From an uncultured Prevotellaceae bacterium (lineage in GTDB: Bacteria > Bacteroidota > Bacteroidia > Bacteroidales > Bacteroidaceae): 43,172 nucleotides of DNA. Of the stretch, positions 1-43,172 are shown piece by piece. Each line of letters begins with the position of its first letter. The first letter of the stretch is position 1. The translations under genes and the position numbers were made by a program. The notes below the pieces were generated by a model that had not been told where the DNA came from, made no database searches, and worked only from the letters and a program-made list of their open reading frames with translations. Location of the stretch: NCBI GenBank assembly GCA_900316445.1, contig ONCZ01000017.1, forward strand, positions 1 to 43,172. Reading direction: 5' to 3'.

Positions 1-165
1 AACCTTGTCACTCACACTGCCCAAGATGCCCCATACGATGAATGCCGCCAGCAACAACCCTCCAGCCGTAGCCAATAGATAGGTGGGAACATAAGTCACA
101 CGCAGATGGTCAGCAATCTCTTCAGGTGAGCGCAGGGAATTGTCGTTTTCTTCTTTACCTTTCAT
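1..165 (-). CDS. HlyD-like secretion subunit, NHLP/NHLM-type (N-terminal part only)
   Basis: Only the first 55 codons are in the window; the gene continues past base 1. The protein has a short polar N-terminus, the segment SPEEIADHLRVT, then a single hydrophobic segment (about residues 30-50) ending VWGILGSVSDKV. The SPE-x-L/I-x-x-x-L-x-V-T block followed by a membrane helix ending in VWG-x-x-G is what I recall from the start of the membrane-fusion (HlyD-type) proteins of NHLP/NHLM bacteriocin exporters, where the rest forms a periplasmic adaptor to an ABC transporter. It starts only 4 bp after the stop codon of the upstream SpoIIE phosphatase gene, so the two are almost certainly cotranscribed. 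The family call rests on a short fragment. A general HlyD/secretion protein is the alternative. Confidence 0.55.
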   Translation of the reverse strand, partial: MKGKEENDNSLRSPEEIADHLRVTYVPTYLLATAGGLLLAAFIVWGILGSVSDKV

Positions 166-169
166 ATAT

Positions 170-2236
170 TTATTGTTGTATATAGAGACACATCATCGTG
201 AGGTCGTCGCTGGGTTCTGCCCCGTTACGGTGAGCCTCGACCTCAGCGCGGAGCTTTTCTATGAGCTGCTTCGAAGAGCTGAAACTGGTGTTGCGCAGAA
301 TCTCGATCAGACGTGCATCGCTGAACTCCTCCTTCTCCTTGTTTTCCGCCTCATTCAGTCCGTCGGTATAGATGAAGAACGGACGGCCCTTGATGGTGTC
401 CATCTCTTCACCCTCAAAATCCATTCCAGGTAAGACACCTATCGGCACATTGGGCTGCATCTTCAGGAATGTGACATCATCGCCGCCACATCCTATGACG
501 GGCGGATTATGGCCTGCATTGCAGAACGAGAGATGGCCGGTAGTAAGGTCAACGAGACCGAGCCAGAAGGTCACGAACATATTGTTCTCATTGTCGTCGC
601 CCGATAAGGCATCGTTCATACGGGTGCAGATCTCTGCAGGTGACATCTCCTGCTTGGCCAGCGTGAGGAACAGGCGCGTGGCCTGAGCCATAAACAGCGA
701 GGCAGGCACACCCTTGCCGCTGACGTCACCCACACAGAAGTAGAGTTTGTCGTCCAGCAGCAGATAGTTATAGAGGTCGCCGCCCACCTCCTTGGCAGGT
801 GTCATCGAGGCATACATGTCGAGTCCCTTGATGTCAGGGAACACGCTGGGCACCATCGACATCTGTATGTTGCGGGCAATGCGCAGCTCACTCTCCATAC
901 GCTCCTTGATCGCCGTGGTCTCCTCCAATTGGTCGTAGGCCACCTTCAACGCCTCGTGGGCCTTCTTCAGTCTCGCTGCCATGCGGTTACGTACGAAGAT
1001 ATAGATGACAAGGGCGAGGATGAGGGCAGCCATGACGGCCAGGCGGGTCCACCACTGCTGTCGCTCCATTTGCTCTTTCTCTGCCGTCATCTCCGCTTCC
1101 TTCTGACGCACAGCCTCCTCCTCGATGGCATCCTGCCGGCGCTGCTTGGTGATGGCTGAGTCGAGGTGCTCCACTATTTGTACGCTCACGGCACGTGCCG
1201 TATCAACCCGGTCGGCCATCATGTTCACGTAGAATTTCTTCAGCATCCACTCCTGAATCGTCTGCAGCGAATAGTCCACACCGTACTCTCTGATGAGTCT
1301 TTCGGTGCTTCTGAGGTTGTCGGCGGCATCATTCCACAGACCGGCTTGACGCAGATAGTCGCTGCCGAGTATCAAGCCTTCTGCCGTTAGCGAATAGCTC
1401 GTATCCAAGAAATCCTCATATACCTTGGCAGCCTCGGCCTTGCGCCCCACGCCCTCGAGGGCCGTAGCACGATAGACGAAATAGCGCGCCCGTTGCTTGT
1501 CGGCATAGTCAGGACGAGCATCCGGCAGCTTGTCGTAGGCCTCAAGTAGTTTGTCGTAGCGGTCTATCCAGTACATCGCCTTCTTGTAGTCGTGGATTTC
1601 CAGAAAGTTGTAGCAGATGTTGATAACGCCGACGAAGGCATCACGGTAGGCTATCGCATTCGGATTCTTCTCCATATTGTCAAGATGGGCTTGATAAGCC
1701 TCCTCCAGACTCTTATTGGTAGCCTCCTCGCTCAGTCCGAAGCGGCTCTGGCAGCAGCCCTGGTAGATGAGCAGGTTGATGTAGTCGCTCGTCATACTGG
1801 CGTCATGCTTCTTGAGGTGCTCCAATGCAGGTATGGCCACCTTCAGGCCCGCCTCATATTCGCCCCATGTGCATTTCAAGCCCGTCAGTCGGCTGGCGAT
1901 GGCGGCATAGACTTCCAAATCCTCTGGGGTGTTGGCGTCGTCCATGGCGGCCATGCCCTTGGTCCAGTAGAGTTCTGCCAGGCGCTTCTTATGTGTACGG
2001 TCGCTGGCATACCCCAACCAGTAGTAAGCCTTGCCTTCGCTGAGACCGCCCGTTTCCTTCAGACTGTCGGCCAGCAAGGCGATACGGTCATAGTTTTTAG
2101 TTTCATAGGCGACATTGATCAGACTGTCGGCCTCTTGTTGCTGCTTACCAGTCGCAGAACTGTTGATGTCACAACCCGTAACTGTCAGCAACAGCATACC
2201 GACAACCGAACAAATAGCAATCTTCTTGATACCCAT
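170..2236 (-). CDS. Lipoprotein-anchored TPR protein with SpoIIE/PP2C serine phosphatase domain
   Basis: A 688-aa protein starting with a lipoprotein signal (lipobox VTGC, Cys22). Residues about 30-380 are helical and TPR-like. A membrane helix lies at about 393-413, followed by a coiled coil (about 415-465) and a C-terminal SpoIIE-type PP2C phosphatase domain. Metal-binding motifs are intact: EVGGDLYN (GGD about 485-487), GDVSGKGVPAS, NAGHNPP and the terminal SDDLTMM. This is the layout of Bacteroidetes sensor phosphatases: an outer or periplasmic TPR part and a cytoplasmic phosphatase that normally acts on a STAS-domain anti-anti-sigma protein. Lipidation and a transmembrane helix together are unusual; the Cys may simply lie in a cleaved signal. 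It is 40 bp downstream of the hydrolase gene and 4 bp upstream of the HlyD-like gene. Confidence 0.85.
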   Translation of the reverse strand: MGIKKIAICSVVGMLLLTVTGCDINSSATGKQQQEADSLINVAYETKNYDRIALLADSLKETGGLSEGKAYYWLGYASDRTHKKRLAELYWTKGMAAMDDANTPEDLEVYAAIASRLTGLKCTWGEYEAGLKVAIPALEHLKKHDASMTSDYINLLIYQGCCQSRFGLSEEATNKSLEEAYQAHLDNMEKNPNAIAYRDAFVGVINICYNFLEIHDYKKAMYWIDRYDKLLEAYDKLPDARPDYADKQRARYFVYRATALEGVGRKAEAAKVYEDFLDTSYSLTAEGLILGSDYLRQAGLWNDAADNLRSTERLIREYGVDYSLQTIQEWMLKKFYVNMMADRVDTARAVSVQIVEHLDSAITKQRRQDAIEEEAVRQKEAEMTAEKEQMERQQWWTRLAVMAALILALVIYIFVRNRMAARLKKAHEALKVAYDQLEETTAIKERMESELRIARNIQMSMVPSVFPDIKGLDMYASMTPAKEVGGDLYNYLLLDDKLYFCVGDVSGKGVPASLFMAQATRLFLTLAKQEMSPAEICTRMNDALSGDDNENNMFVTFWLGLVDLTTGHLSFCNAGHNPPVIGCGGDDVTFLKMQPNVPIGVLPGMDFEGEEMDTIKGRPFFIYTDGLNEAENKEKEEFSDARLIEILRNTSFSSSKQLIEKLRAEVEAHRNGAEPSDDLTMMCLYIQQ

Positions 2237-2276
2237 TAATCTGTTATATTATAATTGTTTTTTATCATCAAAACTA

Positions 2277-3899
2277 TTAATAGTTCGCCCTCATCCACTC
2301 GATGATCCTGAGGAAAAAGGTAAGAGCCGATACCTCATGGTTGGTGACACCGAGTTCCTTTGTCGTTTCGGAGCTGTACTCACCGACAAACTCCTCCGTC
2401 TTGATACCCTTGTCCTTGAGGAACTTGCTCATGGCATAGAAGTTCTCCACAGGCACGACATCGTCTTTCGTATCGTGGAAGAGCATCACGTCGAAGTCTT
2501 TGCGGGGTGTCCAGCCACTGGTGAGCGCATCCGCGCTGAAGGCCTCCTTGAATCGGCGCGACAGGGTACTGTTGGTATTGAGGACGGCATCTGTGCAGAT
2601 GTCGCTCGTCTTTTTGGTCTTGATAAGCTCCTCGTCGAGGGCTCTGCGCTTGTTCTGCTTGCTGAGGAACCACTCGTCGAAGTTCTTGGCCACGGGATCC
2701 TTCAGATAGTCGTGGATGTCGTAACCCAGACGGCAGAAGTGATTGTAGGCATAGAGCACGTTGCAGACGGTGCTGGGCATCTCGGTGTAACCCTGGGTGA
2801 TGGCATCGTACATCGAGTTGATGTCATAGGGACCGTCGCCGGCGAAGGCACGCTTTACCTTGATCTCCGGATGGCGCTCTGAGATCTCGCGCAGCACGGC
2901 CATCGTGGTCTGCCCGCCCTCCGAATAGCCTGCGATGACGAAGTCGTTGCCTTTCTTCACCTGCAGGTCTTCTATCAACCGCTTGGCAGCGAGGTAGGCA
3001 TCGAGCGAGGCGCGCCCGTTGGCCCGTGAGATACAGTAGGCCTGCGGCTCTTTCTCCGTGATACCGAAGCCGTAGTAGTCGGGGGCTACAACGATGAAGT
3101 CGGTGAGAGAAGCCCCGGTAGGAAACTCCACGGCTCCGCGTGATGGCGCCTGCGTGGTGGCATAGATCGTAAAGTGGTTGTAGAGCAGAATGCCGTTGAA
3201 GGGCTTGTCTTCCTCAATCAGCTTTTTATTGACTGTGATGGTACCACTGAGCGTGCAGGGATTGCCGAAGGGGTCGACCGAAGGATAGTTGAACACATAG
3301 TTCATGTGGTTGGGGAAAAGCAGCACGGGGATGCTGTCGGTAACGCAGGCCCGAGGGAGTGTCGACTTCGCCATCCAGTCCTGAATCAAACCGTTCGTAC
3401 CACTTTTGCCTTTGGTAAGCGAACCTTTATGTGATGCATTGCTGAAGGTGACATTCCCCGACGTATAATTCATCTCTATCTGACTGATATCGACAAAGCT
3501 GCCGTTATTCCCTTTACCGCGTGTACGGGAAGGCATCATGGACGTGCCCGTATTCGGGTCAGTCAGGATGATACGCCCTTCGGGTGTCACCTGCCATGTG
3601 AACGGTGCATCTTTCGGACCGCCGTAAATCTCGAGCGGTTCGTTGAATTCGTCATCAAACACAGCCAGCGCGACGTAGCCCGTGTGGTCGGCTTTGGTCT
3701 CCACTACTATCAAGGCGCGGTTGAACGGCTTGCCGTTCTCAGTCACGTCAGCATACTCAAACTCTTCCCACCACAGACCGACAAGGCTCTGTTCCAGGTC
3801 ACTCGTGACGGGAGTGGATGGATTGTCCACAGCCGTGCAGCCAGTAAGGCCCAACAGGACCACTGCAGCTGCAAACATTGCAAGAAATTTCTGTTTCAT
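2277..3899 (-). CDS. Secreted lipoprotein with lipocalin-like domain and alpha/beta-hydrolase (lipase/esterase-like) domain
   Basis: A 540-aa protein with lipobox LTGC (Cys about 21). Residues about 35-170 look like a beta-rich lipocalin-like domain (GLWWEEFEYADV). The rest is an alpha/beta hydrolase. The nucleophile elbow GYSEGG carries Ser326, acidic candidates are Asp479/Asp480 in HDTKDDVVP, and His521 lies in TNHEV, so a catalytic triad is present. The C-terminal half resembles secretory lipase/prolyl-oligopeptidase-like hydrolases of Bacteroidetes; the substrate cannot be told from sequence. It is transcribed from a promoter in a 97-bp repeat just upstream and may run on into the SpoIIE gene 40 bp downstream, since that gap has no clear -7 box. 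Confidence 0.8.
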   Translation of the reverse strand: MKQKFLAMFAAAVVLLGLTGCTAVDNPSTPVTSDLEQSLVGLWWEEFEYADVTENGKPFNRALIVVETKADHTGYVALAVFDDEFNEPLEIYGGPKDAPFTWQVTPEGRIILTDPNTGTSMMPSRTRGKGNNGSFVDISQIEMNYTSGNVTFSNASHKGSLTKGKSGTNGLIQDWMAKSTLPRACVTDSIPVLLFPNHMNYVFNYPSVDPFGNPCTLSGTITVNKKLIEEDKPFNGILLYNHFTIYATTQAPSRGAVEFPTGASLTDFIVVAPDYYGFGITEKEPQAYCISRANGRASLDAYLAAKRLIEDLQVKKGNDFVIAGYSEGGQTTMAVLREISERHPEIKVKRAFAGDGPYDINSMYDAITQGYTEMPSTVCNVLYAYNHFCRLGYDIHDYLKDPVAKNFDEWFLSKQNKRRALDEELIKTKKTSDICTDAVLNTNSTLSRRFKEAFSADALTSGWTPRKDFDVMLFHDTKDDVVPVENFYAMSKFLKDKGIKTEEFVGEYSSETTKELGVTNHEVSALTFFLRIIEWMRANY

Positions 3900-3927
3900 T
3901 GTTTTATATTATATTTGTTTTTAATTG

Positions 3928-4024
3928 TTTGCAAAGATAAGCATAATTTTCCAAGCCACCAAACTTAAAAGCCTCAAATATCAACTCTTTGCTTATTTTG
4001 AAACAATTTTTGCATATTTTGCAA
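3928..4024 (-). repeat. 97-bp promoter-bearing intergenic repeat, copy 1
   Basis: This 97-bp stretch matches 14212-14308 base for base in length with about 11 mismatches (about 89% identity, counted by eye). On the minus strand it ends in the -7 box TATCTTTGC (3939-3931), placed to drive the hydrolase lipoprotein gene. The second copy is placed in the same way ahead of an unrelated gene. Confidence 0.85.
3931..3939 (-). promoter_or_regulatory. -7 box TATCTTTGC for the hydrolase lipoprotein gene
   Basis: A Bacteroidetes -7 consensus on the minus strand, 31 bp ahead of the start codon at 3899, inside the 97-bp repeat. Confidence 0.7.
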
Positions 4025-4047
4025 GTCGGGTGTTTGAATTATTTCAA

Positions 4048-6132
4048 CTATTCTAGGATCTCTACACAATACTTCTGACAGGCGTTGGTTTTGTGGGGGA
4101 CATATCCCAGATGATTCAGGGCCTTGCCGACATCCCTATTGATGTTCTTGGTCAGATGGAAATTGGGGAACGACTTGTTCAGTATCTCCACAATTTCATC
4201 AACACTTTTCAGTTTCGACTTGTCGTTGCCGTCGGCAGGTCGGAATGTCAGGCTGATCATCTTCTCGATGCTGCCCACACGTTCAAACTTGCGGTTCTCC
4301 TCAATGATGCGCAGGTTCTCGTCTTCATCAAACCAGTAGTGGTCGCCTCTGGCAATCTCTGCCACGAGCTGGGCGTAGAGCTGCGGATAGTCAATCGGCG
4401 TGAGGGTGTCGATCTGGTTTTCGACGACGATGCAGACGAAACGGCGCGAACCGCTCTTGTCGTCTGGCAACGGCCGGAGATTGTTCGTCGTAGCGATGAA
4501 CGAGGCATAGCGTCGGCGCTGCTCGTAGGCCTTGCCGTAAGGCGGACGCATCTTCACGTCGCTCTTCGAGATGAGATGCTTCAAAAGCGGCTGCTGACTC
4601 TTCGACAGCATGTCGAACTCGTCGACGTTGATCAGCGCGAACGAGGTCAGTCCCAGGTTGATGGCAGTCTCGTTCTTGAAGTCGATCTTGTCATTATAGT
4701 AGTCGCGCAGTTCTTCCGGCAGCAGGATGCCGCAGAAGGTTGTCTTGCCGCATCCCTGCGGACCGATGAGCATCGGCACGATGGCATTGCCGTGGTTGCG
4801 GTCGATGCCCTTCCAGTGGGCCACCATCGAGAGCAGCCACTTGTGGAAGTCGCCCGTCCAATGCTCGTTTTTGGTCTTGATGCGTTCGGCCAGAGGGGTT
4901 ACTCTATCGCGTCCGTCCCACTTCGGCAGCTGTTCCAGCCACTCGTTCACAGGGTCGTACTCAGGTGTCATCGTCGACTCGACATAGCGCTTGATGTCCT
5001 TATCCCACGAGTCGAGACCGGCTTTCAGCGCACGGATCGACATCGTGTTCATCGCCTCCTTCGTCAGGTCGCTGAAACGGTAGTCGAAGGAGTCCTTCGA
5101 ACGGTACTGGGCGACGCCCGTCATCACGTTCTTCCGCAGTTCGTAGCGCGAGTTGAGGAAGGCCTCGGTCTTGTAGGTCAGCAGCTGCGAGGGTTTTACG
5201 TGTTTCAGCGGCCAGGTGGCCTTCAACGTCTTGGAATACTGCGAGTCGAACACCGTCTGCACATACTCCGCATCCTCGTTCAGCCGTCCGTCGAAGAGGG
5301 TCATCTTCACGGCGAAGGCCTCCTCGATGCCGCTCTCGTGGCAGTTCTGGGCGAGCACCTCTAAGCAATGCGCCACAAAGTCCTCTTCCTTGTCCAAGCG
5401 GCACTCCTCCAAGGCATCGGCCTTGCAGGCCTGATACTCATGGCGGCGGCTGGCCTCGATGGAGAGTCCCGGGATTACTCCCTCCTGGCTCCCGACTCCT
5501 GACTCCTGTCTCCTCTCATGACTCACCGTCCTCGACAGCCGTTCTGCCGTCTGGTCATCAGGCGACACCATCATGATGGCGCAGTCGGGATTGAAATATA
5601 CATCCTCGTCGTGGCTCATCTCACAGCTGGTGCGGAGCGACGGGGCGATGTTCTCTACGCGGATGGCCAACTGTGTAGAGTAGAGATAGTGGAACTTCGC
5701 GTAGGCGTTCAGATTGAATTTCTCCACTTCCGACTGCCAGTAGCCCTCGGGATTCTGCCAGTTGTTGCGCTCGGCAGCCTGACAGACGAGCTTGACGCTC
5801 CGTCCGTCGGCCCCCACGAAGGCCAGCAGGGTGTAGTCGATGAGTGCCGCCTCATTGCGTATCTCCTCTGCCGTCTTGCGGTCAGGCAGGTTGTTGATCT
5901 CTAAGAGGATCATACCATTATATAAATAGGTCCACCGCTTGCCTTTCTCGTTCTTGATGGCCGATGCGAAGCAGATGCGGGGCCGCTCGGTCTGTTCTTC
6001 AATGAGTTTTCCGCTTTTCAGCTTACCCTTGCGAATCATCTCCACCACATCGCCGAGTGAATACCGCGTGTAGCGCTCCTGTCCGTCGCGCAGGTTGATC
6101 AATGTCACAGTCTGTCTGGTTATCTCTGTCAT
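4048..6132 (-). CDS. VapE/VirE-family primase-helicase (BT4734-like N-terminal domain, AAA+/SF3-like ATPase)
   Basis: A 694-aa protein. The N-terminal part (about 1-130) looks like the region preceding BT4734-like domains, and about 130-210 like a primase-related BT4734 domain. From about 360 on it is a VirE/VapE ATPase: Walker A GPQGCGKTTF (Lys463), Walker B ALINVDEFD, sensor IATTNN and an arginine motif SGSRRF. The last 70 residues resemble the small DUF3874-type winged domain found on such proteins. Family members act in replication of phages, satellites and integrated elements. An AGTCAGGAGTC repeat (5481-5515) adds the non-conserved residues SGVGSQEG. No integrase, HU or relaxase gene lies nearby. 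The gene sits beside an iteron-rich region, which suggests a replicon remnant. Confidence 0.8.
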   Translation of the reverse strand: MTEITRQTVTLINLRDGQERYTRYSLGDVVEMIRKGKLKSGKLIEEQTERPRICFASAIKNEKGKRWTYLYNGMILLEINNLPDRKTAEEIRNEAALIDYTLLAFVGADGRSVKLVCQAAERNNWQNPEGYWQSEVEKFNLNAYAKFHYLYSTQLAIRVENIAPSLRTSCEMSHDEDVYFNPDCAIMMVSPDDQTAERLSRTVSHERRQESGVGSQEGVIPGLSIEASRRHEYQACKADALEECRLDKEEDFVAHCLEVLAQNCHESGIEEAFAVKMTLFDGRLNEDAEYVQTVFDSQYSKTLKATWPLKHVKPSQLLTYKTEAFLNSRYELRKNVMTGVAQYRSKDSFDYRFSDLTKEAMNTMSIRALKAGLDSWDKDIKRYVESTMTPEYDPVNEWLEQLPKWDGRDRVTPLAERIKTKNEHWTGDFHKWLLSMVAHWKGIDRNHGNAIVPMLIGPQGCGKTTFCGILLPEELRDYYNDKIDFKNETAINLGLTSFALINVDEFDMLSKSQQPLLKHLISKSDVKMRPPYGKAYEQRRRYASFIATTNNLRPLPDDKSGSRRFVCIVVENQIDTLTPIDYPQLYAQLVAEIARGDHYWFDEDENLRIIEENRKFERVGSIEKMISLTFRPADGNDKSKLKSVDEIVEILNKSFPNFHLTKNINRDVGKALNHLGYVPHKTNACQKYCVEILE
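5481..5515 (-). repeat. In-frame AGGAGTC tandem repeat inside the vapE-like gene
   Basis: On the minus strand the units read GGAGACAGGAGTCAGGAGTC and on, giving residues such as QESGVGSQEG. The same unit occurs at 20461-20495 near the end of tatA, where it encodes a similar SQESG string. It preserves the reading frame in both genes. Confidence 0.75.
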
Positions 6133-6157
6133 AATCGTATTATTAATTTGCGTGCAA

Positions 6158-6212
6158 TGCTGCGATTAAGCGAGTGCCATGATGCTCGCATCGATGGCCG
6201 AGCGTGAGCAGC
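6158..6212 (+). repeat. Interspersed palindromic repeat (CTGCGATTAAGCGAG type) in the leader of the vapE-like gene
   Basis: About 55 bp beginning TGCTGCGATTAAGCGAG and ending GCCGAGCGTGAGCAG. It aligns, with a few short gaps, to the reverse complement of 42354-42413 inside the glycosyltransferase gene. It has internal dyads (GATGCTCGCATCGA). Here it lies between the promoter and the start codon. Confidence 0.75.
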
Positions 6213-6229
6213 ATCGCGGCTTTCAAGCC

Positions 6230-6238
6230 GCAAAGTTA
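6230..6238 (-). promoter_or_regulatory. -7 box TAACTTTGC for the vapE-like gene
   Basis: Minus-strand -7 box about 98 bp ahead of the start codon, with TTTG 20 bp upstream as a -33 candidate. The leader then carries a GCGGCTTGAAAGCCGC hairpin and the palindromic repeat at 6158-6212. Confidence 0.6.
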
Positions 6239-6414
6239 CAACATTTTTAGTCAATTGCCAAATATTTCCATAACTTTTTCATTATTTTACTTCCACTTCC
6301 ACTATTATTATCAATCTATATCTGTTTAAAGGATTTTCCAAAGGTGGAAGTAAATATTTTTACTTCCATCTAACTTCCATTTTTGATGTGACTGCGGTCT
6401 TTGACTTTACAGGC

Positions 6415-6487
6415 ACTAAAGTCCGACTTTAGTTAGGGTAAACTAGGACTTTACCCTAACTAAACCTTCAAATTCTCGAGAGAATTT
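6415..6487. repeat. Three consecutive perfect inverted repeats
   Basis: First, ACTAAAGTC/GACTTTAGT (6415-6433, 1-nt spacer). Second, TTTAGTTAGGGTAAA/TTTACCCTAACTAAA (6428-6464, 15-bp arms, 7-nt spacer). Third, AAATTCTC/GAGAATTT (6470-6487, 2-nt spacer). The first two overlap, so the DNA can fold in alternative ways. None has a strong U-tract, so they are not typical terminators. Confidence 0.8.
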
Positions 6488-6591
6488 TGCGGTTTGCTGC
6501 CTGGTTTCTCTGACTTCCATGCCACCTTTCTCCGACTTTACTGCCTGCAAACTTCCACGATGATGCCTACTTGCTCTCGTTCTGATGCTTT

Positions 6592-6626
6592 GTACAACTC
6601 GTACAGCCGTCTTGTACGACTTGTAC
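6592..6626. repeat. Symmetrical GTAC dyad
   Basis: Four GTAC motifs start at 6592, 6601, 6614 and 6623 (spacing 9, 13, 9). The arms GTACAACTCGTACA and TTGTACGACTTGTAC are reverse complements with one mismatch. It looks like a protein-binding site with two half-sites per arm. Confidence 0.65.
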
Positions 6627-6876
6627 TGATGCTTAGTTCGCTGGTAAACAAGGCATTAGCATGACTCTTACTTGGCCTATCTACACCTTGTAGAAGGTAT
6701 ATCCAACACTATTAGTAGGCGTCCCTACCACCCCAAAAAATGGGAGAGAAGTGGAAGTGAATTATTTTACTTCCACTTATGGAAATGCCTTTATATAAAT
6801 CAATTCCGATAGATTTAGTGGAAGTGGAAGTAATCCAACATATTTTTAATCAAATTTCAGACCAAAGTCATAAGAA

Positions 6877-7029
6877 ATGTTTGAGGATATTTCCGATGAT
6901 ACTCAGCCATACACTATGGAAGAACTGAACGCTCGTATCGATGAGGCAGAGGTGGAAATTGAGAATGGTGGTGGCAAGTCCTTCAAGGAAATGATGGATG
7001 GCTTCAAGCAAGAATTATTATTCAGATAG
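6877..7029 (+). CDS. Small antitoxin-like protein (orphan)
   Basis: A 50-aa ORF, MFEDISDDTQPYTMEELN onward, with YTMEELNARIDEAE followed by NGGGKSFKEMMDGFKQEL. The (Y)TMEELNARIDxAE pattern and the GKSFxEM block are what I recall from short Bacteroidetes antitoxins paired with RelE/ParE-type toxins. The start is the only ATG upstream of the conserved part. The reading frame immediately downstream keeps only the end of a toxin, so this is either a surviving orphan antitoxin or part of a dead module. It lies at the edge of the iteron region, as addiction modules often do in plasmid-like elements. Confidence 0.6.
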   Translation: MFEDISDDTQPYTMEELNARIDEAEVEIENGGGKSFKEMMDGFKQELLFR

Positions 7030-7102
7030 TTTTGATACTGTACATATTGCGGATATATGGGATACAAGACGTGAACCCAATTCTCTCGCAAAAATAATCT
7101 AA
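7013..7102 (+). pseudogene. C-terminal remnant of a RelE/ParE-type toxin
   Basis: In the frame +1 relative to the antitoxin the sequence reads NYYSDSFDTVHIADIWDTRR and continues EPNSLAKII before a stop. The pattern V-x-I-x-x-[IL]-W-D-x-R-x-x-P is the usual end of a RelE/ParE-fold toxin of about 95-100 residues. Only about 29 codons remain and they overlap the end of the antitoxin ORF, so roughly the first two thirds of the toxin have been deleted. Confidence 0.5.
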
Positions 7103-7200
7103 CCAAATCACAAACTGATATTTCTCTCGTTTCTTAACAAATAGCCCCACTGCCCTTGGAAAAAGCAGTGAGGCTAAGATAATGGATTACTTGTCTGTTC

Positions 7201-8838
7201 TTATGACTTGAAGACCTCTTCACCGTCAACGATGGTGGCGATGAGATTGGCCTGGGCGACCTTTTCGATGTCGTCGTGCAGGAAGTCGCAGTCGAATACC
7301 GTCATGTTAGCGATCTTGCCGAACTCGATGGAACCCATGCGATGCTCCTGATGGAACTGCCGGGCCACGTTGATGGTCATGGCGCGCAGCGACTGCTCAC
7401 GGGTGATGGCTTCCTTGAGGTTGCGCGGAGAGGTTGCGCCGCCAGTCACTTCCTTTGGATAGTCGCGCTTCTCAGCCGTATAAATGCTGAGTTTGATATC
7501 CATCATCGGTGAAACGGGATAGTCGGAGTGGAACACCACGTTGGCACCCGCATCATAGAACGACTTGATGGGATAAGCCTCGTCTGCCAGCTGCTGACCC
7601 ACATAAGCGACTTCCTGTTCATAAATGGGAGAACCCTTACATGTCCACAGTGGCGGAACAGCAGGAACGGAACCGGTCTCTGCCATGCGGCGGACATCCT
7701 CGTCGGTGACGAAGTGCAGATGTGCCAGCACGTTGCGCTGTTCCTTGTCGCCTGTGATCTTCTCGGCATCCTCGATACATCCCAGCATGTAGTGGGTGGC
7801 ACCGCCGCCCTCGGAGTGGACGTGTACGGACATGCCTTCCTTGTCGGCTTCAACGATCAGCTCCACCATCTTGTCGTGGTCGTTGAAGCGCTCTGCGCCG
7901 TGATAGCCGGGCTGATCGAGGTAGTCCTGATTCTGCCAGCCCGTATGTGCCTCCGTCACACCGTCGAGGAAAGCCTTGGGGCCGATGATATGGAAATACT
8001 CACCGCTCATCTCCGCACGCTCTGCGGCAATGCGGGCTATCTCAGCCTTGGGGTCGGCAATATTGTCAGTCACATACATATAGGCGTAGGTGCGCAGTTT
8101 CAGCCTGCCTTCCTCCTCCAGCTCATGGTAGGCCTTGGGAGCATTCTTGTTGACAACCTCCACGCCGGCATCACCGACGGCAGTAAAGCCGCTGCTGAGG
8201 GCCATATCCTGCCAGGCGAGCAGATATTCCTTGATATCCTCTACGGTAGCGGGGAGCTTCGGAACGATCTCGAATACGGGGCCTTCACAGATGTAGCCGT
8301 CGGGTTCACCGTTCTGATCTACATGTACGAGGTCGTAGCCCCATTTCTTAGCATAGGCCGCATCGATGCCGGCCCATTCCAGTGCCTTGGTGTTGAGCAG
8401 CATGGAATGTCCGCCAGCCGTCTGCATGAGCAGTGGCTTGTCGGAGCAGATCTCGTCGAGATAGGCCTTGCTGACATATTCCTCATTTTCCACCCATCCT
8501 GCGGCTACATAGAAACCACGCTGCGGGTTCTTCGCAATGAATGCCTTGATGATGTTACGATATCTTGCATAGTCGGTGGTCAGCCCTCCCTCCATCAGGT
8601 TCGCCTGTCCGATGGCGCGGTAACCGGCCAAGTGGCCGTGACAATGGGACTCCATAAAGCCCGGATAGATGAAGTTGTCACCATAGTCCAGCACCTGTGC
8701 ATCGGCACTGGCAAGTTTCTTCACTTCCTCTGCGCTGCCGATATATACAAACACGCCGTCCTTCACCAATGCAGCCTTGGCAAAGGGCCGCTTCTCATCC
8801 ATCGTGATGATGTTGCCGAAAATAATCGTCTGTTTCAT
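7201..8838 (-). CDS. YtcJ-like amidohydrolase (Amidohydrolase_3 family)
   Basis: A 545-aa metal-dependent hydrolase without a signal peptide. The N-terminal beta-sandwich part contains GNIITMD. The metal motif SHCHGHL (His65, His67) follows, with later conserved features such as VHVHSEGGGATHY, LAHLHFV and FHSDYPVSP. The end (ATIVDGEEV) completes the sandwich. YtcJ relatives hydrolyse amide or ester bonds in small molecules; the substrate is not predictable. It follows the M15 peptidase gene by 29 bp and shares its promoter at about 9661-9669. Confidence 0.85.
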   Translation of the reverse strand: MKQTIIFGNIITMDEKRPFAKAALVKDGVFVYIGSAEEVKKLASADAQVLDYGDNFIYPGFMESHCHGHLAGYRAIGQANLMEGGLTTDYARYRNIIKAFIAKNPQRGFYVAAGWVENEEYVSKAYLDEICSDKPLLMQTAGGHSMLLNTKALEWAGIDAAYAKKWGYDLVHVDQNGEPDGYICEGPVFEIVPKLPATVEDIKEYLLAWQDMALSSGFTAVGDAGVEVVNKNAPKAYHELEEEGRLKLRTYAYMYVTDNIADPKAEIARIAAERAEMSGEYFHIIGPKAFLDGVTEAHTGWQNQDYLDQPGYHGAERFNDHDKMVELIVEADKEGMSVHVHSEGGGATHYMLGCIEDAEKITGDKEQRNVLAHLHFVTDEDVRRMAETGSVPAVPPLWTCKGSPIYEQEVAYVGQQLADEAYPIKSFYDAGANVVFHSDYPVSPMMDIKLSIYTAEKRDYPKEVTGGATSPRNLKEAITREQSLRAMTINVARQFHQEHRMGSIEFGKIANMTVFDCDFLHDDIEKVAQANLIATIVDGEEVFKS

Positions 8839-8867
8839 CCTGCAATTTCTTTTTAAATTGTTTATAA

Positions 8868-9605
8868 TTACTCTATTAACTCAAAATGCTGGTAATCCTT
8901 GCGGGTGGTCCAGTCACCGCCCCAGTCGAAGCCGGCCTCGGTGAAGAGGCGGAAGCAGAGGTCGTCATGGTCTATCTTGTAGGGGAAGTTCCAATCGCGA
9001 TTGCAATAGGCCTCGGCGGTGGCGGGCTGGATGAAGAGCGAGCCATCGTCGCGTACCTTATAATAAGGATTATAGAGCGTGTTGATGTCGATGGCCAGTC
9101 CGCGGGCATGCTTCGACAGGTTGGTGCTTCCGGCGATGGTGCGGTAGCAGAAGCACGACGAGTTGTTGTCGCGCATCTGCGTCTCGTCGTCAGCGTCATA
9201 GACATCAGGCAGCAGCATGCGCTGGATGGGGTACTTCGCATCGAACAGCTGGCGCAGGATACGGGCCACGCAGTCGGCAATCTGCTTGTTGCACACCATC
9301 TCGCCAATGTGCATCTGGTTGTCGTAGTCCCAGTGCAGGGCCCGTATGTGGCGCAGGTCATCGCGGCCTATATAGGGATTCTCCTTGTAGGTCTTGCCCT
9401 GCATGCGCTGCCATACGCCATCGGGGATGGGCTCCGCGGCGAAGCACTTGTCGATGCCTCCGTAGGCTGCAACGGCTTCGGCGCTGACGGTCTTTCCCGC
9501 CAGCCATTCCGTGAGTGCCGTTGTGTCGGGCGGCGTACTATTGTCGTTGTTGCCGCACGATGTGAGCATGATGGTGCAAAGCACCAGGCATATCAGTTTT
9601 CTCAT
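8868..9605 (-). CDS. M15-family peptidase lipoprotein (D-Ala-D-Ala carboxypeptidase-like)
   Basis: A 245-aa protein with lipobox LTSC (Cys17). The C-terminal half has the M15 zinc-site pattern: SKHARGLAIDI (His166, Asp173) and DYQHFE (His240). Members cut D-Ala-D-Ala or L-Ala-D-Glu bonds in peptidoglycan, so a cell-wall trimming role in the envelope is likely. It is the first gene of a two-gene operon with the amidohydrolase. The pairing could point to peptide salvage, but that is only a guess from proximity. Confidence 0.8.
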   Translation of the reverse strand: MRKLICLVLCTIMLTSCGNNDNSTPPDTTALTEWLAGKTVSAEAVAAYGGIDKCFAAEPIPDGVWQRMQGKTYKENPYIGRDDLRHIRALHWDYDNQMHIGEMVCNKQIADCVARILRQLFDAKYPIQRMLLPDVYDADDETQMRDNNSSCFCYRTIAGSTNLSKHARGLAIDINTLYNPYYKVRDDGSLFIQPATAEAYCNRDWNFPYKIDHDDLCFRLFTEAGFDWGGDWTTRKDYQHFELIE

Positions 9606-9660
9606 AATTATATTATTTTTAGTTACATATATTTATAGTCACCGGATTAGATAACCGTTG

Positions 9661-9669
9661 GCAAAGTTA
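9661..9669 (-). promoter_or_regulatory. -7 box TAACTTTGC for the M15 peptidase/amidohydrolase operon
   Basis: Minus-strand -7 box about 56 bp upstream of the start at 9605, just after the terminator of the preceding operon. Confidence 0.65.
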
Positions 9670-9688
9670 GCAATTTCTCCCCAAAAAG

Positions 9689-9717
9689 AATCACGGTTCA
9701 AGTCCTAAACCGTGATT
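9689..9717 (-). terminator. Hairpin terminator of the MATE/Kef/AraC operon
   Basis: A perfect 10-bp stem, AATCACGGTT/AACCGTGATT, with a 9-nt loop. On the minus strand it is followed by a T-rich run. On the plus strand TTTTT also follows, so it may work in both directions. Confidence 0.7.
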
Positions 9718-9769
9718 TTTGCAGATTTTGGTACTTTTTTTGCAGATTTTGTTAAACTGGGACTGTTGT

Positions 9770-10855
9770 TTATTGTTTCATCCAGGCAGTCACAGACAGA
9801 CCCATTTTGCGCTTGAAGGCATTGTTAAAGGTGTTATAATTACGGAAGCCGCTCTCCTTAGCCAACTGTTGGGCGGTGAAAGAGCGACGGGCATCAACGG
9901 CCTCGCGATAGAGGATGATGAAGTAGTTGACGCGCAAATCGTTGATATAGGCATTGTAAGTCGTGCCCTGATTGGAAAAATACTGGCTGAGATAGAAACG
10001 GTTGGTTCCAATAGTTTTAGCAAGCTGTAAAAGAGTCAGGTCGTGCTGTAGGTAGAGGTGCGTGTCTATGCAATACTGCTGCAGTAAGGGAGCAATGTAT
10101 TCGTAAGTGGCTTGTGTGGTGATGGTTTCCTCCTCGACAGGAGAGGGCAGAGGCTCGGAGATGCTCAGGTCACTCAATGTCTCTACCCGCCACAGGAGAT
10201 AGCATACAAGGAAAATATCACATGCCTGAACGACGTATTCATAAGCCGGCCACCCGAGACCAAACACATAAAAGCCTAACGTCAGCAGGATGACGGTCTG
10301 TATCAAGAAGCTCTGCCACACCTCCTTGTGTTCCAGGTCGGCATAGTTGTCGCGCAACCACCGTCCGTACCGTCTGACCTCGCGTACCATATATATTATT
10401 AAGCCCATGCACATCAGCAGGAAATAGATATATGCTATCGGCAGAAAAGCATAACTACGGGTGATAAAGTTGAATGCATTTCCTACAGCGATTGGTGCAA
10501 ACATCACGGCAATAGGCCACAACGGTCGCCTGCGGTCTTGCAGCATAGAGAGCAATAATACAATCACCAAAGGACAAACAATCATGCAGTCGAGCAATGT
10601 GCCTATAAGATTGCACAGCAAAATATCATCGTCTGAGGTGAGAAAAACGCCCGGCAGATACGCCACGTGGCTCAAAGTCATGGAAGCAAAGAGGGCTGCC
10701 GTCCACCGGCGCAGTCGCAATGGCGGCGTAATGTCTGAGGCAAAGGCATTACCCCGACGGAGCAGAAGATAAATACTTGCTATCATAGATAACAAGGCCG
10801 CTCCTGCATAGAGCATATAATATAGGAGCTCTTCTTGTCCTGGCAGTTTATACAT
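9770..10855 (-). CDS. Membrane-bound AraC-family transcriptional regulator
   Basis: A 361-aa protein. About residues 10-220 contain six or seven hydrophobic segments. The C-terminal 110 residues form an AraC-type double helix-turn-helix (LTLLQLAKTIGTNRFYLSQ, then QLAKESGFRNYNTFNNAFK and KRKMGLSVTAW). Such proteins are common in Bacteroidetes and are thought to sense a membrane or envelope signal and bind DNA directly; no periplasmic ligand domain is present. It is the last gene of the operon, starting 5 bp after the Kef-type gene, so it may regulate that operon. Confidence 0.85.
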   Translation of the reverse strand: MYKLPGQEELLYYMLYAGAALLSMIASIYLLLRRGNAFASDITPPLRLRRWTAALFASMTLSHVAYLPGVFLTSDDDILLCNLIGTLLDCMIVCPLVIVLLLSMLQDRRRPLWPIAVMFAPIAVGNAFNFITRSYAFLPIAYIYFLLMCMGLIIYMVREVRRYGRWLRDNYADLEHKEVWQSFLIQTVILLTLGFYVFGLGWPAYEYVVQACDIFLVCYLLWRVETLSDLSISEPLPSPVEEETITTQATYEYIAPLLQQYCIDTHLYLQHDLTLLQLAKTIGTNRFYLSQYFSNQGTTYNAYINDLRVNYFIILYREAVDARRSFTAQQLAKESGFRNYNTFNNAFKRKMGLSVTAWMKQ

Positions 10856-10860
10856 AATCG

Positions 10861-12213
10861 TTAAGAAGCAGGTTGTTCTTCATCATGAGCACTCATGTTC
10901 TTGATAAACAGATTGACAAGATGCTTCAAGAAGAAGGTATGCTTGACTGCATGGCGCGCCTTGTTTGCTAATGAACTCTTGTTGCCGGATGGTTTAGCCG
11001 CCTCTGCTTCTGCCACTTGCTGCTCGCGCTGGTCGATCTTAGCACGCATGCTCGCTGGAACGTGATTATAAAGGAACGTATAGCATGGCCCGGCAGCCTT
11101 CATAATATAAGGCGTGAGGAAGGTGGTCACCACACTGGATGCCACGATGATGGGGTAGATAATGGGATTGAGAACCCCTAGGCTTGTACCCAGTCCAGCG
11201 ATGATGAATGAGAACTCGCCAATCTGCACAAACGAGAAACTGGTCAGCATGGAGTCGCGCATCGTCTGACCGCCCCACCAGCAACCCAAGGTAGCAAAGA
11301 GAATCATTCCGATGATAATGACCAGGCTGACATAGACGATGCTCACCCAGTATTCCGCCAATGAAGCCGGATCAATCATCATACCCACAGAGATGAAGAA
11401 GATAGCTGCAAAGACATTCTTCAGCGGTGTCATCAGCTTTTCGATACGATGCGACTCCACTGTCTCGGCAAGGATAGATCCCATCACGAAAGCACCGAGT
11501 GCACTGCTGAACCCTGCTTCCTCTGCCGTCAGGACCATACCCAAGCACAGACCCAAGGCGAGGATGATAAGCGTCTCGTCATTCAAATGATTTTTCACTT
11601 TGCGTATCAGTGTCGGTATAATCAGTATTCCGCAGACGAACCATGCCGCGAGCGTAATGGCCAGATCGACGACCTTGCCGGCCAACTCGGCACCCTCGAA
11701 CTGATGGCGGATGGCTATACTGGAGAGCAATACCATCAGAACCACAGCCACCACATCCTCCACGATGAGAATGCTGGTCGCTCCCTTGACGAAACGCGCC
11801 TTACTCAAACCTGCCTCGTCAATGGCCTTCATCACGATAGTGGTGCTCGACATACAAAGCATGCCCGCCAGAAACAGAGAGTTGACCATGTCAAAATTGG
11901 CATCCCATCCCACGAGGTAGCCTAAGAGCATCATGCCCACGATGATTGTCAATGCGCCTACGGCTGCCACCTTGCCGCTGCTGATGAGATTCTTCAGGCG
12001 GAACTCCAGACCGATGCAGAACAATACAAACAGTACACCGATGTCGCCCCATGCCTTCACATTGTCTCCATTCACAAGGGTCTCGCCAAACAGATTAGGA
12101 CCTACCAGCACACCAGCCACGATATAACCCAGCACCACTGGCTGCTTTAACAACTTAAACAGAATACTGACTACAGCTGCTGTAATCATCAAAATGTATA
12201 AATCTTGTACCAT
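10861..12213 (-). CDS. Kef-type CPA2 cation:proton antiporter (no TrkA domain)
   Basis: A 450-aa membrane protein with about 12-13 hydrophobic segments and the CPA2 hallmarks LGYIVAGVLVGP and VLFVLFCIGLEF. It ends in about 60 polar, basic residues. Unlike KefB/KefC it lacks a C-terminal nucleotide-binding TrkA-N domain, as in many shorter Na+(K+)/H+ exchangers. It lies 18 bp after the MATE gene and 5 bp before the AraC gene. A role in ion or pH homeostasis fits the family; the ion cannot be told. Confidence 0.85.
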   Translation of the reverse strand: MVQDLYILMITAAVVSILFKLLKQPVVLGYIVAGVLVGPNLFGETLVNGDNVKAWGDIGVLFVLFCIGLEFRLKNLISSGKVAAVGALTIIVGMMLLGYLVGWDANFDMVNSLFLAGMLCMSSTTIVMKAIDEAGLSKARFVKGATSILIVEDVVAVVLMVLLSSIAIRHQFEGAELAGKVVDLAITLAAWFVCGILIIPTLIRKVKNHLNDETLIILALGLCLGMVLTAEEAGFSSALGAFVMGSILAETVESHRIEKLMTPLKNVFAAIFFISVGMMIDPASLAEYWVSIVYVSLVIIIGMILFATLGCWWGGQTMRDSMLTSFSFVQIGEFSFIIAGLGTSLGVLNPIIYPIIVASSVVTTFLTPYIMKAAGPCYTFLYNHVPASMRAKIDQREQQVAEAEAAKPSGNKSSLANKARHAVKHTFFLKHLVNLFIKNMSAHDEEQPAS

Positions 12214-12231
12214 AATTATAATATATTTTAA

Positions 12232-13599
12232 TTAACGACTGATAATACCTTTATTTGTCAATAGAATCACACCCAGCGTCATGCATTCTGCAACTGGAAC
12301 GGCGAGCCACATGCCTTGTGGATAAATGAATATAGGCATCAGGATAAATGCCGGTACAAGGAATACCAGCCCCCGGAACAGCATACATAGCGTAGCCCGG
12401 GTGTTCTGTTCGGTGGCTTGAAAATATCCGATAATGGCCACATTCATAGCAAAGAATATGGCAGAATAAGCGAACAAAGGAAGTCCGCTCATAGCAATCT
12501 CATAGGCTTTCGTGTCTGCTTGCAGGAAAAGACTGACAAGTGGCTTGGTACACAAGGTGAGAAACATTGTTGCCAATACACCACAGACGGTAGCGGTACT
12601 GAAGCTCACCCTAAAGGCTCTTCGCACACGGTAGCGGTTGCCTGCACCATGATTGAAACTGATAATGGGCTGGGCAGACTGTGCCACCGCATTGTTGACC
12701 ATAAACACGATAGGATAAAGATAGCAGGCAACACAGAAGGCGGCTACACCGTCTTCGCCCAACTCTCGCATAAAGACGTAGTTGCCGGTAAGCAACATTA
12801 TCGACATGGCCAGTTCTCCAAGCATAGAGGAAAAACCACTACGAGCCATATACCCCACATTGCGTGCTGTCAGATAAAGACTGGTACGGCTGAGCTTTAG
12901 TCTGAATAACCTGACGGTCTTTGCACGGAAGAACATATACCAGACCACCATTCCTGCGGCAGCGGCGCAGCTGATCGATGATGCGATGCCGCTACCCGCA
13001 ATACCCATCTGCATCGGGAACACAAACAGCCAGTCCAGAAAGATGTTCAGTAAGCCGGGAAAGATTTCTAATGAGGCTGCAAACTTGGGTGATCCGTCAA
13101 GTCTGATGACGAAGGTGCCGATCATCTGGATGACGATGCAGATACAGCCAAGAAGAATGGCGAGAAGATAAGCCTGACATAATGGCAACAGCGTCTCACT
13201 GCTTCCTAAAAGTCGCAAGAAAGGTATGCGGAAGAGAAAAACAGCAATAGCAATGATGACCATCAGCAGCGTGGCCACATCGAAGGCTTGGGTGATATTG
13301 ATATTGGCGGCCTTGTTGTTGTTCTGTGATAGATGGATACTTGCCACAACTGACACGCCCACACCGAACATCAGCGCAAGGCCCGTCGTAATCAAAAACA
13401 AAGGCGAGACAATATTGATGGCTGCCAGCGCATTGCTTCCCACTCCTTGTCCGACGAATATACCGTCTGCAACAGTAAAGAGGGATGCAAACACCATAGA
13501 CAATAACGTAGGATAGAAGATGCTGTTAAACAGTGGTTCAATCCTCGTCTTTCCGAAGTCTATGCTGTCTCTTTCCTTGTCTTTGATTTTTTTAGTCAT
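12232..13599 (-). CDS. MATE-family efflux transporter
   Basis: A 455-aa protein with about 12 hydrophobic segments in two related halves. MATE features include FNSIFYPTLLSMVFASLFTV at the first helix, DGIFVGQGVGSNALAAINIV and RLDGSPKFAASLEIFPGLLN. Family members export drugs or metabolites in exchange for Na+ or H+. It starts 7 bp after the stop of the upstream membrane protein gene and continues into the Kef-type gene, so the four genes at 14170-9770 form one transcription unit. Confidence 0.88.
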   Translation of the reverse strand: MTKKIKDKERDSIDFGKTRIEPLFNSIFYPTLLSMVFASLFTVADGIFVGQGVGSNALAAINIVSPLFLITTGLALMFGVGVSVVASIHLSQNNNKAANINITQAFDVATLLMVIIAIAVFLFRIPFLRLLGSSETLLPLCQAYLLAILLGCICIVIQMIGTFVIRLDGSPKFAASLEIFPGLLNIFLDWLFVFPMQMGIAGSGIASSISCAAAAGMVVWYMFFRAKTVRLFRLKLSRTSLYLTARNVGYMARSGFSSMLGELAMSIMLLTGNYVFMRELGEDGVAAFCVACYLYPIVFMVNNAVAQSAQPIISFNHGAGNRYRVRRAFRVSFSTATVCGVLATMFLTLCTKPLVSLFLQADTKAYEIAMSGLPLFAYSAIFFAMNVAIIGYFQATEQNTRATLCMLFRGLVFLVPAFILMPIFIYPQGMWLAVPVAECMTLGVILLTNKGIISR

Positions 13600-13606
13600 T
13601 CCGCTG

Positions 13607-14170
13607 TCAATCCTCTACTTCCGTTACGAAACAAGCCACCATTCCATAAGAAATGGTGGGTCGTATCCATATCTCGGTCAGCATATAGTTGGTTTCTTCG
13701 TCGGCAGGCTCAAACCACATGATGTCGATTTGGTAGAGTGTGGCTATGATAATATCGATGATGCAGATAGTCCACAGGTTGCTCTTTGAGTAGCTTTTCC
13801 AGTCCTTGCGGGCATAGAAGAAGGTGAGCGTACAGAGCAGCAGCACCGACAGCGTGAAGCACGCCAGGTGGAGCGGATAATTGGCCAATGGTGGCGCAAA
13901 GAGGATGTCGCGCAACAGGATCGTTATGCCCACACATAGCGACGTCCAATAGTTGAACTGCAGAGTGGTGAGGTGTGGGGAGTTGAAGAAGTACATCCAT
14001 ATCATCACCAGACAGGCAATGTAGAACAAATTGAGAATAAGTTCTGGCCATGAGTTGCTCAGGCCGAAATGAAAAACGCCAAAGAGCGTGACGCCCACAG
14101 AGAGCAGAGCTGCAACGGCGGTAATGACGATGTCGAATACTTTGGCTTTCTTGCCGAATCTTGTTTGCAT
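13607..14170 (-). CDS. Small polytopic membrane protein of unknown function
   Basis: A 187-aa protein with five or six hydrophobic segments, a basic N-terminus (MQTRFGKKAK) and an acidic end. I do not recognise the family. It is the first gene of the MATE/Kef/AraC operon, transcribed from a promoter in the 97-bp repeat. Residues about 95-150 contain RKDWKSYSKSNLW between two helices, likely a cytoplasmic loop. Confidence 0.75.
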   Translation of the reverse strand: MQTRFGKKAKVFDIVITAVAALLSVGVTLFGVFHFGLSNSWPELILNLFYIACLVMIWMYFFNSPHLTTLQFNYWTSLCVGITILLRDILFAPPLANYPLHLACFTLSVLLLCTLTFFYARKDWKSYSKSNLWTICIIDIIIATLYQIDIMWFEPADEETNYMLTEIWIRPTISYGMVACFVTEVED

Positions 14171-14211
14171 ATATTTTTACGGTTATAAATAATTATTTTA
14201 TAGCTTTACAT

Positions 14212-14308
14212 TTTGCAAAGATAAGCAAATTTTTCCAAACCGCCAAACTTAAAAGTCTCAAATTTCAACTCTTTCCTTATTTTGAAACAAAAATTGTATA
14301 TTTTGCAA
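14212..14308 (-). repeat. 97-bp promoter-bearing intergenic repeat, copy 2
   Basis: The second copy of the repeat at 3928-4024, of the same length with about 11 mismatches. On the minus strand it ends in TATCTTTGC (14223-14215), 45 bp ahead of the start of the membrane protein operon. Past the copy, on the prfB side, the flanks differ from copy 1. Confidence 0.85.
14215..14223 (-). promoter_or_regulatory. -7 box TATCTTTGC for the membrane protein/MATE/Kef/AraC operon
   Basis: Minus-strand -7 box inside the 97-bp repeat, in the same place as in copy 1. Confidence 0.7.
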
Positions 14309-14312
14309 CTCC

Positions 14313-14354
14313 ATTCACGCAAATTCAACATCAATTCACGCATTTTCAACATCC
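14313..14354. repeat. Two 21-bp tandem repeats between copy 2 and prfB
   Basis: ATTCACGC-AAA-TTCAACATCA and ATTCACGC-ATT-TTCAACATCC lie head to tail with 18 of 21 bases identical. Confidence 0.7.
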
Positions 14355-14445
14355 TCCCCACCGTTAACGATGGTGACGATGAGAAATCAAATGAATAAAT
14401 GATATTATTTTTTGTTTCTTTTGTTCTTATGTCTAAAAAAAGTAG

Positions 14446-14454
14446 TACCTTTGC
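14446..14454 (+). promoter_or_regulatory. -7 box TACCTTTGC for prfB
   Basis: The box ends 5-6 bp before the ATG at 14459, so the mRNA would begin at or right next to the start codon. Confidence 0.6.
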
Positions 14455-14458
14455 ACCC

Positions 14459-15583
14459 ATGATTACGCAAGACCAACTAAAAGATGTATTAGAACGGGCG
14501 GATGCACTGCACCGTTATCTGGAGATTGACAAGAAACAGATGGAGTACGAAGAGGAGGATCTTCGTACCCAGGCGCCTGACTTCTGGGAGGACCGCGTCA
14601 GGGCCGAGGAACAGATGAAGAAGGTGAAGGGCATCAAGCGCTGGATTGACGATTATAAAGAGGTACGCACGATGGCTGACGAGTTGCAGCTGGCCTTCGA
14701 CTTCTATAAGGACGAGATGGTGACGGAGGAGGAGGTCGATGAGACTTACGCCAAGGCCGTCAAGGCCATCGAGGACCTGGAACTGAAGAATATGCTCCGC
14801 CAGAAGGAGGACCCGATGGAGGCGGTGATGAAGATCAATTCGGGTGCCGGTGGCACGGAGGCACAGGACTGGGCCTCGATGCTGATGCGAATGTATATGC
14901 GCTGGGCGGAGGCTCACGGCTATAAGGTGACCATCTCGAACCTGCTCGACGGTGATGAGGCTGGTATCAAGAGTGTGACGATGCAGATAGAGGGCGGCGA
15001 GTATGCCTACGGCTATCTGAAGTCAGAGAACGGTGTACACCGTCTGGTGCGTGTCAGTCCGTTCAATGCCCAGGGCAAGCGCATGACGAGCTTTGCCTCG
15101 GTGTTCGTGTCGCCGCTGGTGGATGATACCATCGAGGTGTATGTCGATCCAGCCAAGTTGTCGTGGGATACGTTCCGTTCGAGTGGTGCCGGTGGTCAGA
15201 ATGTGAACAAGGTGGAGTCGGGTGTCCGTCTGCGCTATTGGTACACAGATCCTGATACGGGTGAGGAAGAGGAAATCCTCATCGAGAATACGGAAACGCG
15301 CGACCAGCCGAAGAATAAGGAACGTGCGATGACGCTGCTGAAGTCACAACTCTACGACCGTGCGATGAAGAAGCGTCTGGAGGCGCAGGCAAAGATCGAG
15401 GCGGGAAAGAAAAAGATCGAGTGGGGCAGTCAGATCCGTTCGTATGTCTTCGATGACAAGCGTGTCAAGGACCATCGTACCAATTTCGAGACCCGTGATG
15501 TCGACAGTGTCATGAATGGCAAGATCGATGGTTTCATCAAGGCTTATCTCATGGAATTCCCCGTCAACGACGATGATAATTAA
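14459..15583 (+). CDS. prfB: Peptide chain release factor 2
   Basis: A 374-aa class I release factor that ends translation at UGA and UAA. The codon-recognition tripeptide Ser200-Pro-Phe (RVSPF) marks RF2, and the catalytic GGQ is at 245-247 (SGAGGQNVNK). An upstream in-frame start at 14399 was passed over: it would run through the promoter, while ATG 14459 gives the usual N-terminus (MITQDQLKDVLERADALHRYL). The gene reads straight through: at the position of the E. coli CTT-TGA-C frameshift site it has CTG GAG, so the autoregulatory frameshift is absent. The downstream small ORF and CYTH gene probably share its transcript. Confidence 0.95.
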   Translation: MITQDQLKDVLERADALHRYLEIDKKQMEYEEEDLRTQAPDFWEDRVRAEEQMKKVKGIKRWIDDYKEVRTMADELQLAFDFYKDEMVTEEEVDETYAKAVKAIEDLELKNMLRQKEDPMEAVMKINSGAGGTEAQDWASMLMRMYMRWAEAHGYKVTISNLLDGDEAGIKSVTMQIEGGEYAYGYLKSENGVHRLVRVSPFNAQGKRMTSFASVFVSPLVDDTIEVYVDPAKLSWDTFRSSGAGGQNVNKVESGVRLRYWYTDPDTGEEEEILIENTETRDQPKNKERAMTLLKSQLYDRAMKKRLEAQAKIEAGKKKIEWGSQIRSYVFDDKRVKDHRTNFETRDVDSVMNGKIDGFIKAYLMEFPVNDDDN

Positions 15584-15617
15584 AGAATTATAAGATTATA
15601 AAATTAAAAAATTAGTT

Positions 15618-15776
15618 ATGGCACAAATTGCAAAACCATCGAAGGCGACACAGAAGAAGGTTGCCTATCAGAAGAAACAGGAAGACAGTGGAAAGAAAGT
15701 GCTGGAGTGGATCTTCGGCGTGTTGGTTGTACTGGCCATCATCTTCGTGATCTATTCCATCTTCATCGTCAGCTGA
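15618..15776 (+). CDS. 52-aa single-pass membrane protein
   Basis: MAQIAKPSKATQKKVAYQKK, then an acidic QEDSGKK and a C-terminal helix (WIFGVLVVLAIIFVIYSIFI). This gives a basic cytoplasmic N-terminus and a tail-anchored type II topology. The ORF starts 34 bp after prfB, and its TGA overlaps the ATG of the CYTH gene (TGATG), which suggests translational coupling and a real gene. I know no function for it. The tail resembles the short membrane proteins often found beside prfB in Bacteroidales, but I cannot confirm that. Confidence 0.75.
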   Translation: MAQIAKPSKATQKKVAYQKKQEDSGKKVLEWIFGVLVVLAIIFVIYSIFIVS

Positions 15777-16264
15777 TGAGCGGACTGGAGATAGAACGTA
15801 AGTTTCTGGTCAAGAACGATGACTACAAGCGGCAGGCGTATAGTAGCAGCCGCATCTGTCAAGGGTATATCTGCAGTGGTCACGGGCGTACCGTCAGGGT
15901 GCGCATTCGTGGCGACCGCGGATATTTAACCATCAAAGGACCATCGAATGTCGATGGCATCAGCCGTTATGAGTTTGAGAAGGAGATCACCCTCGAAGAG
16001 GCTGAGGAACTGATGAAACTCTGCGAACCGGGCCTGATCGACAAGACCCGCTATCTCGTGAAGAGCGGGAACCACACCTTTGAGGTGGACGAGTTCTATG
16101 GCGATAACGAAGGGCTGGTGATGGCTGAGGTAGAGCTCCAGTCAGAGGACGAACCCTTCGAGAAACCCGATTTCATCGGACAGGAAGTGACGGGTGACCG
16201 TCGCTATTATAACGGTCATCTGGCGAGGAAACCTTTCAAGCTTTGGGGGATTGCTCATTTCTGA
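15776..16264 (+). CDS. CYTH-domain protein (triphosphate tunnel metalloenzyme)
   Basis: A 162-aa protein starting MSGLEIERKFLV with the ExExK motif (Glu5, Glu7, Lys9). Arg/Lys/Glu pairs of the tunnel follow (RVRIRGDRGYLTIKG, RYEFEKEI, DKTRYLV, FEVDEFYG, AEVEL). The fold binds triphosphates; members are inorganic triphosphatases, thiamine triphosphatases or class IV adenylate cyclases, and a short stand-alone bacterial protein is most likely a triphosphatase. The start at 15776 was chosen over the longer frame at 15707, which would overlap the 52-aa gene. Its 3' end overlaps the convergent VanZ-like gene by 29 bp. Confidence 0.88.
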   Translation: MSGLEIERKFLVKNDDYKRQAYSSSRICQGYICSGHGRTVRVRIRGDRGYLTIKGPSNVDGISRYEFEKEITLEEAEELMKLCEPGLIDKTRYLVKSGNHTFEVDEFYGDNEGLVMAEVELQSEDEPFEKPDFIGQEVTGDRRYYNGHLARKPFKLWGIAHF

Positions 16265-16640
16265 ATTTTAATACGATCAGCCCAAACACGGCTCCGAGCG
16301 TGACACCGATGGCATTGGCTGTCAGGTCAATCCAGTCGCCATTGCGCGTCTCGGTACAGTATTCTTGTAACAGTTCGATGACGCCGCTCATCAAGATAGG
16401 TGCCACCCAGGCCCAGAAAAACAGCTTCTTATAATCGGGACGCTCGTGCTGACGGAGGTATTCTATCCACAGCACGCCACAGGTGCCGCCATACATAACG
16501 AGGTGAACCCATTTGTCGATGAGCAGGACATTATCGAGAGGTGTTTCGGGGGCTTTGAAGAAAAGTGAAAGGTACCAGATGACTGCGAAAAGGACGCATG
16601 AAATGGGGTAATTCCTTACAAAATGCGATGCTAATTTCAT
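16236..16640 (-). CDS. VanZ-like family membrane protein
   Basis: A 134-aa protein with about four hydrophobic segments and the VanZ-like hallmarks DKWVHLVMYGGTCG and GDWIDLTANAIGV. The start MKLASHF at 16640 was preferred to an upstream in-frame ATG at 16751 because that extension is low-complexity and basic and runs through the promoter at 16660-16668. In gene clusters for glycopeptide resistance VanZ lowers teicoplanin binding; lone family members such as this one have no assigned function. Confidence 0.8.
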   Translation of the reverse strand: MKLASHFVRNYPISCVLFAVIWYLSLFFKAPETPLDNVLLIDKWVHLVMYGGTCGVLWIEYLRQHERPDYKKLFFWAWVAPILMSGVIELLQEYCTETRNGDWIDLTANAIGVTLGAVFGLIVLKFRNEQSPKA

Positions 16641-16659
16641 TATTTCGACTAATTTTGCT

Positions 16660-16668
16660 GCAAAATTA
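16660..16668 (-). promoter_or_regulatory. -7 box TAATTTTGC for the VanZ-like gene
   Basis: Minus-strand box about 20 bp ahead of the start at 16640. It lies back to back with the plus-strand promoter of the symporter genes. Confidence 0.55.
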
Positions 16669-16671
16669 CAA

Positions 16672-16702
16672 AATAATCTGTGTAATCTGCGTAATCTGCG
16701 GT
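16672..16702 (+). repeat. Short tandem TAATCTGYG repeat in the divergent promoter region
   Basis: TAATCTGTG, TAATCTGCG and TAATCTGCG lie head to tail between the VanZ and symporter promoters. The unit resembles the TAATCCGTG units in the arms of the hairpin at 42515-42583. Confidence 0.6.
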
Positions 16703-16711
16703 TATTTTTAG

Positions 16712-16720
16712 TACTTTTGC
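16712..16720 (+). promoter_or_regulatory. -7 box TACTTTTGC for the symporter genes
   Basis: Plus-strand box 24 bp ahead of ATG 16745, consistent with one promoter for both symporters and the HhH gene. Confidence 0.6.
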
Positions 16721-16744
16721 AACAGAATAATAAAAAAAGTGAAT

Positions 16745-18109
16745 ATGGCAAAACTTGAAAGGGCCGGTTTCGGAAGTAAGGTCGGCATCATCCTGGCTAC
16801 AGCGGGATCGGCCGTGGGCTTGGGAAATATCTGGCGATTCCCTTATATGGCAGGACAGAACGGCGGTGCCGTGTTTATCATGATTTATGTCTTCTGCGTC
16901 CTGTTGTTAGGCATCCCCTGTATGATCAGTGAGTTCATTATCGGCCGTCACGGCAAGGCTAATACAGCACGAGCCTACAGTAAGCTGGCTGGGGGGTCGA
17001 TGTGGTCGTTAATCGGCTATATGGGTGTGCTGACAGGTTTCCTGATCTCCAGCTATTATGCCGTGGTGTCAGGCTGGTGCTTGGAATATATGTGGGCCTC
17101 ACTGCTCGGCAAGCTTCAAGGGGATTCTGCCTATATTAGCACTTACTTCTCGACGTTCTCCCAGGATCCGGTGAAACCGGTGTTCTGGACCTTTATCATC
17201 CTTTTGGCTACGTTCCTGATCATTGAGAACGGCGTTCGCGACGGCATAGAGCGGGCTTCGAAACTGATGATGCCCACACTGTTTATCCTGTTGCTCATCA
17301 TCGTGGGAGCTTCGTGTATGCTACCCAATGCCCAGAAGGGTATCGAGTTCTTGTTCAAGCCCGACTTTACGAAGATTACGGGCGATGTGTTCTTAGGTGC
17401 CCTGGGGCAGTCGTTCTATTCGATGAGCATCGCCATGGGCTGCATCTGTACTTATGCCAGTTATTTCTCTAAACATACAAAACTGCCAAACTCTGCTGTG
17501 CAGATAGGCTTGATAGATTTTTTGGTGGCGTTGTTGGCCGGACTGGTGATCTTCCCTGCTGCCTTCTCCGTGGGCGTTAGTCCTGACAGCGGTCCGTCGC
17601 TGATTTTCATCACCCTGCCGAACGTGTTCCAGCAGGCGTTCGGTAGTATCCCATTCCTAGGCTATGGCATATCCGTGCTGTTCTATGCCCTCTTGTCGAT
17701 GGCTGCCTTGACCTCGCTGATGTCACTGCATGAGGTATCGACGGCCTTCCTGCATGAGGAGATGCGGATCAGCCGTAAACAGGCAGCCCTCATCGTGTCG
17801 GTGATGTGTATGATCCTCGGTGCCGTCTGTTCCCTGTCGTTGGGGCCTTGGCACGATAAACTGTTCTTCGGTAGGACGGTGTTCGACCTCTTCGATTTCA
17901 CCACTGGTCAGTTGTTCCTGCCGATCGTAGGTTTCCTGACGTGTATCTTTATCGGCTGGTTTGTACCGCATAAGGTGGTGCGTGAGGAATTCACAAACTG
18001 GGGGACACTCCGTAACGTGGGACTCTTCCACTTCTATCTGTTCCTGGTGAAGTATGTCTGTCCGATTTGTATTTTATTCATCTTCCTGCATCAGTTCGGA
18101 CTGTTGTAA
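16745..18109 (+). CDS. Na+-dependent symporter, NSS/SLC6 family (first of tandem pair)
   Basis: A 454-aa protein with about 11-12 hydrophobic segments and a LeuT fold. Helix 1 is GSAVGLGNIWRFPYMAGQNG, which carries the unwound segment that binds substrate and Na+. The second conserved block is FYSMSIAMGCICTYASYF. Prokaryotic NSS members import amino acids with Na+. ATG 16745 is preferred to the GTG at 16739, two codons upstream. The next gene is a paralogue and follows after 26 bp. Confidence 0.9.
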   Translation: MAKLERAGFGSKVGIILATAGSAVGLGNIWRFPYMAGQNGGAVFIMIYVFCVLLLGIPCMISEFIIGRHGKANTARAYSKLAGGSMWSLIGYMGVLTGFLISSYYAVVSGWCLEYMWASLLGKLQGDSAYISTYFSTFSQDPVKPVFWTFIILLATFLIIENGVRDGIERASKLMMPTLFILLLIIVGASCMLPNAQKGIEFLFKPDFTKITGDVFLGALGQSFYSMSIAMGCICTYASYFSKHTKLPNSAVQIGLIDFLVALLAGLVIFPAAFSVGVSPDSGPSLIFITLPNVFQQAFGSIPFLGYGISVLFYALLSMAALTSLMSLHEVSTAFLHEEMRISRKQAALIVSVMCMILGAVCSLSLGPWHDKLFFGRTVFDLFDFTTGQLFLPIVGFLTCIFIGWFVPHKVVREEFTNWGTLRNVGLFHFYLFLVKYVCPICILFIFLHQFGLL

Positions 18110-18135
18110 GGGTGAAAAAGTGAAAAGGTGATAAT

Positions 18136-19488
18136 ATGGAAAGTAGAGGAAACTTTGGCAGTAGGCTTGGCGTGATTTTGGCAACGGCAGGCTCCGCGAT
18201 AGGATTAGGAAACATCTGGCGATTCCCGTTTACGACAGGTCAGAATGGCGGTGCCGCCTTTATTCTGGTCTATTTCGTCTGTGTGGTGTTGCTGGGTATT
18301 CCCGGTATGGTGAGTGAGTTTATCGTAGGCCGGCGGGCACAGACGAATGCCGCCCGGGCTTATGGCAGCTTAGGACGGAAGGAATGGCGTTTTGTGGGTT
18401 ATCTGGGTATCCTGACTTCCACGATTATCCTCGGCTTCTATGCTGTGGTGGCAGGCTGGTGCCTGGAGTATCTCTATGCTGCCATCGTCGGACAGTTGAA
18501 AGGTGATGCCGCCTATGTGTTGAACTATTTTCAGACGTTCTCAAGCGATCCTGTCAAACCATGTCTCTGGGCAGTGGCCTTTGTGCTGATCACCCATCTG
18601 GTGGTCGCCCTTGGTGTGAACAAGGGTATCGAACGTGTATCGAAGTTGCTGATGCCGCTGCTTTTGCTGCTGTTAGTGCTGCTGGTCTTCGCCTCTTGTC
18701 TGCTGCCGGGTGCTATGGCTGGTATTGACTTCCTGTTGAAACCGGACTTCTCGAAGATGACAGGAAACGTGTTCCTGGAGGCTTTGGGGCAGGCTTTCTT
18801 CTCCCTGAGCTTAGGTACGGCCTGCCTCTGTACATACGCCTCCTATTTTAAAAGTGATACGAATTTGCTGGGCTCTTCTATACAGATAGCCCTGCTTGAC
18901 TCGGGCATCGCCATCCTCGCTGGTCTGATGATCTTCCCGGCTGCCTTCTCCGTCGGCGTGCAGCCCGACAGCGGTCCCTCGCTGATCTTCATCACCCTGC
19001 CGAACGTGTTCCAGCAGGCTTTCGCCTCATTCCCGTGGAATGGCTATATCATCTCTTGCCTGTTCTATGCCCTGCTGGTCTTCGCAGCTTTGACATCGAC
19101 CATCTCCATGCACGAGATTGGAACGGCCTTCTTCCATGAGGAACTCCATCTACCACGTAATAAGGCCACTTGGATCCTCACGGTGGTGTGTTCGCTGATT
19201 GCCGTGTTCTGCTCCCTTTCTGTAGGGGCCTATACCGACCTGCAGGTGTTTGGCATGTCGCTGATGGACTTCTGTGATTTCCTCACAGCTAAGCTGATGC
19301 TGCCTACAGGCGCCTTCCTGACGAGCATTGTCATGGGATGGCTGGTGGACCGACAGATGGTCAAGGACGAGTTTACGAATCACGGCACCATCCAAGGATC
19401 ATTCTTCACGGCCTATATGTTCTCCATCCGATACATCGTGCCACTCTGTATTCTGTTGGTCTTCTTGCATCAGTTCGGTGTGATATGA
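18136..19488 (+). CDS. Na+-dependent symporter, NSS/SLC6 family (second of tandem pair)
   Basis: A 450-aa paralogue of the preceding gene, similar over its whole length: GSAIGLGNIWRFPFTTGQNG at helix 1, FFSLSLGTACLCTYASYF, and a shared SVGVxPDSGPSLIFITLPNV block. Many positions differ, so the copies are not recent and may have different substrates. The TGA stop overlaps the ATG of the HhH gene (ATGA), linking that gene to the operon. Confidence 0.9.
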   Translation: MESRGNFGSRLGVILATAGSAIGLGNIWRFPFTTGQNGGAAFILVYFVCVVLLGIPGMVSEFIVGRRAQTNAARAYGSLGRKEWRFVGYLGILTSTIILGFYAVVAGWCLEYLYAAIVGQLKGDAAYVLNYFQTFSSDPVKPCLWAVAFVLITHLVVALGVNKGIERVSKLLMPLLLLLLVLLVFASCLLPGAMAGIDFLLKPDFSKMTGNVFLEALGQAFFSLSLGTACLCTYASYFKSDTNLLGSSIQIALLDSGIAILAGLMIFPAAFSVGVQPDSGPSLIFITLPNVFQQAFASFPWNGYIISCLFYALLVFAALTSTISMHEIGTAFFHEELHLPRNKATWILTVVCSLIAVFCSLSVGAYTDLQVFGMSLMDFCDFLTAKLMLPTGAFLTSIVMGWLVDRQMVKDEFTNHGTIQGSFFTAYMFSIRYIVPLCILLVFLHQFGVI

Positions 19489-20207
19489 TCCGTGAGTTCT
19501 TCTATCTGCAGAAGTCTGACCGTAAGGTGATTCTGACCTTATTGGTTGTCATTATAGTGGCGATGGGTGTCATCTTTCTGACAGGAGGGGAGAACGATAC
19601 GACGAATGGACTCGTTTCTACCGATTCAACGAATCTAGGGGACAGATTGCGTGATTCGGGCAAAGTCCGCCATCATAAAGATGTCCCCCAGATTCGTGAA
19701 CGGACGGTGTATGTCCGTACGAAGGTCATCTATCGGGATACAGCCTATCAGCGAGGGAGAAGACTGACGCAGACGGAATATGACTCCATCAAGGCGCACT
19801 ACCAACCAAAGATTCATCAGGGCGAACATGTTGTTCTGAATACGGCCGATACGACACAATTAAAGACGGTTCCTGGCATCGGTCCTTATTTCGCCCGGAA
19901 GATTGTTCAGTATGGACAGCGGTTGGGAGGCTTTGTCAGTGTGGACCAACTCGATGAAATCGAGGATTTTCCTCTTGATGCCAAGGAATACTTCACCATA
20001 GAAAAGTCGTCGCCCGTCAAGCTTGACATCAACCATCTTTCGCTTAACGAACTGAAAAAACATCCATACATTAGTTTCTATCAGGCCCGTGCTATTACGG
20101 AATACCGCCGTCTGTACGGTCCCATCCGTTCATTGGAGGAGTTAAGGCTCTCAAAAGACTTCCCTCCTGAGGCTATTGAGCGGCTGTTGCCTTATGTTGC
20201 GTACTAA
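19485..20207 (+). CDS. Membrane-anchored helix-hairpin-helix protein (ComEA-like)
   Basis: A 240-aa protein. ATG 19485 overlaps the symporter stop and gives a short cytoplasmic tail (MIREFFYLQKSDRK) and one membrane helix (about 15-35). A charged linker follows, then tandem HhH motifs: NTADTTQLKTVPGIGPYFAR (about 130-150) and DINHLSLNELKKHPYI (about 185-200). ComEA and its relatives bind DNA outside the membrane during uptake. Many Bacteroidetes carry similar proteins without a full competence system, so DNA binding is likely but DNA uptake is not shown. The longer frame from 19338 overlaps the symporter gene and was rejected. Confidence 0.8.
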   Translation: MIREFFYLQKSDRKVILTLLVVIIVAMGVIFLTGGENDTTNGLVSTDSTNLGDRLRDSGKVRHHKDVPQIRERTVYVRTKVIYRDTAYQRGRRLTQTEYDSIKAHYQPKIHQGEHVVLNTADTTQLKTVPGIGPYFARKIVQYGQRLGGFVSVDQLDEIEDFPLDAKEYFTIEKSSPVKLDINHLSLNELKKHPYISFYQARAITEYRRLYGPIRSLEELRLSKDFPPEAIERLLPYVAY

Positions 20208-20237
20208 TTTTGTTAATTATTCTAACAGAATGTTGGC

Positions 20238-20258
20238 GTTACGAAATATTTTCGTAAC
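20238..20258. promoter_or_regulatory. 9-bp perfect dyad overlapping the tatA promoter (operator candidate)
   Basis: GTTACGAAA-TAT-TTTCGTAAC is a perfect inverted repeat. Its last bases lie in the -7 box TAACTTTGC (20255-20263), so a bound regulator would block the promoter. Confidence 0.55.
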
Positions 20259-20263
20259 TTTGC
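20255..20263 (+). promoter_or_regulatory. -7 box TAACTTTGC for the tat cluster
   Basis: Plus-strand box 25 bp ahead of the tatA start; it overlaps the dyad at 20238-20258. Confidence 0.7.
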
Positions 20264-20288
20264 GGAATGAACTTAAAACATCACGGAT

Positions 20289-20507
20289 ATGTTTGAATCA
20301 ATAGTACTGTTTGGACTTGGCATGCAAGAGATACTCGTTATCGCACTGATTGTCCTGCTGCTCTTCGGCGGCAAGAAGATTCCTGAACTGATGAAAGGCC
20401 TCGGCAAGGGGGTTAAGAGCTTCAAGGAAGGAATGAATGAGGTGACGGATATGACGAAGGAGTCAGGAGACAGGAGTCAGGAGTCAGGAGACAAGAAGGA
20501 TGAGTGA
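20289..20507 (+). CDS. tatA: Sec-independent protein translocase subunit TatA
   Basis: A 72-aa protein: a short N-terminal helix ([20 protein letters not shown]), the FGGKKIPEL hinge, an amphipathic helix ([18 protein letters not shown]) and a charged tail. It forms the TatA pore-type assemblies that pass folded proteins across the membrane. No separate tatB is present, as in most Bacteroidetes, so TatA may serve both roles. The tail ([14 protein letters not shown]) is encoded by an AGGAGTC tandem repeat that also occurs in the vapE-like gene. Its end overlaps tatC by 8 bp. Confidence 0.93.
20461..20495 (+). repeat. AGGAGTC/AGGAGAC tandem repeat at the end of tatA
   Basis: About five head-to-tail AGGAG(T/A)C units encode the [10 protein letters not shown] tail. 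The unit is the same as in the minus-strand repeat at 5481-5515. Confidence 0.8.
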
Positions 20508-21267
20508 TGGGGGCATGACCTTCTGGGATCACCTTGACGAACTGCGAGGGGTGATTATTAGGTCGCTCCTGGTGACGGCGGTGGCCGCAGCAGTGGCGTT
20601 CTGCCTGAAGGAAGAACTGTTTGCCATCGTTCTGGCCCCAGCAAAGAATGACTTCCTCACTTACAAGCTGCTGGGCATCGCAGCCTTTCCTCCCTCCTTG
20701 GGAGGGGCTGGGGGAGGTCTCCACTTGATGAATACGGGGCTGACGGAACAGTTTATGGTCCATCTGAAGACAGCCTGTTATGCAGGTTTGTTGGTGGCCT
20801 CCCCTTATATTATATATGTGCTCTTCGGTTTTGTGTCGCCAGCGCTCTATGACAGGGAAAAGAAATACGCCACGCTGCTCTGCGGAAGCGGCTACCTGAT
20901 GTTCATGTTGGGGACGGCCATCAACTATCTGTTGATCTTCCCGCTGACTGTCAGGTTCCTGGGAACGTATCAGGTGAGTCCCGATGTGGCGAATATGTTG
21001 ACGTTGCAGTCGTATATGGATACGCTGCTGACCATGAGCCTCGTGATGGGAATAGTCTTCGAATTGCCGGTGGTGAGTTGGGTCTTGGGAAAGATGGGAC
21101 TCATTAACAGACAGATGATGCGGGCGATGCGTCGCCATGCAGTCGTAGCGATTCTGATCGTGGCAGCCATCATCACTCCGACGACCGATGCCTTTACGCT
21201 CTTCGTGGTGGCCCTGCCGATATGGCTGCTCTATGAACTGAGCATATTGATTGTAAGAAACAACTAA
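20500..21267 (+). CDS. tatC: Sec-independent protein translocase subunit TatC
   Basis: A 255-aa protein with six membrane helices. TatC marks include [12 protein letters not shown] at the N-terminus (signal-peptide site) and [13 protein letters not shown], whose Glu is the conserved ELP glutamate. It recognises twin-arginine signals together with TatA. The first periplasmic loop contains [11 protein letters not shown], encoded by a palindromic G-rich repeat (20688-20722) that is not part of the family; the reading frame is kept. The gene is coupled to tatA by an 8-bp overlap and is followed by two genes for Fe-S proteins. Confidence 0.93.
20688..20722 (+). repeat. G-rich palindromic repeat, copy 1 (in frame in tatC)
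   Basis: TCCTCCCTCCTTGGGAGGGG followed by CTGGGGGAGG. It matches copies 22764-22802 (reverse orientation) and 22878-22913. It encodes [11 protein letters not shown]. Confidence 0.85.
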
Positions 21268-21284
21268 ACAAAACTTTATAAGAT

Positions 21285-22763
21285 ATGTTACGTAAAATCA
21301 GAACCATCCTTGCAGCGGTGCTCTTTACATTGATCACCCTGCTGTTCCTCGACTTCACGGGGACGCTGCATCACTGGCTCTCGTGGTTGGCCAAGATTCA
21401 GTTCTTGCCAGCTGTGATAGCTCTTAATGTGGTGGTTGTCGTGGCACTTATCGTGCTGACCCTTGTCTTCGGACGTATCTACTGTTCTGTCATCTGCCCT
21501 TTGGGCGTCTTTCAGGATGTCTTAGCCCGATTCCGTCGGAAGAAGCATAAGTACAGCTATTCTAAAGAGGTGCGCTGGCTGCGCTATCCGGTACTCGTTG
21601 TATTCGTGATTGCTGCTGTGGCAGGCATCGGCTCACTGTTCCAGTTGCTGGCTCCATATAGTGCCTACGGTCGTATTGCCACAATGATCTTCCAACCCAT
21701 TTGGAAAGCTGGCAACAACCTCTTGGCGATGGCAGCGGAGCACTATGAGAGTTATGCCTTCTATACGGTCGATACGTGGATGCAGTCATTGCCCGTACTG
21801 ATCATCGCTGCTGTGACGCTGGTGGTGCTCTTCGTGTTGGCTTGGCGAGGCGGACGTACCTATTGTAATACGGTCTGTCCCGTTGGTACGATCTTGTCGT
21901 TCTTTGCCCGCTTCTCATGGTTCAAAGTGCATTTCGATGCCGATAAGTGTAAGAGTTGCTCACTCTGTTCCAAGAACTGCAAGAGTTCTTGTATTGACTA
22001 TAAGACGCACACCGTTGACTATAGCCGTTGCGTGGTCTGCGGAAACTGTATTGATAACTGTAAGTTCGGTGCACTTCGTTATGACAATGCCAAACTTCAT
22101 GTTAAAGCCAAATCGCAAGCTGAGGCAAAAGTCGATGCTTCCAAGCGTTCGTTCCTCGTGGCTTCAGCATTGGTGACGACTGCGGCGATGGCCCAGAAGA
22201 AGGAGAAACTGATGGACGGTGGACTGGCGGAGATTGAGGATAAGGTGGCGCCAGAGCGTCAGACACCGTTGACGCCTCCGGGTTCTCTCTCCTTTGACCA
22301 TTTTGCCCAGCACTGTACTGGTTGTCAGCTTTGTGTGTCAGAGTGTCCTAATCAGGTGCTCCGCCCCAGCAGCGACCTGATGCACCTGATGCTGCCAACG
22401 ATGTCTTATGAGCGTGGTCATTGCCGTCCGGAGTGTACGCGTTGCTCTGAGGTTTGTCCAGCTGGAGCCATTAAACTGATTGACAAGGTTGAGAAGTCTT
22501 CTATCCAGATCGGTCATGCCGTGTGGATCAAGAAGAACTGTGTGCCCATCACCGACGATGTGTCTTGTGGCAACTGTGCCCGTCACTGTCCTACAGGAGC
22601 TATCGAGATGGTGCCGCTCGACGAGAATGATGAGAAGTCGCCGATGGTGCCTGCCATCAACGAGGCTGCCTGTATCGGTTGTGGTGCTTGTGAGTATGTC
22701 TGTCCGTCAAGACCCTTCTCGGCCATCTATGTCGAAGGTCACGAAGTGCATAAAAAGATTTAG
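21285..22763 (+). CDS. NapH/NapG-like membrane polyferredoxin
   Basis: A 492-aa protein. The N-terminal half has about four membrane helices and two NapH-type motifs (GRIYCSVICPLGVFQD, GRTYCNTVCPVGTILS). Two Cys clusters follow (CKSCSLCSKNC, CVVCGNCIDNC). At Lys287-Arg288 comes KRSFLVASALVTTAAM, which resembles a twin-arginine signal with Lys for the first Arg. The C-terminal half has more 4Fe-4S motifs (CTGCQLCVSECP, CTRCSEVCP, CGNCARHCP, CIGCGACEYVCP). This looks like a NapH and a NapG-type protein fused into one. Electron transfer from the quinone pool to the adjacent reductase is a reasonable inference. Confidence 0.8.
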   Translation: MLRKIRTILAAVLFTLITLLFLDFTGTLHHWLSWLAKIQFLPAVIALNVVVVVALIVLTLVFGRIYCSVICPLGVFQDVLARFRRKKHKYSYSKEVRWLRYPVLVVFVIAAVAGIGSLFQLLAPYSAYGRIATMIFQPIWKAGNNLLAMAAEHYESYAFYTVDTWMQSLPVLIIAAVTLVVLFVLAWRGGRTYCNTVCPVGTILSFFARFSWFKVHFDADKCKSCSLCSKNCKSSCIDYKTHTVDYSRCVVCGNCIDNCKFGALRYDNAKLHVKAKSQAEAKVDASKRSFLVASALVTTAAMAQKKEKLMDGGLAEIEDKVAPERQTPLTPPGSLSFDHFAQHCTGCQLCVSECPNQVLRPSSDLMHLMLPTMSYERGHCRPECTRCSEVCPAGAIKLIDKVEKSSIQIGHAVWIKKNCVPITDDVSCGNCARHCPTGAIEMVPLDENDEKSPMVPAINEAACIGCGACEYVCPSRPFSAIYVEGHEVHKKI

Positions 22764-22802
22764 AACCCACCCCCTAACCCCCTCCCCAAGGGAGTGGGGA
22801 TT
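22764..22802 (-). repeat. G-rich palindromic repeat, copy 2 (intergenic, reversed)
   Basis: The reverse complement reads CCCCACTCCCTTGGGGAGGG and on to GGGGGTGGGTT, very close to copy 3. Copies 2 and 3 face each other across the start of the reductase gene. Confidence 0.85.
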
Positions 22803-22832
22803 GGATAGTAGAACAATTAATTATTTTAGAAG

Positions 22833-24311
22833 ATGAAAAAGAATCATATAGATCATATCACCCACAATTGTAACCAGACTCCACTCCCTTCGGGAGGGGC
22901 TGGGGGTGGGTTGATATCCCGCCGTTCATTCCTGAAGATGTTCGGAGCTGGCTCAGTAGCCACAGCTGCTGCGTTGGTAGGCTGTAAGGGAGGCGATAAG
23001 GCGGGCAGTCAGGCCGCTGAGGAATATAAGAACCAGGTGGAGCCGCCCGTAGGAAAGATGACCTACCGCGAGAACCCCAAGACGAAAGAGAAAGTGTCGC
23101 TCTTAGGCTATGGTATGATGCGTCTGCCGACAAAACCGGACAACGAGAATGAGTTTGATCAGGAAATGATCAACAAACAGATTGACTATGCCATAGAGCA
23201 TGGCCTGAACTATATCGACACGTCACCCGTCTATTGTCAGGGCAAATCGGAACACTGTACGGGTATCGCCCTTAAGCGTCATCCACGTGACAAATATTTC
23301 GTGGCCACGAAACTCTCCAACTTCAATCGCGATTATTGGCAGCGGGAGAAAGCCATTGAGATGTATCAGAACTCACTGAAGGAACTGCAGGTGGACTATC
23401 TCGACTATTACCTGTTGCACGCTATTGGCGGCGGAATGGACGAGTTCAATGGCCGTTACGTCGATAATGGCATTATGGACTATCTGATGAAGGAGCGCGA
23501 GGCGGGTCGTATCCGTAACCTCGGTTTCTCGTTCCACGGCAAGAAGACGGTGTTCGATGAGGTAATAGCGCTGCATGACAAATACCACTGGGACTTTGTG
23601 CAGATAGAGTTGAACTATCTCGACTGGGACTATGCCGACGAAATCAGCAAGAACAATGTCGATGCCAGTTATCTCTATGCCGAGTTGCAGAAGCGAGGCA
23701 TCCCTGCTGTGATTATGGAACCTCTGCTGGGAGGTCGTCTGGCCAATCTGCCACAGTATCTGATGACAGAGTTGAAGAGTCATGCGCCTGAGAAGTCCGT
23801 AGCCTCTTGGGCCTTCCGTTATGCTGGAACCCCAGAAGGCGTGCTTACAGTTCTGAGCGGCATGACCTATATGGAACACTTGAAGGACAATCTTCTGTCG
23901 TATTGTCCGTTGGTGCCCCTGTCTGATGACGAGATGAGGTATCTGGATGATGAAATAGCCCACAAGATCGTAAGACTTGAGAATATCCCATGCAACGACT
24001 GTAAGTATTGTATGCCTTGTCCCTATGGCATTGACATCCCGGCCATCTTCGTACATTATAATAAATGTAAGAACGAAGGTTCGCTGCCGATGGGTACAGG
24101 CGACCAGGAGTATCGCAAGCAACGCCGGCAGTATCTCATCTCGTTAGACCGTGTCGTACCCCGTGAACGTCAGCCGGACCATTGCATCGGTTGTCGCCAG
24201 TGTGAGCCTCATTGCCCACAGAATATTCACATCACTCGCGAGTTGCAGAAAATTAGTGAGATGATTGAAGATCTGAAGCGTGACTCTGAGGGATTAGGCG
24301 ATAAGGCCTAA
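22833..24311 (+). CDS. Tat-exported aldo/keto reductase with C-terminal 4Fe-4S domain
   Basis: A 492-aa protein. The signal is SRRSFLKMFGAG with Arg30-Arg31, a hydrophobic stretch and a lipobox-like LVGC, so it may be a Tat lipoprotein. The aldo/keto reductase barrel follows (LLGYGMMRLP, NYIDTSPVYCQG with the catalytic Asp/Tyr region, LGFSFHGK). The C-terminal part has CNDCKYCMPCPYGIDIP and CIGCRQCEPHCP, a ferredoxin-like pair of clusters. Residues about 15-27 (TPLPSGGAGGGL) come from the G-rich repeat and lengthen the n-region of the signal. The position after tatAC and the polyferredoxin gene suggests an exported redox enzyme fed with electrons by that protein. Confidence 0.85.
   Translation: MKKNHIDHITHNCNQTPLPSGGAGGGLISRRSFLKMFGAGSVATAAALVGCKGGDKAGSQAAEEYKNQVEPPVGKMTYRENPKTKEKVSLLGYGMMRLPTKPDNENEFDQEMINKQIDYAIEHGLNYIDTSPVYCQGKSEHCTGIALKRHPRDKYFVATKLSNFNRDYWQREKAIEMYQNSLKELQVDYLDYYLLHAIGGGMDEFNGRYVDNGIMDYLMKEREAGRIRNLGFSFHGKKTVFDEVIALHDKYHWDFVQIELNYLDWDYADEISKNNVDASYLYAELQKRGIPAVIMEPLLGGRLANLPQYLMTELKSHAPEKSVASWAFRYAGTPEGVLTVLSGMTYMEHLKDNLLSYCPLVPLSDDEMRYLDDEIAHKIVRLENIPCNDCKYCMPCPYGIDIPAIFVHYNKCKNEGSLPMGTGDQEYRKQRRQYLISLDRVVPRERQPDHCIGCRQCEPHCPQNIHITRELQKISEMIEDLKRDSEGLGDKA
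22878..22913 (+). repeat. G-rich palindromic repeat, copy 3 (in frame in the reductase signal region)
   Basis: ACTCCACTCCCTTCGGGAGG followed by GGCTGGGGGTGGGTTG. It encodes TPLPSGGAGGGL just before the twin arginines. Confidence 0.85.
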
Positions 24312-24327
24312 TCCCGAAGGCGATGGC

Positions 24328-25239
24328 TTACAGGGTAAACAGCATTGTCAATAGAGGAATGGTGATCATGGAGAGGAGCGTGGTGATGAGCGTGACTTCT
24401 GTGATGAGTGTGGTGTCGCGGTTGTGCTTCAGGCAGAGGATGGTGCCATAGGTGGCTACAGGCATCGCGATGACAACGGTATTGATGTTCACCACATAGG
24501 CGTCGAATCCCAAAGCCCCGCAGAGATAGTAGAATCCGAGGGGGATGAGAATGAGGCGGAAGAGAGTCGTGACATAGACCGTCCGGTTGCCGAGCATCGT
24601 TTTTATGGAGAGTTGCGACATCGATGAGCCGATGATGAGCAGGGCGGCAGGAACGGTGATGTTGCCAATCATCGTGAGCGGCTGGCTGATGATGCCGGGG
24701 ATGTTATCAATGCCAAGGGCTACGATGAGCATCGCCAGATAAGCCGAGAGCATCGGGCTGCTGTAGAGAACCTTCTTTTGGAATCGTTTCCCGTCGCCCA
24801 AGTCGCCAACGATAAGGATGGTGCCGATGGTGAAGACGGCAAAGGTATTGATGACATTGAGCATGGCAGCATAGAACACAGCCTGATGGCCGAAGATGGA
24901 GGCTACGACAGGGTAGCCCATAAAGCCGACATTGCCGAACATCAGCGCAAAGCCTACGACGCCTTCATCTTCTTTCTTCGATGTGAGATAGCGTGGCAGC
25001 AATAGACCAACACCAGAAAGAATCACGTAGGTCAGTAGGCTGATACCCAAGAGGGGCAGGATGAGTCCTCTGTCAGGCAGTTCGCCTGTCATTGCTGAGG
25101 AAAGAATCAGGGCCGGACATGTGATATTGATGACCAGGCTCGACAGCTTCTTGTCGAACTCACCACCCATATAGCCCAGTCTGCCTGCTGCATAACCGAC
25201 TATCACGATGGCGAAGAGTGTCATCATCACTTCAAACAT
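24328..25239 (-). CDS. AEC-family transporter
   Basis: A 303-aa protein with about ten hydrophobic segments in two inverted halves, a typical length for the auxin-efflux-carrier family. Marks are VINITCPALILSSAMTG near helix 2, FGNVGFMGYPVV in the first crossing region, and PAALLIIGSSMSQLS and AMPVATYGTILC in the second half. Bacterial members export small organic acids, but the substrate is unknown here. No -7 box is obvious in the 50 bp upstream, so transcription from the tRNA-Pro promoter is possible. Confidence 0.85.
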   Translation of the reverse strand: MFEVMMTLFAIVIVGYAAGRLGYMGGEFDKKLSSLVINITCPALILSSAMTGELPDRGLILPLLGISLLTYVILSGVGLLLPRYLTSKKEDEGVVGFALMFGNVGFMGYPVVASIFGHQAVFYAAMLNVINTFAVFTIGTILIVGDLGDGKRFQKKVLYSSPMLSAYLAMLIVALGIDNIPGIISQPLTMIGNITVPAALLIIGSSMSQLSIKTMLGNRTVYVTTLFRLILIPLGFYYLCGALGFDAYVVNINTVVIAMPVATYGTILCLKHNRDTTLITEVTLITTLLSMITIPLLTMLFTL

Positions 25240-25260
25240 GCCAACCTTTATTAAATGACA

Positions 25261-25286
25261 AGAGGCAGAATAATCTGCCTCTTTTT
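25261..25286. terminator. Stem-loop between tRNA-Pro and the AEC gene
   Basis: AGAGGCAGA-ATAA-TCTGCCTCT followed by TTTT on the plus strand. On the minus strand it comes right after the tRNA but its U-tract is weaker (TTGTCATTT), so some read-through into the AEC gene is likely. Confidence 0.55.
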
Positions 25287-25291
25287 GAAAG

Positions 25292-25364
25292 TCGGGATGA
25301 GGCGACTCGAACGCCCGACCCCTACGTCCCGAACGTAGTGCGCTACCAACTGCGCTACATCCCG
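25292..25364 (-). tRNA. tRNA-Pro (anticodon CGG)
   Basis: Read on the minus strand: acceptor CGGGATG pairs with CATCCCG, the D-arm contains AGCGCAGTTGGTAGCGC, and the anticodon arm is CTACG-TTCGGGA-CGTAG, giving anticodon CGG. The T-arm is GTCGGGCGTTCGAGTCGCC. Discriminator A; the CCA end is not encoded. A -7 box (TACCTTTGC, 25390-25382) precedes it. Confidence 0.92.
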
Positions 25365-25381
25365 ATTGCTTGAAAGCGGCT

Positions 25382-25390
25382 GCAAAGGTA
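25382..25390 (-). promoter_or_regulatory. -7 box TACCTTTGC for tRNA-Pro
   Basis: Minus-strand box 17 bp ahead of the mature tRNA 5' end. Confidence 0.65.
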
Positions 25391-25413
25391 CGGACTTTTT
25401 TCGAAATACGTGC

Positions 25414-25462
25414 AAGAAAAGCGATAAAATTTCAGAAATACTGGAAATTTATCGCTTTTCTT
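25414..25462 (-). terminator. Hairpin terminator after the TPR-like protein gene
   Basis: Long arms (about 20 bp, AAGAAAAGCGATAAA.../...TTTATCGCTTTTCTT) close a small loop, 11 bp after the stop codon at 25474. The T-rich end of the arm on the minus strand fits intrinsic termination. Confidence 0.65.
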
Positions 25463-25473
25463 GGTGTTGCTAA

Positions 25474-27480
25474 CTATTTAAAATGTTTCTTGAACTGTAT
25501 GAATTCGTCGCAACGTGACACGTAGTCGGCTGGTGTGCGGCTGGCCTCGAACTCCGAGAGCGTCTTGAATGCAACATACTGCAAGGATGCAGAATCAGGC
25601 ACACGGTCGTACTTGTAAGTCTCGTTGTTCCACTTCTCCTTGTACCAGTATTCCTTATAGAGCTCGCCGTAGCAGAGAGCGAAGAGAGCACGCTCCCTCA
25701 GAGCGGCATCCTTGCTGAGGCTTGCCTTCTGCAACAGACTGACGGCTCTCTTGGCAAGGTCGGCCTCTCCGTCGCGCTGCTCGTCGGCAGAACTCTTTCC
25801 GTTACGCATCAACCACCAGCAGTCACCACGGAAATGGGCCTGGGCATAGCGTACGGCAAGAGCGTAGTAACGCTTGGCGAGGGCATCGCCGCTGAGCACG
25901 TTCTGCTCGCCTTCCATCTTCTGCATCTCCTGTGCGAAGGTAAGTTTCGGATTATTTTTGAGTTCCCATTTGATGTCGCTGTATTCAACATAGTTCTTCA
26001 GATACTGACGCTTGAGCCAAGGCTCCACCTGCCAGCTGCGGTGGGCGGCATAGACGGTATAACTGCGATTCTCATAGAACGACTTGGGAATGTCTTTCAG
26101 CCATTTGGCGGCATTGTCCCATTGGCAGAGGCGCATGTATTTGGTGCCGATCAGATCCTCAAGCTCGTAGGCGTTAGGCTTGGCATGAGCCTTGAGGTAA
26201 CGGTCGAGATTGTTTTCGGCAGGGGTGTTGACATAATAGAGGTATTTCTGCAACTTCTCCACCTGCATGGTGTCGGTATACAGGTCGTAGATGTAGCTGC
26301 CACAGGTCTTATGGAGGGCGAGCAGACGGGTAGGCTGGGCAGCATAGTGTTTGCTGAGAGCCTGATGGAGCACACGCTCACGGACGTAGTTGTAGTCCTT
26401 GTTCTCCTCCAGCCATTGCAGCTCGTCAGTCAGGTAGTTGTCGAAGGATTCGCTGTCCTTAGCCTGGTCTGCGGTCATGTAGAGCATGAGCGAACGGGTG
26501 CAGTTCTTCATCATTTCCGTGCCTTTGAGGCTGGCTGCGGCGATGATGTCGGACGTAGCCTGACGCTTGTCGCCAAACATGAATTCAAGCCAGGCCTGGG
26601 CAGACTGCCACATGATGGGCACCTCGGTCTTGCCTTCCTTGACGACCTGCTTGCAGAAGTCACGCATGTCGAGGGCTTCCTTCTTGCTGATGTCGCGGAT
26701 GAAGAGCTTGCCGCCAAACTGACCCTCGTAGCGGACGGCATCGTCAGCCTCCTGGGCATTGTTCACGAAGTCCTGCAACAGGAAGGGCAGCACCTTCGCA
26801 TTCGGGTTGCTGAGGTACTCCTGACGGATGGCGGCGAAGGAGCGCTTCTTGTAGTACTGCGTCATCAGGCTGTTGTAGTCGCCCATCTCTGCGAAGAGCT
26901 CTCCTGCCTCGGCTGAGCGGCCCGTCTTATAGAGGGCTCCGGCGTAGATGTTCTTCATCATGTCTTTATAGACAGTCTCGATATACTGGCTGGCGGTTTC
27001 CTCCCAGAAGGTGACGTTCTCCTGATGCTTGGCCAGGAGCATATTGCAGCGCATGTAGAGCAGGGCGTGCTGGGAACGGAGCTTTGACTTGAGCTTGCTC
27101 TGGGCGTAGGTCCGGACGTTCGCGAGTAGTTTGTTGCGGGCGGCGAGCTCTTCCTTCGACGGGTATTCCCATCGCTCGTTGCTGACGCTGCGGGCGCAAT
27201 TGAGATACAACTCGAGGTTCTTGGCGTAACTCACCATCAGGGCGTCGCCTTTCTTCTGGGCGAATTCGATGATATCGTCGGAGTCGAACCAGTACCAGTC
27301 GTCAGGCGACTTGCCGAGGTAGGCTTTCCAGTTGTCGTTGCAGATCTTCTGTACGCGTTCGCTGAACTCCTGGGCATCGTAGATGCGGAACAGGTAATAG
27401 TTCGAGGTCCAGCCTCCGGCGCAGGCCAGCATGGGCAGAACCATTGCTGCCAGCAGATTAGTGATGATAAATCTCTTCAT
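25474..27480 (-). CDS. Large secreted helical (TPR-like) protein of unknown function
   Basis: A 668-aa protein with an N-terminal signal (MKRFIITNLLAAMVLPMLACAGG; LACA could be a lipobox at Cys20). The remainder is helix-rich, with repeated Trp/Tyr/Leu-rich motifs such as YAGALYKTGRSAEAGELFAE and LCQWDNAAKWLKDI that suggest TPR-like units. No catalytic motif is visible. Its start overlaps the end of the upstream lipoprotein gene by 23 bp, so the two are expressed together and probably work together. I cannot name the function. Confidence 0.7.
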   Translation of the reverse strand: MKRFIITNLLAAMVLPMLACAGGWTSNYYLFRIYDAQEFSERVQKICNDNWKAYLGKSPDDWYWFDSDDIIEFAQKKGDALMVSYAKNLELYLNCARSVSNERWEYPSKEELAARNKLLANVRTYAQSKLKSKLRSQHALLYMRCNMLLAKHQENVTFWEETASQYIETVYKDMMKNIYAGALYKTGRSAEAGELFAEMGDYNSLMTQYYKKRSFAAIRQEYLSNPNAKVLPFLLQDFVNNAQEADDAVRYEGQFGGKLFIRDISKKEALDMRDFCKQVVKEGKTEVPIMWQSAQAWLEFMFGDKRQATSDIIAAASLKGTEMMKNCTRSLMLYMTADQAKDSESFDNYLTDELQWLEENKDYNYVRERVLHQALSKHYAAQPTRLLALHKTCGSYIYDLYTDTMQVEKLQKYLYYVNTPAENNLDRYLKAHAKPNAYELEDLIGTKYMRLCQWDNAAKWLKDIPKSFYENRSYTVYAAHRSWQVEPWLKRQYLKNYVEYSDIKWELKNNPKLTFAQEMQKMEGEQNVLSGDALAKRYYALAVRYAQAHFRGDCWWLMRNGKSSADEQRDGEADLAKRAVSLLQKASLSKDAALRERALFALCYGELYKEYWYKEKWNNETYKYDRVPDSASLQYVAFKTLSEFEASRTPADYVSRCDEFIQFKKHFK

Positions 27481-28345
27481 AGGTTTCTGGTTTATATCTG
27501 TTAATGTTTTCTTTGTCCAGATGATAGGTGATGACCGAGCGGCTCAGGTCTTTCCGTTCCTGCTCCACCATCCGTTTCACTTGCAGGATCTCCGAGGCCT
27601 CCACCGTATGGGTTATCTCCACACCGCTGATGATGCGCAGCCAGCTGAACACGGGGTAGGCGGCAGCCAAGGGCAGGGGATAGTCATCGAGATATTTCAG
27701 GTAGGGCGCCACATCCCGTTGGTCGAGGATGGGATTGCGCTCTGTGAACTTCTGCGGATCGCCCGTGTTGTAGATCATCAGCGCCCCGTAGTCCACAGGC
27801 GGTGCCTCCATCGAGAGCTGGTGCAGTCTTATCGTTGTCGAGAGTATAGCATTTCTCTCTCCACACTCCTCCCTCCACGCTCCTCGGACTTCCCTGAGGA
27901 AATCATAGTACACCTTCATATTGCGAGCCGTATAGTCGTGGTCGATCTGTATCTCTCTGACGCCGCTGATGTCGTTGGTCTCGTTCATTTGCCGTATGCG
28001 CTTCACGAGTTTCTCTGCCAATCCCTTATGAGGTTTCTGCAGGCAGTCGATGGTGATATAGACCGTTGGGATGATTTCTATGCCGGCAGGCAGGGTGTCG
28101 TTGAAGACGATCGTCGCATTGGGCATCGGCTCCCCGCTTTCATCCATCACCACATCGAAGTAGCGGCAGTACACCTTATTTATATTGTATGCCTTGAGGA
28201 ACGCCCTTTCCGTGGAGTCGAGCCTCAGGTCTGTACGCCAATAATATACGGCGTTGCCCTCGTCCAACTCCATCCGCTCCCTGCATCCTGTCAGCAGACA
28301 CAGCAGCAGACATATCCAAATGACAGACGACCACTTCTCAAACAT
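27458..28345 (-). CDS. Lipoprotein of unknown function (possible DUF3142-like TIM barrel)
   Basis: A 295-aa protein with lipobox LTGC (Cys21). It contains YYWRTDLRLDSTERAFLKAY, IEIIPTVYITIDCL, VREIQIDHDYTARNMKVYY and AAAYPVFSWL. The order of a YxWR start, a PxVxI strand and a (L/I)QIDxD motif recalls DUF3142-type barrel proteins, though this is from memory and weak. The 3' end overlaps the next gene by 23 bp. A -7 box (TACCTTTG, 28378-28371) precedes it. Confidence 0.65.
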   Translation of the reverse strand: MFEKWSSVIWICLLLCLLTGCRERMELDEGNAVYYWRTDLRLDSTERAFLKAYNINKVYCRYFDVVMDESGEPMPNATIVFNDTLPAGIEIIPTVYITIDCLQKPHKGLAEKLVKRIRQMNETNDISGVREIQIDHDYTARNMKVYYDFLREVRGAWREECGERNAILSTTIRLHQLSMEAPPVDYGALMIYNTGDPQKFTERNPILDQRDVAPYLKYLDDYPLPLAAAYPVFSWLRIISGVEITHTVEASEILQVKRMVEQERKDLSRSVITYHLDKENINRYKPETYEEIYHH

Positions 28346-28370
28346 TGCTCAATTTTAATGATTTCGGCCA

Positions 28371-28378
28371 CAAAGGTA
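28371..28378 (-). promoter_or_regulatory. -7 box TACCTTTG for the lipoprotein/TPR-like gene pair
   Basis: Minus-strand box 25 bp ahead of the start at 28345. Confidence 0.6.
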
Positions 28379-28524
28379 CGAAGAAAATCACAGACTACCT
28401 AATATCCCGTCGATTTTTTATGCTTTGAGTGTGACAGAAACAACGGCGGAAACCAAGAGCAACCTCGGATGAAACTGACAGAGAACTTGGAGGAAACCGA
28501 TGTTGATGTCCGTATAAACCGTTC

Positions 28525-28610
28525 GTTGACATCATTCAACGAGTTCGGTGACTTAAGTCAACGAACCATTTGACTGGAGTCAACGATCCTGTTGACACTA
28601 TGTCAACGAG
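28525..28610. repeat. Four-unit array of TTGAC-N4-GTCAACGA dyad repeats
   Basis: The approximately 300-bp gap between murF and the lipoprotein gene holds no gene. Its main content is four imperfect units of 22-23 bp, each a small dyad (GTTGACATCATTCAACGAG, GTGACTTAAGTCAACGAAC, TTGACTGGAGTCAACGATC, TTGACACTATGTCAACGAG). The regular spacing of about two helical turns would suit cooperative protein binding. The gaps are too short for CRISPR spacers. Confidence 0.7.
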
Positions 28611-28643
28611 CATGAAATTTGCTGTCAAAGGCCTGTTCCTGCC

Positions 28644-30059
28644 TTAAAGAAGCTCAGGCAGTTGGAATAGCTTGTTGCTGTTGGAGCCTTTGATGAGGAT
28701 GTAGAAACCCTCAGGACAGTCGGCAGCGATGGCGGCTTTCACCTCTTCGACATCGTGGAACTTGCGGAAAGGGCAGGGGATGTCGCGGAAGTTGTCGCCC
28801 ACGAGCCAGACCTCGTCGTAGCCAGACGACTCCAGACGATCGACTAACAGACGATGTTCCTTATCGCTCTCTTCGCCCAGTTCGCCCATTTGTCCGATGA
28901 TGGCCATCTTGTGTTCGGCCTCGATGAGGCTGAAGTTGTCGAGGGCAGCGTGCATCGAGGTGGGGTTGGCGTTGTAGGCATCGACGATGAGGTGGTTCTT
29001 CTGGGTGACGGTCATCTGCGAGCGGTTGTTCGAGGGAGTGTATTCTTCCAGAGCCGCACAGATCTTCTTGCGGTCCACGCCGAAGTTGATGCCTACGGCG
29101 ATGGCGGCCAGGAGGTTGTCGATATTGTAGGAGCCGATGAGCTGCGTCTGCACCTTGTGCCACTTCGTGCTGCGGCCTTCCTCCTCAAGTACCATCAGCG
29201 GCTCGCGCCAGCGGAATTTCAGGAATGGATTACATTCGATGACCTCGCCAGAGATACAGCTGTACCAGTTGTCGGGATCGGTGGAGTAGGGCGACATCCA
29301 GATTTCTTCGTCGTCGCCGATCTGACTCATCAGGTGCTCGTTGTCGGCATTGATGAAGATGAGGCTGTCCTGACGGCTGCGGAGGAAATCGTAGAGTTCG
29401 CATTTGGTCCTGATGACACCCTCGAAGGATCCGAAGCCCAGCAGATGGGCCCGGCCTACGTTGGTGATCAGACCGCAGGTGGGTTCTGCTGTTTCTGCGA
29501 GTGTCTTGATGTCGCCAGGATGGCTGGCGCCCATCTCGATGACGGCGATTTCGTGCTCCTTTGTCAGTCGGAAGAGGGTCTTGGGCACGCCTACGTCGTT
29601 GTTGAAGTTGCCCTGAGTGTAGAGCACATTGTATTTCTGAGAGAGCACAGCAGCTATGAGTTCCTTGGTTGTGGTCTTGCCGTTGGTGCCTGTGATGCCG
29701 ATGACGGGAATGTCGAACTGACGGCGATGCTCGCGGGCCAGGTCCTTGAAAGTCTGCAGACAATCCTCAACAACGATTATTCTAGACGACAACTCTGACA
29801 ACTTGGACAACTCTTTTTCCTCAGGCGACGAACTGTCGCCTAATGTTGTCTTAGTTGTCTTGGTTGTCGTAAATAAATCTTTGTCGTCTACTATCGCGTA
29901 GGCACAGCCTTTTTCAAGGGCTTGGAGGGCGAATTTGTTGCCGTCGAACGTCTCGCCTTTGAGGGCGAGGAAGATGCTTCCCTCAGGACAGTCACGACTG
30001 TCGGTCGTGATGCAAGGATGCTGCTGATAGAGCTCGTAGAGTTTCTTGATATCCACCAT
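28644..30059 (-). CDS. murF: UDP-N-acetylmuramoyl-tripeptide--D-alanyl-D-alanine ligase
   Basis: A 471-aa Mur ligase that adds D-Ala-D-Ala to the UDP-MurNAc-tripeptide, the last cytoplasmic step of the precursor. Evidence: DSRDCPEGSIFLALKGETFDG (N-terminal domain), ATP loop GITGTNGKTTTKE (Lys128), EMGASHPGDI, INADNEH, and DAYNANPTSMHAAL in the C-terminal domain. It is about 20 residues longer than E. coli MurF. Residues about 63-91 (TTKTTKTTLGDSS... SKLSELSS) are encoded by an in-frame palindromic repeat (29786-29870) between two conserved strands of the N-terminal domain. Promoter box at 30100-30108. Confidence 0.95.
   Translation of the reverse strand: MVDIKKLYELYQQHPCITTDSRDCPEGSIFLALKGETFDGNKFALQALEKGCAYAIVDDKDLFTTTKTTKTTLGDSSSPEEKELSKLSELSSRIIVVEDCLQTFKDLAREHRRQFDIPVIGITGTNGKTTTKELIAAVLSQKYNVLYTQGNFNNDVGVPKTLFRLTKEHEIAVIEMGASHPGDIKTLAETAEPTCGLITNVGRAHLLGFGSFEGVIRTKCELYDFLRSRQDSLIFINADNEHLMSQIGDDEEIWMSPYSTDPDNWYSCISGEVIECNPFLKFRWREPLMVLEEEGRSTKWHKVQTQLIGSYNIDNLLAAIAVGINFGVDRKKICAALEEYTPSNNRSQMTVTQKNHLIVDAYNANPTSMHAALDNFSLIEAEHKMAIIGQMGELGEESDKEHRLLVDRLESSGYDEVWLVGDNFRDIPCPFRKFHDVEEVKAAIAADCPEGFYILIKGSNSNKLFQLPELL
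29786..29870 (-). repeat. In-frame palindromic repeat with tandem-repeat arms in murF
   Basis: On the minus strand: ACGACAACCAAGACAACTAA and on (three GACAAC units), a perfect 7-bp hairpin AGGCGAC/GTCGCCT (29823-29841), then GTTGTC units in the opposite sense. It encodes low-complexity T/K/S/L residues and preserves the frame. Confidence 0.85.
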
Positions 30060-30063
30060 TATA

Positions 30064-30095
30064 TTTACGATTTACTGATGTACTATTTACGATTT
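30064..30095 (-). repeat. AATCGTAAATA repeat, upstream of murF
   Basis: On the minus strand it contains two AATCGTAAATA units. Two more units lie in direct order at 30988-31014 between folP and cdaA, so folP is flanked by the repeat. Confidence 0.6.
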
Positions 30096-30099
30096 TGGT

Positions 30100-30108
30100 G
30101 CAAAGATA
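30100..30108 (-). promoter_or_regulatory. -7 box TATCTTTGC for murF
   Basis: Minus-strand box about 40 bp ahead of the murF start. Confidence 0.65.
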
Positions 30109-30120
30109 GTGAAATTTGTT

Positions 30121-30180
30121 CACTAAGGACACTAAGGACACGAAAAAAAATAAAAATTTGTGTTCTTTGTGTCCTTCGTG
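30121..30180. repeat. Hairpin with CTAAGGACA-type tandem arms between murF and folP
   Basis: Left arm CACTAAGGACACTAAGGACACGAA (30121-30144, two 10-bp units). Right arm 30157-30180 is the imperfect reverse complement (CACGAAGGACACAAAGAACA read on the minus strand). The loop is A-rich. Confidence 0.75.
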
Positions 30181-30193
30181 GATAATTTTTTTG

Positions 30194-30202
30194 TATCTTT
30201 GC
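30194..30202 (+). promoter_or_regulatory. -7 box TATCTTTGC for folP
   Basis: The box ends 6 bp before ATG 30209, implying an almost leaderless transcript. Confidence 0.65.
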
Positions 30203-30208
30203 ACGCAA

Positions 30209-31000
30209 ATGGACTATACAATTAATATAAATGGACGACTGATGGATCTTTCTGAGCCTCAGGTGATGGGAATCCTGAATGTGACGCCCGACTCTTTCTA
30301 TGCCGCCAGCCGCAAGCTGACGGAGCAGGAGATCGCCGAGTGCGCCAGTAGGATCGTGGCAGAAGGAGGGACGATCATCGACATCGGTGCCTGTTCCACC
30401 CGTCCTGGATTCCAGGAGATATCCGAGGCGGAGGAGATGGAACGGCTGCGCTTCGGATTGGGCATCGTCCGTAGGGAACTGCCAGACGGGGTTATCTCCG
30501 TTGATACCTTCCGTCCTGATGTGGCTCGTATGGCTGTGGAAGAGTTCGGAGTGGGCATCATCAATGATGTCTCAGAGGGTAATCCCAGGATGTTCCGAAT
30601 GGTCTCGCGCCTACGCGTACCTTATATATTAATGTCTCAGCAGCCGACCATCAGGGAGATGCTCCTGTCGTTTGCAGAGAAGGTTCAGCAACTGCGTGAC
30701 CTCGGTGCGAAGGATATCATCCTCGATCCGGGCTTCGGCTTCGGCAAGACGTTGGAGCAGAACTATCAGATCATGGGCGAACTGGATAAGTTGCAGGTGA
30801 TGGGCTTGCCGTTATTGGTGGGCGTGTCGCGGAAATCTATGATATACAAGCTGCTCGGCTTTACGCCGGAAGAGTCGCTTAACGGTACGACGGCCTTGAA
30901 TACCATCGCCCTGTTGAAGGGTGCCTCCATCCTTCGGGTTCATGATGTGAAGGAGGCCGTAGAGTGCTGTAGGATCGTGGGACAAATAAATCGTAAATAA
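30209..31000 (+). CDS. folP: Dihydropteroate synthase
   Basis: A 263-aa TIM-barrel enzyme that joins p-aminobenzoate to the pterin diphosphate in folate synthesis; it is the target of sulfonamides. Motifs: MGILNVTPDSFY (diphosphate loop), GACSTRPG, ISVDTFRPDVA, IINDVSEGN, DPGFGFGKTLEQN and GVSRKSMIYKLLG. ATG 30209 matches the usual start; the longer frame from 30116 would run through the promoter and hairpin. It is followed by cdaA after 20 bp, a gene order common in Bacteroidetes. Confidence 0.95.
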   Translation: MDYTININGRLMDLSEPQVMGILNVTPDSFYAASRKLTEQEIAECASRIVAEGGTIIDIGACSTRPGFQEISEAEEMERLRFGLGIVRRELPDGVISVDTFRPDVARMAVEEFGVGIINDVSEGNPRMFRMVSRLRVPYILMSQQPTIREMLLSFAEKVQQLRDLGAKDIILDPGFGFGKTLEQNYQIMGELDKLQVMGLPLLVGVSRKSMIYKLLGFTPEESLNGTTALNTIALLKGASILRVHDVKEAVECCRIVGQINRK

Positions 31001-31014
31001 GTAAATCGTAAATA
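30988..31014 (+). repeat. AATCGTAAATA repeat between folP and cdaA
   Basis: Two units, AAATCGTAAATAAG then TAAATCGTAAATA; they contain the folP stop codon. Related to the inverted copies at 30064-30095. Confidence 0.6.
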
Positions 31015-31020
31015 AATAAG

Positions 31021-31800
31021 GTGCTGTTCGAATTCGGAATCAAAGATGTCATCGACATTCTGCTTGTCGCCCTGATGCTCTACTACATCTACCGGCTGAT
31101 GCGTGACTCACGTTCGCTGAATGTGTTTAATGGCATCTTGGTGTTTGTCATCTCGTGGCTGTTCGTGTCGCAGGTGTTGCAGATGCGGTTGCTTGGTTCC
31201 ATTCTCGACAAGTTGGTCAGCGTCGGTGTGATCGCCCTGATCGTGCTCTTCCAGGATGACATCAGGAAGTTCCTGTATAACCTCGGAGCCCATCGGCGCA
31301 TGAGAGCACTTTCCCGCTTCCTCTCGTCTTCAAAAGGAAAGGACAAGGCCAAGAAGGAAGTGAAGGAGACGATTATGCCGATCGTGATGGCGGCGATGAA
31401 TATGAGCAAGGGCAAGGTGGGCGCACTCATCGTGATTGAGCGTACCGTGCCTTTGGATGATGTGGTAGGGACTGGTGAACAGATTGATGCAGCCATCAAC
31501 CAGCGGCTGATAGAGAACATCTTCTTCAAGAACTCTCCGCTGCACGACGGGGCTGTCGTTGTGGCCAGCAAGCGAATCAAGGCTGCAGGATGTATCCTGC
31601 CGGTGAGTCATAGCCTCGACATCCCCAAGGAGTTAGGACTGCGGCATCGTGCGGCTATGGGTATCTCGCAGGAGAGTGATGCTGTGGCTGTCGTAGTGTC
31701 GGAAGAGACTGGAGGCATCTCCGTAGCGGTGGACGGATCATTTAGACTTCGCCTGTCAGCAGAGGAACTGGAGAGCATTCTAACGAAGGAATTAGAGTAG
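31021..31800 (+). CDS. cdaA: Diadenylate cyclase (c-di-AMP synthase)
   Basis: A 259-aa protein starting at GTG 31021. Three membrane helices lie in about the first 80 residues, then the DAC domain with DGA (Asp176-Ala178, PLHDGAVVV) and RHR (Arg208-Arg210, GLRHRAAMGIS). It makes c-di-AMP from two ATP, a signal that controls potassium, osmotic balance and cell-wall stress. It is the main or only such enzyme in most Bacteroidetes. Transcribed with folP. Confidence 0.93.
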   Translation: MLFEFGIKDVIDILLVALMLYYIYRLMRDSRSLNVFNGILVFVISWLFVSQVLQMRLLGSILDKLVSVGVIALIVLFQDDIRKFLYNLGAHRRMRALSRFLSSSKGKDKAKKEVKETIMPIVMAAMNMSKGKVGALIVIERTVPLDDVVGTGEQIDAAINQRLIENIFFKNSPLHDGAVVVASKRIKAAGCILPVSHSLDIPKELGLRHRAAMGISQESDAVAVVVSEETGGISVAVDGSFRLRLSAEELESILTKELE

Positions 31801-31871
31801 CGACGTAAAGGTTTTCACTTAAATTTCTGAAAAAACGAACGTCAATCTTATGATATTTGGAATATTTTTAT

Positions 31872-31880
31872 TAACTTTGC
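31872..31880 (+). promoter_or_regulatory. -7 box TAACTTTGC for pta
   Basis: Plus-strand box 39 bp ahead of ATG 31920. Confidence 0.7.
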
Positions 31881-31919
31881 AAACTACAAGACAAACTGAA
31901 ATTATAAAAATAACGAATT

Positions 31920-32930
31920 ATGGATTTATTAAGTCAAATTGTGGCGCGTGCTAAGTCTAACAAGCAGCGCATCGTGCTCCCCGAGGCAGAAGAGGAGCGT
32001 ACACTTCGTGCAGCCGACAAGGCTCTGGCTGACGACATCGCAGACATCATCCTGATTGGTAATCCCAGCGAGATATTCAGACTCGCTAAGGAGTGGGGAC
32101 TGAACCATGTTGATAAGGCTACTATCATCGATCCCCTGAACAACCCGAAGGCAGAGGAATATGCCCAGAAGCTGGAGGAACTCCGTCGTAAGAAGGGTAT
32201 GACCATCGAACAGGCCCGTGAACTGATGAAGAACCCGCTTTATCTGGGTTGTATGATTATTAAGACCGAAGGTGCTGACGGTCAGATCTCTGGTGCCCTC
32301 TCAACAACGGGCGACACCCTGCGTCCTGCTCTCCAGATCATCAAATGTGCTCCTGGCATCTCTTGTGTCAGCGGTGGCTTGCTGCTGATTACCAAGCTGC
32401 CTCAGTATGGCGAGAATGGTGTGCTGGTGATTGGTGATGTGGCTGTGACGCCGATGCCTGATGCTAACCAGCTGGCACAAATTGCTGTATGTACGGCCCA
32501 GACCGCTAAGTCGGTGGCAGGTTTTGCTGAGCCCAGAGTGGCCATGCTGAGCTTCTCGACAAAGGGCAGTGCTACGCATGAGGTCGTAGACAAGGTGATT
32601 GAGGCAACAAATATTGCCAAGAAGATGGATCCTGAGCTGAAGGTCGACGGTGAGTTGCAGGCTGATGCCGCCCTCGTTCCGTCTGTCGGTGCCAAGAAGG
32701 CTCCTGGCTCAACGATTGCCGGTAAAGCCAACGTGCTCGTATTCCCGAATCTGGAAGTCGGTAACATCGGCTATAAGCTGGTGCAGCGCTTGGGTGATGC
32801 TATCGCTATCGGCCCGATCCTGCAGGGTATTGCCCGTCCGGTGAATGACCTCTCTCGTGGTTGCTCTGTCGATGACATCTATTATATGATTGCCATTACG
32901 GCTTGTCAGGCTATGGATGCGAAAAAGTAA
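31920..32930 (+). CDS. pta: Phosphate acetyltransferase
   Basis: A 336-aa enzyme that converts acetyl-CoA and phosphate to acetyl phosphate. It has the short form without the N-terminal P-loop domain of E. coli Pta. Marks: RIVLPEAEEERTLRAADKAL, QISGALSTTGDTLRPALQII, VTPMPDANQLAQIA, ELQADAALVPSVGAKKAPGS and ARPVNDLSRGCSVDDIYYM. It forms the acetate branch with ackA downstream, giving one ATP per acetyl-CoA. Confidence 0.95.
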   Translation: MDLLSQIVARAKSNKQRIVLPEAEEERTLRAADKALADDIADIILIGNPSEIFRLAKEWGLNHVDKATIIDPLNNPKAEEYAQKLEELRRKKGMTIEQARELMKNPLYLGCMIIKTEGADGQISGALSTTGDTLRPALQIIKCAPGISCVSGGLLLITKLPQYGENGVLVIGDVAVTPMPDANQLAQIAVCTAQTAKSVAGFAEPRVAMLSFSTKGSATHEVVDKVIEATNIAKKMDPELKVDGELQADAALVPSVGAKKAPGSTIAGKANVLVFPNLEVGNIGYKLVQRLGDAIAIGPILQGIARPVNDLSRGCSVDDIYYMIAITACQAMDAKK

Positions 32931-32942
32931 GTTTTTGGTAAT

Positions 32943-33059
32943 GTTTATAGTTTAAAGTTTATAGTTTAAAGTTTATAGTTTATAGATGATAACCTGGCAA
33001 GCCATTCGTTCTGCCTATAGAAGTAATCATCTATAAACTATAAACAGTAAACTATAAAC
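32943..33059. repeat. Large hairpin with TTTATAGTTTA tandem arms between pta and ackA
   Basis: The left side holds three head-to-tail GTTTATAGTTTA units and the right side two reversed ones. The inner arms GTTTATAGTTTATAGATGAT (32971-32990) and their exact reverse complement (33026-33045) pair over 20 bp. It fills most of the 143-bp gap and may set the relative levels of pta and ackA RNA. Confidence 0.8.
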
Positions 33060-33073
33060 AAAAAGAAAAGAAT

Positions 33074-34264
33074 ATGAAGATATTAGTATTGAATTGTGGT
33101 TCGTCGTCGATTAAGTACGCTTTGTATAATATGGACGACAAGAGCGTGATGACCAGTGGCGGTGCTGAGCGTGTTGGTCTCGACGGCTCTTTTGTGAAAG
33201 TAAAGCTGGCTAATGGTGAGAAAAAACAGATTATGCACGACATCCCCGAGCATACCGAGGGCGTGAAGTTCATCTTCTCTCTGCTCACGGATCCTGAGAT
33301 TGGTGTCATCAAGAGTCTTGATGAGATTGATGCCGTCGGCCATCGTATGGTGCATGGCGGTGAGAAGTTCAATAAGTCTGTGATTCTTACCGACGAGGTG
33401 CTGAAGGCTTTTGAGGAGTGCTCAGACCTTGCTCCGCTGCATAATCCCGCTAACCTGAAAGGCGTGAATGCCGTCAAGGAACTGATGCCTGGCCTTCCCC
33501 AGGTGGGTGTGTTCGATACGGCATTCCATCAGACCATGCCTCCGAAGGCTTATATGTATGCCATTCCTTATGAACTGTATGAGAAGTACGGCATCCGTCG
33601 TTATGGTTTCCACGGCACCAGCCATCGTTATGTAAGTGCTCGTGCCTGCGAGTTCCTTGGCATTAAGGCTGAGGGCACGAAGATGGTGACCTGCCACGTG
33701 GGTAATGGTGGTTCTATTGCTGCTGTTGTCGATGGCAAGTGTATCGATACTTCGATGGGTCTGACGCCGTTGGAGGGTCTGATGATGGGCACCCGTGCCG
33801 GCGATATCGACGGTGGTGCCATCATCTTCATCGAGAAGAAGCTCGGTCTGGATGCCGACGGTATGTCAAACCTGCTCAATAAGAAAAGTGGTGTCGCCGG
33901 TCTGACTGGCGGAAGTTCTGATATGCGTGATCTGGAGAGTGCAGCCAAGAGCGGTGACGAGCGCGCTAAACTGGCTCAGGATATGTATTTCTATCGCATC
34001 AAGAAGTATATCGGTGCCTATGCAGCTGCTATGGGTGGCCTCGATGTGGTCGTCTTTACCGCTGGTGTCGGTGAGAACCAGATCAGCATGCGCTCTGAAG
34101 TCTGTAAGGACATGGAGTTCCTCGGCATCAAGTTCGATGAGTCGAAGAACAATGTCCGTGGTGAGGAGGCAATCATCTCTGCCGACGATTCCAAGGTCAA
34201 AGTCGTCGTCATCCCCACCGACGAGGAGCTGATGATCGCCACCGATACGATGAATCTGTTGTAA
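33074..34264 (+). CDS. ackA: Acetate kinase
   Basis: A 396-aa ASKHA-fold kinase, of the usual length, that makes ATP and acetate from acetyl phosphate. Marks: LNCGSSSIKYAL (start), GHRMVHGGEKF, FDTAFHQTMPPKAYMYAIPY, RRYGFHGTSHRYV, VTCHVGNGGSIAA, DTSMGLTPLEGLMMGTRAGD, VFTAGVGENQ. No own promoter box is visible ahead of it, so it is probably transcribed with pta through the hairpin at 32943-33059. A terminator follows. Confidence 0.96.
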   Translation: MKILVLNCGSSSIKYALYNMDDKSVMTSGGAERVGLDGSFVKVKLANGEKKQIMHDIPEHTEGVKFIFSLLTDPEIGVIKSLDEIDAVGHRMVHGGEKFNKSVILTDEVLKAFEECSDLAPLHNPANLKGVNAVKELMPGLPQVGVFDTAFHQTMPPKAYMYAIPYELYEKYGIRRYGFHGTSHRYVSARACEFLGIKAEGTKMVTCHVGNGGSIAAVVDGKCIDTSMGLTPLEGLMMGTRAGDIDGGAIIFIEKKLGLDADGMSNLLNKKSGVAGLTGGSSDMRDLESAAKSGDERAKLAQDMYFYRIKKYIGAYAAAMGGLDVVVFTAGVGENQISMRSEVCKDMEFLGIKFDESKNNVRGEEAIISADDSKVKVVVIPTDEELMIATDTMNLL

Positions 34265-34288
34265 ACAGATTTTGTTTTGAGTTATAAA

Positions 34289-34317
34289 GAAGGCGGCCAA
34301 TTTTGGCCGTCTTTCTT
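34289..34317 (+). terminator. Hairpin terminator after ackA
   Basis: A 12-bp stem (GAAGGCGGCCAA/TTGGCCGTCTTT, with G-U pairs) and a 2-nt loop, followed by a T-rich stretch. Confidence 0.7.
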
Positions 34318-34401
34318 CATGATTAGATATGATTGTATCAAGAAAAGGCGCAAATTAACTTAAAATTCCGCAAATTTACTTTAAATCTCAGATAAAAGTG
34401 T

Positions 34402-34409
34402 TACCTTTG
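34402..34409 (+). promoter_or_regulatory. -7 box TACCTTTG for the CotH gene pair
   Basis: Plus-strand box about 48 bp ahead of ATG 34457. Confidence 0.6.
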
Positions 34410-34456
34410 TCCCCCATTATTATTAGTATTAGGTAGAATATAGTAGTTTGGTTGAT

Positions 34457-36364
34457 ATGAAGAGATTTGCGTATATAGTATTGGTCTTGTCTTGTTTTGT
34501 ATCCTGTAAGACAGACTTGACTGATATTGAGAGCCGTATTACTGAAGTGGAGAATCAGGGACAGACTTTAGACAATAGGGTTAAGCAGCTGAATGAAGAA
34601 AGCCAGCGCCTTTCTGCTGAAATCAAAGAACTCCAGAAAGAGAGTGATGAATTGGCAAAGCGGAGTGATGAGTTGTCTAATCGCAGTGATGAACTTGAAG
34701 CGTCAAGTAAGGAGTTATTGGCTGAACTTGATAGCTTGAGAAAACGAAGTCTGGATTTGGCGGAAGAGATCTTAGCCCTGCAAAAAGAAGGACAGGCTCT
34801 CTCGGATTCATTGGACAATCTGGATATTGAGAACAACTTACTAGTAGAGGAATGGAATACTCTTCAGGACCTGATAAACCTGTCGCAAGAGGAATTGGAC
34901 AAGCTGGAAGCCAAGATCAATCAGAGAGATCCGAAGTTGCTTCACTTTGAGTTCCTGGCTTCTGAGAATCCCCTGCAACTGGTTGAAGATGCTGAATGTG
35001 AGATTATTGGGGACAGTGTCGTAGAGTGTAGGGTTCTGAATGTCATGAGTGCAAAGTCGCTTATTCCCCGATTCAGATTTATTGGTGACTATGTGACGAT
35101 TGGTGGCCAGAAAGCTGTCAGCAGTAAGACGGCATTTGATTTCAGCTCCGAGCGCTCCCTTGTCGTTTATTCTGGAGACCAGACCAAAGAATACACAGTT
35201 ATTGTCAGTGCCTATACGGGCCTTCCTACACTGTGGGCAGAGACCTATGGCCGTATGTTAAGTGAGGCCAATCATTATTATAAGGCGACTGTCAGTCTTG
35301 TGGACAATGCAGGTTATGGCGGAACAGGAGGCCTTTCTGAAACTTCAGCCAGGATGATGGCACAAGGAACTCTTCGCTACTACACGAAGCAGGTTGACTG
35401 GTCAGGTCATATAGAATGGGGTAAGAATGACTATAAGTTGAACTTTTCTAATGCCGTATCGTTGTTGAACATGCCAGCACATAATGACTGGCAGATGGTG
35501 CCTAATGTGTACGATATCACCATGCTGCATAATCAGACGGCTTTCTATATGAGCGAAATAAGCAAGCTTGATTATACACCACGTTATCATTATGTTGACC
35601 TGATGTTTAATGGTCGCTATGCTGGTACGTATATGTTGGGTGAAACCCTTGACGGCAGTTCTTCGAGAGTCAATGTCGGTAGCGATGGCTATGTTTTGAG
35701 TATCGGCTCTAACACGGTGGGTTCGGCATTTGCAACAGCACACCTTGAGCGACCTGTAAGCATCTTGTATCCTACATCCCAGTCGGCATCAGTGGTTAAT
35801 TATATCGTTAATTTTGTGAGTGAAGCAGAAAGTGTTCTTTTCTCTTCAAACTTTGCTGATGAGACTTATGGATGGCGATACTATATGGATGAAAATTCTT
35901 TTGTCGATTGGTATCTGATTAATGAGATCGCAAAAAATCAAAGTGGCGCATTCAATTCCAGTTGTATCATGAGTTACAGACGTGGCGGTAAGCTGAAGAT
36001 GGGGCCGGTGTGGGATTTCGAAAAAGCATTCGGTGATGCCGGTTCAACAGGTTCTTCTGGATTTATCATCAAAAACGTCAGCTGGTATAAGCGTTTGTTC
36101 ATGGATCCTGCTTTTGTGGCCAAGGTGAAGGAACGCTTTGCCTATTATTATGAACATCAGGAGGATATCCTCAAGAGTATCAACGAAAACGCACAGTATC
36201 TGAAGTATGCTATTCAGGAAGATGACACGAAATGGGATACATTCTTGAAATATAAGACTTCTGAAGAGAATACCTGGGTATTGTATCAGGGACAGGTTAG
36301 CAGTATGAAGAGTTGGCTTACTGAGCGTATGAGATGGCTCAAGGACCAATTTGATGCCATGTAA
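34457..36364 (+). CDS. CotH-kinase-family lipoprotein with N-terminal coiled coil (diverged active site)
   Basis: A 635-aa protein with lipobox FVSC (Cys about 17). Residues about 20-150 form a long coiled coil built on short repeats (KRSDELSNRSDELEASSKEL). Then comes a small beta domain ending EYTVIVSAYTGLP, and from about 270 a CotH-like domain. Compared with the next gene it lacks the glycine-rich RGNSSWK block, and the metal/catalytic pair in GPVWDFEKAFG is Asp520-Glu522 instead of Asp-x-Asp. It may be an inactive or altered kinase that pairs with its neighbour. ATG 34457 is preferred to TTG 34448. Confidence 0.75.
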   Translation: MKRFAYIVLVLSCFVSCKTDLTDIESRITEVENQGQTLDNRVKQLNEESQRLSAEIKELQKESDELAKRSDELSNRSDELEASSKELLAELDSLRKRSLDLAEEILALQKEGQALSDSLDNLDIENNLLVEEWNTLQDLINLSQEELDKLEAKINQRDPKLLHFEFLASENPLQLVEDAECEIIGDSVVECRVLNVMSAKSLIPRFRFIGDYVTIGGQKAVSSKTAFDFSSERSLVVYSGDQTKEYTVIVSAYTGLPTLWAETYGRMLSEANHYYKATVSLVDNAGYGGTGGLSETSARMMAQGTLRYYTKQVDWSGHIEWGKNDYKLNFSNAVSLLNMPAHNDWQMVPNVYDITMLHNQTAFYMSEISKLDYTPRYHYVDLMFNGRYAGTYMLGETLDGSSSRVNVGSDGYVLSIGSNTVGSAFATAHLERPVSILYPTSQSASVVNYIVNFVSEAESVLFSSNFADETYGWRYYMDENSFVDWYLINEIAKNQSGAFNSSCIMSYRRGGKLKMGPVWDFEKAFGDAGSTGSSGFIIKNVSWYKRLFMDPAFVAKVKERFAYYYEHQEDILKSINENAQYLKYAIQEDDTKWDTFLKYKTSEENTWVLYQGQVSSMKSWLTERMRWLKDQFDAM

Positions 36365-36378
36365 AAAGAGAGGTAATC

Positions 36379-38298
36379 ATGAAGAAGAGTATGAAAAGGA
36401 TACTGTTCATGGCTTTTGTGCTTCTGGGGTTTGTGGCCTGTAAGGAAGATCTCACAGAATACTACGACCGTCTTGAAAAGCGGGAGGCGAGCAATGATCT
36501 GTTAGAGAAAGCCAATGCTGAGCAGGAAGCTGAGAATGCCAGACAGGAAGCCGAGAATGAGGCTCTGGCTGTCCGTAATGAAGAAAGGGACCGTTGGAAT
36601 GCTGAACAGACACTGAGAAATGCTGAGCAGGCTTTAAGAAATACCGAGCAGGGTATTCTGAACGACTCCATGTCACATGTGATTGACTCGCTGTTGAAGG
36701 AGAGGAATTTAGTTTATGATCAGAACGTAGATCTAGGAGAGCAGTTAGGACATCAGGCTCAGAACAATGCAGATCAGGCAGCTCGTAATGGCCAGCTTCG
36801 ACTGATGTGGGAGGAACTTCAGCATAAGATTGACAGCCTTGAGAAGATCTTGGACGATCGCGTGGAACCGAGACTCCTGACGATGGAGTTCGTGAAGGAT
36901 GATAACCAATCGCTGAAAGAGAACGTCAAATGTAAGATTGTCGGTGACAGCATCATTGAATGTTGGTTGCCGGGGCTCTTAAATGAGAAACTCCTGAAAC
37001 CCCGGTTTACCTTTGAGGGCACGATGGTGGTGATCGACGGCTTTGAAGCCGAGAGTGGAAAGACAGAGATCGATTTCACAAGACCGCGTACGGTGGCAGT
37101 CGCTGTCTCCAACAAAATCCAATATTATACGATTTTTGTCCATTCCTTTACGGGACTTCCACAGATGTATATCACTACCGATGGCTATAAGGAAGTGATA
37201 TCTAAGGAAATCTATCTTCCGGCTACCATGCATCTGAGGGAAGACGTGAGGACGCGTGCTGCTGGTGATGTGATAGAGTCGAGGGTCAATATCAAGGGAC
37301 GTGGTAACTCCAGTTGGAAATTCCCCAAGAAACCGTTCCGTCTTAAATTCGACGAGAAGATTTCCTTGTTGGATATGCATAAAGACAAGTCATGGGTGCT
37401 GCTGCCGAACTATAACGACAAGTCAATGTTGCGTAACAGCCTGGCTTTCTACATGAGTAGCATAAGCAATCTTGACTACACGCCTGAAAGTCATTTCGTG
37501 GAACTGATCTTCAACAATAAGCATTGGGGGACCTACCTGCTTTGTGAGAAAGTGAAGATTTCCAATCATCGGGTGGCTGTAGGAGATGACGGTTTCTTGT
37601 TGGAGATAGACAGTCGGGCATCAAGTGAGGCAGATTCCCGTTATTTTGTTGTGCCTCATTTGGAGAATGTCGTCAACATCAAAGATCCAGATGTGGCATA
37701 CAGTGATGCTAATTACAATTATGCGAAGGATTTTGTGATTAAAGCCGATAATGTTTTGTTCAGTAGCAAATTTACTGATCCGAATACGGGTTGGCAGGCA
37801 TATATGGATATGGATTCTTTCGTCGACTGGTATCTTATTCACGAAATAGGTAAGAACCTGGATAGCAATTTTGATACAAGTTGTTATATGCATCTTGCCC
37901 GTGGCGGCAAGTTGATGATGGGACCCGTCTGGGATATGGATGTGGCTTATGGTAATATGGATCAGGCCAATCAGACATGCTATCATCCAGAAGGATTCCA
38001 TATTAGGTATACTCAGTGGTATACTCGCTTGTTCAGAGATCCTGCTTTCGTGAGAAGAGTAAAAGAGCGGTTCAATTATTTCTATAGGCATCAGAATGAT
38101 ATTCTGGCCAATGTCAATGCCGATGCGCAGTATCTGAAATTATCTGCCCAGGAGAATGAAAACGTATGGCATCTGTTTAATGTCAAGACATGGCCTAATT
38201 ATAACATCTGGGGCAGTTATCAGAATGAGGTCCAAGAACTGAAGACATGGTTCACCACCCGTATGGAGTGGTTAAAGACAGAGTTTGATAAGATGTAA
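36379..38298 (+). CDS. CotH-kinase-family lipoprotein with N-terminal coiled coil (intact motifs)
   Basis: A 639-aa paralogue of the previous gene, 14 bp downstream. Lipobox FVAC (Cys about 21). The coiled coil (about 25-160) is rich in Ala/Glu/Asn (AEQEAENARQEAENEALAV). The beta domain ends IQYYTIFVHSFTGLP. The CotH domain has RGNSSWK (308-314), KPFRLKFDEKISLLDM, SMLRNSLAFYMSS and GPVWDMDVAYG (Asp519, Asp521). CotH proteins of Bacillus are atypical protein kinases of spore-coat proteins. Here a surface protein kinase or a structural role tied to the coiled coil is possible; no target is visible. Confidence 0.8.
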   Translation: MKKSMKRILFMAFVLLGFVACKEDLTEYYDRLEKREASNDLLEKANAEQEAENARQEAENEALAVRNEERDRWNAEQTLRNAEQALRNTEQGILNDSMSHVIDSLLKERNLVYDQNVDLGEQLGHQAQNNADQAARNGQLRLMWEELQHKIDSLEKILDDRVEPRLLTMEFVKDDNQSLKENVKCKIVGDSIIECWLPGLLNEKLLKPRFTFEGTMVVIDGFEAESGKTEIDFTRPRTVAVAVSNKIQYYTIFVHSFTGLPQMYITTDGYKEVISKEIYLPATMHLREDVRTRAAGDVIESRVNIKGRGNSSWKFPKKPFRLKFDEKISLLDMHKDKSWVLLPNYNDKSMLRNSLAFYMSSISNLDYTPESHFVELIFNNKHWGTYLLCEKVKISNHRVAVGDDGFLLEIDSRASSEADSRYFVVPHLENVVNIKDPDVAYSDANYNYAKDFVIKADNVLFSSKFTDPNTGWQAYMDMDSFVDWYLIHEIGKNLDSNFDTSCYMHLARGGKLMMGPVWDMDVAYGNMDQANQTCYHPEGFHIRYTQWYTRLFRDPAFVRRVKERFNYFYRHQNDILANVNADAQYLKLSAQENENVWHLFNVKTWPNYNIWGSYQNEVQELKTWFTTRMEWLKTEFDKM

Positions 38299-38315
38299 TC
38301 TGATATGCATATCTA

Positions 38316-38350
38316 AATAATAGGGCTAACGTGAAGTTGGCCCTATTATT
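38316..38350. terminator. Bidirectional terminator between the CotH pair and kdgK
   Basis: A 15-bp stem with one G-U pair (AATAATAGGGCTAAC/GTTGGCCCTATTATT) ends in TTTTT on the plus strand. It serves the convergent genes on both sides and touches the kdgK stop codon. Confidence 0.7.
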
Positions 38351-38351
38351 T

Positions 38352-39413
38352 TTATATGAACGTCTTATAGAGTGTGCTTGGGTTGTGGCGGCCTTCGAGG
38401 ACATCCATGATTTCTTCTTCTGTGGAGAGGTTAAAATCACCGGGGATGGTGTTCTTGAGGGCTGCGGCTGCTAAGGAGTAGTTCAGTTGCATCTGCTTGT
38501 CATCGGGGAAAAGGTTGATGGCATGGAGCCAGCCGCCCATGAAGGCATCACCCACACCGACGGGATCGATGACATCAGGGATGTCCATGATGGGTGATTG
38601 CAATAGTTCGCCATCCGTCCAGAGTAGTCCTGTCAGGGTGTGATGTTTCGACGATACGATATTGCGCATACCCATCATCCAGTTCTTCAGGCGAGGATAG
38701 GCTTCGTGCAGTTCGTCGAACCACTCGCGATACTCATCCATCTGCATCTTGAAGCTGGAGTCCACTGCCGTGAAAGGCGGCTGCGGATGCTGGCTCAGCC
38801 AGTCAAACTCTATAGCATCACCGAACATCATATCACAACGGGAGAGCATCTTGCTCAGTGTCTCACGGGGAGTCGCTCCCTCATATTTCCACAGGTTCTT
38901 GCGATAGTTGATGTCGAAACAAACGGTGACACCCAGCTCGTCGGCGATGTCAAGGGCCTCAAACGTGGCATCTGCAGCCTGTTGCGAGATGGCTGCCGTG
39001 ATGCCAGATACGTGGAAGAACTTGCAGTCTCTCAGTATCTCCCGCCAGGGAATCATGCCCGGCTTCAGGTCGTAGTAGGCGGAGTTGCCACGGTCGTAGA
39101 TGACCTTGGCGGCACGCATGCCGGCGGCAGGCTCGAAATAGTAAGTGCCGATGCGTTGCCCGCCGTAGAGCACGTGGTTGGTATTCACACCCAATTGTGC
39201 CAGATTCATCGCTCCGGCATGACCAACGGGGGTGTCTGGCAGACGGGTGATATAGGTCACATCCTCTCCCTGAGTAGCGAGTGAAACAGCTACATTGGCC
39301 TCACTGCCGCCATATTTGCTGGTAAACGTGTCGCCCTGAGTCAGTCGCAGGTGGTCGTTCTTTGAGAAACGGAGAAGCAACTCTCCGAATGTTACAATCT
39401 TATGTCTGTTCAT
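38352..39413 (-). CDS. kdgK: PfkB-family sugar kinase, probably 2-keto-3-deoxygluconate kinase
   Basis: A 353-aa ribokinase-fold kinase. Marks: VTFGELLLRFSKND, KYGGSEANVAVSLA, CFDINYRKNLW, and the catalytic loop DPVGVGDAFMGGWLHA, whose Asp is the general base. KDG kinases share the FGE(L/M)L start and the NYR-K-LW block, so phosphorylation of 2-keto-3-deoxygluconate (pectin/uronate breakdown) is the best guess. Other PfkB sugars are possible because no uronate genes are nearby. It is the last gene of an operon with lpxH (16-bp gap). Confidence 0.8.
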   Translation of the reverse strand: MNRHKIVTFGELLLRFSKNDHLRLTQGDTFTSKYGGSEANVAVSLATQGEDVTYITRLPDTPVGHAGAMNLAQLGVNTNHVLYGGQRIGTYYFEPAAGMRAAKVIYDRGNSAYYDLKPGMIPWREILRDCKFFHVSGITAAISQQAADATFEALDIADELGVTVCFDINYRKNLWKYEGATPRETLSKMLSRCDMMFGDAIEFDWLSQHPQPPFTAVDSSFKMQMDEYREWFDELHEAYPRLKNWMMGMRNIVSSKHHTLTGLLWTDGELLQSPIMDIPDVIDPVGVGDAFMGGWLHAINLFPDDKQMQLNYSLAAAALKNTIPGDFNLSTEEEIMDVLEGRHNPSTLYKTFI

Positions 39414-39429
39414 ATCTGTTTTTGTGAGA

Positions 39430-40194
39430 TTACGGTTTGCTTTCTCCCTCGATGTACTGCGACATCAGCAGGTGTTCGCCGTCGTAGACGATATAGGTAA
39501 AATGACTGATCCAGTCACCAAGGATGATCATCCGTGCCTTTTTGGTCAGTTGCAGATCCAATTCGATATGCCGATGCCCGTAGATGAAATAATCGACATT
39601 GGAGTGATACTGGATGTACTTTTTCGTATAGAGTACAAGATGTTCTCGCCCTTCTCCCATATAGGCAGGTTCCTCACCGTTGGGCCGTTTCATGCGAGAG
39701 TGCTTGGCCCAGTTCAGTCCGAGACTCATACCCCAACGGGGGTGAATCGCAGAAAAGAGGAACTGGCACACGGGAGAGTGGAAGATGCTGCGGATGAACT
39801 TAAACGACTTGCTGGGGTCGCCAAGTCCGTCACCGTGAGCCAGAAAGAACATCTTTCCGTAGATTTCCGTTGTTTCAGGCTTTTTGTGCAAGATGACGCC
39901 ACATTCCTTTTCCAAATATTCATAAGCCCAGATGTCGTGATTGCCTGTGAAGTAATGCACTTCGACGCCCATGTCCGTCAGTTCTGAGATTTTCCCCAGA
40001 AAGCGGGTAAACCCTTTGGGCACCACATACTTGTATTCGTACCAGAAGTCGAACATATCGCCCAGCAGGTAGATGGCGGCGGCTTTCTCCTTGATGCTGT
40101 CGAGGAACCGCACAAGCCTGCGCTCCTGCATCCTCTGGTGGGGTATGGCCAGTGACCCTAAGTGGGCGTCGGAAAGGAAATAGACGTTCTTCAT
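39430..40194 (-). CDS. lpxH: UDP-2,3-diacylglucosamine pyrophosphatase
   Basis: A 254-aa calcineurin-like phosphoesterase of lipid A synthesis that releases lipid X and UMP. Metal motifs in order: LSDAHLGS, LLGDMFDFWYEY, FTGNHDIWAYE, FLAHGDGLGD and IYGHRHIE. An AIHPRWGMSLGLNWAKHSR segment sits in the cap region typical of LpxH. ATG 40194 follows the DUF59 gene by 1 bp, so translation is probably coupled. An upstream in-frame TTG at 40203 was rejected. Confidence 0.9.
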   Translation of the reverse strand: MKNVYFLSDAHLGSLAIPHQRMQERRLVRFLDSIKEKAAAIYLLGDMFDFWYEYKYVVPKGFTRFLGKISELTDMGVEVHYFTGNHDIWAYEYLEKECGVILHKKPETTEIYGKMFFLAHGDGLGDPSKSFKFIRSIFHSPVCQFLFSAIHPRWGMSLGLNWAKHSRMKRPNGEEPAYMGEGREHLVLYTKKYIQYHSNVDYFIYGHRHIELDLQLTKKARMIILGDWISHFTYIVYDGEHLLMSQYIEGESKP

Positions 40195-40195
40195 A

Positions 40196-40516
40196 TCAAT
40201 CAAATCCTAATTCTACTCTTGCTTCCTCGCTCATCATCGACTGGTCCCATGCTGGCTCAAAGACGAGAATCACGTTCGTCGACTTCACACCCTCAACGCT
40301 TTCTACCTTCGTGCGTACATCTTCTAATATATAGTCGGCGGCAGGACAGTTAGGGGCTGTAAATGTCATCTCCAGTTCCACGGAGTAGTCTTCCTGCACG
40401 TCAATCTTATAGATCATTCCCAAGTCATAAATATTGACGGGGATCTCCGGGTCATAGACGGTCTTCAGCACATCCACAATCCGCTCTTCTATCTTGGTTT
40501 TCTCTTCTTGTGTCAT
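40196..40516 (-). CDS. MIP18/DUF59-family metal-sulfur cluster assembly protein
   Basis: A 106-aa protein, MTQEEKTKIEERIVDVLKTV onward, with YDPEIPVNIYDLGMIYKIDV, a Thr-Ala-Pro-Asn-Cys motif (TFTAPNCPAADYI) and an FEPAWD block. These are the marks of SufT/PaaD-like and Cia2-like proteins that help load Fe-S clusters. ATG 40516 is chosen because its -7 box is just upstream and the TTG at 40528 would lie on it. First gene of the operon with lpxH and kdgK. Confidence 0.88.
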   Translation of the reverse strand: MTQEEKTKIEERIVDVLKTVYDPEIPVNIYDLGMIYKIDVQEDYSVELEMTFTAPNCPAADYILEDVRTKVESVEGVKSTNVILVFEPAWDQSMMSEEARVELGFD

Positions 40517-40524
40517 AATCGAGT

Positions 40525-40533
40525 GCAAAGATA
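40525..40533 (-). promoter_or_regulatory. -7 box TATCTTTGC for the DUF59/lpxH/kdgK operon
   Basis: Minus-strand box ending 8 bp before the start codon, so the leader would be only a few bases. Confidence 0.65.
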
Positions 40534-40584
40534 AGCATTTTTGCTTAATTATTCATTACTTTACCGAAAATTTTGCGCTTCTTA

Positions 40585-41271
40585 TCAACATTGTCCCTGT
40601 TCGTGGAAGGAGTAATACAAGCCGTCGGTGACGATGACATGGTCGAGGAAGTGGATGTTCATCACCTCGCAGGCACGGTTGAGACTCCTTGTGAGTATCT
40701 CATCATTTTTGCTGGGGGTGAGATTACCCGAGGGATGGTTGTGGCAGACGGCGAGAATAGTACAGTTGGCGAGGACGGCCTCCCGCATGATGACGCGGAT
40801 GTCGACGGAGGTTTCTGTGATGCCACCATGCGAAATACGCACTTTCTTGATGAGACGGTAGTGCTGGTTCAGTAATAGTGCCCAGAACTCCTCGACGTCA
40901 AGATCCTGCATAACAGGGTGCATGTGATTGTAGATACGTGTGGCAGTGCCGAGGTCTGGGCGCTCTTCGGGAGTTTCAGCCTGTCGGCGCTTGCCCAATT
41001 CACAGGCAGCAAGGATGCTGATGGCCTTTGCCTCGCCGATACCATTATATTGGCAAAGGTCGTTGATGGACATCTTCCCCAGCGTGTTCAGGTTGTTGTT
41101 ACAGTCGGCGAGGATGTGTTTCATGAGGTCGACGGCACTCTCCTTTGTGGAGCCGGAGCCGATAAGAATAGCCAACAACTCGGCATTACTCAGCGCTTCA
41201 GTTCCGAGGCTTGCCATTTTCTCTCGAGGGCGGTCTTCTTCCGCCCATTGATTGATGTTGAGTTTCTCCAT
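40585..41271 (-). CDS. radC: RadC-family JAB-domain protein
   Basis: A 228-aa protein of the usual length. An N-terminal HhH-like region (MASLGTEALSNAELLAILIG, YNGIGEAKAISILAA) precedes a JAMM metalloprotease-like domain with HNHPSGNLTPSKND (His-x-His...Asp). Long called a DNA repair protein, its role is still disputed; the JAMM motif points to a hydrolase. Third gene of the efp/glycosyltransferase/radC unit, 29 bp after the glycosyltransferase. Confidence 0.9.
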   Translation of the reverse strand: MEKLNINQWAEEDRPREKMASLGTEALSNAELLAILIGSGSTKESAVDLMKHILADCNNNLNTLGKMSINDLCQYNGIGEAKAISILAACELGKRRQAETPEERPDLGTATRIYNHMHPVMQDLDVEEFWALLLNQHYRLIKKVRISHGGITETSVDIRVIMREAVLANCTILAVCHNHPSGNLTPSKNDEILTRSLNRACEVMNIHFLDHVIVTDGLYYSFHEQGQC

Positions 41272-41300
41272 AGTGTTTAATTTAAGTTTAAAAGGGTTGT

Positions 41301-42497
41301 TTATTTGTAGAACGTTTTTTCAAAGGCTTGGAATTCGTCTTGCTTCAGCACGCATCGCTTCCACCACGATTCGATGAAGCCCAGCCCGTAGCCCATCAGT
41401 TGGACAAAGGCCGCTGGGACGGATAGGATACCCACCCGCAGACTCCGGTTTTTGATGGTCGAGTCGATGCAGATCAGCAGACTATATAATATAATAGGTA
41501 TCCAGGGGGCGAAACACATCCAGTAGAACTGGTCGCGATCGACGTAGTGCATCAGTGCCCTTCCTACGGCAGAGATAAGTATCAGCGCGATGACGCCTAC
41601 GGTGAATACCGTCGGCAACAGGTGGACAAGTTTCATCGTACCAGGATGGCGTTTCTCAAGATTGATGCGGGCGATACCGCTGTTATACACCTGACGGAAG
41701 AACTTCTTGAAGTCTGTGCGACGTTTGTGCCATACCCAGGCCTCAGGAAAGAGCCTCGGTCGATAGCCTGCCTCGACGATGCGGTAGGAGAAGTCGATGT
41801 CCTCGCCAAAGCGCATCTTCGTGAATCCGCCTAACTGCAGATAGACATCGCGACGGATGCCCATGTTGAACGAACGGGGATAGAACTTGTCGAGCTTGGC
41901 CTTTCCGCCTCGGATGCCGCCAGTGGTGAAGAAAGAGGTCATCGAATAGCTGATGGCCTTCTGTACTGGGGTGAAAGATGGATGGGATGCATCCGGTCCG
42001 CCAAAGGCAACAATCGGAGGTACGGTGGTGCGGTGGTACGGTGGCGCGAGATTACTTTCATTCTCTGAACATTTCTCGTACCCCCGTACCTCCGTACCCC
42101 CGTACCCCCGAATTTCTCTATCTACTGCTTCCAGATAGCCTTCAGGGAGAACGACATCGGAGTCGAGGATGATGAGCCATTCGCCGTTGGCACGCTCGGC
42201 ACCGTAGTTGCGGCTCTGTCCGGGTCCGCTGTTGGGCTTCATGAAATACTTCACTTCCAGTCTGCCGATGAATTTCTCTGTCACCGATTTGCAGTCACGC
42301 TGCGAACCGTCTTCCACGATGAGCACCTCAAAGTCCTTGACCTTCGGTCGAGCCTGCTCACGCTCGGCAGAGTTGATGTGAGCATCACTCTGCTCTCGCT
42401 GACTCGCAGCCTTCAGCCTTTGCTGGCAAAGACTCTCAAGCAATTCTTCGACCTCGTCAGGACGATTATAGACAGGAACAATAATGGAGTATTTCAT
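41301..42497 (-). CDS. Family 2 glycosyltransferase with two in-frame repeat insertions
   Basis: A 398-aa GT-A enzyme: IIVPVYNRPDEVEELLESL, FEVLIVEDGS, ILDSDVVLPEGYL (DSD metal motif), and FGEDIDFSYRI (ED acceptor-site motif). Two or three membrane helices follow near the end (about 290-375). It probably transfers a sugar to a lipid or surface glycan. Two stretches interrupt conserved parts: residues about 30-50 from the palindromic repeat 42354-42413 and about 129-160 from a GTACGG-type element (42019-42112). The frame stays open, so the protein may still fold. Confidence 0.88.
   Translation of the reverse strand: MKYSIIVPVYNRPDEVEELLESLCQQRLKAASQREQSDAHINSAEREQARPKVKDFEVLIVEDGSQRDCKSVTEKFIGRLEVKYFMKPNSGPGQSRNYGAERANGEWLIILDSDVVLPEGYLEAVDREIRGYGGTEVRGYEKCSENESNLAPPYHRTTVPPIVAFGGPDASHPSFTPVQKAISYSMTSFFTTGGIRGGKAKLDKFYPRSFNMGIRRDVYLQLGGFTKMRFGEDIDFSYRIVEAGYRPRLFPEAWVWHKRRTDFKKFFRQVYNSGIARINLEKRHPGTMKLVHLLPTVFTVGVIALILISAVGRALMHYVDRDQFYWMCFAPWIPIILYSLLICIDSTIKNRSLRVGILSVPAAFVQLMGYGLGFIESWWKRCVLKQDEFQAFEKTFYK
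42019..42112 (-). repeat. In-frame repeat with GTACGGNGG tandem arms in the glycosyltransferase
   Basis: Plus strand left arm GGTACGGTGGTGCGGTGGTA (three units); right arm GTACCCCCGTACCTCCGTAC (four reversed units); AT-rich core between. It encodes YGGTEVRGYEK on one side and YHRTTVPP on the other. Confidence 0.8.
42354..42413 (-). repeat. Interspersed palindromic repeat, in-frame copy in the glycosyltransferase
   Basis: The minus strand reads GGCTGCGAGTCAGCGAGAGC and ends GCCGAGCGTGAGCAGG, matching the copy at 6158-6212 ahead of the vapE-like gene. It encodes QREQSDAHINSAEREQ. Confidence 0.75.
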
Positions 42498-42514
42498 AGT
42501 GTTTTTTAATAATT

Positions 42515-42583
42515 GGCACGGATTACACGGCTTTTTTCAAAAGACACGGCTTGTTTGCTGTGTTAATCCGTGTAATCCGTGCC
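42515..42583. repeat. Hairpin with TAATCCGTG tandem arms between efp and the glycosyltransferase
   Basis: Arms GGCACGGATTACACGG (42515-42530) and its exact reverse complement (42568-42583), with a 37-nt loop that contains a further ACACGGC copy. Related units occur at 16672-16702. Confidence 0.8.
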
Positions 42584-42589
42584 GAAAAA

Positions 42590-43156
42590 TTATTCCTTGA
42601 CGCGCTGCAGATAACTGCCGTCACGAGTGTCAACCTGAATGAGGTCGCCTTCGTTGATGAACAGGGGAACGCGCACCTCAACGCCAGTCTCCAGTGTGGC
42701 GGGCTTCAGGGTGTTGGTGGCGGTGTCGCCCTTGATGCCAGGCTCTGAGTGGGTGACGCGAAGAACGGTTTTCACGGGCATCTCTGCATAGAGGATGGTA
42801 CCGTCGGTAGTATCAGAGACGACCTCCACGATGTCGCTCTCCTTCATATACTCATGTCCAATCACGAGTTCGTTGTCAATGGGAATCTGCTCGAAGGTCT
42901 CCTGGTTCATGAAGATACGTCCGGACTGGTCCTCGTAGAGATACTGATAGGGGCGACGTTCGATGACGACGTCTTCCAGTTTCTCACCGATATTGAAGCG
43001 GCGCTCCAATACGCGGCCGTCGCTGACGTTCTTTACCTTGATGATCATAATGGTGTTACCCTTGCCTGGCTTACGGTGCTGGAAATCGATGCACACCCAG
43101 ATGCCACCGTCCATGCGAATGGCGGTGCCTTTTTTAATGTCTTGTGAATTAATCAT
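42590..43156 (-). CDS. efp: Elongation factor P
   Basis: A 188-aa three-domain factor that relieves ribosome stalling at polyproline stretches. The loop that reaches the peptidyl-transferase centre is HRKPGKGNT, with Lys32 where E. coli carries its modified Lys34. The family end GVEVRVPLFINEGDLIQVDT is intact. The full gene is in the window with 16 bp of upstream sequence, so its promoter is not visible. The glycosyltransferase starts 92 bp downstream, beyond the hairpin at 42515-42583. Confidence 0.95.
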   Translation of the reverse strand: MINSQDIKKGTAIRMDGGIWVCIDFQHRKPGKGNTIMIIKVKNVSDGRVLERRFNIGEKLEDVVIERRPYQYLYEDQSGRIFMNQETFEQIPIDNELVIGHEYMKESDIVEVVSDTTDGTILYAEMPVKTVLRVTHSEPGIKGDTATNTLKPATLETGVEVRVPLFINEGDLIQVDTRDGSYLQRVKE

Positions 43157-43172
43157 ATACCTATAAATGTTA

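Follow-up and report, generated by a model that had tools for sequence, protein, structure and literature searches.

The closest described counterpart of the locus reported here is the rep-ori region of PICI/SaPI, in which a helicase of the VapE/Rep type lies beside two sets of short iterons placed around a central region (PMC6092414). The window, by which the whole analysed stretch of 43,172 nt is meant, shares with this arrangement a VapE-type helicase gene and two iteron sets flanking a centre, and among the matches listed its protein is similar, by sequence and by structure, to the staphylococcal VapE/PriRep1 (7pds). The order of the parts is different, the array of the window standing upstream of its gene and that of PICI/SaPI downstream. 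Among the titles listed for open-licence articles in PMC there was none that dealt with arrays linked to VapE, or dispersed, in Bacteroidales, and none on the function of lone genes of the BT4734 family; a search of PMC5771137 for 22-bp repeats and for VapE gave no hit.

The vapE-like gene and the array upstream of it

The encoded protein comprises a BT4734-like N-terminal domain (residues 50-180), a VapE-like helicase domain (399-615) and a C-terminal winged helix (about 621-694). The scores against PF08800 (92.9 bits, cut-off 22.4) and PF05272 (104.7 bits, cut-off 25) place it in the BT4734/VapE family. The Walker residues of the helicase, G457, G460, G462, K463, D504 and E505, are intact and are kept in 44-45 of 45 sequences; the full-length structure prediction was poor (mean pLDDT 45.8). 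The matches in PHROGs were to helicase and primase families only, the NCBIfam search of the window protein gave no match, and 14 matches to it were found in its own genome. Active primases of the same fold carry a D-x-D motif at the place where the window protein has E-x-N, and for this reason priming by it appears doubtful.

The five neighbouring proteins scanned with Pfam were a SpoIIE phosphatase, a secretory lipase, an amidohydrolase, an M15 peptidase and an AraC regulator. The initial annotation had seen neither an integrase nor a structural gene, and none was present among these five, nor was there a PF00589 match on the window contig. On the other side of the array a short ORF of about 50 aa occupies positions 6877-7029, a longer version of which is found in the relative with 99% protein identity (L115); it is followed, within 6877-7102, by the apparent tail of a RelE-like toxin gene, so that the two may be a toxin-antitoxin pair.

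The sequence ACTTCCA/TGGAAGT occurs upstream of the gene in 11 exact copies within 543 bp (6289 to 6831), and 6133-7200 is free of ORFs of at least 80 aa. The full window contains 17 copies; in 100 dinucleotide shuffles the average was 5.5 and the count never exceeded 10. The initial description of a gene-free 0.7 kb holding 11 copies and several inverted repeats, at a density beyond chance, is therefore confirmed, and the observation is stronger than first described, with the qualification that only nine of the copies belong to an ordered two-arm layout (Table 1), those at 6513 and 6551 falling outside it. In the left arm two tandem boxes 6 bp apart are followed 50 bp further by an inverted box and then by two boxes 11 bp apart. 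The arms form an inverted pair of 98 nt with 72% complementarity; the tenth box of the layout, innermost in the right arm, is degenerate, the right arm having been matched with two mismatches. A perfect 15-bp inverted repeat is present at 6428-6442/6450-6464, and the block is periodic at 22 bp, chiefly between the arms (lag-22 self-match 0.367, against a mean of 0.266 over the lags), a feature absent from the initial annotation. The A+T fraction just outside the arms was 0.74 for 28 arms beside vapE genes and 0.73 for 35 arms of arrays lacking the gene. The stretch at 6149-6221 is missing from two close relatives (L039/L040), and window positions 6138-6238 resemble DNA that precedes an unrelated gene elsewhere (L096 in G095), so that the stretch is probably an inserted dispersed repeat.

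Table 1. Position of the vapE-like gene and of the elements of the adjoining array in the window
Feature	Positions	Strand	Remarks
vapE-like gene, 694 aa	4048..6132	-	PF08800, PF05272, PF19263
73-bp stretch, putative inserted dispersed repeat	6149..6221	.	separates the vapE start from the remaining block
A/T-rich tract just outside the left arm	6262..6286	.	same place A/T-rich in modules and solo arrays
Left arm	6287..6384	+	boxes 6289, 6295 (tandem), 6345 (inverted), 6362, 6373
Central region	6385..6735	.	degenerate units, 22-bp-periodic array
Right arm (left arm inverted)	6736..6833	-	boxes 6752, 6769, 6819, 6825; about 6741 degenerate
A/T-rich tract outside the right arm	6834..6860	.	

Close and distant relatives of the module

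A scan of species genomes gave 13 close loci with 68-99% identity, all titled Prevotella or Prevotellaceae, five of the titles naming the ruminant stomach. Upstream of vapE, the window and each of the 13 relatives have a pair of mirrored arms that retain 8-10 of the ten layout boxes, the seventh base of the box being variable (TGGAAGT or TGGAAGA); for L124 one of the two box scans began too far in and missed one box that the other shows. Six of the ten boxes were present in L043, a relative with 67-68% identity obtained in a separate search. The spacing of the repeats, which according to the initial annotation should recur beside related vapE-like genes, does so. Four of the close relatives (L042, L121, L124 and L125) keep the arms without a clear 22-bp signal (z -0.9 to 2.0), and the periodic core is therefore not essential to the layout.

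The initial annotation had also named a single locus common to all relatives as an outcome that would speak against its reading, and the relatives do not share one. The module with 99% protein identity (L115) has the right neighbour in common with the window and a different left neighbour, and L038, L040, L041, L042 and L043 resembled the window nowhere beyond gene and array; among close relatives only some pairs had arrays that could be aligned. Flanks are common to L039 and L040, and by eye those of L126 and L127 are common on the left. Inspection by eye also placed the module of two genomes (L116 and L120) directly after a 5S rRNA-like sequence, left of vapE. An empty site for the window copy was not found; the flanking genes are present in many genomes in shuffled order, and in G136 the left neighbour of the window is followed by the counterpart of window position 14436. 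The earlier suggestion of a minimal element or a remnant is supported only in part, and the isolated remnant does not stand: the locus is one of a family of vapE-plus-array modules, the array of which also occurs alone.

The integrase profile PF00589 gave no match on six of seven close-module contigs, several of them short, namely the window contig (G000:C82) and those of five close modules (G136:C174, G136:C159, G051:C64, G032:C57 and G142:C63); on the seventh, G129:C68, one match lies about 35 kb from the module. A transposon with terminal repeats enclosing vapE was considered and rejected, the gene being outside the arms and no left terminus being shared in 7 + 6 copies.

Protein matches at E 0.001 or better were found in 106 of the 150 genomes of the genus that were searched. 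When 53 regions upstream of vapE homologues of the genus were examined (shorter duplicates and regions below 300 bp being excluded, and a few near-duplicate loci remaining), 26 had a most frequent 6-mer with a count above that of each of 100 shuffles; in some of the 26 it belonged to the core and not to the box, and the other 27 had no such 6-mer. Nothing was seen upstream of four short VapE types (L005-L008) in this 6-mer analysis. The box differs by lineage, being AACGTCA in L053, ATGACAT in L054, CCGACAT in L073 and GCCTACA in L067, whereas the mirroring of the halves and steps of 11 bp are seen repeatedly; CA followed by C or T is found in 26 of 28 box consensuses built from hand-chosen seeds. 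Of 48 upstream regions, 22 had a lag-22 signal with z > 2.5; the controls, 204 stretches drawn at random and for the most part from coding and not intergenic DNA, yielded one. Lone genes of the BT4734 family are present in Bacteroides and Parabacteroides records as well, and in one record each of Bacteroides finegoldii and Parabacteroides distasonis repeats of about 22 bp were seen by eye upstream of such a gene.

Box and protein distances were weakly correlated (rank Mantel r 0.26-0.32, 25 loci), with boxes partly picked by hand and with L049, L062 and L069 left out despite having a consensus; the correlation was gone when the TGGAAG clade was reduced to one member (rho -0.05 to 0.16, 18 loci), and no one protein domain emerged as the seat of specificity. 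Contig C1 of G024 carries five similar vapE copies (L055-L059), four of them in larger repeated loci and two with PF00589 within 5 kb; no element boundaries were obtained for these copies. In the own genome a gene of the Y1_Tnp family adjoins the array of a vapE paralogue (L054, C78:132586-132942).

Arrays without a vapE gene

The inner part of one arm of the TGGAAG type, used as a pattern on 398 genomes of the genus, gave 59 matches in 16 genomes, the reversed control giving one match. The loci were drawn from 53 of these matches, six in G393 being left out. Among the matches listed there are 36 TGGAAG loci, 10 of which adjoin vapE, always with the gene outside both arms, 23 are without it in the stretch read and three (L185, L197 and L145) are cut by contig ends. 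Both arms could be recognised by exact boxes in about 10 of the 23 solo arrays listed, the rest having one arm or a decayed second one. Several genomes contain both kinds: among the matches listed, G393 has at least one array with vapE, four solo arrays and one cut array, G255 has one with the gene and five solo, G396 one and five together with one cut, and G315 and G032 one of each. In seven of the 16 genomes vapE was beside none of the arrays read among the matches listed. In G393, G396 (apart from one box) and G032 the solo arrays agree with the module in the first base of the box; in G255 and G315 this base is mixed in both.

The AACGTCA pattern was found in 5 of 230 genomes, its control giving no match. 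In the own genome an array of this type lies beside a vapE paralogue on C85 and two-arm solo arrays lie on C78, C80, C83 and C120; single-arm loci in G136, G173, G007 and G110 were also devoid of vapE in the stretches read. The TGGAAG family of the window has no solo array in the own genome at up to three mismatches to the arm pattern. The solo arrays have mirrored arms of about 100 bp, measure about 400-580 bp in G393 and lie between unrelated ordinary genes. Ten proteins beside solo arrays, which include a histidine phosphatase, a member of the PRK/uridine kinase family, GH5, GH9 and GH3 proteins and one without a match, have no evident common function. These arrays without the gene are the surprising part of the finding, and they may be modules minus vapE, non-autonomous copies or functional secondary sites.

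Nine loci orthologous to that of one solo array (L186, G393:C49) were aligned (L205-L213); five of them hold both flanks and none of the five has the array. In L209 (G213) the flanking genes abut, with identities of 74-82%, and in L206, L207, L208 and L212 they are separated by 755-1237 bp that hold open frames of 210-243 aa and lack a TGGAAG-type array, while in L205 (G142) a decayed array lies beside the left gene. Gene content at this site is variable and identity low, so that it provides an array-free counterpart and no exact junction; the comparison supports a reading in which the array would have been gained or lost. On C83 of the own genome a stretch of about 4 kb (L229:1254-5211) that is missing from G136 ends just after a solo array, the flanks being 96-98% identical; the array is at the edge of this stretch, which is not a clean empty site.

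Interpretation and comparison with known systems

The reading we favour, with somewhat better than even confidence, is that gene and array constitute a replication-initiation module, in which an initiator helicase has its own bipartite iteron origin, and that the array also spreads alone. The idea of an origin, put forward in the initial annotation, is supported; the sequences themselves show that the layout is conserved, that array and vapE go together and that the array is also dispersed without the gene. VapE is an AAA/SF3 helicase of the hexameric type that ends in a winged helix; it would bind the boxes of both mirrored arms and load there. Through the mirror symmetry a pair of helicases could set off in opposite directions, and melting or organising the DNA would fall to the core or to the A/T tracts on either side. 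That VapE reads the boxes is suggested by the pairing of array and gene and by the box variants matching within genomes. Points that weigh against the reading are the weak correlation of box and protein distances, the 27 upstream regions without an outstanding 6-mer, the four close relatives without a clear 22-bp signal, the six boxes of L043, the doubtful priming and the seven genomes with no vapE beside any array read. The unit probably goes back to the rep-ori of a phage satellite or similar element and would now be chromosomal, without an integrase; its array part may behave as a non-autonomous spreading element served in trans by the resident VapE, and we infer from the sequence comparisons that the solo arrays have moved, possibly by transposition. 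A bolder proposition, to which we give a low probability, is that these are integrase-free mobile elements of Bacteroidales having a VapE-type initiator as their sole protein and lineage-specific box codes, the origin being itself the spreading unit and the scattered origins, fired in trans, acting as selfish or regulated extra origins of the chromosome.

The dispersal of the solo arrays could also be explained if they were MITE-like elements moved by a separate transposase, the boxes being transposase sites and vapE adjoining some of them, and their mirrored arms, their unrelated neighbours and their size in G393 agree with this. It seems unlikely, however: vapE adjoins 10 of the 36 loci listed, always from outside the arms, further vapE genes have arrays with different boxes beside them, and eight TGGAAG and four AACGTCA solo arrays showed no consistent target duplication. 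Direct repeats of 8 bp accompany two of the AACGTCA arrays at comparable distances on either side (47/44 and 48/53 bp), and two of the TGGAAG arrays have 9-bp A/T-rich matches at unequal distances (2/42 and 2/71 bp), either of which may be chance. The location of arrays directly upstream of vapE, and of solo arrays between genes, would suit operators through which VapE or another regulator controls vapE and the genes next to solo arrays, but mirrored arms and A/T tracts are elaborate for an operator and the ten neighbouring proteins lack a common function, which makes such a role quite improbable.

Lone genes, several per genome and with differing boxes, might likewise be expected of a domesticated defence, in which a decoy or suicide origin disturbs phage replication and phages drive the diversity of boxes; phage satellites that possess an initiator and iterons of their own do restrict phages (PMC7145576). 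Against this, of the 24 viral contigs matching the half-arm pattern of the TGGAAG box not one shows both arms or carries a relative of vapE, and we think it very unlikely. A scan of viral contigs confirmed no close relatives of the gene, and a scan with another alignment (A2) gave 13 distant ones. Core segments of the window and of L040 fold better than shuffled sequences (z -2.8 to -7.8 in five folds), as a structured RNA in the central region would, yet the core of L054 does not (z -0.6), no Rfam family reached the cut-off in 3800-7300 (best E 0.61) and palindromic repeats fold on either strand, so that this explanation has hardly any probability. To return to the initiation module, the pairing of common vapE genes with private mirrored iteron arrays makes its function testable. 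If one VapE acts on scattered arrays, the chromosomes would possess conditional secondary origins, which, if true, would bear on gene amplification, on the evolution of satellites and on the selfishness of an origin.

A further known system is the alpha protein of phage P4 with its ori and crr; no P4-like gene is among the five scanned neighbours in the window. The repeated short boxes adjoining an initiator gene resemble those of iteron plasmids, from which the module differs in its chromosomal setting, in its helicase-type initiator and in the 13 arrays examined for the DnaA box TTATNCACA, which contain no exact match and, in two of them, a site with one mismatch. Like MITEs, the arrays are short and dispersed, have mirrored arms and coexist in several genomes with a gene-bearing relative; inverted arms together with dispersal characterise about 10 of the 23 TGGAAG solo arrays listed and the four AACGTCA ones. 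The autonomous element of a MITE has its gene between the same ends; here the gene stands beyond both arms, and what it encodes is no transposase. Compared with PICI/SaPI, the two arms mirror each other at a fixed spacing, the A/T tracts are placed beyond them and the core is often 22-bp periodic; no PF00589 integrase was found on six of the seven contigs, and the arrays are also found alone. A satellite-type initiator with bipartite iterons is a known kind of system, of which the module would be a variant.
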